Source: Xestospongia bergquistia (lineage: Eukaryota > Porifera > Demospongiae > Haplosclerida > Petrosiidae). From it: a DNA stretch of 64,000 bases. Positions within the stretch are counted from its first letter, which is position 1. Every line of letters begins with the position of its first letter. The position numbers and the translations under genes were made by a program. The stretch spans positions 3,639,821-3,703,820 of the forward strand of contig OZ014417.1 in assembly GCA_963965975.1 (NCBI GenBank), read 5' to 3'. This document shows positions 1 to 64,000 of the stretch, piece after piece. The notes under the pieces were generated by a model, which was not told where the DNA came from, searched no databases, and saw only the letters and a list, made by a program, of their open reading frames with translations.

Positions 1-200
1 AATGTAACAAAAACTTTCAATTCTGTAATCAATCTTCTTGATGAGATAACGCACTTCTAAGAATGATGGTATTTTAGAGGAAGCTTTTATTCTTCTCAAA
101 CTAGTGGTCTACAGTAACATTGCCACATAAAGGCAATCTTTTATAATGAAAATGCAGTTACAATAATAATAATAATAAATTGTTTCTTATTTGTTTTTCA

Positions 201-291
201 GTGTTTAAGATGCAGAACTGCACTAATGGAGTCAATAAGAAATGTATCATGGCTAACAGGAATAAAGTTTGAAAGTGTATTATGGCTCAGG
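201..291 (+). pseudogene. Orphan pectin-acetylesterase-like exon (exon 6 copy)
   Basis: After a polypyrimidine tract and CAG acceptor the sequence reads MQNCTNGVNKKCIMANRNKV, then a TGA stop, then KCIMAQ and a GT donor. It matches the exon at 24600-24688 (MQNCTNGVNQNCIKANGNKT). The other exons would lie left of the window. The in-frame stop makes this copy non-functional. Related exon copies on the minus strand lie near 34780 and 51250. Confidence 0.7.
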
Positions 292-1799
292 TACTTTACT
301 GTTGATGGAATATTGGTACCACTTGAAAATACTTTCCTTTCTTCCATTAGTATACTTATCCTTACATTTCCAGTCCAATATTTGTACTAAATTCTTAATA
401 TGACACATGGCAACTTCATAACACTCTCCAACTAAACACCTTATTGTACTCTTAATGAGATGGAAGAAGTTGAACAATTCTTTCATGTAAGTTTAATAAC
501 AATTAATCATGCTTTGTGTTGACAAAGTATATAGAAGTTTCAACAAGCTACTTATCCTATCATTCCATCTAAGAGTAATGGTGCTTTTCTAGACTCTTGT
601 TTGACTCACTGTCAATCTCTGAGTGACAAATCTTGGAATTCATTAGAAGTAGAAGGCCAAAGTGCCAGTAAGACTTTTAGTAACTGGTACGTTTCAAGAC
701 TTCTGGAAACTCAAAAGAAGTTGACTGCCCCTATCTGTGTAATAAAACTTGCTGAATATAATTATTCAAAATGTATTGCTTTATCTATAAAGTAACGATT
801 GTAAACTGATTTTGAATTCAAATTAGTTTGTTTTGGTTGTGGGGCATTATAATCTGAAGGAGACTCTTTCACTCACGGGAGACAGTCATCATCTGTTAAC
901 ATTAAAATAGTTGCTATATATCTCCTCAGTCCATTCACAATTATTATACTGTTAAAAACTACCTTATGTTTTAAGCATATCAAGGAGATACAGTGCAGGG
1001 GCCACAAACCAAGTGCATCTTTAGTAGACAACTTCCACAAGTAAAAGATCTCCAAGTATGTCTTCTGAGATGACTCCATCAGCTAATGCCTCAACTTAAT
1101 TGATATTGCTAGGTCATTTGATGGTGTTATGGATATTTTAGAATTAAAGTGTACAATAATCAATGTTGCTTACTTAGAGACTGTTTCTATCATCATAAGT
1201 AAAACTTTTTTGTTAACTGATTCCCTTTAAGTAATGACTTTCAGGGTCAACCCTCCTTTACTGTTTTTTAGTATTTTCTTGTGTCATTATCTCATCATTT
1301 AAAAAAGTCATGTAACTGGCACCTCAACAATATCTGTCCTTATATTCTTGTCTGTCTTTTCATAAATCATTAATCTATCATTCTTTCTAGGCTATTACTA
1401 GTTGAAGACCATCCCACAAGCTCTGGAGGAAGCATATATGCTAGTGACTGTTTAAATAATTACATACATTGATTAGCCAAAGTTTTTTGGAGTAGGTCAC
1501 GACTAACTGGATGAACTTGGACAGACAAAGAATCATGTGCAGGAATTTGAGAAGTTTAAAGCTAAAATAAAATGGTTCCATAAAAAAGAACTTTTAAACA
1601 GTCATGGGACTTGTATAAATTGACAACTGAGAGAGAGATTCGAATCTTAATAACGTTAATTGAAATAAAGAAGTTAATATGGTGGTTGTAGGAAAGATAG
1701 AGAGTGTATTTTAGATCAGGTTAGGTAGCAGATTTAACAAACATTCCTCGTAAGAGAGTAAAAGTATCACAACCTATAATTATTAAAATTATAAATTTT

Positions 1800-1858
1800 A
1801 AACTAAAACTAATAGTAATTATTTATTATTATTATTATTATTTTTTTTTTATAATAAA

Positions 1859-1892
<34 letters not shown>
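1800..1892. repeat. ATT/TTA microsatellite
   Basis: Two runs of (ATT)n separated by a T-rich interruption, about 160-250 bp upstream of the start codon of copy A. Simple low-complexity DNA. Confidence 0.95.
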
Positions 1893-1896
<4 letters not shown>

Positions 1897-1990
1897 CACA
1901 CACACAGAAGACTGTCCAGCCACCAATAGCTTACGAGTGACAAATTATTAATAAATTTATTTAATAAAAACCAATTAAATTTTAGCTAAT

Positions 1991-2005
1991 ATTTTTAACG
2001 GAAAT
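1991..2005 (+). promoter_or_regulatory. Conserved ATTTTTAACGGAAAT box upstream of PRDM9-like copy A
   Basis: An identical 15-mer lies 29-48 bp upstream of the start codon of copies A, B (13864-13878), D (33263-33277) and E (41590-41604), while most surrounding upstream sequence has diverged. Copy C has lost it. It contains TAACGG, the classical MYB recognition core, overlapping a GGAA core. A promoter role is inferred. Confidence 0.5.
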
Positions 2006-2052
2006 ATAGTGGTCTGTTAATCTTGTTTACCAGCTAGTCTTAGGCGTTCAAA

Positions 2053-4500
2053 ATGGCAGATGTAATGCAAGAATTGTGTGACTACGAAAAGAGAAGAATA
2101 GGGAATATTAAAAAGAATATTGAACTCACGAAAACTTTAAGTAAATTACTATTACATGGTAAATAAAAAGTCATAAGATTGTGTAGGTTTAGATGACAAG
2201 TACCAAAACAAGAGTAGAACTAGGAAAAGGAGACGATATAGTAATTGTAGTAATAGTAGCAGTGATAGTGGAGATGAATGGATACCTGCTATAGAGACTT
2301 GTGTGATGAAGAAAAAACCAAATAATATCACGAGAGGTAATAAACTTGTAAATTAAATATGAATGTCATTTTGTTGTGTTTAGTTCCAGTAGTTGAGACT
2401 GCAGTGACCGTCCCTTTATGTGATATTGCAGAACATGTGGTAAGTATTTGATATAACTGTAATGTTGGGCTATCCCTCTCAATGTTAGGATCATCAACAT
2501 ATGAGTATCTTGAAGCAGCAAAAACCACAACAAAAGAAATATTACCAATTTATAAAGGGGGAGGAGCCTTCATTTGAGAGCCTTGATTACAAGTTGTCTA
2601 ATGAGTTTTTTGAGTTATTTGGAGATGATAATATTGAACAATATGAAGACTTTGAAGGATTTGATATTGAAGATGTGTAAGTTAGATTATATTAGTATTG
2701 CTGATGTATTTTCTTAATACAGTGGTGATGTACCTCAGTGTCCAGTTAGTGAAAGATATTCTATGAGATTAAGTCGCCAAAAAGAATACAGAGAAGATGA
2801 ACTATCTGATGAAGATGAATATCTCTGTAAGTTGAGAATGAATTGGTTACTTCTACAACTTTTGTTACTAGTTTGTGAGGACTGTGAGGAATTTCATCAT
2901 GGTGACTGTCCTGTTCATGGACCCTTACTGACTCTAGATCCTTCTAGTGGTCATAATGAAGCATCTCTACAATACACTAGTATATTTGTTCCAGCTGAAT
3001 TAACTGTTAAACCTTCTAAGATACCCAATGCTGGTCTGGGTGTTTTTGCTACACAGTTTATACCTCGTAGAGTTAGATTTGGTCCTTATGAAGGAAAGAG
3101 AGTGTTAAAAGAAGAGCTAACTGAAGGAGAAGATACTAGCTACATGTGGGAGGTACTGTAATAAAGTAATAAAAAGAATTAATTATTTTAATTTTTTCAG
3201 GTAAAACATTTTGGAGAGGAGTCATATTATATTGATGGTCAATCAGATAAGGAAAGTAATTGGTTACGATTTATTAACTGTGCTCGCAATGAAAATGAGC
3301 AGAATTTAGTAGCTTTTCAGTATCATGGTAACATCTATTATCGTTCATTCAAGCATATCTATCCTGGTAATGAACTCTATGTATGGTATGGTGAACAATA
3401 TGCAAGAGAACTTGGGATTAAAATTAGTTTTGAAGAAGGTAGAGTAATTGTTTTGACAGAAATAACTTTACTATCTATTTTTAGATGATTGTCAACTTTA
3501 TAACTGCAAAAATTGTGGAAGTAGTTTTGTTTTGAAATCTAATTTTGATTTGCATCTTCAACGTAATCCTAACTGTCTTTCTGCTAATCCTCAATGTTTT
3601 ACTTGTCAAAAATGTCAAGAAAGTTTTTGTGAATTGTATCAATTACAAGACCACATTCGTAAACATGAGCTATTTAATGTAAAAGAAGAAAATCAAAAAA
3701 AGGGGCTCGTTTCCAGTGATGAACTGGTAGTTGGAAAAACAACTAACATTTGTGATTATTGTGGAAAGAAATTTCTGTTTCAGTCATTATTAAGAAGACA
3801 TCTTAGTATACACACTGGTGATAAACCTTACCAATGTCAGTACTGTAGGAAAGGATTTAATCAAAGCAGTAATCTCAAAACTCATCTTCGTATGCACACT
3901 GGTGATAAACCGTACCAATGTCAGTACTGCGGAAAAGAATTTAGTCAGAATGGTAGTCTCCAAAGTCATCTTCATATACACACTGGTTATAAACCTTACC
4001 AATGTCAGTACTGTGGAAAAGAATTTAATCGGAATAGTAGTCTCCAAACTCATGTTCGTATACACACTGGTGATAAACCTTACCGATGTCAGTACTGTGG
4101 AAAAGGATTTAATCAAAGTTATCATCTCCAAATTCATCTTCGTATACACACTGGTGATAAACCTTACCAATGTCAGTACTGTGGAAAAGGATTTAGTCAT
4201 AATGGTAGTCTTAAAAATCATCTTCAGATACACACCGGTGATAAACCTTACCACTGTCAGTACTGTGGAAAAGGATTTAGTCATAATGGTAATCTTAAAA
4301 ATCATCTTCGGATACACACTGGTGATAAACCTCACCAATGTCAGTACTGTAGAAAAGGATTTATTCAAAAAAGTCATCTCCAAACTCATCTACGTATTCA
4401 CACTGGTGATAAACCTTACCAATGTCAGTACTGTGGAAAAGGATTTAGTCAGAATGGTAGTCTCCAAAGACATCTTGGTATTCATCTCAAAAACAGTTAA
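2053..4500 (+). CDS. PRDM9-like: PRDM9-like gene, copy A (KRAB-like, SSXRD, PR/SET, C2H2 array), apparently intact
   Basis: Eight exons join in one frame (706 aa): 2053-2140, 2187-2336, 2384-2439, 2489-2676, 2723-2826, 2872-3152, 3201-3438, 3485-4500. All seven introns are 45-49 bp, GT-AG. In the PRDM9 family the SET domain trimethylates H3K4/K36 and the fingers choose meiotic recombination sites in the nucleus. Visible parts: KRAB-like start (LCDYEKRRIGNIKKNIELT) leading to DSGDEWIPA, which mirrors the PRDM9 KRAB tail; acidic exon 4; SSXRD-like RYSMRLSRQK near residue 172; zinc knuckle CEDCEEFHHGDCPVH near 197; SET core with NCARNENEQNLVAFQYH and LYVWYGEQY; two isolated fingers; nine array fingers from residue 458. 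A downstream GT at 2159 would extend exon 1 by 18 nt but leave a 28-bp intron, so it was not used. Expression is unknown. Confidence 0.88.
3751..4488 (+). repeat. Tandem C2H2 zinc-finger array of copy A (nine fingers, 84-bp period)
   Basis: Nine fingers with linker and core HTGDKPYQCQYCGKGF. Helix residues -1/2/3/6 read F-S-L-R, Q-S-N-T, Q-G-S-S, R-S-S-T, Q-Y-H-I, H-G-S-N, H-G-N-N, Q-S-H-T, Q-G-S-R. Framework residues are nearly constant. The 84-bp (28-codon) period explains long open antisense and off-frame readings here, which are not genes. Confidence 0.93.
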
Positions 4501-4615
4501 CTACTTTTGCTAATTATTTTTCATTATCACTTTATTAAGTTACTATAGTAACAACACTACACAAACAATGGAAAATATAGGTCTAGAGAAGTTAAAGCAG
4601 TTCCAGGGTGACTAG
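4501..4615. other. 3' flank of copy A
   Basis: AT-rich sequence shared with the 3' flanks of the other copies (the AGTTACTATAGTAACAACAC stretch and the GTTAAAGCAGTTCCAGGG stretch). No further coding sequence is seen. Confidence 0.7.
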
Positions 4616-5087
4616 ACTAGTGTTGTTTTAGTTAACTATAACTATAACTAAAACTATTTTAGTAAACACTTTTATAATTTAGTTAACTAACTATAACTAT
4701 AACTAAAATTATTTCAAGTAAGCATACTATAACTAAACTATAACTAAAATGTTTGACAATTTTAGTGAACATAGAGGTTTTGTAGCCACACCTATACCCA
4801 TGCATGCTTCACTTCACTTACCACACCTACAGGTGTACTAACTGCTACAGGAAGTGATTAATATTAGTGATGTATAATAGGTGTGCTAAGTGATATTAAG
4901 TTTGTAAGTTTACATAGTTGTCAATGGCACTTGCAACATTATTAACTATAGAAGCACATGTTCTGCACATGACCGAGCACATTGCCAGTGGAAGAGAACT
5001 TTGACTAAAACTAAAATAGACCTAACTTTAACTATAACTAATTTTTGTTTAACTTTACTAAAACTAAAACTCCTAAAACAACACTAG
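4616..5087. mobile_element. MITE-like insertion with CTAGTGTTGTTTTAG termini
   Basis: The left end CTAGTGTTGTTTTAG is repeated in inverted form at the right end (CTAAAACAACACTAG). It is flanked by ACTAG/ACTAGA direct repeats at 4611 and 5088. The interior is rich in TAACTATAACTAAAAC. Copy E has the uninterrupted site (GACTAGTCCAAAGTTCC read on its gene strand, about 39060-39085), so this is an insertion younger than the duplication. It has no coding capacity. Confidence 0.75.
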
Positions 5088-5214
5088 ACTAGACCCAAAG
5101 TTCCAGAGTGGAGTAAGTGAAGTCAACATCTCTAACTAATGATAACAGTGCTTCTTATACAATTAAAGTGGATGTAAATTGTTTTGTCATGACCATTATT
5201 ATCCTACCTAAAAT

Positions 5215-5400
5215 TTGTCCCATCTGATAAAATATTGCAAAATTATTATATCCTCGGATAAGATATTGCTGCAGGAGTTTGTCCTACCAGCACAAAATTT
5301 ATCCTAGGACATAAAACTTTTGTCGGATTATCCTAGGATAATAAATTGCTTGCAATATTTTATCCTAAGACAATAAATGGTTGCTATATTTTAGTTTATA
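5215..5400. repeat. Palindrome-rich spacer with repeated TATCCTAGGATA-type boxes
   Basis: Several imperfect copies of TTATCCTAGGATAA and GCAATATTTTATCCTA occur in both orientations. The same spacer lies downstream of copies D (about 30500-30640) and E (about 38740-38940), between the 3' flank and the orphan finger cluster. Function is unknown. Confidence 0.7.
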
Positions 5401-5530
5401 AAAATATAACTTGTTATATTTCATTCTATAATAATAATATTCTAGGATAGCATGACTATTTTGTCTATGTTGGAGAGCCGATAATGCTAGTATATTTAAA
5501 AAACTGTAATAAACTTTTAAATTTACCTAG

Positions 5531-5690
<160 letters not shown>

Positions 5691-5699
5691 CATATACCG

Positions 5700-6850
5700 C
5701 AAAACTCGTATCCTATATTATTGAGTTATTGTCTAATTAGAGTAAATACACAAAAACGGACATATCACTTTCGGCCGTATCTAGCAGGATAAACTACCAA
5801 GAGAATTGGCATTTCTAAAATACTGAAATTAATTTCGCTGTTATCAAAACACATTTAAGGAATTATAAAAAAATTCAGAAAGCTCCTCTGAGCAGGGACA
5901 GTCTTTTCAAAAAAATCGGAAGCATGGGTGCGCGGACAAGTATCATGTAAATTCATCCAGTTCCTCAAACTCCTTGAAGAACAAAGCTGAGCAAGAGAAC
6001 TATGGTCGTTGCTATCAAGTACTGACTGAGCTACAACAGTATACTCAAAGTTCTATTTTCTGTTAACTGATGAGAGTTTCTCGACAAAAATTAGTTGAGT
6101 AGGTGTGGTTGATAAAATCGTCCACGCTTGAAGGTGCTTTTCTGGGGATTAATTTTGTGCATTTAATAAGATGTGATTGCTTTTAAATGATTACTGAATT
6201 ATTGGTTCAGAACTTATTGTGTTTCACTATCTGTAACTGCACTCTATTCATAACGAAATTATATTTACTAAGTTTTCAAATTCTGAATAATACCTGATTA
6301 CTAATAAGTTCCTCATATAGGTAATTTTTCTCTTATATTATTATTATTGATTGATCTATTTATAATAGTCTCATAATCCAAATATATTGTCTACAGTCAT
6401 AAGCTATGGCTATTTTTATCAAGTAATATGTGAACTATAAAAGTCATACAATTAAAACTTTATTATCTAAAAACAAGTTGTTCAGGAAATCAGCTGAATA
6501 GGTGTGGCCATGATTATTCACTAACACATATAGGTAGGTAATTTATATTATAATAAAGTAAAGGCTGTTAAAAGGTTCAATGACAACTGACAAGGTGTTA
6601 CATTATATGGTAACATGTAGTCAGTTTTTCAGGTGGTCAATTAAAAGTTTCATTAAATGACATTCAAGAGTTTGGTTCATCTAGTTTAGATACATTATCA
6701 CATAGAGAACAATACCAAGTCCCTCTTGGTTTTCTCTTAAGATTAGCACATTCAAAATGCCACCAGCCAATTGAGCAATTTGCATTGTCACAATAAATCA
6801 TTCTGCCAAACTGCCCCTGCCTGCAAATGCAGTACTTTTCTACATCAAAT
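5700..6850. other. No gene recognised
   Basis: AT-rich sequence with short non-conserved ORFs. I see no domain, repeat family or splice pattern supporting a gene. Confidence 0.6.
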
Positions 6851-6851
6851 A

Positions 6852-8203
6852 TTATTGCAAGTGAGCAATATATGTGTTATACATACATATTGGAGACTCA
6901 ACAATGGTTGTCTTTTGAAATTCAGAACTTGTCTGAAACTGAGAATGTGTCAGAGACTGAGTAATAGGGGCTAGATTATCATAACTATCAATAAAATAAA
7001 AGATAACAGATAAACTGACCTATTGAAGACTTGACAGAGGTTGCCTTTTAAGACTGATAAAGTTTCCGAGACTAAATACCAGAGGCTATATTATTATAAC
7101 AATGAATAATATAAAAGAAATAGACAAACTGACCTATAGGAGATTTGACAGTGGTTGTCTTTTGAGACTGAGAATGTGTCTGAGATTGAGTACTAGAGGC
7201 TAGATTATAATAACAATAAATAATATAGAAGATATCAGACAAACTGACCTAGGAGACTTGACATTGGTTGCCTTTTGAGACCCACAACGTGTCTGTAATA
7301 TAGTTCTAGAGGCTAAATTATTATACCAATAATAATACAAATAATAACAGACAAACTGACGTATTGGAGACTTGACAGTGGTTGTCTTTTGAGAATAAGA
7401 ATGTGTCCGAGACTGAGTACCAGAGGATAGATTATAACAATGAATAATATAGAAGAAAACAGACAAACTGACCTATTGGAGACTTGACAGAGGTTGCCTA
7501 TTGAGACTTAGAACGTGTCTGAGACTGAGTACCATAGACTAGATTATTATAACAACGAATAATATAAAAATAACAGACAAACTGACTTATTGGAGACTCA
7601 ACAGTGGTTGCCTTTTGAGATTGAGAACATGTCCCTAACATAGTATTAGAGGCTAGATTATTATAACAATGAATAATAGAAAAGATAACAGACAAACTGA
7701 CCTATTGGAGACTTGACAGTGGTTGCCTTTTGAGAGCGAGAACATGTCCTTAACCTAGTACTATAGGCTAGATTATTATAACAATGAATAATAGAAAAGA
7801 TAATAGACAAACTGACCTATAGGAGACTTGACAGTGGTTGTCTTTTGAGACCGAGAACGTGTCTGAGATTGAGTACTAGTGGCTACATTATTATAACAAT
7901 GAATAATAGAAAAGATAACAGACAAACTGACCAATTGGAGACTTGACAGTGGTTGACGTTTGAGACCAAGAACGTGTCCGAGATTGATTACTAGAGGCTA
8001 GATTATTATACCAATGAATAATAATAAGGATAACAGACAAACTAACCTATTGGAGACTTGGAGATACCTGCAGCACCTGATGTGGTATATAAACTAATTC
8101 AATAAATTAACACTATACCTTCATTTAAACTGTTCTCTAGTTCTTCAGGCATTGTAAACAATGAGCAACCTATAACCACAGCATAATATAACAGTACCAT
8201 CAT
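6852..8203 (-). CDS. Candidate secreted protein gene built of tandem 66-bp exon / 49-bp intron modules (possibly decaying)
   Basis: Exon 1 (8119-8203) encodes MMVLLYYAVVIGCSLF, a signal-peptide-like start, and ends in phase 1. A 42-bp intron and a 30-bp exon (8047-8076) ending in KSPI follow. Then come ten module exons of about 66 bp: 7932-7997, 7817-7882, 7702-7767, 7587-7652, 7473-7538, 7361-7426, 7249-7312, 7134-7199, 7020-7085, and the last, 6852-6970, which runs to a TAA stop. Introns run GTCAGTTTG...TAATCTAG. Modules encode 22-residue units such as STQSQTRSRSQK followed by TTTVKSPI. Each 66-bp exon is phase 1-1, so skipping keeps frame. Modules 7473, 7249 and 7020 carry a stop or length change, and module 7361 has lost its AG acceptor. 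I do not recognise the family. The gene could be an expressed repeat protein with exon skipping or a young pseudogene. Confidence 0.55.
7020..8076. repeat. Tandem repeat, period about 115 bp, nine to ten units
   Basis: Units starting GACCTATTGGAGACTTGACA recur at 112-115 bp intervals. Conservation spans both the putative exon part and the putative intron part, indicating recent amplification of the whole module. Confidence 0.95.
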
Positions 8204-8209
8204 TGATAC

Positions 8210-8450
8210 TGGTTGAAAGGTGCTAGACTTAAGATGAAATTATGCAAATACCAACATTCAGTGGGATTGTTTGATGTAGATTGAGAACTGCTAATAGGGG
8301 CTGAACCAGTACATGACTTTTTAGAGCAAGAACTTTCTATAACAATATTAAGGAATCAAAATTTAGGTATGTCATTCTCACTTTTTTTTAACTGAGCTAT
8401 CCTAGCTTGATCTAATCAAAGTAAGAATGTGTAAGTTGCAGTATCTATGT
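8210..8450. other. No feature recognised upstream of the modular gene
   Basis: AT-rich sequence. It would contain the promoter of the minus-strand modular gene, but I see no diagnostic element. Confidence 0.4.
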
Positions 8451-8454
8451 ATAT

Positions 8455-9475
8455 ACTTACTTCTTTTTTTTCTTCCTTCCTTCTCATTTCTTCTAATTTC
8501 CTTTTCTCTTTTTCTTCAATTGCCATACGATTCTCTGCACTTGTTAAGACTTTTCCAGACTTCTTTTGTGGTATAACTGGAAGCTTACAAAGGGTAATGA
8601 TCTTTCTTCTTCTAAAATCTTTGAAAAAAAAGATGATTTTTGAAGAACTGCAGATTGTGAAGGTTGTTCAGGAGGATGACAGACAAAAGGATACATATTA
8701 CTTTCAACACTTGCAATGGAAGGACAACTTTGAAAACAAGGATCAAATGCTGGCACAAAAAATGGAAAATATGGAAGAGTGTCTTGTGGGTAATATGGGT
8801 ATCTAGTATCTGGTGGGTAATGTGGGTATTGATAAAACATACAAGTGGTGGCATCATTAGCAACTGTGTCATTGTGGGAGAATTGGGAACTCAAATCAAG
8901 CTCTTGATCAACGAATCCACTACCATCATTAGTTGATTGATGCTTTTTTTTCCATTGGTTATAACGATCATCAGAAGTAATATCATAACCTTCTTGGACC
9001 TTTTTTGAAATCTTGATTCTTCCTCTTCTGTGAATACAGCTTCTTGAGTAATGGGAGACTTGTATCGTCGTGCAGGGCTATATGGTAGTATAAATTTCAG
9101 TCCCGTGCACTGTGCAAGTGTGCTTGTGGCATCTTTTCTCAATGGAACAATAGCATCCCTATTCAGGGGTAGATTCCTGTGTATTTGAATCCAGCTTGAA
9201 TATTTTTCATCGTCATTGCACATGCCCATGCCTCACTAAATAGTTTTGAAAAGGTGAATCTTCTGACTACGCTGCCCAGATTATCCTCTAAAAACTTTCG
9301 GCATACCTGCCTCCATGAAGACTTTAATGGTCCAAATGGACCTTTATCCAGAGGCTTGGTTTCATGTGATGAATGTGGGGGTAGACAAAAAATGATCACT
9401 TTCTCTTCTGCTGCCTTATTAATTACTGAAGGATTATAGTGTGAAGAATGACCATCAAGTAGGAGTAGAATTGGT
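8455..9475 (-). pseudogene. Pogo/Tigger-type DDE transposase relic (C-terminal part)
   Basis: Reading the minus strand from 9470: ILLLLDGHSSHYNP (second acidic residue of a DDE_1 catalytic core), then FCLPPHSSHETKPLDKGPFG, a PLKSSWRQ stretch, NIQAGFKYTGIYP, and after a one-base deletion near 9165 LNRDAIVPLRKD. A proline/tyrosine-rich tail follows, then KSGKVLTSAENRMAIEEKEK, a C-terminal motif common in pogo/jerky-like transposases. The N-terminal HTH and first Asp are missing, and the sequence abuts a PRDM9-type upstream flank at about 9480. DDE_1 enzymes cut and paste DNA transposons; this copy is inactive. Confidence 0.8.
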
Positions 9476-9479
9476 CATA

Positions 9480-9900
9480 AAATATCATCCCTCTCACTAA
9501 AATTTTATTGGTTTTATCAAAATTTATTAATAATAATTAATTGCAAATCAATAGGGTTTAATCATCATGTCTTGAAAATGTAGATTTTGCTCTCTTAAGT
9601 ACTAAATATCTTTCTTTAGCAGACAAAACAGTATCTTCATTTGTTCTTTTAGCAAACAAATGTCGTCTATTTTACTCTTGACTCTCTTCAACAACACTGG
9701 CTACACTTTCAGTAAGACTCACTACGATCCATCTTGAGTTGTTTATCATCATGTTCAGGTGATAAATCTGATGACAGTTCTCTACACTCTTCATTATCTA
9801 CTACATTATCTATAATATCATTTTGAGTGTCATCCTCGACATATTGAGATAATTCTATTGTCTTTATACTTTGTTTGTCCTCTTTTGTTTTATTTTTATT
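9480..9900 (-). pseudogene. C-terminal exons of an unidentified gene normally found just upstream of PRDM9-like copies
   Basis: On the minus strand, an acidic exon (about 9735-9890: TIELSQYVEDDTQ, NVVDNEECRELSSDLSPEHD) ends at a GTGAGT donor. A later exon reads SAKERYLVLKRAKSTFSRHD and stops near 9560. Homologous tails occur upstream of copy B (KYLARKRVKLSQPTISTDE, about 13935-14015) and copy D (about 33365-33415). The domain is not recognised. It appears to be a separate gene ending 100-200 bp before PRDM9-like starts, in the same orientation. Confidence 0.45.
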
Positions 9901-10470
9901 TCAGTTTCTTAAGAGAGGCAAGCATCACTGGATAATAAACATTGTATAGATATTGTGTAAGTTTTAGTTGAGAGACCATCTTCAGCAGGCCTAGATTCTG
10001 ATGTTGAAGACTCTTTTATCTTTAGAGTTTCATCAAAATGATACTTTCAAAGTAAATTATAACTTTCATTCATCCACACCTATTTACTTTCCTATTATTA
10101 TATCACCATCCCCTGCCATTTCTCCTATATTACCATCTTCTTTACTATCTCTATGGCCACCTCTAAATTTCCACCTGTCACTTTATCATTGTAACCTTTA
10201 TTATCATCTCAACCTCTTGTTTCTGTACCTCTAACTACTTTCTCGCAACCTTCTTCATTATCACAACCTGTGACTTTTTTACCTGTCATGGTGCAACCCT
10301 CTTTACCACTTCAGTCTCTTAGTTCTGTATACCTATCACTTCATCATCACAGCCTTCACAAAGGATTCATGTCAAATATCTTGCTAACAAATCTGAAAGA
10401 GGTAGCAAATAACATTGAACAGATTAATAGGGTTGATGTTGATGCTCTATAAGAAACAATAAAAGTAGAG
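9900..10470. other. Mixed fragments; repeat shared with 16740-16830
   Basis: The segment around 9900-9985 matches 16740-16830 (TAAACATTGTATAGATATTG core). Both read LKLTQYLYNVY on the minus strand and are likely debris of one mobile element. The plus-strand serine/leucine-rich ORFs at 10001-10450 look low-complexity and are not supported as genes. Confidence 0.4.
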
Positions 10471-10740
10471 TGTATGTGGGTACTGAAACTTTCAAAGGCT
10501 AATGAACATTTTCTATTGTCTGGGGAGTGGTTGAGTGATACAATTGTGAATTCATCACAGACTTATAGCAATATCTTTTCCTCTTTGCAATGGTTACAAG
10601 ATAGCAATCTTGGACAAATTCTAGCATTTGATGTTCAAAGCTCTCCATTTGTTCAAATGTTATATACATCATTGGGTTACTACCATTCACATCATGAAGT
10701 ATGGTCAAACATTTCCAATGATATATGCAACAAATAATGA
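10471..10740 (+). pseudogene. Ulp1/C48 protease-like fragment, probably transposon-derived
   Basis: The frame reads WLSDTIVNSSQTYSNIF, then LQDSNLGQILAFDVQSSPFV and QMLYTSLGYYH. This resembles the W-LSD...LQDP-LG...F-QIL pattern of C48-like protease modules carried by sponge and cnidarian transposons. The catalytic His/Asp/Cys cannot be identified. Family assignment is tentative. Confidence 0.4.
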
Positions 10741-11780
10741 GCAGCAATGAACAATGGCCTGACACTTGATCCAGAAACCCTGATATGCCATTGTTCAAGC
10801 TAGTACACTTAATTTTTCAAATGCAACTCATCGAGGCTGTTATTACCACTTCATGTAAGCCATGTTGAATGAAAATACAAACAATTGGTCTGGTTGAAGA
10901 GTAGAAGTCTAGCAATCAAGAGCTCAAATGATTTGTTTAAAAAATAGCATCAGTGGCATTCTGTCCACCAACATTTAATTTGTACATACAGCCGTTCAAC
11001 AAGAGGCTCCAGATGTACTGCAATTGCAAGTAGATCAGCTAATTCAATACTTCAATGAAACTTGGTTAAATGGACAATTTGCCATACAGCTACAATGGAA
11101 TTATTTTGATTTCCTCTTTTCTTTTTCTTTAATTTTTCTTCTTTTTTGTGGCAGTGTAGCTCCACTTTCAAAGGTAGCCATCCTGATTCATGTTATAGTT
11201 TATTCCTTCTTCATCACTTTTACTAGTTCATATATGTTACTTTGTTCAATCTGGAATGCCTCCCTTTGAGGTAGTTGTTCATTCTTAGACCATTATGTTA
11301 TGTTATGTTATGTTATTATGTTATGTTAATATCCTAACAGCTCAAAGAAAAACCTTGCTCAAGAATATGAGAAAAATACAGAAGTAGTATAGTAGAAATT
11401 AAAATTAAAGAACAATATTTTTTTTATTATTGACAAAATGAATGCCCAATAGCTACTGCTAGTTTAAAGGGCACAAACAGAATAGAACAATAATAAAACA
11501 GAACTAAGATATTAAAGTACTGGATATAATATCATTAATAACACAGAGATAAATAAGTGATTGATAGTATATAAGTTTTAGTGTGATCTGGAGGTGCTTT
11601 AACTTCTCTAGATCTGTATTGACCATTGTTTGTGTAGTGTTGTTACTATAGCAACTTAATAAAGTGATAATGAATATTATAATTATTAGCAAAAATAACA
11701 AATTATTTTAGATGAATACAACGATAAGGTTGATTACAATTTTGACTTAATCAATTTCCATAGTAATGACATTGGTAAGA
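10741..11780. other. No gene recognised; short TTATG microsatellite near 11294-11327
   Basis: Contains a small (TTATG)n tract and, from about 11570, the 3' flank of copy B (TGTAGTGTTGTTACTATAGC) shared by all PRDM9-like copies. The ORF at 11024-11269 has no recognisable domain. Confidence 0.5.
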
Positions 11781-11787
11781 TTTATCA

Positions 11788-13828
11788 CTAGTGTATACGA
11801 AGATGAGTTTGTAGATTAGAACTTAGATTAAATCTTTTTCCACAGTACTGACATTGGTAAGGTTTATCACCAGTGTGTATACGAAGATGAGCTTTAAGAT
11901 TACTATTATTACTGAATCCCTTTCCACAGTACTGACATTGGTAAGGTTTATCAACAGTGTGTATACGAAGATGTTTTTGAATATCACTATTACGACTAAA
12001 TCCTTTTTCACAGTACTGACATTGGTAAGATTTATCACCAGTGTGTATACGAAGATGAGTTTGAAGATTACCATTCTGACTAAATCTTTTTCCACAGTAC
12101 TGACATTGGTAAGGTTTGTCACCAGTGTGTATACAAAGATGAGTCCTCGATGATGACTGACAAGAAAGTTTCTTTCCACAATAATCACACATATTATCTG
12201 CATTCTCAACTAGTAGTTTATCATTGGAAATGAGTTCTTTCTTAAGATTCCTTTCTTTTACATCAAGTTGCTCATGTTTACAAATGTGGTCTTGTAACTG
12301 ATACAATTCACAAAAAATTTCTTGACATTTTTGACAAGTAAAACATTGAGGATTTAGCAGCAAGACAATTAGGATTAAGTCAAAGATGCAAATCAAAATT
12401 GGTTTTCAAAACAAAACTACATCCACAATTTTTGTAATTATAAAGTTGACAATCATCTAAAAAAAGATACTAAATTGTATTTCTGTCAAAAGAATTACTT
12501 AACCTTCTTCAAAACTAGCTGTAATCCCAAGTTCTCTTGCATATTGTTCACCATACCATACATAGAGTTCATTACCATACATAGAGTTAGTTAGCTCTTC
12601 TTTTAACACTCCCTTCCTTCATAAGGACCAAACCGATAATAGATGTTACCATGATTCTGAAAAGCTATTAAATTCTGCTCATCTTCATTGCGAGCACAGT
12701 TAACAAATCGTAACCAATTACTTTCCTTATCTGATTGACCATCAATATAATATGACTCCTCTCCAACATGCATCACCTGAATAAATTAAAATAAATAATA
12801 CTTTTTAAATTATTTTATTACAGTACCTCCCACATGTAGCTAATATCTTCACATTTAATGAGCTCTTCTTTTAACACTCTTTTTCCTTCATAAGGACCAA
12901 ACATAACTCCACGAGGTATAAACTGCTTAGCAAAAACACCCAGTCCAGCATTGGGTATCTTACAAGGTTTAACAGTTAATTCAGATGGTACAAATAAAGT
13001 AGTGTATTGTAGAAATGCTTCATCATGACCACTAGAAGGATCTAGAGTTAGTAAGGGTCCATGAACAGGACAGTCACCATGATGAAATTCCTCACAGTTG
13101 TCACAAACTAGTAACAAAAGTTGTAGAAGTAACCTTATTGATACTAAACTTACAGAGATATTCATCTTCATCAGATAGTTCATCTTCTCTGTATTCTTTT
13201 TGGTGACTTAATCTCTTAGGATTTCGTTTACTAACTGTACACTGAATTACATCACTACTGTATTAAGATAAATACATTATCAATACTGATATAATCTAAC
13301 TTACACATCTTCAATATCAAATCCTTCAAAGTCTTTATATTCTTCATTATCATCATCTCCAAATAACTCAAAAAACTCATTAGACAATTTGCAATCAAGG
13401 CTCTCAAATGAAGGCTCCTCCCTCTCTACAGGTTTGTAATATTTCTTCTGCTGTGGTTTTTTTCGCTTTAAGGCTCTTGTAACTTAGTGATTTAAACACA
13501 AAAGAATAATGTCCATATTTTATTTAGAAGTCTATTATTTCTCATGTCATATGTGTTTTTTTGTCATCACACAAGTCTCTAGAGCAGGTATCCATTCATC
13601 TCCACTATCACTGCTACTATTACTACAATTACTATATCGTCTCCTTCTCCTTTTTCCAGCTCTACTCTTGTTTTGGTACTTAGCATCTAAACCTACACAT
13701 AATCTTTATCACTTTTATTTACCTTGTAATAGTTTTTTACCTAAAGTTTTGATGATTTCAATATTTTTTTAAATATTCTCTAGTCTTCTCTTCTCATAGT
13801 CACATAATTCTTGCATTATATCTGCCAT
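11788..13828 (-). pseudogene. PRDM9-like: PRDM9-like pseudogene, copy B
   Basis: Recognisable exons: 1 (13741-13828), 2 (to 13692), 4 (about 13305-13492), 5 (13154-13257), 6 (12827-13107), 7 (12504-12776), 8 (to 11788). Exon 3 is absent. Lesions: an in-frame TGA near the end of exon 2; loss of the AG acceptor before exon 4; a block in exon 7 replaced by exon 6-like sequence (net +35 bp, frameshift); CGA to TGA in the first isolated finger of exon 8 with a following one-base insertion; and a two-base deletion at 11788 that truncates the array after five fingers, with a further finger surviving as frameshifted sequence to about 11710. The SET part of exon 6 is still open. Non-functional as a full protein. 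Confidence 0.88.
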
Positions 13829-13863
13829 TTTCAGACTAGCTGATAAACAAGATAGCAGCCACT

Positions 13864-13878
13864 ATTTCCGTTAAAAAT
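13864..13878 (-). promoter_or_regulatory. Conserved ATTTTTAACGGAAAT box upstream of copy B
   Basis: Identical 15-mer, 36 bp upstream of the copy B start codon. See the copy A box. Confidence 0.45.
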
Positions 13879-14054
13879 ACTAACGCCTCCCACTAAAATT
13901 TTATTGGTTCTTACCAAAATACATTAATTAATATTTAATTAAATATTATGAAGGTTTATTCATCTGTTGATATTGTAGGTTGTGATAGTTTTACTCTCTT
14001 ACGAGCTAAATATTTCTTATAAAGTCATTTGAGAGGAGAAAGTTGTAGTCATTT

Positions 14055-14735
14055 TCTTTATAGGTCCTTGTTATGTGATGTTATTATTACTGCTCAAAAA
14101 TGCTGTGTTTCATATTTAAGAATATTTATATAATGTTCTCTGTTCTACTAATAAATGTACATGTAAATTAAAGAATCTGTTTAGATTTTTTTACAGACTT
14201 TAACATCATTTCTGGACACAGACAATTACTCTACTTAAGATAGAACTATATAGCTAACTTGATAAAAAATTTGAAGTGATTTCACTACCTATCTATATTT
14301 AGTCTAATACCATGGACCAAAAGGTTAAAAATTGAGAATTTGGTCCATGTCACCAAATCATTAAATTTTTTGTGGAGTTAGCTATATAGGTCCCTGTTAA
14401 GTGACATTATTATTACTGCTCTAAAATGTTGCGTTTCATATTTTAAAATATTTATATAATGGCCTTTGTTCTACTAACAAATGTACATGTAAATTAAAGA
14501 ATCAGTTTAGTTTTTTTATAGACTTTAATATCATTTCAGAACGCAAACAGTTACTCTACTTAACAAGGACCTATATAGCTAACTTCATAAAAAATTAGAA
14601 GTTATTTCGCTACCTATCATTTTAGGCCATTTTTAGCTCAATACCATGGACCAAAAGGTTAAAAATTGAGAATTTGGTCCATGTCACCAAATCTCTTAAA
14701 CGTTTTTGTGGAATTAGGTATATAGGTCCTTGTAC
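14055..14735. repeat. Tandem duplication, two units of about 340 bp
   Basis: Both units share TATAGGTCC at their starts, a (C)TTTGTTCTACTAA stretch, AATGTACATGTAAATTAAAG and ACCATGGACCAAAAGG, and both end with GTTAGCTATATAGG or a close variant. The CATGGACC/GGTCCATG pair inside each unit is an inverted repeat. No coding potential is seen. Confidence 0.85.
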
Positions 14736-15244
14736 AGTACTCAAAGGTCACGAAAAGAAGAGAAGACAATTGCAAGAAAGAACTAATTCTGTTGTTGTTC
14801 CAAACATAATTGTACATGTACACTTACCAACAGTATAAATATAGAATATGATTAACAACATTGATGAAGTAAAGACTGTTTGTTAAAATAACTAAAACTG
14901 TATTTTTAAGGGCCAAGAATAAAACTAGTCCAACTTAAACAAACAGTATAACAAATTTTATGATTTGTTTAATTTTATAAGCACCATGCATAAAAAAACC
15001 CGTAAGCAGTAAGTGTGTTTATAATGTAACTATAATATAATAACTAATAATTATTATACTTGTTAGGTAATGATAGGGATGAAGAAACTAAAGAATGATA
15101 TCATCCAAATTTTATGCAGCATTTCAAAGATCATGGCAAGAAGCCAGGAAAGAAACCAGCTCCTGTTGGACCACAAAGTATATATGCTTACTTTCCTAGT
15201 ATATAGATATTAAAGATTATGTAAGTTTATTTGATGCAGAACTA

Positions 15245-15259
15245 ATCTCTCTCTCTCTC

Positions 15260-15295
<36 letters not shown>
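15245..15295. repeat. CT microsatellite
   Basis: A (CT)n tract followed by CTTTCCCTGTAACTGAAAAA. The same tract plus about 90 bp of flank recurs at 15893-15990, where it interrupts the integrase reading frame, so the two are duplicated fragments of the same element. Confidence 0.9.
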
Positions 15296-15297
<2 letters not shown>

Positions 15298-15759
15298 TGT
15301 AACTGAAAAATTCTCTGTTTCAACATCAATTGATATGACACCATGGGCATATTCTACTAAAGATGAATTCAAATGTACAGTATATGAAGAGAGGGTTAAT
15401 TCTTGGATATATTATATATATGCAAACATACATGTCTCTTAAAATAAATCACATTCATGTTTCTTGTCATGAGTGAACTTCAACAACATTGGTTAAGTAT
15501 TAGATTCCACCTTTCATCTATAATTCATTTGTCTAGTCATTTTCACACATAATAATAGTATGCCATAAGCAACTGAATACACATACCTGTGGATGATAGG
15601 GTGTGGTATAGTGTCACTTTATGCCAGGAAGTTTTATAGGATCTTTGTCAAGTTGGCATCTAAACTCTGCCTTAGTTACTTGTCAACAGTTTAGGAAGAC
15701 CCATTCTTATGAAAATCTGTGACAAATATGCATATGAATTATATAAATATTGAATAATA

Positions 15760-16255
15760 ACAATATGAATATTTACTTTTAATAATGATCATTACCTTGA
15801 ATAAATTTTCAGTGACACTATGGGCAGATTTACTAGGCAAGGGAACAGCTTCTACCCATATCGTAAAATAATATAACATAGTGAGATAAAATGACTCTCT
15901 CTCTCTCTCTCTCTTTCCCTGTAGCTGAAAAATTCTCTGTTTCAACATCAATTGATATGACATCATGGGCATATTCTACTGTTGAACATATTGGACTGAT
16001 GAAGTCAACTGCTATATGGTACCATGGAGAATGTGCTGGTATTGGATGAAGCTCTCTGTTAATGACAATTAGTTTTTTGTTCATCCTATAACATTCATTA
16101 CAGGTAGCAACCTACATGTGTTGATATAAAACAATGCTAACTCTTAAACAAATTTCCCATTTCTTTGACATCATTCCATAGACCTTTCCACATAAATAAT
16201 TCCCTGATTTGTTCTTTCATTCTATTGTTTTTTAAACCCAATATGTCCCTATGTT
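15760..16255 (-). pseudogene. Ty3/gypsy-type integrase relic
   Basis: On the minus strand a zinc-binding region ends with CNECYRMNKK, followed by ELHPIPAHSPWYHIAVDFI (first catalytic Asp of an rve integrase core). After an inserted CT microsatellite and a frame change comes YFTIWVEAVPLPSKSAHSVT and ENLFKV. The second Asp/Glu region is damaged or missing. Such integrases insert LTR-retrotransposon cDNA. No LTRs were identified. Confidence 0.8.
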
Positions 16256-16329
16256 TGGACTATTGTAATGTGTTTCACAATCCTTAATTGCTCACTTTGA
16301 GATCGTACGTATTTAACTATGTACAGTAT

Positions 16330-16690
16330 TTTTAACACTCTCCTTCCTTCATAAGGACCAAACCTAACTCCATGAGGTATAAACTGCTAAGCAAAAAAAA
16401 TTATACATAAATTGTACAAGAAACACTACTGTCACGGGTTCATTAGACTTCACTACTCCACTAGCTACAATGACACTATATTCTGTTACTGTGCTCTGGA
16501 TCTTTGGGACTAGTCATCCTGGAACTACTTTAACTTCTCTAGATCTGTATTGTCTATTGTTTGTGTAGTGTTATTACTATGGAAACTTAATAAAGTCTAA
16601 TGTATATGTAAATAATTATCAAAAATGGTCACTAACTATTTTAGATGAATAAGATACCTTTGGAGATTGCCATTTTAGTTGAATCAGCAG
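16330..16690 (-). pseudogene. Solo relic of a further PRDM9-like copy
   Basis: At 16330-16395 the minus strand reads QFIPHGVRFGPYEGRRVLK, a piece of SET exon 6 with a stop just upstream. From 16440 to 16690 it carries the 3' flank typical of the family and a decayed last-finger end before the TTCATCTAAAATA terminus. Everything between is deleted. A second copy of the 3' flank (about 17030-17200) belongs to copy C. Confidence 0.65.
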
Positions 16691-17201
16691 TGACAACAAT
16701 CTCTATCATCTAGTATCTTCATTAAACTGTTTTCTTTTTATTTCAGTTTGTTAAGAGAGCCAAGCATCACTAGATGATAAACATTGTATAGATATTGTGT
16801 AAGTTTTAGTTGAGTGACCATCTTCAGCAGTGACAGCAATCTCTATCAGTGAAGTAGTACCTTCAGATAATTGAAATGTTTTACTTGTAGCATCTCCCTA
16901 GAATTAGTAAGACTTAATTATAATTAAAGCCTAGCTAGAAACAACTTACACCTACTTTAATTGTATAACAATAGTAATCTCCAAGTTCATCACTATCACT
17001 GGTTAGAGGTTTTAATATGACTTCATGCACTTACTCCATTAGCTACAGTGACCATATATTCTGTTGCTTTGCTCTGGAATTTTGGGACTAGTCACATTGG
17101 AGCTACTTTAACTTCTCTAGACTGCATTGTCCATTGTTTTTGTAGTGTTGTTACTATGTTAACTTAATGTGTAATGAAAATGATTAGTACAAAAAGTATC
17201 A

Positions 17202-19458
17202 TTATTTTAGATGAATATGAAGATGTTTTTGGAGACTACCATTATGACGAAATCCTTTTCTACAGTACTGACATTGGTAAGGTTTATCACCAGTGTGTAT
17301 ACGAAGATGAATTTGGAGACTACTACTATGATTAAATCTTTTTTCACAGTGCTGACATTGGTAAGGTCTATCACCAGTGTGTATACGAACATGAGTTTGG
17401 AGATTACCATTCAGACTAAATCTTTTTCCACAGTACTGACATTGGTAAGGTTTATCACCAGTGTGTATACGGACATGAGTTTGGAGATTAAAGCTTTGTT
17501 TAAATCCTTTTCCACAGTACTGACATTGGTAAGGTTTGTCACCAGTGTGGATACGAAGATGTTGTTTAAGATTACTATTCTGAATAAATCCTTTTCCACA
17601 GTACTCACATTGGTAAGGTTTATGACCAGTGTGTATACAAAGATGAGTTTGGAGACTATGATTCTGACTAAATCCTTTTCCACAGTAATGACATTGGTAA
17701 GATTTATCACCCATGTGTATAGGAAGATGTTTTCGAAGACTACCATTATGACTAAATCCTTTTCCACAATACTGACATTGGTAAGGATTATCACCATTGT
17801 GTATACGGAGATGAGTCCTCAACGATGACTGACGAGAAAATTTCTTTCCACAATAATCACACATATAATATTCATTCTCAACCAGCAGTTTATCATTGGA
17901 AATGAGCCTTTTTTTATTTATTTCTTTTTCATCAAGTTGCTCATGTTTACGAATGTGGTCTTGTAACTGATACAATTGACAAAAATTTTCTTGACATTTT
18001 TGACAAGTAAAACATTGAGGATTAGCAGCAAGACAATTTGGATTATGTCGAAGATGCAAATCAAAATTGGCTTTCAAAACAAAACTACTTCCACAATTTT
18101 TGCAATTATAAAGTTGACAATTATCTAAAAATAGATAGTAAATTTTATTTCTGCCAAAAGAATTACCCTACCTTCTTCAAAACTAGCTGTAATCCCAAGT
18201 TCTCTTGCATATTGTTCACCATACCATACATAGAGTTCATTACCAGGATAGATATGCTTGAATGAGCGATAATAGATGTTACCATGATACTGAAAAGCTA
18301 TTAAATTTTGTTCATCTACATTGCGAGCACAGTTAATAAATCGTAACCAGTTACTTTGCTTATCTGATTGACCATCAATATAATATGAACCCTCTCCAAA
18401 ACGCCTTACCTGAATAAATATAACTAATTAATAATTTTGTATTTATTACAGTACCTCCCACATGTAGCTAGTATCTTCTCCTTTAGTGACCTCTTCTTTT
18501 AACACTCTCCTTCCTTCATAAGGACCAAATCTAACTCCACGAGGTATAAACTGTGTAGCAAAAACACCCAGTCCAGCATTGGCTATCTTAGAAGGTTTAA
18601 CAGTTAATTCAGATGGAACAAATACAGTAGTGTATTCTAGAGATGTTTCATCATGACCACTAGAAGGATCTAGAGTTAGTAAGGGTCCATGAACAGGACA
18701 GTCACCATGATGAAATTCCTCACAGTTGTCACAAACTAGTAACAAAAGTTGTCGAAGTAACCATATTCATAATGAACTTACAGAGATATTCATCTTCATT
18801 AGATACTTTATCTTTTCTGTATTCTTTTTGGTGAAATAATTTCTTAGAATATCGTTCACTAACTGGATACTGAGGTATATCACCACCGTATTAAGAAAAA
18901 TATATCAACAATACTGATATAATCTATCTTACACATCTTTAATATCAAATCCTTCAAAGTCTTCATATTCTTCATTATTATCATCTCCAAATAACTCAGA
19001 AAATTTATTAGACAACTTGCAATCAAAGCTCTCAAATGAAGGCTCCTCCCCCTCTACAGGTTGGTAATATTTCTTCTGCTGTGTTTTTTGCTGCTTCAAG
19101 ATTCTTGAAAGTTGGTGATCTAAACACAAAAGAAAGGTGTCCATATTTTATTTACAAGTTCATTACCTCTAATGACATCATTTGGCTTTTTCTTCATCAC
19201 ACAAGTCTCTCTAGCAGGTACCCATTCATCTCCAGTATCACTGCTACTATTACTACAATTACTATATTGTCTCCTTCTCCTTTTTTAAACTCTACTCTTT
19301 TTTTGGGACTTAACATCTAAACCTAGACACAAAAGTTATCACTTTTATTTATCATACAATAGTATTATACCTAAAGTTTTCATGTGCTCAATATTCTTTT
19401 CAACATTCTCTAGTCTTCTCTTCTCATAGTCACATAATTCTTGCATTACATCTGCCAT
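17202..19458 (-). CDS. PRDM9-like: PRDM9-like copy C: open SET and zinc-finger exons, damaged N-terminal exons
   Basis: Exons: 19371-19458, 19167-19322, 18933-19119, 18782 to about 18885, 18455-18735, 18172-18409, 17202-18124. Exons 5-8 are open and encode the knuckle, SET core and eight array fingers. Lesions: a TAA at 19285-19287 in exon 2, and CAG to CGG at the exon 5 acceptor; an in-frame AG 27 nt downstream could substitute. Exon 3 is missing, but the exon 4 acceptor sits so that exon 2 joins exon 4 in frame. Upstream, the conserved 15-mer box is gone, replaced by sequence including a GGGGAGGG stretch. It could be a pseudogene, or encode a SET/finger protein lacking KRAB if started downstream. 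Finger -1/2/3/6 sets differ from those of A and E. Confidence 0.7.
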
Positions 19459-19459
19459 T

Positions 19460-20200
19460 TTGAATTCTTCAGACTAGCTAGTTTCGAGGCCAGAGGTTTT
19501 GCAAGGGGAGGGAATATCTGGACAACTCGCGCTCAAGTTTGGGCAACTATGAATATTATTATATCTAAAGATCACATGACTTGTGATAAATTTGTAATCC
19601 TTTTTTATAACACTTTCCAGTCTGCTTGTATCTTAATTAGTTTTATTTTAATTAGATCGTCGTGTGGTCCCTTACAATTTGATTATCGTACACTTCTCTT
19701 CTCTAATATCCATAACATCATCAAATGAACTGTCAATATCAAGTTGAGGCATTAGCTGATGGAATAATCTTAGAAGACATGTTTGGAGATCTTTTACTTG
19801 TGGACATTTGTCTACTAATGATGCACTTGGTTTGTGACTCTTGCACTGTATCTTCTTGACAGGCTAAAAAATATGGTAGTTTTGAACAGTATAATAATTG
19901 TAAATGGATTGAAGAGATATATAGCAACCATTTTAATGTTAACAGATGATGACTGCCTCCCATGAAAGATTGCTACCCTTAAAGTATAAGATTAAAATTT
20001 CTTAATTGAAAATGTGTTAATTCCTAAGACCAGTAAAATGGTGATCTTATAATGATAATCATTTGTTCAAGTTTTATTTGCTAAACTTTATACTGTATAG
20101 CAAATTTATTAAGCTAACATCTATAGCAAGTAAACTGCTAAGTAATAAAGCAAGCAAAATAGGAAATGCAGATACTATAATAATCATAATTGCAATACAA
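19460..20200. other. Duplicated flank, no gene recognised
   Basis: The stretch 19690-19960 recurs at 34010-34260 (upstream of D), inverted at 870-1140 (upstream of A) and at 27150-27390 next to a LINE relic, suggesting it began as part of a retroelement or its target flank. Short ORFs are not conserved. Confidence 0.5.
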
Positions 20201-20207
20201 AGTAAAT

Positions 20208-20945
20208 TCATTCATCATTTTCTGAATCTGTTCCTTCAATTATATATTGGGTTATGGCATTAGTTGATGCAGTGGTATATTTTGTGTAAACTGCTGTATC
20301 TGCTTCTAATCTGTTGACAGAAGAAGGATGATTCATCTGATAATTATAAGGTTTCCGTAGAAAAGTGATATGAACTAGAAGTGCTAGTCCAGAGAAAAAT
20401 CCTAGCAGCCAATATGTCACTAAATGAGCCATTGCTAAATTATAGCTCCTATGTGAAGATATAGCTCCATATATCCGATCAATTAAGGGAAAGAGAACTA
20501 GCATATAGAACACAATTGGATATGCTAGCAATGGTAGGAGTTGTTTTAAAGCAGTCTTGTTACGATTTTGTTCTTGACTAATCATCAGTGGTTCAGCCTC
20601 TGTCTCATGGTGTCTACATGATCTATAAGTTAAAACAAAAAGGATGCTAATGACCATAAACAAACAGACAGTAAGAGAGACAACGAGAGGTCCATACCAC
20701 AATGTAAATTGTTCTATAATTCCTTCCTTGTACTTCCTATTAGGACAGTTGTCATTCCAATTTCGTATCCAACACCATGCATTTGCTATGCCATAAACAA
20801 AATATTTCTATAACTTTAAACAAAGAACTATTGCTATTGTCACAATACACATCAGAGTTGATACAGCACTAGTACTTGTCATTGCTATCAGTAAATGGTT
20901 CATTTGACTCTTGGTAAAAGATCCATTGCAATGATTGGAACGCGA
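20208..20945 (-). pseudogene. GPCR-like multi-pass membrane protein, internally deleted
   Basis: Minus-strand frame: a transmembrane helix (LLIAMTSTSAVSTLMCIVTI), then after a stop FVYGIANAWCWIRNWNDNCP, then helices WYGPLVVSLTVCLFMVISIL, LLPLLAYPIVFYMLVLFPLI and MAHLVTYWLLGFFSGLALL, then a hydrophilic tail. The loop WCWI followed by TM5-7 resembles the cAMP-receptor-like/secretin-like GPCR fold. Segments expected for TM2-TM4 are missing between 20800 and 20830, and there is an in-frame stop, so this is a relic or a copy missing exons. Ligand cannot be inferred. Confidence 0.55.
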
Positions 20946-20950
20946 ATTAG

Positions 20951-21198
20951 AAGGTAAGGACTCTATTTCAGCAACGATCCAAACTCCTCCTACCGGATGC
21001 TAACCGTAATGTCTGATCAGAGATGTCTGATCAGAATGTCTGATCAGAGACTCTCAACTCACACGGTTTGACCGTGTGACACACAGTTTTGGGCTAACTC
21101 ACACGGGCACATGGCAATGGTTTCATTTCTCAGGAAGGTAAGGACTCCATTTCAGCAACGATCCAAACTCCTCTTACCGGATGCAAACCGTAATGTCT
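20951..21198. repeat. 64-bp direct repeats flanking a palindrome-rich core
   Basis: A 64-bp sequence (AAGGTAAGGACTCTATTTCA...ACCGTAATGTCT) at 20951-21014 recurs at 21135-21198. Between them lie three TCTGATCAGA-type palindromes and a hairpin CACACGGT-TTG-ACCGTGTG near 21060. The block is more GC-rich than its surroundings. It is possibly a solo terminal-repeat element. Confidence 0.7.
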
Positions 21199-21199
21199 A

Positions 21200-21870
21200 A
21201 ACATACCTATTTTTTGCTGAATGTCTGATAGGTATATATATAGTAGTATTAATTTCACATTAAACTATTGTGTTTTCTATAAATTGGTAATAAAGTATTT
21301 TCATTTGTTATTATTGTAATTTGTGATCAGGTAAGTGGCATTTAATAAGACATAATTATTTATTTTATTTTATTATAGCTAATTTCACATCAAAATGTGG
21401 CTTTATTCTGCTAGCATCTAACCATATTATAAACATTAACTTTTGAGTCTTCAACATAAATGAAGGTCTAGACCACAGTACTGATTTTCTGTATGCTTGT
21501 GTTGTTGCTCTGGAAACAATAATTGATTGAGAAACTTGTACAGGCTAGGAAACAAAAATGTCTCATTTTTATGCTACAATAGATATTTATGATGCTACTT
21601 AGAAATATGATAAGCATCCATAGTCTATCAACCCTAAATGTTTTAAAATTTCATTGATTTATATACCCCAACAAGTTGCAACTGTATCATTCTAGTTCAG
21701 TCATACAATTTATTTCCTAGTTACGATGCTAAAAGTGATGAAATAATATGACCGAATCTGCAGACAGACATATCTGCAATATCCTCCTTATAAACAATCT
21801 TACATACTAAAGAGGCGGAGCCTGTAGAATTGGGACAGCTTCTGTAAGGGCGTTCCATATTCTGGTAGAG
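21200..21870. other. No gene recognised
   Basis: AT-rich sequence upstream of the esterase-like copy. No conserved ORF or repeat was identified. Confidence 0.5.
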
Positions 21871-22767
21871 ATGAAGAACTCTTATCTCTTTATAGTCCTT
21901 GCTTTGCACATTTTTGATAGCTGTACATGTATATAGTGAACCAGCAAGTTAGTGCTCTTACAAGATGAACAAGAAGTTTTATGTCTAGATGGCTCACCTT
22001 CAGGATATTATTTTACGCAAGGTTAGTTGTGATATTGCAAAGGATGGGCTGGCTATATATAATATATAAATGTGACACATTTTCCCACAATACTTATATA
22101 TAGGTTCAGGAACTGGTGCTGGTAAATGGATTATTCATTTGGAAGGTGGAGGATGGTGTTATGATGAAGGAGCTTGTTTAGATCGAAGTAAATCCAGTCT
22201 TGGATCGTCAAAGTCCTGGCCAGCTACTGCTTTGTTCTCTGGTTTTCTTTCTGATAATCAAGACACTAATCCTGACTTTTATAATTGGAATCTAGCTTTT
22301 ATTAACTATTGTGATGGAGCATCATTTAGTGGCAATGTGTAAGTTATAATATAATATCAATGATTGTATATACATGTATTATACTATAGTGACCATCCAG
22401 TTGATGTAGAAGGGACTCCAATCTATTTTAGAGGCTTCAAAATACTTCAATCAATACTGGGTGCACTAATGATAGCTGGGATGAATAAATCTGAAGAAGT
22501 GATTCTAATTGGTTGTTCAGGTATACAATGTTCCTGTTGAGTTTATCATAATAGGTATTACACAGTAGCAATGCCTTTCTTTTTTATTTAATTAGTCTGT
22601 AATTATATTAGAGCAAGCTATTATTATTCATATAGAATCATGTAAGATATACATATAATATAATATAGGACATACTGGATAGAATAAAAGCACAACATTT
22701 TAATAATTAATAATTATATTTTCAACAATAGTAATGGAACTAATAAAAATCTTCTTTATAAATATCT

Positions 22768-23013
22768 ACACTGCAAAAATTGAATAGTTGGTTTAACCAA
22801 TACATGGTTATATAAGTTGCATATGCAAAAAGTAAACTTAAAATTTTGATTACTAATGTGTTATGAAATTAGTGGCTATGTAGCTACATAAGTAGTAGTA
22901 CATTAGTAATGAAAACAATATTATGCTTACTTTTCAACAAAAAATAAGTTTTTAATTGCAACCTTTATAACCGAATAATGGTTAAATCAACCAATCAATT
23001 TTTACAGTGTAGT
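22768..23013. mobile_element. MITE with about 40-bp terminal inverted repeats inside the esterase intron
   Basis: Left end ACACTGCAAAAATTGAATAG, right end complementary (CAATCAATTTTTACAGTGT). Both ends continue with GGTTTAACCA / TGGTTAAATC. Related copies: 27413-27640, and half-elements near 30040-30090 and 38230-38275. Non-coding. Confidence 0.8.
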
Positions 23014-24310
23014 GCTGAACATTTTAAGTCAGTGTTTAGAGTTCCACTAATAGAATACCATACTTTTAGTCTCAGTGCTTAAAGGAATTGTAGAGGCGTA
23101 TAAACAATGAAAATGGTATCACCAGAAATGCATACAATTTACTTTTGTACATGAAGATATATCTGTAAAAGTTTTATAAAAGGATTACAGAGCAGCATCT
23201 ATTGTTACTACTTTTATCCTTTGTATCTCTGTATAATTCCTTTAATGTTAGGGTCATGATTAAGGATCTAAAAATATACTGATTTCCCATTAAAGTATGG
23301 TGTTTCGATATAGGCACTTTAAACCCAATAATCATGAAACTGGTATTCTATATCTGACAAATTGATGATATTTAAATCACTTAAATTATATCAGTGATAT
23401 ATTATTGCATTTTGTTCCTAGTCCCTACATTGATGCTATTGACATATGTGTCTTTTTTGTGATTTGTTTAGACATACAGAGAGTTTTGAGACTGACATTA
23501 TAATGTATCGTAACTGCTTTAAGTACTGATTATATTCATTACCAATTAAATATTATGTTTCTATAAGTGTTAAGACAATATCATTTATTATTAATATAAA
23601 TATAATTGATATTGTTGTTTATCTAGTTTGTGTTCATTATTATAGCTGGTGGATTAGCTACTTATATTCATACTGACTATGTCCAAAGCATTCTTCCATC
23701 CTCAACTAAATATCATGCTATGGCTGATGCTGGGTAAGTCATGATTCAATGATGTCATAATCTTGAGAGCCTAATATTATATAGTATATTCATTAATTAT
23801 TGGTATGTTTCATACTTTTTTGTTATTTGATAGATATTTTATTGATGCTCCAAATGTTTTTAATATGGTTAGTATCTTTATCTGATGACATACTTTGCCT
23901 GCTAGAATTATACATAATGTAATATTTGTAATGTAATTAACATGTTGCCATAGATCAATGAATATGACTAGTGAAAATAGTGAAGACATTATACTTAACC
24001 CATAGACTGCTAATATATATATATACCAATGCAGTAAATAGGCACACTATTTGTTTTTTATCACAAAACAAATAATTTTGGATATACTTATTAATGATTT
24101 GAAACTATGTATGACTCCTGCAGTGTCAGTATTACTTTATGCATATCACTGTATTTTCTACTCATATTGAAATGTCTTAATTAATACTATGAATATGTAG
24201 ATATACAAGGTCCCTCACACAGTGATAGGCTCTAGATTTGATCTCTTTAGTTTGTCTAGAATAAAGTAAGCTATAGCAATTGTAGCATAAGTTTGTATGC
24301 CTAGCTCCTA

Positions 24311-24458
24311 ATTTAGTCTTTGGTTTTATTCACCTTCTCGTTGCTCTAAAAAACAATCACAAGATATATATAAGACATTTAGAGTCTAAATGTCTTATAT
24401 ATTATCTTGTGATTGTTTTTTAGAGCAATGAGAAGGTGAGTAAAACCAAAGACTAAAT
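24311..24458. repeat. Near-perfect 72-bp-arm palindrome (foldback element)
   Basis: The left arm (24311-24381, starting ATTTAGTCTTTGGTTTTA) is repeated inverted at 24387-24458 with only a few mismatches and a loop of about 5 bp (GAGTC). It lies in the last intron of the esterase-like copy. The transcript would form a very long hairpin. Likely a foldback transposon. Confidence 0.92.
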
Positions 24459-24689
24459 TATCTTGTGGTTGTTTTAAATATGTCTGCTTTGTTCAAATTA
24501 ATTGCCTTCACTAAAGCACTTGGCAGTTGGCAACAATCTTTATAATATTATTTTTAAAATTTGTATTGACAATATACTTTCTATTGTATTCAATTTCAGT
24601 ATACAATATGCAGAATTGTACTAATGGAGTTAATCAGAATTGCATCAAGGCTAATGGAAATAAAACTTGGAAATGTTTCTTGGCTCAGG

Positions 24690-25480
24690 TATAGTGGATC
24701 TGTATAGTCCAATCAAACAGTTTCTGTTACCTTTTAGTATACTTATCCTCATATATACAGTCCAATATTCGTATTAAATTCTCAATATGACACATGGCAA
24801 CTCGATAATTATATTACACATATAGTTGTAGACCATCTATGTTCCAAGTTTTGTAGGATCTATTATGTTAAATTTCCATAAAAACAACTGTGTATTGACA
24901 TAACAACATCTATTTTGATATATTATATAGTACAAGATTAGCTTAATAAATTTTCTATACAGTATAAAGTAATCTATTACAATTACTTTTCATTAAAACT
25001 TCACCAGCAAACAATCAAGTATTGTTCACTTGTACAGTGTGGATGATATATAGTGCTGGAGGATTTGTGTGGCAAGATATAAAACTACAAAGAGTACACC
25101 TGTGATAAATATAAAATACCACTTGTTTGAGGTACATTTATTTGATTGCTAAAACAATTGGCCAAACATTAGTGACAGTAATGGTGTAATTAAACAGATG
25201 TAGGCAACAGATTTCCCTATTAAGAGAAAGCAACAGATGTTCTTACTTGTAACTACAATGTATGTGTAAAGATAATAGGGAAATAGATTGTATAGTACAT
25301 AAAGATTAAAGTGGCCATGCTAGCTATTGTCTATTGAGATCTTATACAAAATCTTATAATTCTGACAAACAACTAAATGACTGGTCATTATTGTATTATT
25401 AATGAGAATAGAGTCAAGTTTACTATACCCCTCAGTATCTCATCATGTACAAATAACTAATTTCCACTAAGCCCAGACTT
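24690..25480. other. No gene recognised
   Basis: Follows the last visible esterase exon. The first 120 bp resemble the sequence following the orphan exon at 291-420. No C-terminal esterase exon is found here. Confidence 0.5.
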
Positions 25481-26900
25481 ATTTGGAGATATGATTATGT
25501 AAACTGGAAAGACCTTGTGATTTAATTGCTGAATCTGATTTAATTGTTCAATCAGAAAAAAACAATTTGGAATATTATGTTTGAAGTAATCCTAACAAAG
25601 TCATGTCAAAGATGTCAAATCTTCCATGGCCAAATGAATTCTTAATTAAAGATATGAGGAAAAGAAATAGACTGTATTTTGCCTTGCAATATTTACTGGT
25701 GACTAATCCAAGTACAAGATTTAGAGAAACAAACACTGAACAATTTGCAAATGGCATTTTTCTGTACTTTAGATCCTAAGGATTCCACTGTTTTGGAAAT
25801 TATTTAAGTGTATCAACAATGCTAACTCTTCTATACCTACATTAGCTGATGGAAATGGTACTAATGCCAAGACAGACCTGGAAAAGGCAAATTTATTAGA
25901 TATATTTTTTGATCACATTTTAATAGATCATGTCCACCACTTGAATATCATGTGAATTAGGAGAATTCATTGTCAATGTTGAAGCCTGTTGTATTGAAAG
26001 TTAAGTTTATCTAATCTCAAGTTCTTGCTGCCAGTCAACCAGATGACATTTCAGCTAGAATGTTAAAACATACAGTTGATTTATAACTTCATCAATTACC
26101 AAACTATTTAATTTATCATTGAGATCATAATCAAATAGCGGAATAATGGAAATTTGGCCATTTTGTGCCCATTTCAAAGTCACCTAACATTAATTCACAA
26201 AATTGATTATCAAGTTGTGAAATTGTTAAGTATTCTAAAATTAATAAAGTGCTGGAATATGACATATATTCGCTACTATTAGAACATTTAATGCTAACTA
26301 CCCTCTCTCTGGCTTTCAATGGGGATTTATAAATGGTTGATCCACTGCTACTGCAATACTGTCTATAACTGATAATAGTTAAAGACACTTGAAAATAGAG
26401 ATAAAATCTATGCTTGACTTTAAGTTTTGACTGTCCCCCATGCTCCACTACACAGTAGATTAAATAATTGGATTATTATATGGATTACCAACTACTTCAC
26501 AAACAGAAGACAGGCTGTTGTATCTAATGATAATAGATCAGACACTGCACCAGTTCAAATACCTGGGCACAAGCCTAATGGTATCATATCCTACAACAGC
26601 CATCTTAAGTTTTTTAACTAAGTTGTTATCAAAATTGGAACTCTTCCAGTTGTCAACTTACATTATTCCCAACTACTGTTCAAAATGTCCTTTTTATGGA
26701 ACCATTTTATTGTAGCTTTTAACCTCCTCAAATCCTTGTACCTGATTCTTTTTCTGTTCATGTTCATCCTGTTGGTCTCGATGAAATTCCAGCAAACTTT
26801 GGCTGATCCAATTTACATAATTATGATTACATATTCAGTCACTTGTATATATGCTCTATGGGTTTGAGTGTTTGTAGGATGGCCTTCAACTAGTGAAAGC
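25480..26900 (+). mobile_element. Non-LTR retrotransposon (LINE) relic 1
   Basis: Broken frames read SIPTLADGNGTNAKTDLEKA, NNWIIIWITNYFTNRRQAVV (reverse transcriptase finger/palm region) and a 3' part homologous to 33490-33720. The same family as the element at 28450-29830 (TAGCTGATGGAAAT and following sequence shared). Multiple stops and frameshifts; inactive. Confidence 0.7.
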
Positions 26901-27400
26901 CTAGAAAGAATGATAGATTAATAATTTGTGGAAAGACTACACAAAATTACAAGGACAGATATTGATGAGGTGCCAGTAACATGACTTTTTGAATCATGAG
27001 ATGACACTAGAAAGTACTAAAAGAAACAATGAAGGAGAGTTGACACTGAAAGTCATTAGTTATAGGAGTCAGTTAACAAAAAAGTTTTGGGCAACTTATA
27101 ATTATAGAAATAGTGATTGACAAGAGTCTCTACACTGATTGTACACTTTCTGCTTAACATCATCAAATGATCTGGCAATATCAAGTTGAGCCATTAGCTG
27201 ATGGAATCATCTTAAAAGATACGTTTTGAGTTCTTCTAGTGATGAGTGTTTGTCTACTAAAGGTGGTTTGTGGCTTTAGCACTGTATCTGCTTGACATGC
27301 TTAAAATAGGGTAGGTGTGAACAGTATAATAATTGTCAATGGACCAAAATATTAACAGAAGATGATGACTGCCTTCCATGAAAGTTTGTTAGCCTTAACG
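26900..27400. repeat. Repeat shared with the upstream flank of copy D
   Basis: Matches 33720-34260 (ACAAGGACAGATATTGATGAGG and following blocks), partly also 870-1420 (inverted) and 19690-19960. Non-coding. Confidence 0.7.
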
Positions 27401-27412
27401 TACATTATAAAA

Positions 27413-27640
27413 AGTGATTGGTTGATTTAACTATTAAACAGTTTCCATGTAGCAAACTGTAAGTAAACATAATACTGTTTTAATTACTATTGTACATGAA
27501 TTGATTGTTTATCAATTGGAATTGTTTTTATTTCTTTTAAAAAATTCATTTTTAGTTCTAACATTTTGTAAACAATTTGTATCATGCAACCTGGATAACA
27601 ATATAGTGGTTAAATCAACCAATCAGTTTTTACTGTGCAT
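27413..27640. mobile_element. MITE, same family as 22768-23013
   Basis: Ends read AAAAGTGATTGGTTGATTTA and TAAATCAACCAATCAGTTTT, the same terminal inverted repeat as the esterase-intron MITE, with a different, AT-rich interior. Confidence 0.7.
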
Positions 27641-27799
27641 GTAAAGAACACATCAATGTAAGTTGTAAGTATGTTACAATAGTAAGACCCATTGTAACAT
27701 GCTTACAGCCAGAGAGGTACATGCAAGTGGATGTACTCTCCACATATGTAATCATCAAGGTCTCAGATTATCAGTTTATCAATTACTAAGCTTACATAT

Positions 27800-28140
27800 G
27801 AACAGTAAATGATTTGTCTATATGTACTAATGCACATAAACAAATCATTTAATTACTACTATCCTAAAGATGGAGAAGACCAAGTTAACATTGTCAACCA
27901 TCCAGTATCATTACTTTGCTCAATATCTAACATCATTGAAATAATTATATTTGATGAAATTTGTAAATTTGTGCTACCATCACTTTCTGCTAGTCAATTT
28001 GGTTTCATGAAGGGCAGGAAGATTGTGTTTGAAACAATTATTACCTACATTTCAACTATATACAGTAATATTTGTGATCATAATATAAGCAGACAAACAT
28101 AGTATACTAGACTATAGAAAGGCATTTACTTTGACAGTAT
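27800..28140 (+). pseudogene. Reverse transcriptase fragment (non-LTR)
   Basis: Reads HPVSLLCSISNIIEIIIFDE then LSASQFGFMKGRKIVFETII, matching the RPISLL...K-E--I and S-SQFGFRKGRST blocks of LINE reverse transcriptases. Truncated on both sides; no YxDD motif. Confidence 0.7.
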
Positions 28141-28449
28141 ATCACAATCAAATTTGCTAATAAAGTTGTGGCAAATTAATGAAAAACATCGGTTCAATTT
28201 GAAAGTAGTTCAAAATTATCTTTCATCATCTGTATCTTAACATGTTAAGCTTAAGACTTGTACTGAGTACAAAATGAATGAAAATATTTGAACTGACATA
28301 ATTATAAGTGAAATGTTTAAGAGATTGTTGAATGTGTTCTTTGTTGTACTAATGTTATTATTATGTTTTTTTTACCTGACTTCCTATATTACATCTGTTT
28401 AATTACATCATTATTATTAATGTTTGACCAATTTTGGGTTTTGTTTTCC

Positions 28450-29830
28450 TGTAGTTTAATCCTAAGGATTTCTAAAGTGTTTGTAAGCCAATTAAATATA
28501 TCAAAAAAGGTAATTTTCTATACCTAAATTAGCTGATGGAAATAGTACTATTCCCAGGACAGACTTTGAAAAGGCAAATTTACTAAATACATTTGTTATC
28601 ATATTTTAATCAATCATGTTCATTACTTGAATATCATGTGAATCAGACAGATTAATATTCATTGTCAGATGTTGAAGCCTATTGTACTAAAGGTGAAGTT
28701 TGTCTAATCTTAAGTTCTTGGAGACATCCAAAGCCAGTGGACCTGATAACATTTCAACTAAAATGTTTAAACACACAAATGCATGGTTTTTCAACTTCAT
28801 CAATTACAAAATATTTATCATGAAGATCACTTCATATACCAGATGAATGGAAACTTAGTCATATTGTGCCCATTTAAAAGTCTCCTTACATCAATTCACC
28901 AAATGATTATTGACTTGTGTCATTTTTAAGCATTATAAGTAATGTGTTGGAATGTGACATATGATACACTACTATTAGAAATATTTATATCAACTCCCCT
29001 CTCACTCTCTTACTTTCAATGTGGATTTATGAAAGATCAATCCACTGTTACTACATTACTGTCTATAACTGATGAATAGTTGCAGACACTTAAAAATAGA
29101 GATGAAGTTTGTGCTATTTTCTTTGACTTTAAGAAGGTTTTTCACTCTGCCAATGTCATGCTCCACTACTCAGCATAACATGATTCATTGAGTTAAATAA
29201 TTACATTATTAAGTGGATTACCAACTAGCTCAGAAACAGAAGACAGGTTGTTGTAGTCAATATAGTAGTAAAACAGATACTGCACTAGATCTTTCAGGAG
29301 TTCCTCAGGGATCAATTTTGGATCTAATACTATTTTTTGTTTATGTTAATAACATAAATGAATTAACACTCAATGGAATGTTGACGCTCTGGCAGATGAC
29401 TTGTTGTTGTATCAGAGGATCTCCTCAGTTGATGACTTTACTTTTGTTCAAAATGATATTTCATCCATAGACAGGTTGTAGGAAGCAAACTATCTATCAG
29501 TAAATATATCAAAACGCAATGTATGCTGTCATTAATTTTTAAAATAGTGAATGAAATGATTTATTTCAAGTGGTGCATGGGATAAAACACTTAAAGAAGA
29601 ATTACCATAAAAATTTTGTTCTTTCAGATCACAACTTTTCTCTTCCACTAGCACATATTATAACTCATTTATCCAGCAACTGTTAGACAAGGGAATCTAT
29701 TGATCATGAGTGAATCCCAAATAAAGCAATCTTCACATCTTTTAAATCTAAATTATTTATTTAAATAATTGTAATATTATAAATACCATATCAATTTTTT
29801 CTTACTAGGGCACTTCATCTTATTAGTTCT
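28450..29830 (+). mobile_element. Non-LTR retrotransposon (LINE) relic 2
   Basis: Contains SGVPQGSILDLILFFVYVNN, the RT domain block 4 signature (usually SGVPQGSILGPLLF), preceded by a frame similar to relic 1 and followed by a degraded 3' part ending near 29830. The catalytic A-DD region near 29390 (LADD-like, frameshifted) is disrupted. Inactive. Confidence 0.8.
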
Positions 29831-30099
29831 CACTATGTAAATGTCCTGTGGTTATTATTATCAACACAAGTTAAGAAAGATAGTTTCAGAGAGGAAGGCT
29901 GGCTATGTGAGACAAGTGATGGTTGTGAATTCTAATAAATTAATAGTGGGTGGTACAGTAAAAATAGGAATGCCCTACAATTTGCAAAAATATTCTGATG
30001 TAAAATATTCCGGGCATATTATATGGTATTATATGCAACAAAAATGACCATTGATATGGTTAAACCAACCAATTTTTTTTACAATGATATATTAGAGGA

Positions 30100-30315
30100 C
30101 TAATAGTTTTCCACAGTTCTGACATTGGTTAGGTTTATCACCAGTGTGTACACAAAGATGAGTTTGGAGATGACTATTATTAATAAATCCTTTTCCACAG
30201 TTCTGACATTTGTAAGGTTTATCACCAGTGTGTATACAAATATGAGTTTGGAGATGACTATTATTACTGAATAGTCTTCCACAGTTCTGCCATTGGTAAG
30301 GTTTATCACCAGCAT
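30100..30315 (-). pseudogene. Orphan C2H2 finger cluster downstream of copy D
   Basis: About two and a half fingers: YQWQNCGRLFSNNSHLQTHI, then YKCQNCGKGFINNSHLQTHL, then NQCQNCGKLLVL. The first finger has lost its first Cys. The core CQNCGKGF differs from CQYCGKGF of the main arrays, so this is a distinct finger lineage. No start codon; probably a relic exon. Confidence 0.75.
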
Positions 30316-30499
30316 GATATAATTTTTGTGTAATGTTCTAGTAAGTTCAAAATTTTATTACAGTTTTTGAAATATACTAGCATTATTGGCCCTCTAACAT
30401 AGACAAAATAATAATCATGCTATCCTTGAATGTTATTATAGAATGAAATATAACAAGTTGTATTTTTTTATAGACTAAAATGTAGCAAACCATTTATTG

Positions 30500-30650
30500 C
30501 CCTAGGATATAATATTGCAAGCCAAAGTATTTTTGTCCTAGGATAAATTTTGTGCATGTAGGACAAAAAAACCTTGCAGCAATATTAGTTTTGCAATATT
30601 TTATCAGGTGGGACAAATTTAGTTAGGATAATAATTGTTATGACAAAACA
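30500..30650. repeat. Palindrome-rich TCCTAGGATA spacer (unit D)
   Basis: Counterpart of 5215-5400 and 38740-38940. Contains CCCTAGGATATAATATTGCA, GTCCTAGGATAAATTTTGTG and TTGCAATATTTTATC. Confidence 0.65.
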
Positions 30651-30863
30651 ATTTACATCCACTTTAATTGTATAAGAAACACTGCTATCACTGGTTAGAA
30701 ATGTTGAATTCACTTCCTTCACTAGCTAAAGTGACATTGTATTCTGTTACAGTGCTCTGGACCTTTGCTTCTCTAGATCTATATTGTCCAATGTGTGTGT
30801 AGTGTTGTTACTATAGTCCCTTAATAAAGTGATAATGAATAATGATTAGCAAAAATAGTTAAC

Positions 30864-33234
30864 TTATTTTAAGATGAACACGAAGATGACTTTGGAACTA
30901 CCATTCTGACTAAATTCTTTTCCACAGTGTTGACATTGGTAAGGTTTATCACCAGTATGTATACAAAGATGAGTTTTGAGAGGACTGCTTTGATTAAATC
31001 TTTTTCCACAGTACTGACACTGGTAAGGTTTATCACCAGTGTGTATACAAAAATGATTTTGGAGACTACCATTCTGACTAAATTCTTTTCCACAGTACTG
31101 ACATTGGTAAGGTTTATAACCAGTGTGTATACGAAGATGCGTTTGGAGATGACTGCTTTGATTAAATTTTTTTAAACAGTACTGACATTGGTAAGGTTTA
31201 TCACCAGTGTGTATACGAAGATGAGTTTGAAGATTACAATTCTGACTAAATCCTTTTCCACAGTACTGACATTGGTAAGGTTTATCACCAATGTGTACAT
31301 TAAGATGAGTTTGGAGATAACTGCTTTGTTTGAATCCTTTTCCACAGTACTGACATTGGTATGGTTTTTTACTAGTGTGTATACGAACATGAGTTTGAAG
31401 ATCACCATTCTGACTAAATCCTTTTCCACAGAACTGACATTGGTAAGGTTTGTCACCAGTGTGTATACGAAGGTGATACTTCATTGATGACTGACGCAAA
31501 ATTTTCTTTCTATAATAATCACAATTGTTATTTGGATTTCCAACTACCAGTTTATCATTGGAAATGAGCCCCATTTTTTGCTTTTCTTCTTCTACATCAA
31601 ATAGCTCATGTTTACGAATGTGGTCTTGTAACTGATACAATTCACAAAAGCTTTCTTGAAATTTTTGATAACTAAAACATTGAGGATTAGCAGCAAGACA
31701 ATTAGGATTATGTCGAAGATGCAAATCAAAATTACATTTCAAAACAAAGCTACTTCCACAGTTTTTGCAATTATAAAGTTGACAATCATCTAAATAGTTA
31801 TAATTAGTAAAGTTATTACTGTCAAAAGGGTTACCTTACCTTCTTCAAAATTAGTTGTAATCCCAAGTTCTCTTGCATATTGTTCACCATACCATACATA
31901 GAGTTCATTACCAGGATAGATATGCTTGAATGAACGATAATAGATGTTACCATGATATTGAAAAGCTACTAAATTCTGCTCATCTTCATTGCGAGCACAG
32001 TTAATAAATCGTAACCAATTACTTTCCTTATCTGATTGACCATCAATATAATATGACTCCTCTCCAAAACGCTTTACCTGAATAAATTAAAATAATTAAT
32101 ACTTTCTATTATTTTATTATAGTACCTCCCACATGTAGCTAGTATCTTCTCCTTCAGTCAGCTCTTCTTTTAACACTCTCCTTCCTTCATAAGGACCAAA
32201 TCTAACTCTACGAGGTATAAACTGTGTAGCAAAAACGCCCAGACCAGCATTGGGTATCTTAGAAAGTTTAACAGTTAATTCAGATGGAACAAATACAGTA
32301 GTATATTGTAGAGATGCTTCATCATGACCACTAGAAGGATCTAGAGTTAGTAAGGGTCCATGAACAGGACAGTCACCATGATGAAATTCCTCACAGTTGT
32401 CACAAACTAGTAACAAAAGTTGTCGAAGTAACCATATTGATACTGAACTTACAGAGATATTCATCTTCATCAGATACTTTATCTTCTCTGTATTCTTTTT
32501 GGTGAAATAATTTCTTAGAATATCGTTCACTAACTGGATACTGAGGTATATCACCACTGTATTAAGAAAAATATATCAACAATACTGATATAATCTAACT
32601 TACACATCTTCAATATCAAATCCTTCAAAGTCTTCATATTCTTCATTATTATCATCTCCAAATAACTTTAAAAACTTGTTACACAACTTGCAATCAATGC
32701 TCTCAAATGAAGGCTCCTCCCCCTCCACAGGTTGGTAGTATTTCTTTTGTTGTGGTTTTTGTTGCTTCAAGACTCTTGTAACTTGATGATCCTAACATTA
32801 TTGAGAGGGATAGTCCAACATTACAGTTGTATCAAACACTTACCACATGTTCCGCTATATCACACAGAGGATCTCTCACTGCAGTCTCAACTACCAGAAC
32901 TAAACACAACAAAATGACATTCATATTTAATTTAAAGTTTATTACCTCTTGTGATATCATTTGGTTTTTCTTCATCACACAATTCTCTAAAGCAGGTATC
33001 CATTCATCTCCACTATTACTGCTACTATTACTACAATTACTATATCGTCTCCTTTTTCTGACTCTACTCTTGTTTTGGGACTTGTCATCTAAACCTACAC
33101 ACAATCTTTATCACTTTTTATTTACTATGTAATAGTATTTTACTTAAAGTTTTCGTGAGTTCAATATTCTTTTTAATATTCTCTAGTCTTCTCTTCTTAT
33201 TATAGTCGCATAATTCTTGAGTTGCATCTGCCAT
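30864..33234 (-). pseudogene. PRDM9-like: PRDM9-like copy D (frameshifts in exon 2 and last finger)
   Basis: Exons: 33144-33234, 32946-33094, 32844-32899, 32604-32791, 32453-32556, 32126-32406, 31840-32077, 30864-31789; introns 42-52 bp. Exons 3-7 are open and match A and E closely. Exon 2 is one base short of a multiple of three: an A-run coding lysines (about 32966-32971) has five A where six are needed, shifting the frame unless this is an assembly error. In exon 8 the first C2H2 finger reads CFSYQKFQESF (both Cys lost), the first array finger reads CDYYRKKI, six good fingers follow, and a one-base deletion near 30895 scrambles the last. Likely a recent pseudogene or a gene with one sequencing-sensitive site. 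Confidence 0.8.
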
Positions 33235-33262
33235 TTTGAAAATCTATAGATAATAGACCAAT

Positions 33263-33277
33263 ATTTCCGTTAAAAAT
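33263..33277 (-). promoter_or_regulatory. Conserved ATTTTTAACGGAAAT box upstream of copy D
   Basis: Identical 15-mer, 29 bp upstream of the copy D start codon. Confidence 0.45.
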
Positions 33278-33279
33278 AT

Positions 33280-34780
33280 TACTCCCTCCCCTAGAACTTA
33301 ATTGTTTTTATCAAAAATAAATTTATTAATAATAATTACTATTAGTTTTAATAAAAAAATTAGATCATTTGTTGATATTGTATGCTGTGATAGTGTTGCT
33401 CTCTTACATCTACAACCTGGCCTGATCTAAAATACACTCTTTCCTACAACAAACATATTAACTTCTTTATTTCAATTAAGATTTGGAATTCTCTCTCAGT
33501 TGTCAACTTATACAAGTCACCACAACTGTTTAAAAGTTCTTTTTTGTGGAACCATTTTATTTTAGCTTTTAACTTCTGAACTTCCTACACTTTTGTCTGT
33601 TCATGTTCATCCTGTTAGTCCTGACCTACTCCATCAAACTTTGTCTGATCAATATGTAATTATGTTAACAGTCACTTGTATATATGCTTTTTGGGCTCCT
33701 CCAGAGCTTGTGGGATGGTCTTCAACTAGCAAAAGCCTCTAAGTAATGATAGATTAATGATTTGTGGAAGATAGACAAGAATACAAGGACAGATATTGAT
33801 GAGGTACCAGTTTCATGACTTTTCTAAATGATGAGATGATGACACAGGAAAGAACCAAAAAAAGGTAAAGGTGAGTTGACCCCAAAAGTCATTACTTGAA
33901 GGGAATCAGTTAACAAAAAAGTTTTGGGTAACATGATGATAAAAATAGTGATTGACAATAGTCTCTAAGTAAGCAACATTGATTATTGCACACTTTACTT
34001 ATACAATATCCATAACATCATCAAATGACCTGGCAATATCAAGATGAGACATTAGCTGATGGAATAATCTTAGAAAACATACTTGGAAATCTTTTACTTG
34101 TGGAAGTAAAGATGCACTTGGTTTGTAGCTCTTGTGCTGTATCTCCTTGACAGACTAAAAAATAAGGTAGTTTTGAACATTATAATAATTGTGAATGGAC
34201 TAAGGAGATATGTAGCAACCATTTTAATGTTAACAGATGATGACTGCCTACCATGAATGTTCCTCAGATTGACATGCCCCACAACTAAAAAAACAAATTT
34301 GAATTCAAAATCAGTTTACAATCAGTACTTTTATAGATAAAGCAAATATTTTGAAAAATTATATTCAGCAAGATTTATTACATGGATTTGTCACTCAGAG
34401 ATTGACAGTGAGTCAAACAAGAGTCTAAAAAAGCACCATTACTCTCAAATGTGATGATAGGATAAGCAGCTTGTTGAAACTCCTAAATAATTTTGTCAAC
34501 ACAAAGCATGATTAATTGTTATTAAACTTACATGAAAGAATTGTTCAACTTTTTCCATCTACTCAGGAGTACAATAAGGTGGTATGCATTTTAGTTGGAG
34601 AGTGTTATGAAGTTGCCATGTGTCATATTGAGAATTTAGTACAACTATTGGACTATAAGAAGATATAATGATAAGTATATTAATGGAAGAGAAGGAAAGT
34701 GTTTTCAAGTGGTACCAATATTCCATCAACAGTACAGTAAAGTACCTGAGTCATAATACACTTCCAGACTTCATTCCTGT
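33280..34780. repeat. Duplicated upstream flank of copy D with LINE 3' debris
   Basis: Matches the inverted left flank of copy A throughout, and LINE relic 1 (26600-26900) from 33490 to 33720. From 34370 it also matches 50870-51200. The C-terminal tail of the unknown upstream gene survives near 33365-33415. No intact gene. Confidence 0.7.
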
Positions 34781-37095
34781 TAGCCATGATACATTTCTGA
34801 TTGACTCCATTAGTGCAGTTCTCCATCTTAAACACTGAGAAACAAAATAAGAAACATTTATTATTATTATTGTAACAGCATTTTGATTATAAATAATTCC
34901 CTTTATGAGGTAATGTTACCGTCAACTACTAGTTTAAGAAGAATAAAAAAAATCATCTAAATTATGATTTTTCTAAGAAGTGTCTTATCTCTATAGAACA
35001 TCAGAAGATTGATTAAAGAATTGAAAGTTGTAGTTATGCTTGATAATCCCATTAACTTGTGTGACCTTTAGATATATAGAATTACAGAATTGAAAGTTGT
35101 GGTTACATTGGACAATGTCCATTAATTGGTATCATCTTTGGGATATATATACAGAGTATAAATATACATATAGACCAATACAATCATGGACCATTTTATA
35201 TAAAGTCATCACATGTATAGGGTGCCTACTTATTACCAATGTAGTGTGTATCAGCACATTACATTGGTAGTCAATGGGTACAATTTGTTTTATGTGTTGT
35301 CTTTACTATATAGTCACATGCAATAATAAAATTAAAAAAATGACTTATATTGAACTGTGGAGTTATAAAGATGGGAACATAGGCAGCTGTATCTATTTAC
35401 ATGGAGTGACTATAGAATGCTAGAAATAATTTTAAAAAGGCTTCAAGCCTTTGTATAAGTGAACCTAATATATTATATATAGCGCTTAGCATGCATGCAT
35501 ACATATATCACTATATAAATGTATTACTTGTTCAACCAATATATATATATATATATTTAGTTAGTTAAGCTACAATAATACATGATGGGATACAAGCCAA
35601 TTTTTAAAATTAATATACTATTTGATAAATTTTGTAGTAAATTTTGTCAGTATGAGCTCTAGATTCATTGCATGTGTTGAAACTATATGATTTGTAAATT
35701 CCATAGTGATTAGTAATCAAAACAGATTATGTTTTCAAATGATAAATGTAGTTTGTAGACATGTATGCACCTGATGAGTGATCAGCAATTACTTAAAAGA
35801 ACTAATCTATTACAACAAAACATCTTAATTATATCACCATATAGTCAGAAAAGGGTTGGTATTAATGTTTTAATATTCATTTCTTATTTCACCAAACAAA
35901 AAACATATTAACGCCAAACGTTTCAATAGTCAGAGCCACTATCTTCATCAGTGGCTTAAATAATGAAAAGTAAAAGTAAAAAGCATTCTATTTGTAGTAC
36001 ACACAAAGTTCAAAACTTCATAAACATTCTGCATTCCTGCAAGCGTTGCGTGGGTGGGCTGCACGTGTGCAGTGCTTTGATGTTTCAATCTTCTATCATT
36101 TAGCGGTGGGAACCTGAGGCTTCGGATAGAGATATCGTGGGAGGATATGGTAGCTGTAGTTGAAGGCTAAACCATACTGACAAAGTGCATTTGACCAGTA
36201 ATGTTTATAACATCAATAATATATCTATCAAATAACAAAAATCATGCATTTACAATAAAGCATAGGATTTATTTATATACAGATGACTTATCCAGCATCA
36301 GCCATACATAGTTTTATACTTAGTGGATGATCAATATAAAAATAAGTAGCTAATTCACAAGCTATAATAATAAAAGATATAATAACTATTTTTATTGTAA
36401 TTATCATAGTATTTTGGAATTGGCAGTATAAAGTACTAGTTAATATATGTTATAAATATTATTACAAAATTTATTAAAAAAGAAAGGCGTTGCTACTGTA
36501 TGTACTGAAATATAATTTACAACCTGAACAACCAGTTAGAATTACTTCCTCAGATTTGTCCATTCCAGCTGTCATTAGTGTACCCAGTATTGATTGAAGT
36601 ATTTCGAAGTCTCTAAAACAGATTGGAGTCCCTTCTATATCAATTGGATGATCACTATATCATAATACATGTATATACATTCATTGGTGTTATATTATAA
36701 CTTATACACATTGTCAGTAAATGGTACTCCATCATATAGTTAATAAAAGCTAGATTCCAATTATAAAAGTCAGGATTAGTGTCTTGATTGTCAAAAGAAA
36801 CCAGAGAACACAGCAATAGTTGGCCAGGATTTTGATGATCCAAGACTTGATTTACTTCAACCAAAACAACCTCCTTCATCATATATGACACCACAGTACT
36901 CTCCACCTTCCAAATGAATACTACATTTACTAGGACAAGTTACATATAAGCAAACGAGGAAAAGTGTGTTGCATATACATAGCCAGCCAATACTTTGCTA
37001 TCAGACTAACTTTGCCTAAAAGAATAGCCTGGAGGTGAGCCATCTAGACAAAAAACTTCTTGTTCATTGTGAAAGAGCACCAACTTTTTATAATT
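34780..37095 (-). pseudogene. Pectin-acetylesterase-like pseudogene, copy 2
   Basis: Exons in minus-strand order: 37095-37010 (KLVLFHNEQEVFCLDGSPPG), 36925-36715 (HQNPGQLLLCSLVSF, DNQDTNPDFYNWNLAFINY), about 36660-36520 (third exon), a piece near 36300 (STKYKTMYG-like), and 34845-34780 (exon 6). Frameshifts occur in exons 2 and 4, and the nucleophile region is split by decayed intron sequence. A Penelope-like fragment lies inside at 35890-36130. Non-functional. Confidence 0.7.
35890..36130 (-). mobile_element. Penelope-like element terminal fragment with hammerhead-like motif
   Basis: The minus strand at 35951-35921 reads CTGATGA, a stem-loop GATAGT-GGCTCTG-ACTATT, then GAAA: the conserved hammerhead core order. 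GAAA is followed by CG-TTTGG-CG, a possible minimal stem III. The phrase 'AAACGTTTGGCG ... CTGATGAAGATAGTGG' is typical of Penelope-like retroelement termini. Stem I pairing is weak. No GIY-YIG or RT coding sequence is present. Confidence 0.55.
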
Positions 37096-37099
37096 TAAT

Positions 37100-37715
37100 C
37101 ATAAGTGATACCAGTGTACACAAATTAACTGAAACTCCAAATACCTAGTACTAGTAAGAACACATAATGTACATAAAATGTATATTTTCCATAATATAAT
37201 TGAATCTCTAAAATGTGGATCATCCACATCTTATGAAAGTAAGGAATCAAATTTACAAATCACTGTGCAGGTATAACAAAACTATTAATGTGTTGATAAT
37301 ATATTACATATATCAGGTAGGGAGCTAACATAGAAGATGCAATCAAAAATTCATTCCAAAAAGTGATGTCATCTGAAAAAGAGGGGGTATTATGATTAAT
37401 ACATTTTCAACTAGTCTGATATAATTAGTTGTATTACCAAAAATAGATGTGACAAAGAAATTCGAACAACAGTAAAACAAGATCTACATTATTGCTATCC
37501 ATTTTAAAACTTCAATTATGAAAGTATACTCTTCTCATTGTTTGACAATAATTTTATGAAGAGCAAATTACATATATAGATTCCTTTGGAAGAATGGCCA
37601 AGCACAAAATGTATATCACTAGTACCTTTTCTAAAGAATTGCATCATTGTGATGCACAGGTGCTTAAAGGAAAATTACAAATTATCATAACACATACAAT
37701 TTAGGGAGCTACAGT
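37100..37715. repeat. Non-coding segment duplicated at 60140-60780
   Basis: Blocks such as AAGTGAAACCAGTGTACACA (variants), GTAGGGAACTAACATAGAAG and TTCATTCCAAAAAGTGATGT align in order with 60140-60780. No gene is recognised. Confidence 0.7.
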
Positions 37716-37716
37716 T

Positions 37717-37932
37717 ATGTTTGACATGGTGGTAATGATAGAGTACATTGGACCATTTTCTACACAAGATCATTATGTTTTGTACACTTTAAACAACAAA
37801 AGGTGGTACAAGATTGATGACTCCTTGGAGGATGTACAAGTGATGACAACGAAATACAATTACTTCAGGTTATATCACATGGATCTTGATGAGATCTTGA
37901 AAAGCAGGCCTATAATTATACTGATATACTAA
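37717..37932 (+). pseudogene. USP-like deubiquitinase C-terminal fragment, copy 1
   Basis: MIEYIGPFSTQDHYVLYTLN and NKRWYKIDDS resemble the GHY...Y....W-K-DDS block around the catalytic His of ubiquitin-specific proteases. It ends in PIIILIY. Only this C-terminal patch is present. A decayed second copy lies at 60800-61010. Origin may be a captured gene fragment moved by the duplication. Confidence 0.5.
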
Positions 37933-37999
37933 TACATGGTGAGGGCTATCCAGTTTCATGGTGCCTAATGTAATGAAGTTGCCATGTGTTGTATTGAGA

Positions 38000-38370
38000 A
38001 TTTTGTGCAAATACTGGACTAGAGATGTAAGGATAAGTATACTAATATAAAGAGGGTTGGCTATGCAAGACTTGTGGCTGGCTGGCTATGCATATGTGAG
38101 ACTAGTGGTGGTTGTGACTTCTAATAAATTAATAGTGGGTGGTACAGAGCAAATTAAATTTAGGAATGCCCTGCAATTTGTGAAAATATTCTTCTGCTGG
38201 AAAAAAATATGGTATTGTGTCCAACAAAAATGACAATTCACTTGGTTAAACCAACCAATTTATTTTTACAATGATATATTATAGGACTAATTACACAATT
38301 ACTCTAATAATTTAAGAAAATATATTTCAAGTTTTGTGCAGAGTATAATTATGTTCGACTAAGTCCTTAC
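38000..38370. other. Junction of duplication units D and E
   Basis: The segment 38070-38275 matches 29890-30090 (TTAATAGTGGGTGGTACAG, AACCAACCAATTTTTTTTAC-like MITE end). This marks the head-to-tail junction. No gene. Confidence 0.65.
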
Positions 38371-38580
38371 AATACTGACATTGCTAAGGTTTATCACTAG
38401 ACTACATGAACATGAGTTTGGATGTGACTGCTTTTATTAAATCTTTTTCCACAGTACTGATATTGTTAAGGTTTACCGCCAGTGTGTATACGAATTCGAA
38501 GATCGGTTTGTAGATTAGTATTATTACTAATTGTTTTCACAGTTCTGACATTGGTAATGTTTATAACCTGTGTGATAAAA
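38370..38580 (-). pseudogene. Orphan C2H2 finger cluster downstream of copy E
   Basis: Two to three decayed fingers. One reads QYCGKRFNKSSHIQTHVHV preceded by an in-frame TAA; an upstream one has NYQCQNCENN followed by stops. Ends with CAGTATTGTAAGGACTTAGTC, as in 5655-5690. Relic of the same exon as 30100-30315. Confidence 0.7.
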
Positions 38581-38739
38581 TTTCTGGATAATGTTCTAGT
38601 TCAAAAGTTTACAGTTTTTGAAATATATTAGCATTATCAGCTCTCCAATATAAACAAAATAATAATCATGCTATCCTAGAATATTATTATTAGTCTATAG
38701 AATGAAATATAACAAGTTATTTTTTCAGAGACTAAAATA

Positions 38740-38945
38740 TAGCAAGCCATCTATTGTTCTGGGATAGAATGTTGGCAAGCAATTTATTATCTTAGGATAA
38801 AATGCTGCAAGCCAAAATTTTTTTGTCTTACGATAAATTTTGTGCTGGCAGGACAAAATCCTGAAGCAATATTTTATTCTAGGATAAAATAATTTTGTAA
38901 TATTTTGTACAGTGGGACGAATTTTAAGTAGGATAATAATTGTCA
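38740..38945. repeat. Palindrome-rich TCCTAGGATA-type spacer (unit E)
   Basis: Third copy of the spacer, with TTATCTTAGGATAAAATGCT, ATTTTATTCTAGGATAAAAT and related boxes. Confidence 0.65.
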
Positions 38946-39179
38946 TGACAAAACAATTTACATCCACTTTAATTAAATAAGAAGCACTGCTATCACTGGT
39001 TAGAGGTGTTGAATTCACTTACTCCACTAGTTACAGTGACATTGTATTCTGTTACGGTGCACAGGAACTTTGGACTAGTCGCCCTGGAACTGCTTTAACT
39101 TCTCTAGAACTATATTTGTGTAGTGTTGTTACTATGGTAACTTAATAAAGTGATAATGAATAATGATTAGCAAAAATAG

Positions 39180-41551
39180 TTAACTATTTTTGAGATGAAT
39201 ACCAAGATAACTTTGGAGACTACCATTCTGAATAAATCCTTTTCCACAGCGCTGAAATTGGTAAGGTTTATAACCAGTGTGTATACGAAGATGAGTTTGG
39301 AGATGAGCCTTTTGAATAAATCCTTTTCTACAGTACTGACATTGGTGAAGTTTATCACCAGTGTGTATCCGAAGATGACTTTTAAGATTAGCATTACGAC
39401 TAAATTCTTTTCCACAGTACTGACATTGGTAAGGTTTATCACCAGTGTGTATACGAAGGTGAATTTGGAGATGACCGGTTTGATTAAATCCTTTTCCACA
39501 GTACTGACATTGGTAAGGTTTATCACCAGTGTGTACACGAAGATGAGTTTGAAGACTACTATTCTGATTAAATTCTTTTCCACAGTACTGACATTGGTAA
39601 GGTTTATAACCAGTGTGTATACGAAGATGAGTTTTGAGACTACTGCTTTGATTAAATCCTTTTCTACAGTACTGACATTGGTAAGGTTTATTACCAGTGT
39701 GTATACGAAGATGAGTTTTGAGACTACTGCTTTGATTAAATCCTTTTCTACAGTACTGACATTGGTAAGGTTTATTACCAGTGTGAATATGAAGATGTCT
39801 CTTTAACAATGACTGAAATGAAAATTTCTTTCCACAGTAATCACAAGTGTTATCTGGATTTCCAACTTTATCATTGGAAATGATCCCCTTTTTTTGCTTT
39901 TCTTCTTTTACATTAAATAGCTCATGTTTACGAATGTGGTCTTGTAACTGATACAATTCACAAAAGCTTTCTTGACACTTTTGACAAGTAAAACATTGAG
40001 GATTAGCAGAAAGACAGTTAGGGTTACGTTGAAGATGCAAATCAAAATTAGATTTCAAAACAAAACTACTTCCACAGTTTTTGCAATTATAAAATTGATA
40101 ATCATCTACAAATTTATAGTAAAGTTATTTCTGTCAAAACAATTACTCTACCTTCTTCAAAACTAGTTGTAATCCCAAGTTCTAATGCATATTGTTCACC
40201 ATACCATATATAGAGTTCATTACCAGGATATATATGCTTGAATGAACGATAATAAATGTTACCATGATATTGAAAAGCTACTAAATTCTGCTCATCTTCA
40301 TTACGAGCACAGTTAATAAATCGTAACCAATTACTTTCCTTATCTGATTGACCATCAATATAATATGACTCCTCTCCAAAATGTTTTACCTGAATAAATT
40401 AAAATAATTAATACTTTTTATTGCATTACTACAGTACTTCCCACATGTAGTTAGTATCTTCTCCTTCAGTGAGCTCTTCTTTTAACACTCTCCTTCCTTC
40501 ATAAGGACCAAACCTAACTCTACGAGGTATAAACTGCGTAGCAAAAACACCCAGACCAGCATTGGGTATCTTAGAAGGTTTAACAGTTAATTCAGATGGA
40601 ACAAATACACTAGTGTATTGTAGAGATGCTTCATCATGACCACTACAAGGATCTAGAGTTAGTAAGGGTCCATGAACAGGACAGTCACCATGATGAATTT
40701 CCTCACAGTTGTCACAAACTAGTAACAAAGGTTGTAGAAGTAAGCATGTTGATACTGAACTTACAGAGATATTCATCTTCATCAGATAGTTCATCTTCTC
40801 TGTATTCTTTTTGTTGAATTAATCTTTTAGGATATCGTTCACTAACTGGAAACTGAGGTACATCACCACTGTATTAAGAAAATAACATGAGAAATACTGA
40901 TATAATCTAACTTACACATCTCCAATATCAAATCCTTCAAAGTCTTCATATTCTTCAGTATTATCATTTCCAAATAACTCGAAAAACTCCTTCAACAACT
41001 TGCAATTACGGCTCTCAAATGAAGGCTCCTCACCCTCTACAGATTGGTAATATTTCTTTTGGTGTGGTTTTTGCTGCTTCAAGACACTCGCATGTGGATA
41101 ATTCTAACATTATTGAGAGCAATAGCCCAATATTACAGTTGTATCAAACACTTACCACATGTTCTGCTATATCACACAGAGGATCTCTCACTGCATTCTC
41201 AACTACTGGAACTAAACACAATAAAATAACATTCATATTTAATTTAAAAATTTATTACCTCTTGTGATATCATTTGTTTTTTTCTTCATCACACTAGTCT
41301 CTAGAGCAGGTGTCCATTCATCTCCACTATCACTGCTACTATTACTACAATTACTATATCGTCTCCTTCTCTTTTTCCTAAATCTACTCTTGTTTTGGGA
41401 CTTAACATCTAAACCTACACACAATCTTTATGACTTTTTATTTACCATGTAATAGTATTTTACTTAAAGTTTTCGTGAGTTCAATATTCTTTTTAATATT
41501 CCCTAGTCTTCCCTTCTCGTAGTCACACAATTCTTGCATTACACCTGCCAT
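39180..41551 (-). CDS. PRDM9-like: PRDM9-like gene, copy E (KRAB-like, SSXRD, PR/SET, C2H2 array), apparently intact
   Basis: All eight exons are in frame (678 aa): 41464-41551, 41259-41414, 41156-41211, 40916-41103, 40765-40868, 40438-40718, 40152-40389, 39180-40105; introns 44-49 bp, GT-AG. The protein follows copy A: KRAB-like LCDYEKGRLGNIKKNIELT then GDEWTPALETS; acidic exon 4; SSXRD-like RYPKRLIQQKEYR; knuckle CDNCEEIHHGDCPVH; SET core NCARNEDEQNLVAFQYH and WYGEQYALELG. It has eight array fingers. Fingers two and three are identical at DNA level, and the last has lost its first Cys (FQRCGKGF) and a zinc His (to Tyr). A LINE 3' end lies about 80 bp upstream of the start, so only the conserved 15-mer box and about 25 bp beyond it remain of the family promoter. 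Confidence 0.87.
39613..39780 (-). repeat. Perfect 84-bp tandem finger duplication in copy E
   Basis: 39613-39696 and 39697-39780 are identical, encoding two consecutive CQYCRKGFNQSSSLKTHLRI fingers. No silent differences, so the event is very recent. Confidence 0.93.
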
Positions 41552-41589
41552 TTCGAACGCCTAAGTCTAGCTTGATAACAGACGACTAT

Positions 41590-41604
41590 ATTTCCGTTAA
41601 AAAT
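41590..41604 (-). promoter_or_regulatory. Conserved ATTTTTAACGGAAAT box upstream of copy E
   Basis: Identical 15-mer, 39 bp upstream of the copy E start. The LINE sequence begins about 25 bp beyond it. Confidence 0.45.
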
Positions 41605-41629
41605 ATTAGCAACTCCCCCTAAAATTTAA

Positions 41630-44330
41630 CCCTTTACAAGTCAACGTCAAAGTCAAAGTTTATTCGATAAAGCCCCAGTGGGCACGATTTGGAATAAAAT
41701 CATTATATAATAAATATGTTACTAAACTTATCTAAATGGAGTTTTTCTAATAAGTTCATCAACTTCTTGTAGTCCAGCTCGCGATCCAGATGGAGCTTTT
41801 CGCAATGTGAGACCAAGATGTGATCCAACACTGATAACTCAGGGAGTGGAGTGGCATCTGACATGGGTGATTGCCTCTTCTGTGATGAGTCAAAGCTCTA
41901 CTCAGCAGCTGCAGGCCTTTCACTGTCTTCCATCCAAAATACAGAGCTGCATCCCAGAGCCGGGACCAACCAATCCGTCTCGACACCTCTGCAACCATAG
42001 GGGCCTTCTCCAAGCATCTGTCTGCGTGCTTCTTCTTATCGAGTGCAAGCATTTCCTTCTTCATGTCCCTGATAGAGCCAAGACTTCCACTGAGGATGAT
42101 ATCTGTGAAAGTCAATCCAAACCACTCCTCCAGCTCCTTGCACTCCTTCACCAGATATGACGAATCAGCATCATCACTGAGTGCCAGTATCACATGTCCA
42201 GTCAGGCTGACAGGATTACTCACAACAACACGATGGAGAAAGCCTAATTTCCTACCAAAATTATGTACCTCATGGTTGGAACCTCCAAAGCCGTAATAGC
42301 TGCAGTATTAGAGTTATGTCATGGCCACTTTAGTACTCGCTTTACTAGCTCTCCCCGAATGGCCTCTAGTTTCTGCCATAACATCTTCGTCAAGATCCAA
42401 TTCTCACATCCAAACAACAAAATCAGTATAACACATGACTCCAGCATAGCTCTTGAAGACAATGGACTAACCTCACCCTGAAACACACCAATGCTACAAA
42501 AATGGAAAAAGGCATGACAGGCTTTCCTAATGTTCTCATCAATAGATGTAGATGCCAATAGGTCTTCCCTCTACCAGTAACCCAGACATTTTCCTACGTC
42601 CCCAGTTGGCATGACAGACCATTCACCTCACAGACAGGAAATTCAAAACCCTTTTGACTTGAGAAAAGTACAATCTCGCATTCACTAACATTCAATTTGA
42701 GAAGGTTTTCCTCAGGAAACACTTTCATGAAAGCTACCTGATACTGCAATGATTCCTCACTTGTTGCCAAAGTTCTGACATCATCAGCATGAAGGAAACC
42801 TCCAGCATTGAATTTGTTGACAAACAAACACCAGATACCTGCAACTGCCTAAGAAGGGGCTCCATCACCAACAGAAAGAGTGCTGGGGACAGCACCGACC
42901 CCTGCTTCATACCTCTCTCCACCAGGAAATGCTCAGAGAGCATCTCATCCATCCTCACTTTGCAGGAGCCTTCATCATACTAGCTCTTCAAGAGTCTCCA
43001 CATCTTACCATTCACTCCAACATCAAACAGCTTCTCTAATAACACCGGATATTCAACAGAGTTGAAAGATTTCTGCAAGCCATACAGACACATATAGATA
43101 CAACTTCCACCTCTAATGTATTTGACAACAACCTCTTGTGTAGCAAAAATGGCATCAGATCAAGAGACTGCTTTCCTATAAACGGATTGGTTAACATGTG
43201 GCAGACCTGGTTCCGTAAAAAGCAAATCGAGACATTCTAACAACAAGAATTCCAGAACTTTGGAGACCATAGATGTGAGTGTAATCCTTCTGTAGCTGTT
43301 GACCTTCAAAGGATCCCTCCGACCTCTCTTATAGATGGGCACTGTGACATCACTCTTCGATACTTCAGGTACAACTTCCAAAACAACAACATCATTTAGG
43401 ATCTTATTAACCATGTGATCACAGCATCTCCACCAGCCTTCAAGTGCTTTGCCATCAGCCCATCAAGGCCCAGTGCTTTCGTCCTCTTTAGCCTGTTGAC
43501 AGCCCTTGACATCTCCTCTGCAGTGAAGTGAACATCAAATAGAAACACCTCATTCTTACAAGATTGTACTTCCAAAAGTCACATCTTGTCTTTCTGAGAA
43601 AACATATTGGGAGTATCTTCCAACCACAATTCACCCAGCTTGTGGAAATGCTCTGCCCATACTTTAGGAGTGTCTCAGGATCCTGTATTGTTTCTTCCCT
43701 TACAACCAGCTTGGAGCATCTAGACGTCTTCGTTTATGGGGTCTACTATCCTGGGCAACAAACAAACTGTCTCTCTTTTGCACTCGTAATCTCTCTGATC
43801 TGGCAGCACACCATCGCACTCTTTTCCTCACAGCCCTCCACATTCTATTCTTCTCTTCAGTGGTCCCTCTGCAGGACCAAATCTTTCAAGCCAGTCAATT
43901 TACACTCTGGATCCATGCAGCCATTCCCCCCTCCCCTGCCTAGCAACAGAACATCTGCCGTGGCACAGACTACAACACTTATACCTTAATTCTCTCTCCG
44001 TTTAGCCTGGCTCCTAGCAAACTCCTCATTTTCCATTCTTCAGGAATCACACCTCCTTATAGCACTAGGTAACATCCAGATATCTTCAATGTGCTTTTCT
44101 TTCACTGTCTTCCCTACTCCAACTTTCTCTCTTGACACTAACACATCCCCAGGGTCAGCTAGGTTCCTACTTACAGCATCCAGGAACAAAGATTTTCTCA
44201 AGTCTCCCAACTTATCTGAGCTTTTGAATCTCAACTTTTTCACAAACACTTCCATCAGTAACTCACAGCTGACTCCAAAGAGTGGAAGTAACTCCATAAT
44301 AAAACTAACTTACAAGCAAACACAGTAACA
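41630..44330 (-). mobile_element. Non-LTR retrotransposon (LINE) with frameshifted reverse transcriptase
   Basis: Minus-strand pieces in order: LSDKLGDLRKSLFL-type region (44297-44040); VPIYKRGRRDPLKVNSYRRI, TLTSMVSKVLEFLLLE (43414-43160); ERGMKQGSVLSPALFLLVME (42958-42734); HADDVRTLA catalytic region (42827-42594); then FGCENWILTKMLWQKLEAIR, typical of the RT C-terminus (42558-42319), and a tail (42223-41759). Several frameshifts. It is richer in GC than its neighbours and its 3' end abuts the promoter of copy E. It is a different family from the relics at 25-30 kb. Confidence 0.85.
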
Positions 44331-44334
44331 AAAC

Positions 44335-44900
44335 CACAAAGACACAACGGTGGCAAAGAAATGAAGAGAAACCACAGACAGGGCACAAATCCCACTCACT
44401 TGTATATACCTTCGTTGTATGCCAACTACCCATTTACCAACCATTCATGCATGAACATTATATGTTCTTGACCATAAGATTTAAGTTAAAAACGCATTGT
44501 TTGTGTGTGCTTTTTTCTTTGTTTTTTAGCAAGAAAACAAGATCATAAGCTCACCTGAAGTACTCCAGTGGAAAAACAGGTCATTTTTGTGTCCGTGTTA
44601 TCACTAGTTTTGCATAGTGTTCGTTTTACGATGTTTCACAAGTTGGTGTCCCCACTGAGGAGATTGATTTGCCATTTTTTTATTTGTGCTACTCTAAGTG
44701 AGTCGTTATGTTTTATTTAGATTTGTAGAAGGTGTTTGTGTCAAAGCTAAACTACCTGTGTCTGTAAGTAAGCTATTTTTATGTTTTATTACACAGTTTT
44801 AGGTATAGAAACATGAGTGATAAAATGAATACACATTACATGATTGATAACATAAAGATAGTAAGTGAAATGATAATGATAGTAAGTACTGTCTATTGCA
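44335..44900. other. No gene recognised
   Basis: 5' edge of the LINE and AT-rich DNA. No conserved ORF. Confidence 0.5.
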
Positions 44901-44904
44901 GTTG

Positions 44905-45110
44905 TGGATTTATATGATACTTTTCAAAGCAGCAATCATCTTCATCATGAGTATAAATACAAAGAGGAACATCACATGCTTTACATTTTAGTCTGGTTCC
45001 AAGTCTCATTTTATTAACATTCCAGCAGTACCAACATCTAGCTTTGTTACATTTTGCAACATGTTCAGTTTTGCCATAGACTGTCCATGGGGATTTGGGG
45101 AATACATCCC
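44905..45110 (-). pseudogene. piggyBac-type transposase C-terminal cysteine-rich domain
   Basis: The minus strand reads KCNKARCWYCWNVNKMRLG then LKCKACDVPLCIYTHDEDDC and FEKYH, the C-x2-C ... C-x2-C-x3-LC ... CFE-YH pattern of piggyBac C-terminal domains, which bind the transposon ends. No catalytic DDD part is seen nearby. Confidence 0.75.
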
Positions 45111-45129
45111 ATCCTAATTGATTATCGCT

Positions 45130-45645
45130 AGCTGTTCTTCATATCAGAGGACACATGGACATTAAGGACATCCCAGGACGTCCCTTGTACTCCTATGATA
45201 ATACCACCCCTTGTCAATAAATGTCCATCTCATCCCTTAGTCCCCATGGGATGTGAGGGCATTAAGGACAACTCTTGAACTCCTATGATAATACTACCCC
45301 CTGTCAGTAGATGTCCATTCTTTGGACTCCTATGATAATACTGACCACTATATATAATTAACATCCAATCCCTTAGTCCCTAAGAGATGTGTGGACATCA
45401 AGGACATCCCTTGGACGTCTATGATAATATTGACCACTATATATAATTGTCCATCCCATCTCTTAGTTCCCAAGGGATGTGTGGACATTAAGAACATTCC
45501 TAGGGCTCCTGTGATAATACTAGCCATTATATATAATTGTCCATCCTGTCCCTTAGTCCTAAAGGGATGTGTGGACATTAAGGACATCCCTTGGACTCCT
45601 GTGATAATAATGGCAATTATATATAATTGTCTTATTTGGTAAATG
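45130..45645. repeat. Tandem satellite 1, about 90-bp units
   Basis: About five units with the core GGGATGTGTGGACATTAAGGACATCCCTTGG, ACTCCTATGATAATACT and CCATCCCATCCCTTAGTC. Each unit has complementary GGGATG/CATCCC arms. ORFs through it are periodic artefacts. Confidence 0.9.
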
Positions 45646-45649
45646 TACT

Positions 45650-46980
45650 TAGTAGATACTAACTCAACAATAAATGTACATAAATCATCAATTGTACAGA
45701 AATATGACCACAAGTCACTTATACAGGTTCTTGATATTTGTTGTAAGGTTTTCTGGGACTCTTTCGTGGAGTATTGTGAGGAGATTTGTGGTGACTCTTG
45801 TGAGGTGTAGAAACATCTACATCAGAAGATTTCCTCTTGTACCTTTGGGAGATTCCCTAGGAAGTTCAGGAATAGTTACCATGTAGTGCAAAATTTTGAG
45901 AGACAATCTATGTGATTTTCATAATTTTTGTGAATAAATTAAAATTTGGAGGTACACATATATGATAAGAGCAGGCTATGCCAGATTTTCTACACATGTT
46001 ACCACTAGTGAGAAAAAAGTATTGGAAGTTCTCTTTTGGTAATGAAATACTGGTACAGAAAAATTAAACTAAGACTTGCAAACAACAACCAAGAGACTTA
46101 AAACACATTCATACGTACATAGTTAATGTCATGGTATTAAATTTGATAGTAATGGATATAACCACAAAAAAAATGGAAACAATTGTCCTCAAAAATTTCC
46201 CACTATATCATATGTATAAACTACGAATTTTCGCACAAGTTACAATTGTATCTCAGGCTTTGTTAATGCATGAGAGTATTCAGGCATTTGAGATTCCAAA
46301 TTTCATTTTTTTCTTAGCGAATGCTGCCATTTTGTCTTGTTCCTCTGGAACATCCTGCTTTATGAACGTGTATTGCTATGTAAAGTTATGTGAAAAGTAT
46401 GTGTACACTTGTTTATAACAAACCATTCCATGTAGTTTGCTTGTATCTGTTCTTTCCAATTTTCCAAGACCAGATTGCTCTAATTCTGGAGAGAGTGCAC
46501 AGTTGCAGAGTGAGAATCCACTTATTCCAACATCCTTGTGGACTTTGGAAGAATCCCATATGTTTATACATTACTCACTTGAGCTGAATATCTTTTCTAA
46601 TATCACTTCAACGAGCCATATATGCTGTTTGCTGACAGCATACATCAACAAAGTTAATAGCAGCAACCATTGTTTCATATGTAATTGAATTTTCATCACC
46701 TTCATTGGTAGAATCATCCTTTGGATACACGTTAAAGAGAATGTGTAGGGCAGCAGATAGCTTTTAGCATCGAAGGAATGACATTCCAGTCAATACCTAT
46801 ACACCAACAACTTTCTAACTTCTGCCTATTCTCTCTGCTTCTTGGATCAACAGCTATTATTTGCTAGTGTATATCTACACAGGATGTTTCCAAACTACTG
46901 GACACTTGTTACACGGTTTGCTATGATTACCAAGGGTATAGATCCTATTACTATGAAAGGTATGATAGAAAATCTCTAGC
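45650..46980. other. No gene confidently recognised
   Basis: Several short ORFs (46131-46418, 46437-46688) with no domain. Sequence from about 46730 may belong to the upstream end of the KDZ element (a LSASWINSYYLLVY-like reading near 46830). Confidence 0.4.
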
Positions 46981-46984
46981 TCTT

Positions 46985-49310
46985 CAATCCCACAGCTTTT
47001 GCCATTGATAAGCAATTGATCCAAGAAATCCATGGCCTTAATAGTATTAATGAACCACTTGGATTAGTTCTGGTGTCATCAAATGAAAAATGTGGATTAT
47101 GTCAAGGTAGATTGCTCATTCGCAGTGACAGACTAAGTCACGTGACAGTGTATACTGAATTGTTTGAAACTTTAGTAGGTACCCACTACCACAAATATTG
47201 CCAAAATCAGCAGAAAGGGTGTTCCTTGAGGCAATATTATGGATACCATTCTGATGGAGATAAATCTGTGACATTCTATGACACTGACTAGGACCAAGTG
47301 GACTATTTTATATGTAGTAGTGAAATAGCATTTGAGATGAAAATGCTTTCAAAGATCGATGCAGAACTACTTTTGGGTCATATTAGATACAAACAAAAAG
47401 CTGACATCTACAATTACAGTAACAACTATGAAGTAGAACCAAAGAAAGGCTCCTCTCTTGAAGTACAGAAGCATCAACAACCTGATGAAAGGTATATCAA
47501 TACTTCGTTGTGAATGTTTTATTTTTAAAAATATTAAGATTTGAACAACTTCAAACGTGTTAAGCTTGATCGCAGAAGATCTCAGATTTTCTATTTTAAA
47601 CACATTGTCTCATTATCCAGAAATTAATCCCTATGTATTCAGACTTGGGTTTAACTCTACAATGGTTCACTCCAATATTCTATTAAGCTTTTGAAAGAAA
47701 GTACTCAGGTAACTCTTTATAAAAATTAATGTTAATAAATCAAAATCATGTCTATAGAACACACATGCAAGTATCCAGGTTGCAAAAATGTTCTTGTGTT
47801 TGATGGTAATATGAAAAATCGTCGTGATGTGTCCATGGCAAAGGATGCTGGATACATTCAATATCCCAAATTACAAGGACATATCAAATCAGGCTGCACA
47901 CATCCCCACAATATAAATCTCGATACTGCCAGAAATATGACAGGCAAGCATATATGTCTTATCCTGCAGATGAGGGTGATCCTGTTGTGGAAATTATTCT
48001 GGAAAAAAAGACCATTAGAAGCAGCAATTTTACAAGGCTTATAAAATGACTGTCAATGTTATTTTTTTATATAGCATGCATACTTATAGTAAATAGACTT
48101 GTGTTTAGAGGCATTTCAAGATGCTTGCCAAAGCAGTTATAAGAATGTACATATCAATACACAGGTACTGTGGTTAGTTAAACCAGATATTTAAGTCACC
48201 TGGGAGTTAGCTGACTCACTATCTCCAGATATTATCAATGAGTTTGAGGAGGGTATTTGACCTGACGTGGTGACACATACAGATGTGGAATATGGTCAGG
48301 TCACCAGAAAAGTATTCTCTCCGTCAATAGCAGCAACAATGATCAAGATGTCCCACCAAAGAAGACCAGAATAGAGCATCCAAACATACACAACAATATT
48401 GGGTAGGTTGTCATCGTTACTATCATCAATATAGTGTCAGTACTCAATGCAAAAGAGTACATATCATTAGTGATAGTTTATACTAAATTAATGCACTCCC
48501 TCCATTACCAAACTGAATCAACAATCTACATGCATACTTAATGTAGAGCATTTGATGCTGAAGATGATAATGAAGCATTATCTTGTAACACTGAGAAGGA
48601 GAAACATTGTTTGAACTTGAGGACTGCTGGTTAGTTATGCACATTTGCACATTAATTTACATGTTTAACCAAAACATTTTGTAGGTGCTTTGGCTGGCAT
48701 GAGGCCCTGTGGAGTAATTGTGCTCATAGGAGAACTTTTTATTTCTGAATCAAAAACACAGGTTTATGGATACCTTCACAGCTATGCATTGGGATGTTGC
48801 AAAATCTATTGGTATGTAGCTAATGGCCACTTGAGTTATCCATATTCAATCAAATTTTGCTTGTGTCATTCAATAGAAATCATTTGTTATGACAATGCTT
48901 GCCATCGGATGGGTTTGCTGAGAGCAAAAAAGAGTAAGTCTTACAGAACAAACAAAACAAGTAGCATCAATAAAAATTGTAGATGATAAGATGCAAATGA
49001 GGGGTCACACTGATAAGTGGTGTAAACACAGTTGTGAACCCCATAATTTTCCACAATTACAGAAGGTAAGACTCTGCCTAATTGGAACACCGTTATACCA
49101 AAGTAATACCCTTCAACTTTTCTTTAATCTCTATGACATCAGGTTGATACAGACGTTTGTGAACAGGTGTTCCTGTGGCTCTCAAGATATAAGCACATAT
49201 CACAAAAGATGAGTGAGCACACATTATGTTCTTTTTGCTGAATTTGTGTGACCATACGTGAGGAGAAGAAATTGCTTCAGGCTGCATTTATGTGATATAA
49301 AATTGGACAA
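46985..49310 (+). pseudogene. KDZ-superfamily transposon relic with CxC5/CxC6-type cysteine clusters
   Basis: Pieces in order: a cysteine cluster (EKCGLCQGRLLIRSD, GTHYHKYCQNQQKGCSLRQY) interrupted by a TAG at 47289, then EMKMLSKIDAELLLGHIRYK; a second cluster EHTCKYPGCKNVLVFDGNMK, NRRDVSMAKDAGYIQY, HIKSGC (47758-47900); GMRPCGVIVLIGELFISESK and EIICYDNACH (48690-48930); MQMRGHTDKWCKHSCEP (48991 on); and near 49145-49240 DTDVCEQVFLWLSRYKH and KMSEHTLC. This order (metal-binding clusters, then YDxxC, GH-D-WC and the V-EQ-F-WLSRY block) is that of Kyakuja/Dileera/Zisupton transposases. Intron-like gaps, stops and frameshifts mean this copy is dead. Confidence 0.75.
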
Positions 49311-49529
49311 AATGATTTTTTTCCAATGTATATACTCTATTGTAACAAATGAAGTCACATAAAATATGATAATATATACATACAGACTCATTGTAAAAGT
49401 GGTCTTAATAAATGGTACAAAATATAGACTTTATGATAGTTCATAGGATGTACTTGTTGTTCATTAGTTGCTTAGGACAAAGGCAAGCAGGACAGAGGAA
49501 AATATTTAGGTATTTCACTGGACAAACTT

Positions 49530-50805
49530 TTGTCTCTTGGGGACAAAGGGAAAGCATGGACAAGCAGGACTAAAGGCAATGTTAAAAGATGCCGTAGGAT
49601 GTCTTTTACATGCTATCCATTAGTCCCTTTACTTACTGTCTATTAGTCCCTTAGGGACAAGGGGAAGGGATGGACAAACAGGACTAAAGGCAATGTTAAA
49701 GGAGGCCATAGGATGTCTTTTACATGCTATCCATTAGTCCCTTAGGGACAAGGGACAAGGGGAAGGGATGGACAAGCAGGACTAAAGGCAATGTTAAAGA
49801 AGGCCATAGGATGTCCTTTTCATACTGTCCATTAGTCCTTTAGGGACAAAAGGAAGGGATGGTCAAGCAGGACTAAAGGTAATGTTAAAGGAGGCCATAG
49901 TATGTCCTTTACTTTTCATTAGTCCCTTAGGGACAAGGGACAAGGGGAAGGGATGGACAAGCAGGACTAAAGGCAATGTTAAAGAAGGCCATAGGATGTC
50001 CTTTACATACTGTCCATTAGTCCTTTAGGGACAAAAGGAAGGGATGGTCAAGCAGGACTAAAGGTAATGTTAAAGGAAGCCATATTATGTCCTTTACTTT
50101 TCATTAGTCCCTTAGGGACAAGAGGAAGGAATGGTCAAGCAGCACTAAAGGCAGAGTTAAAGGAGTCCAAAAGATGTCCTTTACTGTTCATTAGTCTCTT
50201 ATGGACAAAGAGAAGGGATGGACAAGCAGGACTAAAGGCAGTGTTAAAGGAGTCAAAGGATGTCCTTTACGGTCCATTAGTCCCTTATGGACAAAGGGAA
50301 AGGATGGACAAGCAGGACTAAAGGCAATGTTGAAGGAGGCCATAGGATGTCCTTTACTTACTGTGCATTAGTCCCTTAGGGACAAGGGGAAGGGATAGAC
50401 AAGCAGGACTAAAGGCAATGTTAAAGGAGTCCAAATGATGTCCTTTACTGTTCATTAGTCCATTATGAACAAAGGGAAGGGATGGACATGCAGAACTAAA
50501 GACCATATTAAAGGAGTCCAAAAGATGTCCTTTACTGTCCATTAGTCCCTTATGGACAAAGGAAAAGGATGGACAAGCAGGACTAAAGGCAATGTTGAAG
50601 GAGCCCATAGGATTTCCTTCACTTAATGTCCATTAGTACATTAGGGACAAGGGGAAGGAATGATCAAGCAGGACTAAAGGCAATGTTAATGGAGGCCATA
50701 TGGATGTCCTTTACTTACTGTTCATTAGTCCCTTAGGGCAAGGGAGAGGGATGGATAAGCAGGACTAAAGCCAATGTTAGAGGAGGCCATAGGATGTCCT
50801 TTACT
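49530..50805. repeat. Tandem satellite 2, about 88-95-bp units, around 13 copies
   Basis: Units carry TTAGTCCCTTAGGGACAAGG, GGAAGGGATGGACAAGCAGG, ACTAAAGGCAATGTTAAAGG and CCATAGGATGTCCTTTACTT. GTCCCTTAGGGAC is a perfect palindrome. Shares CCCTTAGTCC/ATTAGTCCCTTA and GGATGTCC words with satellite 1. Repetitive ORFs on both strands are not considered genes. Confidence 0.93.
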
Positions 50806-51229
50806 TAATTACCAGTTACTAAAAGTCTTACTGGCACATGGACCTTCTACTTATATTGAATTCCAAGATTTGTCACTCAGAGAATGACAGTGAGTCAAAC
50901 AAGAGTCTAGAAAAGCAAAGCACCATTACTCTCAAATGTAATGATACGATAAGCAGCTTTTTGAAAATCCTATATAATTGTCAACACAAAGCATGATTAA
51001 TTGTTGTTAAATTTACATGAAAGAATTGTTCAACTTTTTCCATTTCCTCAGGAGTACAATAAGGTTGTGTACATTGTAGTTGGAGAGTGTTATGAAGTTG
51101 CCATGTGTCATAGTGAGAATTTAGTACAAATATTGGACTGGAAATGTAAGGATAAGTATACTAATGGAAGAAAGGAAAGTTTTGTACCAATATTCCTTCA
51201 ACAGTAAAGTACCTGAGCCATAATACACT

Positions 51230-53235
51230 TCCAAAGTTCATTCCTGTTAGCCATGATACATTTCTGATTGACTCCACTAGTACAGTTTTGCATTTAAACA
51301 CTGAAAAACAAATAGGAAACATTTTGATATTATTATTATAACAATGTTTTGATTGTAAATGATTGCCTTTATGTGGTAATGTTACTGTTGACTACAGTTT
51401 GAGAAGGATGAAAGTTTCATCTAAATTATGATCTTTCTAAGAAGTGAGTTATCTCTATAGAACATAAGAAGATTGATTACAGAATTGAAAGATGTGGTTA
51501 CATTGGACAATGTTCATTAATTGGTGTCATGTTTGGAATATGCAGAGTATAAATATACATGTAGACCAGGACAATCATGGACCACTTTATATATAGTCAT
51601 CACATGTATAGGGTGTCTACTTATTACTAATGTAGTGTGTATAAGCACATTACATCGGTAGTCAATTGGCACAATTTTTTTTATATCATATATAGTTCCT
51701 AGCATGCATGCATACATATATCACCATAATTATAAATGTATTAGTTGTTCAACCAATATATGTCAGGGCTGATTACAATTGTAATCAATTGTAATCAATT
51801 ACATTTTTGCTGTAATCGTATCGTAATCAACTTTCCAGAAACAGTGTAATCAGTAATCATAATTATAATCAGACAAAGTAATTGCTGTAATCACAAATGA
51901 TTACAGTGATTACGGTAGCTTTTGCAAGTAGTACATGAAACAAGTACAAAAAAGTGTTATCTGTGTTAGCATCTGTTGATGTAGAAATGATGGATGAAAT
52001 GACATGTGATTACATTGATTACACCTTGCATATTTGCAGCTGAATGTAAAAAGCTTATATATACTGTCACTGCTAGACTATAATCCATAATCGTAATCAT
52101 AATCGTAATCATGCTTTTTTCCTTATAATCGTAATTGTAATCACCTTGTGTAATCACTGTGTAATCATAGTCGTAATTATACTTGTGTAATTGACCCAAC
52201 CCTGATATAGTTAAGCTACAATAATACATGATGGGATACAATTCAGTTTTTATAATTAATATACCATTTGACAAATCATGTAGTAATTAGTAGTCATAAC
52301 AATTTATGTTTTTAAATAATAGATGTATTTTGTAGACATGTATACACCTGATGACCAGCACTTGCTTAAAAGAATTAATCTATTATAAAAATACATACTA
52401 TTTATATCACTGTATAGTCAGAAAAACAGCTGGTACTAACCATACTGACAAAGTACATTTAGCCAGTAATGTTTATAACATCGATAATATATCTATCAAA
52501 TAACAAAAATCATACATTTACACTAAAACATAGGATTTATTTATATACAGATGACTTACCCAGCATCAGCCATACATAGTTTTATACTTAGTGGATGATG
52601 GAAGAATATCTTGGACATAATCAATATAAAAATAAGTGGCTAATTCACCAGCTGTAATAATAATAACTACTTTTATTACAATTGTTATAGTATTTTGGAA
52701 TTGACAGTATAAAGTACTAGTTAATATATGTTATAAACATTATAATAAAATTTATTAAAAAAGAATGGTGTTGCTACTGTGTGATACCTATTATGATAAA
52801 CTCAACTATAAATTACAACCTGAACAACCAGTTAGAATCGCATTCTCTGACTTGTCCATCATTAGTGCACTCAGTATTGATTGTAGTATTTTGAAGCCTC
52901 TAAAATAGCCCTTCTACACCAACAGGATATTCACTATAGGATAATTTATGTGTACACAATCATTGATATCATATTATAACTTACACATTACCAGCAAATG
53001 ATGCTTCGTCACAATAGTTAATAAAGCTAGCTAGATTCCAATTGTAAAAGTCAGGATTAATGTCTTGATTGTCAGAAAGAAAACCAGAAAACACAGCAGT
53101 AGTTGGCCAGAAGTTTGATGACTAAAGACTTCATTTTCTTCGATCTAAACAATCTCATTCGTCATAACACCAATCTCCACCTTCCAAATCAATAATCCAT
53201 TTACTATATCAGTTTCTGAACCTATTTATAAGTAA
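51230..53235 (-). pseudogene. Pectin-acetylesterase-like pseudogene, copy 3 (exons 2-6)
   Basis: Minus-strand order: exon 2 near 53235-52990 (WKVEIGVMT... frameshifted equivalent of LEGGGWCYDE; then NINPDFYNWNLASF-like), exon 3 about 52935-52830, exon 4 about 52655-52560 (AGELATYFYIDYVQDILPSS, then a TGA), exon 6 about 51300-51230. The GCSAGG motif is altered to ...AGE. Exon 1 of this copy is stranded at 59690-59584. Non-functional. Confidence 0.7.
51764..52206. mobile_element. hAT-like MITE made of GTAATC repeats
   Basis: Starts CAGGGCTGATTACAATTGTA and ends ATTGACCCAACCCTG, giving short CAGGG/CCCTG inverted ends as in hAT elements. The interior is dominated by GTAATC/GATTAC words on both sides. 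The duplicated segment at 35540-35580 has the same flanks (TGTTCAACCAATAT, AGTTAAGCTACAATAATACA) without the element, so this is an insertion after duplication. Confidence 0.75.
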
Positions 53236-53254
53236 CATGTCAAAGTGTGTCACG

Positions 53255-53364
53255 ACTTGATTTGTAATAAGGGACCACATCTGTAAAAACATTCGTCACA
53301 TGATTTGTGAAAAGGAACCACTGTTAAAAGAAACAGTTTTGTCTACATAGTTATCATGAATAGT

Positions 53365-53406
<42 letters not shown>

Positions 53407-53515
53407 ATGTATGTATACAAATGTATGTGGAGGTGTTTTAACAGTGGTTCCTTTTCACAAATCATGTGACAAATGTTTTGAGAGAAGTGGTCTTTTATTG
53501 CAAATCAGATCAGTC
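53255..53515. repeat. Foldback element with AT-microsatellite core
   Basis: Left arm TCACATGATTTGTGAAAAGG, AACCACTGTTAAAAGA; right arm has the inverse (TTTTAACAGTGGTTCCTTTT, CACAAATCATGTGACAAATG). Arms are about 75 bp and a (TA)n tract of about 36 bp lies between them (53365-53401). Sits next to esterase copy 3 exon 2. Confidence 0.85.
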
Positions 53516-53579
53516 AATCCTTTGCTATCACAACTAACCTTTTTGTCTAATCATTAATTCATTATCTGTTTCGTTTAAA

Positions 53580-54780
53580 TCTTATAATTATAGTAAATTA
53601 TGACAAGGGTCCAACCCAGAACCACACCTTTGCCAGTAATCAAGGTACTCTAATTTATGATTTATTAGATACCAATATATCAGAAAACTCTGCTGTATTC
53701 TATTACGAGCATCTTTTTATTTATATCCTTCTTTGACAGGAAATATCTACATCAGAATTATTTATAACTTTTAATGATGACAGACAGAGTTAAAGATGTG
53801 TGAGGTGGGTCTCGCTTAGTTTGCTATAACTGTAATTCTATTAGTGAGATTGTCTGTGATATAAATTCTACTGCTCATTATTAGAACTGATTGATTATTT
53901 TAAGGAACAAGTAAATGACAAAAGGAACAAGTATAAGACAAATATGTTACTTCTTCAATAGATAGGATAATCTATGATATAGTTTAATACAGGTAGCTCC
54001 TGGAATGTTTATTAATTATTTATCTAATGTTTACTGACAAAATTTTATATTAACATGTGAAGTCTATTATAACGTATAGCATTCTAAACTTCAAAGCCAT
54101 GTTTCATTCACAGAACCTTTTGAGATCTATATAATTTCATAATGACCTTAAATTAGAGAAAAAAATGAGGTTCTTTTAGCAATTTCCAAAGACAAAAGTG
54201 AGATTTTTATGTCATATACATTCTATTATATGTTTAATGTATACCATATAAATAATGAGGATTATTACACATTGAAGTAAATGTCAAATGTAAATGACAT
54301 GTTATAGATCTAGACCATATCCCTGTATTTTATGTTTTTATGTGCTTGTTTTTAAAAATCTATTCGTCTGCTTATTCACTATATATTATGAGTATATATG
54401 ACATATATGTGAATATGATATAAATGATTCTTTACTTTCCTAAAGAAATAATACTTAAGTTTTTTGTATGCTTTAATTATAAGTGTGGTTTCAAGACTTA
54501 TTGAATGGTCCCTTTCCAACTTGTTAACACTTTATGAATGAGGTGTCAAAGTAAGTTGGAGAAAATATAGTAAAGCCAATGACAGAATAGTTTCATTAGT
54601 TAAAATAATCTACAACTAAACTGACCACAAAAAGTTTTGCATTGCACAAGCAAAATCATAACCCAGGATTATGAATACTATTTTTTGTATTCAAATTTGA
54701 ATTTAAAAATATAGACAAAATTAATCATGTTATTGTAGCAATGCATTTACAAGTTTTGCTTAACTAAAAAAATTGTTTAC
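53580..54780. repeat. Duplicate of the flank of the 7TM gene
   Basis: 53700-54270 aligns with 58475-59280 (CCTTCTTTGACAGGAAATAT; CAGAACCTTTTGAGATC), and 54420-54790 aligns with 56400-56750. No gene; these are flanks of the duplicated 7TM locus. Confidence 0.7.
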
Positions 54781-54789
54781 AAATTAAAC

Positions 54790-55450
54790 AAGCATAAAAG
54801 TTCATAGTGTAGTCATGCAGACTAGGAATACACTAATTCTATGTTGTCTTAATTGTCCCACTAGTGTTTTTTGATCATAATCATTGTCCCATAGGCGTTC
54901 ATCTTGATCATATTCATTGTCCTGCTGGTGTTCATTTTGATTCTCTTCATTATTCTGAGGGTGTATTACTAAATCAGTATTAAGCCATGCAAAAAATCCT
55001 GAAACTGTAACAATGGTTAATACATAGGACATTACCAGCTGAAATGCTTTATTTCTAAGTTAATTGGGCCATTGCAAATAAGGAATCATTAAAGCAAAAA
55101 TATGACAATGAATAATCCCCCAAAATGCTAACTCATAAACAAGTAATATAAACCACACATAATGCTTGCAAAATGGCTGCCATTTACATTTGTTTTACAA
55201 TCTTCATAATTACTTTTACTCCAATGAATGCAAAAGTCAATTATACCTAAACAGCAACAGATACAATATTTACATATATATGTGCAGCAACTAATACAGC
55301 ATAATGATTCATTACAAGCGTCAAACCAGTTTTCAAAATTGTTAACTATTATGTTCTATATTGGAATAGTAACAAACATTAGAGGAGCAATGAAAATACT
55401 ACCAATTACAATTCATACAAGATAAACCACCAAAGCTGTTCTTATCCAAA
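54790..55450 (-). pseudogene. Truncated paralogue of the 7TM gene at 56757-58437
   Basis: Minus-strand C-terminal part reads LTIVTVSGFFAWLNTDLVIH, PQNNEENQNEHQQDNEYDQ, nearly identical to the end of the intact gene, with an altered tail. Upstream (55060-55440) the Cys-rich loop and TM5-6 remain recognisable but with stops. N-terminal exons are absent. Confidence 0.8.
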
Positions 55451-56750
55451 ATAGTAAAACAATTATCAAAATTTAATATAATAACAGTAATACTCTACTG
55501 AATTAACTGAACTGATCACCAAACTTTGTATTATATAAACATATAACCATTATTGTGTAAGTGTAGTCATAAAATACCAGTCAGGATCTTAAAATTTTTA
55601 AAATTTATCAAGAATACAAAGAAGATAAAAATATTTCTGCTTCCCACGTTGAACACTGTAAATTGTGTTATCATCTTTATATACTTTTACTCTTCTTGTA
55701 TTCATATTTTTTTAAAACATAGTTGATTTGTTTATTTCTTTGAATATATTTAAATAGAAACTATAAAAGAAAGCCTAAATATATTCAAAGAAAAACAAAT
55801 AAACAAAAGTTTAAACAAAACATGAATACTATTAGGTATATTATTTCACACTCAATAAAGCTACTGATGGTCTTAGCACCACATTGAGTGTTTTAAGCTT
55901 ATGATAGTTACTTCCCTTATGAACATACTTGGCTGAGAAATTTCATTCCTCAGTTAAACAAAATAGTCAAATTGTTAATCAGAGCAATCCTCTACATCTT
56001 CTAGTAAGACGTAATGTAAATCCAACACTCATTATGCTGCAAAGAGAATAAAGTAGCTCTACAAACTAGATTTACCATATCATGAGGTCAATTGCATAAG
56101 TTCATGAGATTGAAATCACTCTATTTATTATCTAATTGTTTTTATGTTGACCAAGATAAAAGTAGAAGCTATATGCTTTAAATGTTGAATCAGAAAGACT
56201 GAGAGAGTCAGAGAATGTCATTGTGCATGTGGATTAGTAAGGCCTGGGATACAGAAGTAACATTAATATGGCTGGATCAAAGTAACATTAATATGGCTGG
56301 ATGTATTAATAGAGACATTACTCTGTATGCATGAGAGAATACAATTAACACTTAAAGATGCTCAATATATACATGTATCATAAATATATGTGTCTTTTAT
56401 GATATTTGCTCAAATATGATACATATAAGATAATAGATTCTGTACTTCCTAAATAGCTAGCACTCTATTTTTGAATATTTTAAAGTGTATTTGCAAGACC
56501 TATTGAACTGATCACCAAATGATTTGCATTGCACAAGCACACTTGTATAATATAGCATTATTACTATTATTTTTTAATTCAAATTTGAATGTACAATATA
56601 CATAAAATTAATAACATGTTATTGTAGTAATGCTTTTACAAGTTTATAAAATTATTTACCAAAGAAAACAGCATTAAAGTTAATAATGTAGTCACAAGGA
56701 CTATGAATACACTTCTATAGGTAATTCATTGTCATTATTATTGTCTTTGA
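55450..56750. other. No gene recognised
   Basis: AT-rich. 56400-56750 is the 3' flank of the 7TM gene, duplicated at 54420-54790. A short inverted repeat (TTTGAATATATTTA / TAAATATATTCAAAG) lies at 55739-55790. Confidence 0.55.
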
Positions 56751-56756
56751 TATCCC

Positions 56757-58437
56757 CTAGTGTTCATCTTGATCATATTCATTGTCCTGCTGGTGTTGAT
56801 TTTGATTCTCTTCATTATTCTGAGGGTGTATTACTAAATCAGTATTAATCCACGCAAGAATTCCTGAAACTGCAACAATGGTTAATATAAAGGATAATAC
56901 CAGCTGATTTGTTTTATTTTCTAAGTTAGTAGGGCCATATACAAGAAGAAATCTTGAAGCATAATATAATATGACAATGAATAATCCCCAAAATAGTAAT
57001 TCATAAATAAGGATTACGAACCACAAACAAGCCTTGGAAAATGGTTTCCACTTACATTTATTTTTGCATCGGTCACAAAAATTTTTACAGCATCTATTAT
57101 AAGGGTTAATTACATCTGAGTAGCAGCGGATACGAAAGTTTTTTACACTGAAGCAGCAGCGGATGCAACATTTACATATATATGTGCAGCAACTAATACA
57201 ACATATTGACTCGTTACAAGCATCAAACAAGTTTTCAGCAAACTTAATTATTGTGTTCCATATTGGAATAGGAACAAACATTAGAGGAATAATGAAAATA
57301 CTACCAATGAAAATTCGTACAGGATAAGCCAGTGAAGCTGTTACTAACCATACACCATGATAAAATAGATAAACAATCCCAAATAGTAAAACAAGTGCTG
57401 CAAATATTAGCCACTTTTGACATTGGTGCTTTAATTGATCCTTATAATTATCATTAGCATTTAGTTTATCCCAGTAAAAGATTTTCATTGCTGTTGCCAC
57501 TGACATTACAAAATTAAATCCAAAAATACCAGATGCTACACAAGGTATAGGGAAGAGATATAAAAATCTTTTGTCATTATGTGAAGTGTTATATTTCCTG
57601 TACAAGTAAATGTCAAAGCTAGTTATTATAACTGCAGCAACCAGCATCACAGGAAAAGCCATTCTTTCAATGGCAAAGAAAAATATTTTTTCATCTTTGA
57701 ATTGTAATATTGAGGAGTCCTCTTTATTAATAATTATTACAGACTTGTAGTAATTAAATAAAAAGCTTTTTAGAAGTTTCCCTAAATGTTCTCGTGCTTT
57801 CTTGATACACATAAGGACATGAGCTATAATTAAACACCCAATGGTTGAGATTATTAACCATATTGTTATCACTATATTTACTTTGTCATACTCATGACTT
57901 TGAGACAGCTTATAAATATTTTGAAGGTAGCGAGCATTGTATGAATTATTGCCAATTTCTCCAATTTTTGCTAACTAAAATGGAATGTAAAGAATTTAAA
58001 AATAAAATTAATAAAGTTACCTGTTTAGTTAGAGATAGTAATAACTCCTCTTTGTTTAACTTAGTATTATTGCAAAATTGAGGAATTACAAAATACTGTT
58101 CACAAGTGTCACCTAAATCAGCAAGTTCAAATATTAGTGCTCTAAACAGATAGTAGTCTAGAAACATAAAAATAGGATTATCTGGCCAAAAGTAGTCATA
58201 CTCTGCATTAGAATTATTACAAGGTTCCTTATAGCAATAGTGAAAAACTACATAACGAGGAGTTAGCTTGTTATCTTGAGGATAGAAGGTCTCCTGAATC
58301 TTTACTATGTTTTCATTTGTTTGAAAATGATCTTTGAGAGATTCTAGATCCTCAACACATGTATCAGCATTTGAAACAAAAGTATTGAAATGTATTGAGA
58401 GTATACAAACAAGAATTAAAATAACTCTGCTTCCCAT
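56757..58437 (-). CDS. Unrecognised secreted-ectodomain 7TM protein with cysteine-rich loop
   Basis: Two exons, 58021-58437 and 56757-57974, joined by a 46-bp GT-AG intron in frame, 544 aa. The start has a clear signal peptide (MGSRVILILVCILSIHF). The ectodomain of about 130 residues contains several Cys (ADTCVEDL, YCYKEPCNNS, CEQYFVIPQFC). Then come about seven hydrophobic segments, beginning IVITIWLIISTIGCLIIAH and ending LVLSFILTIVAVSGILAW. Between TM5 and TM6 lies a loop of about 70 residues with about 18 Cys (ESICCISCCTYICKCCIRCC ... CKNFCDRCKNKC). The tail is acidic and Asn/Gln-rich (NNEENQNQHQQDNEYDQDE). I do not recognise the family; an orphan receptor, channel or transporter is possible. 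A truncated paralogue lies at 54790-55450, showing local duplication. Confidence 0.8.
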
Positions 58438-58559
58438 AGTGAGCGCTGTTACCTGCGTAATCTATATAACACGATCTCTTTATTTATATCCTTCTTTGAC
58501 AGGAAATATCTTACGTCAGAATTATTTATACTGTCAATAACGACAGAGTTAAAAATGCA

Positions 58560-58975
58560 TACCGTATAGCCCCATTTCGGTGATAATTGTTTTTACCGCA
58601 TGGCCATACGGAAAAAAATCATAATGTGGTCAATCACCCATTTTGTAGGGCAAAAGGCTCCAGCATGGTAACGTTATGTTGCGCTGTTGGGTGTACAAAC
58701 AGTATAGGGAAGCCTGGAGTAAATTTTTTTAGATTTCCTTGTTGCAAAGCGACTTAAGCTCTAGATAATAGCTTTAAAGAGAGACAAATGGAAGCTTACT
58801 AGCCATTCTCAAAGTTGCAGTCAGCACTTTGTATCATGTGAGATGAATTGTATTTTACTTGTGTATGTATCTTTTACAAAACCAACTAGGAACCCTAAAG
58901 ATATTGATTATATTCCCTCAAAATTTTGTTTTACTCAAAAAGAACCAATGTTAAGTTAGTTTGATATAACTATAA
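58560..58975 (+). pseudogene. THAP zinc-finger relic
   Basis: MVTLCCAVGCTNSIGKPGVN then FFRFPCC give the N-terminal C-x4-C half of a THAP domain, followed by a stop. In another frame from 58780, RDKWKLTSHSQSCSQHFVS provides the C-x2-H half, with KPTRNPKDIDYIPSKFCF after it. THAP domains bind DNA in transcription factors and P-element-type transposases. The frame break makes this copy inactive. It lies divergently from the 7TM gene. Confidence 0.7.
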
Positions 58976-59348
58976 TTATATTAGTGAAATTGCCTATGAT
59001 AATCCATGATATGGTTTAGTACAGGTAGTTCCTGGAATGTCTGGGTAATTGTTTACCCAATGTTTACTGTCTAAATTCTATATTAACATGTCCAGCCTAT
59101 TATAATATGTAGCACTCTAAACTTGAAAGCCATGTTTCATTTACAGAACCTTTTGAGATCAATATAATTTCAAAATGACCTTAAAGTAGAGAGAAAATGT
59201 GGTGCATTTTGCAGTCTCCAAAGACAAAGGATATTTGATATTATATATATTCTATTATATAATATTAAATAATCTATCAGTGCTAAGAAATCTTGAAATC
59301 ATTACATTTAATATAATACAGTATGGCAAGAAATAATGACAAAATATA

Positions 59349-59583
59349 ACACTGGCGGATCTAGGGGGGGCAACACTTTTTACTCTATAATGATTTGATA
59401 GTCAATCATTCAGTCACACCCTGTGGTACATAATTATACTTTAAGTAATTCGTAGCAAATTTTTCCAGCCATACCTTATAATTAAAAGGGTGTACTGTGA
59501 ATAATGAATATTATGAATATTTATTAAGGTTAAAAATTTTGTCGCGCTCACCCCCTATTTTTGACACTCTGGATTCGCCGATG
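59349..59583. mobile_element. MITE with GGCGGATCTAG-type ends
   Basis: Left end ACTGGCGGATCTAGGGGGGG, right end CACCCCCTATTTTTGACACT then CTGGATTCGCCGA: imperfect inverted repeats with G-rich/C-rich edges. Its right end falls at the 3' edge of the stranded esterase exon 1, where a GT splice donor would be expected. Confidence 0.65.
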
Positions 59584-59760
59584 CCTTGTATAAAATAATA
59601 GCCTGGAGGTGAGCCATCTAGGCATAAAACTTCTTGTTCATCCTGTAAGAGCACCAATTTCACTGGTTCACTGTACACAGCTATCAAAAACGGATGTAAA
59701 GCAAGGACTATAAAGAATAAGAGTTCTTTATTTCTATCATGTCACAGATTATGGAACGCC
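59584..59760 (-). pseudogene. Stranded exon 1 of esterase copy 3
   Basis: The minus strand reads YSEPVKLVLLQDEQEVLCLD then GSPPGYYFIQ, the best preserved exon 1 of the family. The preceding signal region (equivalent of MKNSYLFIVLAL) has a frameshift and TAG. It is separated from exons 2-6 (53235-51230) by about 6 kb holding the 7TM gene and a MITE. Confidence 0.75.
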
Positions 59761-60790
59761 CTTAAAGAAATTGTCCTAATTCTAAGACTGTTCCTAGTCA
59801 GAGAAACAAGTAATTAATTTCATATTAGGGTTGGTCTTTCATTAACTATTTTTTTATAAACAGTAATAAAACATAATGTACATGTACTCTTAGCTATATA
59901 ATGCTGCATATACTTGATAAAAAGATTAAAGAATCTCTGCATGGAGGAGGAGGCTAAGGTAATACAACCAACAGAGATCTACAATCAACTGAACAACAAT
60001 TGACAAAACTAACATGAAGTAAATTACAATTTTTATAGAATTCATTCCACACTGGTCTCCAGGTGATCAGGAAAATGATCATGAGTTTCTTACTCAAGTT
60101 CTTCTTCAAATTGAAGAGAGATTTTATAGCCAATATTAGTGCTTTTGATATATTAATTTAATCATAAGTGAAACCAGTGTACACAAATTAACTGAAACTA
60201 CAATAACTACTACTAGTAAGAACATATAATGTACATAAAATGTATATTTCAGATAACAGTGAGAATATCTAGAATGTGGATTGTCTAGATCTTCTGAAAG
60301 TAAACAATCAAATTTACAAGTCAATGTACAGGTATGATATAAACAGTACTATGTTGATAATACATTGCACATATCATGTAGGGAACTAACATAGAAGATG
60401 CAATCAAAAATTCATTCCAAAAAGTGATGTCATATGAAAAAGGGGGTTGTTACGTCAGAGGTGATTAATACATTTTCAACTAGTCCAATGTAATATAATT
60501 AGTTTCATTACCAAAAATATATGTGAGAACAAACTTGAACAACAATAAAACAAGATATGCATTCATTGCCATCAATTTTGATACTTCAATTATGAAGGTA
60601 TACTTTTCTCATTATTTAACAATAAATTTATGAAAGAGCAAATTACATATGTAGATTGCTTTGAAATAATGGCCAAGCACAAAAATGTACATATCTAGTA
60701 CCCTTTTCTGAATACTTACATCTTTGTGCACAGGTGCTTAAAGCAAAATTACAAGTTATCATAACACATACAATTTAGGGAGCTACAGTT
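59760..60790. repeat. Non-coding duplicate of 37100-37715
   Basis: From 60140 the order of blocks matches the region left of the USP-like fragment in unit D. The first 380 bp show no match and no gene. Confidence 0.6.
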
Positions 60791-60799
60791 ATGTTTAAT

Positions 60800-61015
60800 T
60801 TGACTTAATGGCAATGATAGAGCACATTGGACCATCTTCTATACTAGGTCATTATGTTTCCTACATTTTAATCAACAAAAGGTGGTACAAGATGGATGAC
60901 TCCTGTACAAGTGATGACAACAAAATACAATTACTTCATGATATACCACATGGATCTTGGTGAGATCTTGAAAAGCAGACCTATAATTATACTAATATAC
61001 AAATATATGGTTTAT
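60800..61015 (+). pseudogene. USP-like C-terminal fragment, copy 2
   Basis: MAMIEHIGPSSILGHYVSYI, NKRWYKMDDS then a frameshift; the later part (YNYFMIYHMDLGEILKSRP-like) is in another frame. It confirms that the 37717 ORF was coding-derived, with the GHY motif better preserved here. Confidence 0.5.
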
Positions 61016-61019
61016 GTCT

Positions 61020-62320
61020 ATCCAGTTTAATGGTGCCTAAGTAACAGAGAGGATCAAATACTACTGACACATTATTTTGAACACTTTATAATTAAGAAAA
61101 AGACCGGAACAATATCTCCAAAGTGGTTTATGTCTGATGACTTTGATGGATTATAATGCATGGATATTAGTGTTCAATAGGCATCCACAAAAATCCTATG
61201 TTCATGGCATATGGATCATGCCTGGAGAGTACCTTGAAATTTATCAGTGATAAAGTGCAGAAGTGTCAAATCTATACCACACTCTCGACACACTTCTTGA
61301 CAAAGAGGATTACAAAACTTTGAACTACTTTTCAACACATTTATAACACATATTGACAATAACAAGAGTACACAATGTTTCACTAAGTAGTTCAAGCAAG
61401 AGTACAGTCAATGCAAACATCAGTGGGCTACATACGTGTTTTATGGAAAACAGCTGGTATCAACACCAAAATGTATGTTCAAGCATTTCATCACACACTG
61501 AAGTGTTAGTATTTGAAAGGCAAAATCAATCAATGTGTTGATAAATTTGTTCATCTGCTCATGAAGATAGCAAAAGACAAAGCTTTTGAAAGACTAATAT
61601 AATTAGAGAAAGGGAAGACATTTTATTGAATAGGTATCATTAACAACAGACATGGTCCCTGTGAATTCACTCAATGTTTGGAATGAGGAAATATTCCATG
61701 AAATAAAAGTCTTAGGGGAATACACTATATAAGAGCAGTATTAAATCTTGTTGAAGTCATGATCAATATAATAGAAGTATCATCTAGATTTAATAGCTGA
61801 CTTTCAAATGAATCAGCAAACAAAGCATTATTTATCTCCACAAAAACCATTCTTCTCAACTCAAAAACATCATAAAACTCCAGCAACACAAATCACTAAA
61901 CCAATTAAAAAACAAGTAGGTAAGTAGTAACTTATATAGCTTATTATCAATAAAAACTGTATACACAAATTTTTTGGTTGTGATATTGAGGTTAAACAAA
62001 GGAAAAAGTTAAGTATTGAATATGTTCATTGTTTTATTGATGTAAATGAAATGTTTAATACTACAATTACAATAGTAAATATTCCATTCATTTTGTACTA
62101 TGTTTTTTTACGTAATGTATATATGATGGATTTATTACAATCATTGTATTAACGTTGTAAATGTTTAATTGTAATAACACTTTGTAAATTTGTATGTAAA
62201 AGTATTGTAAATTTTACAACGTCTTTACACTGTTCTATTAACATTGTAAATTTTCAATTGCATTATTAACACTGTAAATTTGTAATTTAATTTTTCCAAA
62301 AGTTTTATGAAAATGTAATA
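61020..62320. other. No gene recognised
   Basis: AT-rich. 62090-62330 has repeated ATTGTAAATTTTTACAA / ACATTGTAAATT words in both orientations. The ORF at 61353-61541 has no recognisable domain. Confidence 0.5.
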
Positions 62321-62329
62321 TTGTAATTA

Positions 62330-63820
62330 ATGAAAAAACATCTGTAAATAACAAAAATGTATTTAAAATATTCCACTAGTCTAAAATTAGTTTAGTAATG
62401 TGTGGTGAACGAGTAGATGAAATATCAAGTTCTTTCTGAGCTCCTAAATAGTACAGTTCACAGAAAAGCTCATAAGTAGTGAAGAATAACTCCCTGAGAA
62501 CCCTCCAAGTGTTGAACACATAAACAACAAATCTGGCACATCATTCAGATCAATCTGTTGTCTTGATAGATATTCTATACTTTAGGACACACTGACGTAG
62601 TAGTAAAGAATCAATGTTAGCATTCGTGATACATGAAGTCTCCATGTCTGAAAGTTTGTTTTGTTCGCCCCATGAGTTAATTTGATGATTTCTAAAAAAA
62701 CTAAAGCAAATTATTACTAATGAAGTGTTTCTTTGATAAGGTCAAATTTGTCTTGTATCTATCTATTCATCCATTCACTATCCTTACCAGGATAAATATT
62801 AAAGAGACATTGATAGTATTGACATCAGAGATTCTGGAGTCTTCTTCATCATAAACCAAGTTGTACAAACTGTGAAAGAACAAAATTAATTGAGAAAGAA
62901 CTGGCCTACAATTATAATGTATTGTTGATGCAGTATCGATAAATGTAAAATAATTAATACTGAGTATGCAGACTTACATGTATTGAACTACTAACACACT
63001 TATTGTTAGCAATTGACATTATGGCTACCTCAAAACAGAAGTCATAGAATAAAGAACAACTTACATGACCAGTTGTTGATTGCAAACGAAGTCTTTTTAA
63101 TTAAGATTTCCTCCACATAATAAATAGATGAGACTGGCATATTCCTAGCAACATTGATAGAGTGGTCAATTGAAAAGATAAACAAATATGGATGAATGGA
63201 TGGATGGTCATGATAAAGAGTTGAATGAATGGACTGACACATACCTAGAGAAGCAAGACATTTTACAAGTACCATCTATTCATATGATCAGCTATATATA
63301 CATTCTTTCACTAATTAAAAAAAGAACATCTGTAAATAACGACAAATGTATTGGAAAAATTCCAACTTAGTTTAGTAATTGGTGGTCAATGAGTGGAGCA
63401 ACTATCAAGCTCTTCCTCAGCTCCTGAATCAGTACAGATCACAGGAAGTAGTGAAGGATAAATCCCTGAGAACCCTTCAAGTATTAAATGCATAAACAAT
63501 AAAATCTGGTATATATTCAGATCAATCTGTTGTCTTGACAGATCTTCTGTACTTTAGGATACACTGACATAGTAGCAATAAAGGTCTAAAGTTTGCATAC
63601 ATGATACATAAATTCTCCATGTCTGCAAATTTATTTTGTTCACTCCACAAGTTGATTTGACAAGTCTATAAATTGCTAGAAAAGCCGAACAAAATTATTA
63701 CTAATGAAGTACTTTTTGATAATGATGAAAAGTACAGATTGCTTTGTATCCATCTATCCATCCATTCACTATCCTTACCAGGACTAGCATTAAAGAGATT
63801 GTTAGCAATTGACATTAAAC
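62330..63820 (-). repeat. Tandem duplication of a coding-derived fragment, about 1-kb spacing
   Basis: 62385-62840 and 63365-63800 align (CAGATCAATCTGTTGTCTTG; CATTCACTATCCTTACCAGG). On the minus strand both read a similar peptide (SLLLRQCVLKYRISIKTTD; LLLLCQCILKYRRSVKTTD, then FVVYVFNTWRVLRELFFTT / FIVYAFNT-RVLRDLSFTT) with scattered stops. Domain unknown. A pair of decayed exons from one gene or element. Confidence 0.55.
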
Positions 63821-64000
63821 TATGTATAGGTAGTAACTTATACATAGTTTATTTTTAACAAATACTGTATACACAACCTTTTTAGATATAATAATAAGTT
63901 AAAACTGTAAACAATGAAATTAAAACTGTTGCATGTGTAATTATGCACAAAAATTTGAGGATAGCATTTGATGCTACTGTGGTGATATGAACAATGAATT

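What the first reader, a model, noticed from the sequence alone, without database searches (positions are those of the whole stretch)
2053..4500. Full KRAB-like/SSXRD/SET/zinc-finger PRDM9 architecture in a probable sponge-grade genome
Copies A and E splice into continuous 706- and 678-codon readings with every PRDM9 module in order, including an N-terminal KRAB-like segment with the (D)S-D/G-DEW-P tail and an SSXRD-like motif. The complete four-module form is the one tied to directing recombination in vertebrates. If the host is an early-branching animal, this bears on how old the system is.
Basis: partly seen in the sequence, partly recalled or inferred. Interest (0 to 1): 0.88.

Follow-up and report, generated by a model that had tools for sequence, protein, structure and literature searches.

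The report
Expanded PRDM9 gene family in sponge
Two intact genes in this sponge window are relatives of PRDM9, the protein that picks recombination sites in mammals, and they belong to an unusually large family of copies in the same genome, one of which looks much more like a working mammalian-type PRDM9 than these two do.

Summary
Copies A (2053-4500, +) and E (41551-39180, -) splice through seven GT-AG introns of 45-52 nt into open readings of 706 and 678 codons. The host is a demosponge by COX1. The SET tree places these genes in a sponge PRDM9 group next to Amphimedon, and the three catalytic tyrosines are kept in both. KRAB-like and SSXRD-like segments beat every decoy on bilaterian PRDM9 profiles, but Pfam shows neither, and only the second half of the KRAB-A box is present.

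That full-length PRDM9 goes back to sponges is already in print (PMC13186367). What I did not find in print is the scale: 64 loci spanning both SET exons, 54 on one contig. Of 45 loci read, 16 are open; B, C and D in the window are not. One copy outside the window (C7:898169-900975) has near-identical fingers differing mainly at DNA-contact positions, the signature of hotspot-setting PRDM9. A and E show it no better than some disabled copies. No meiotic role is shown.

The parts
2053..4500 (+). Copy A, intact PRDM9-type gene, 706 aa; exons 2053-2140, 2187-2336, 2384-2439, 2489-2676, 2723-2826, 2872-3152, 3201-3438, 3485-4500
   Evidence: GT-AG introns of 45-49 nt at all seven junctions, open reading; five window copies aligned
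2065..2124 (+). KRAB-like half box, A residues 5-24 (MQELCDYEKRRIGNIKKNIE)
   Evidence: bilaterian PRDM9 profile 21.2 bits, best decoy 8.5; model positions 10-29 only
2648..2662 (+). acidic DFEGF motif in the linker of A (residues 152-156)
   Evidence: FxGF present in 16 of 16 intact copies; resembles the FxGF motif of LEDGF/IBD-binding proteins (PMC6877644, passages)
2751..2876 (+). SSXRD-like segment of A, residues 171-197, interrupted by intron 5; its end abuts the zinc knuckle
   Evidence: 18.3 bits, best decoy 9.3
2874..2918 (+). pre-SET zinc knuckle of A (CEDCEEFHHGDCPVH)
   Evidence: aligned with PRDM9 of known structure; pattern in all 16 intact copies
3003..3419 (+). PR/SET domain of A (residues 240-362), interrupted by intron 6; three catalytic tyrosines kept
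   Evidence: PRDM2_PR 1.2e-44; PRDM9 4c1q 3.1e-45; tyrosines
3751..4500 (+). C2H2 array of A in the last exon; 84-nt repeat unit
   Evidence: tandem repeat 3799-4481, 84 nt x 8.1; fingers and contact residues
39180..41551 (-). Copy E, intact PRDM9-type gene, 678 aa; exons 41551-41464, 41414-41259, 41211-41156, 41103-40916, 40868-40765, 40718-40438, 40389-40152, 40105-39180
   Evidence: re-found by the spliced aligner
11788..13828 (-). Copy B, disabled (several stops, a frameshift, an extra stretch in the SET part)
17202..19458 (-). Copy C, disabled (stop in exon 2, lost acceptor before exon 5); lacks exon 3
30864..33234 (-). Copy D, one frameshift in exon 2, otherwise open
16330..16395 (-). 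SET-exon fragment
   Evidence: tblastn of copy A, 82% over 22 aa; also found in the genome search

Best explanation
A and E are intact members of a lineage-specific expansion of PRDM9 in a haplosclerid demosponge. Expected mechanism: the last-exon zinc-finger array binds a DNA sequence; the PR/SET domain, with knuckle and catalytic tyrosines kept, methylates histone H3 on nearby nucleosomes (H3K4 and H3K36 in mammals); the N-terminal half-KRAB, acidic tail and SSXRD-like segments recruit partners. Shown here: architecture, ancestry, catalytic residues, family size, and contact-residue diversification of the fingers. Inferred: splicing, expression, methylation, and use. Most likely at least one member, best candidate C7:898169-900975 outside the window, marks sites of meiotic recombination; A and E may share that job or have taken another.
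For: Open spliced readings with shared junctions. PRDM9 is the best PDB match, 158 bits against 101 (PRDM14), 95 (PRDM12) and 84 (PRDM11). Tree of 54 rows: 19 host copies (16 intact, 3 nearly) together (97/95), with Amphimedon (100/95), inside the sponge rows (95/93). KRAB-like and SSXRD-like bilaterian profiles: A and E above all 10,460 decoys. All three tyrosines in 13 of 16 intact copies, A and E included. Mean dN over mean dS 0.61 (N-terminus) and 0.47 (knuckle+SET) over 120 pairs. Over 16 arrays, first finger of each dropped, positions -1, 2, 3 and 6 are the four columns of 21 with the highest nonsynonymous variation (1 of 5985 sets), pN/pS 1.76 against 0.71 elsewhere; at least as high as in A 3, in E 23 and in C7:899216 18 of 5985 sets. 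Copy C7:898169-900975: P = 0.508, within the range of complete vertebrate PRDM9. One TP6A_N (SPO11-type) match in the genome.
Against: No transcript, germline or methylation data. Only half a KRAB box, and Pfam shows neither KRAB nor SSXRD. P of A (0.341) is marginal and of E (0.308) is below all complete vertebrate genes listed; 11 disabled copies score 0.217-0.410, so P does not set A and E apart from dead copies. Four of 16 intact copies lack the KRAB-like signal; 3 of 16 have F at the Y276 position, and in one of these my pattern found no residue for Y341. No zf-CW and PWWP matches above cut-off share a contig, so no ZCWPW1/2 was found. A single hotspot-setting protein does not need dozens of paralogues, which fits a regulatory family better.
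Confidence: 0.6

Rival explanations
1. The copies form a repertoire of sequence-specific chromatin regulators, for instance against transposable elements, analogous to the vertebrate KRAB zinc-finger family, and have little to do with recombination.
For: 64 loci spanning both SET exons, in dense clusters with open and disabled copies side by side; diversified contact residues between paralogues; a DDE transposase remnant in the window; an independent multi-copy clade in Dysidea.
Against: The SET domain with its tyrosines is kept in 13 of 16 intact copies, whereas vertebrate KRAB zinc-finger proteins lack it (recalled); one copy shows the homogenised, contact-concentrated array of hotspot-setting PRDM9.
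Confidence: 0.3
2. A and E are recent duplicates on the way to decay, without function of their own; one or a few other copies do the work.
For: 29 of 45 loci read are not intact by my criterion, including B, C and D beside them; close pairs such as E and C7:3907927 (dS 0.039); P of A and E inside the range of disabled copies.
Against: Open frames and splice sites throughout; dN exceeds dS in 0 of 120 pairs of intact copies over the aligned non-finger part; contact columns enriched within A (3 of 5985 sets) and E (23 of 5985 sets) on their own.
Confidence: 0.2
3. They are members of another PRDM subfamily that only resemble PRDM9.
For: Pfam labels the domain PRDM2_PR and shows no KRAB or SSXRD; the tree had only three outgroup rows on long branches and the split from them has 84/71.
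Against: PRDM9 is the best structure match by 57 bits; knuckle, SSXRD-like and KRAB-like segments in PRDM9 order. The Pfam label is generic: it also marks annotated PRDM9 proteins.
Confidence: 0.03

Closest known systems
Vertebrate PRDM9 (KRAB-SSXRD-SET-C2H2 array)
   Same: module order, knuckle, SET with three tyrosines, post-SET finger, array in the last exon
   Different: only the second half of the KRAB-A box; SSXRD too diverged for Pfam; many paralogues; contact-concentrated homogenised array clear in one copy outside the window, weak in A and E
Sponge PRDM9-like proteins: Halichondria panicea P0004, Dysidea avara P0008, and P0003 (gene id Em0017g774a, which I take as Ephydatia muelleri)
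   Same: match over 94-99% of query residues 1-380, same half KRAB; SSXRD-like signal in P0004 and P0003
   Different: 37-42% identical over that region; P0004 and P0003 have two FxGF motifs where A and E have one; P0008 is below decoys on the SSXRD profile and Dysidea has its own multi-copy clade
Amphimedon queenslandica protein P0006
   Same: nearest relative of the host copies in the tree, 67% identical over 49% of the query region; same order Haplosclerida as Xestospongia
   Different: the deposited model starts at the knuckle, so its N-terminus is unknown; the only row named Amphimedon among the 120 listed of 164
Vertebrate KRAB zinc-finger family
   Same: large clustered birth-and-death family with diversified fingers (recalled for vertebrates)
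   Different: no SET domain there (recalled); here SET is kept

Membership tests
PRDM9 | PR/SET domain of the PRDM9 type | tested here: met
   best PDB match PRDM9; tree (only PRDM12, PRDM14 and one sea-anemone PR domain as outgroups)
PRDM9 | three catalytic tyrosines (Y276, Y341, Y357) | tested here: met
   A and E, and 13 of 16 intact copies; Y276 and Y357 named in PMC5519329 passages, Y341 and the mapping are recalled
PRDM9 | SSXRD domain | tested here: met
   bilaterian profile above all decoys for A and E; Pfam shows none and a four-row vertebrate profile is at decoy level; the block abuts the knuckle, so it is not fully independent of it
PRDM9 | KRAB domain | tested here: inconclusive
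   second half of the KRAB-A box above decoys; first half absent; Pfam shows none
PRDM9 | C2H2 array in the last exon | tested here: met
PRDM9 | rapid contact-site evolution and homogenised fingers | tested here: inconclusive
   P 0.341 (A), 0.308 (E), 0.508 (C7:898169-900975), 0.217-0.410 in 11 disabled copies; published complete genes 0.331-1.0, SET-only 0.158-0.331; other C2H2 genes of the host were not ranked
PRDM9 | germline expression, H3K4/K36 methylation, break siting | not testable with these tools
   no RNA, protein or recombination data
PRDM9 | reader genes ZCWPW1/2 in the genome (coupled to PRDM9 in vertebrates, PMC8892340 passages; not strictly defining) | tested here: inconclusive
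   exon-wise search found no zf-CW and PWWP above cut-off on one contig; short exons could be missed
KRAB zinc-finger (KZFP) | complete KRAB-A box | tested here: not met
   first half of the box absent, no Pfam KRAB match shown

The most novel reading that the evidence does not exclude
PRDM9 in this sponge has become a repertoire: dozens of paralogous DNA-binding histone methyltransferases, most serving as sequence-specific chromatin marks across the genome (a SET-bearing counterpart of the KRAB zinc-finger family), with one copy (C7:898169-900975) kept as a mammalian-style hotspot setter. A conserved acidic FxGF motif, rather than a full KRAB box, would tie the proteins to a LEDGF-type or other TND-type reader complex.
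Probability: 0.22. Interest if true: 0.82.

Novelty: new variant of a known kind. Interest (0 to 1): 0.62.

Why it matters
Whether PRDM9 set recombination sites in the first animals is open: the 2026 review traces the function back at least to Euteleostomi and calls it unknown whether the function was kept since the animal ancestor (PMC13186367, passages). This genome offers a direct test: one copy has the molecular signature and the paralogues are natural controls in the same nucleus. It also suggests that a large finger repertoire can arise from PRDM9 with the SET domain kept, outside vertebrates, and that the KRAB-A box was assembled in two steps.

Tried and rejected
Pfam KRAB and SSXRD: no match for the N-terminal pieces of A or for C7:899216 residues before the fingers, and none among the rows shown for whole A and E. 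The six-frame SSXRD search of the genome was uninformative because its controls were silent too. A possible 28-nt first intron was rejected because copy C lacks that donor while the upstream one is kept in all five window copies. Splicing with one reference mis-scored copies without exon 3; a second reference gave the count of 16, so that count depends on my aligner and criterion (start M, no stop or frameshift in the aligned part, at least 3 fingers). One trivial fragment (C7:3656150) was dropped before the count of 45; 29 of 75 loci were not held. The aligner treats a 111-nt in-frame stretch of C7:899216 as an intron; read through, it codes 37 residues, so that protein is 788 or 825 aa. My first P values used 21 positions (where that copy is 0.61, A 0.40, E 0.39); those quoted use the published 28-position formula. 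LEDGF (PF11467) gave no match in the host, against the FxGF idea. Structure prediction was not used. C11:5644109 and C4:9796978 match the PR domain but not closely; I take them as other PR-domain genes and did not follow them. Searches listed no paper on a sponge PRDM9 expansion, and one search (PRDM9 with LEDGF, 11 papers) none on the FxGF motif; I saw listings only, and subscription papers are mostly not held. PMC11600626 on aKRAB losses holds none of the words invertebrate, sponge or cnidaria.

Full report
What is there. In an alignment of the five window copies the intron-1 donor used here is kept in all five. B, C and D are disabled: several stops and a frameshift in B, stops and a lost acceptor in C, one frameshift in D. 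No transcript data were available.

Host. The genome is 146.46 Mb in 21 contigs and the window is C7:3639821-3703820. COX1 from contig 21 is identical over 447 aa to the representative of a cluster of 135 sequences that UniRef names Demospongiae, RepID I6LIL5_XESMU; that XESMU stands for Xestospongia muta is recalled. X. muta and Amphimedon queenslandica are both Haplosclerida. Sponge COX1 evolves slowly (recalled), so this fixes the group, not the species.

Ancestry. The best solved-structure match of A is PRDM9 (3.1e-45), ahead of PRDM14 (8e-28), PRDM12 (3.5e-26) and PRDM11 (7.6e-23). In a tree of 54 SET regions, 19 host copies (16 intact, 3 nearly so) group together (97/95) with Amphimedon (100/95), within a sponge group (95/93); cnidarian and bilaterian PRDM9 form the other side with weaker support (84/44). 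The outgroups were only PRDM12, PRDM14 and one sea-anemone PR domain, on long branches, and the split from them has 84/71. Every species named among the 120 listed homologues (of 164) is an animal; some rows carry no species name.

The N-terminal modules. Pfam shows neither KRAB nor SSXRD: nothing for residues 1-98 of A, only PHD and a PRDM4 ribbon below cut-off for 99-245, neither family in the 25 of 29 (A) and 25 of 26 (E) rows shown for the whole proteins, and neither for C7:899216. Profiles built from 15 bilaterian PRDM9 proteins do respond: KRAB-like A 21.2 and E 19.7 bits, best of 10,460 decoys 8.5; SSXRD-like A 18.3 and E 28.3, best decoy 9.3. On a five-row vertebrate KRAB profile A and E score 11.6 and 11.5 against 7.0 for the best decoy; on a four-row vertebrate SSXRD profile they are at decoy level; the acidic DEWxP block is above decoys for E (15.2) but not for A (9.2 against 9.7). 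The motif DEWxP itself is in 14 of 16 intact copies. The training rows were aligned together with the sponge rows, which may help slightly, and the SSXRD block abuts the knuckle. The KRAB-like match of A covers model positions 10-29 only; 4 of 16 intact copies have no KRAB-like signal. Among 66 fetched proteins with the core motif, 3 of 3 sponge rows and 3 others (P0024, a Clytia protein; P0021, unnamed, whose SET groups with Clytia; P0023, unnamed) lack the FxDIxxYFxxEEW half; a pattern marks it in 44 of the remaining 60 and by eye it is present in 15 of the other 16, the last being truncated. This suggests that the first half of KRAB-A was added in bilaterians.

Catalysis. The three tyrosines are Y in A and E and in 13 of 16 intact copies; three copies have F at the Y276 position, and in one of these (C7:3540367) my pattern found no residue for Y341.

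Family size. A genome search with the SET domain gave 143 exon matches (the tool calls such counts lower bounds), which merge into 75 loci; 64 span at least 380 bp, taken as both SET exons: 54 on C7, 8 on C1, 1 each on C14 and C4. Of 75 loci, 46 were held; one trivial fragment was dropped and 45 were read with my own spliced aligner: 16 are intact, 5 scoring best with the A reference and 11 with a reference that lacks exon 3, in which the next acceptor lies 9 nt further in. The ratio of mean dN to mean dS among the 16 is 0.61 for the N-terminus and 0.47 for knuckle plus SET; dN exceeds dS in 0 of 120 pairs over the whole aligned part, in 1 for the N-terminus, 4 for knuckle plus SET and 11 for the post-SET part. 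The closest pair has dS 0.022, so the copies are distinct, though I cannot exclude that some close pairs are alleles misplaced in assembly.

Fingers. Across the 16 arrays, first finger of each dropped, the contact positions -1, 2, 3 and 6 are the four columns of 21 with the highest nonsynonymous variation (1 of 5985 column sets), with pN/pS 1.76 against 0.71 elsewhere; within single arrays the contact set is matched or beaten by 3 (A), 23 (E) and 18 (C7:899216) of 5985 sets, counting itself. C2H2 genes in general vary there (recalled), so this alone is not specific. By the published statistic (heterozygosity share at contact sites; PMC5519329, part 1 of section 10 and section 25 read), A is 0.341, E 0.308, the 16 intact copies 0.231-0.508 and 11 disabled copies 0.217-0.410; the top is C7:898169-900975 at 0.508. 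Published complete PRDM9 genes range 0.331-1.0 and SET-only genes 0.158-0.331, so E falls below every complete gene listed. In the top copy, fingers 2 onward are nearly identical in DNA and differ almost only at -1, 2, 3 and the residue before -1, with whole blocks of fingers repeated; position 6 does not vary there. That copy also has the best score of the host copies on the bilaterian KRAB-like profile (28.1 bits).

Machinery. One TP6A_N (SPO11-type) exon is present. Two zf-CW exons pass the cut-off, on C9 and C6, and five PWWP exons, on C15, C14 (two), C2 and C12; no contig has both above cut-off, so ZCWPW1/2 was not found. This is an exon-wise search and does not prove absence.

A further motif. 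An acidic DFEGF-type motif lies in the linker of 16 of 16 intact copies, and [FLI]xGF occurs in 23 of 66 fetched homologues (16 of the 23 are closely related amphioxus rows) against 1.2 expected from shuffled linkers. It resembles the DFxGFDE motif of JIL-1 and the FxGF consensus of LEDGF/IBD partners (PMC6877644, passages). The LEDGF family itself gave no match in the host, so the partner, if any, is unknown.

Known or new. A 2026 review states that full-length PRDM9 homologues occur in cnidarians and sponges, citing Oliver 2009 and Ponting 2011 (PMC13186367, passages). Oliver 2009 reports contact-site selection in a sea anemone and does not mention sponges (PMC2779102, passages); Ponting 2011 I did not see. 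Sponge PRDM9-like proteins from Halichondria and Dysidea are already annotated in public databases. The large expansion, the copies without exon 3, and the single mammalian-like array were not found in print by searches, of which I saw listings only.

Verdict. The four-module claim needs the word 'half' before KRAB, and its age argument is known. The new part is the family. If a member sets recombination sites, C7:898169-900975 is the first to test, not A or E.

Noticed in passing
G000 C7:898169-900975 (L028): PRDM9-type copy with near-identical fingers differing mainly at contact positions, and a 111-nt in-frame stretch coding a second DEDFHGF motif.
   Followed up: partly
window 2648-2662 and 16 of 16 intact copies: Conserved acidic FxGF motif resembling LEDGF/IBD-binding motifs, also in amphioxus, sturgeon (P0104) and caecilian (P0071) PRDM9.
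   Followed up: partly
window 9163-9474 (-) and 6664-6876 (-): Remains of a DDE transposase (DDE_1, E 1e-11) and, nearby, a weak PHD finger below the Pfam cut-off.
   Followed up: no
window 6934-8060: Tandem array of a 115-nt unit, 9.9 copies.
   Followed up: no
window 49532-50806: Tandem arrays of 87-nt and 114-nt units containing GGACAAAGGGA.
   Followed up: no
window 56757-58461 (-): Two adjacent long open frames (405 and 171 aa) without a Pfam match at E<=0.01, membrane-protein-like by eye.
   Followed up: no
G000 C7 3.43-3.77 Mb and 3.86-4.01 Mb: Copies spanning both SET exons lie mostly on the minus strand in the first block (27 of 29) and all on the plus strand in the second (9 of 9), with near twins such as E and C7:3907927, as if part of the cluster were duplicated in inverted orientation.
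   Followed up: partly
G000 C6:3154917-3200446: Additional COX1-like stretches with stops inside, probably nuclear copies of mitochondrial DNA.
   Followed up: no
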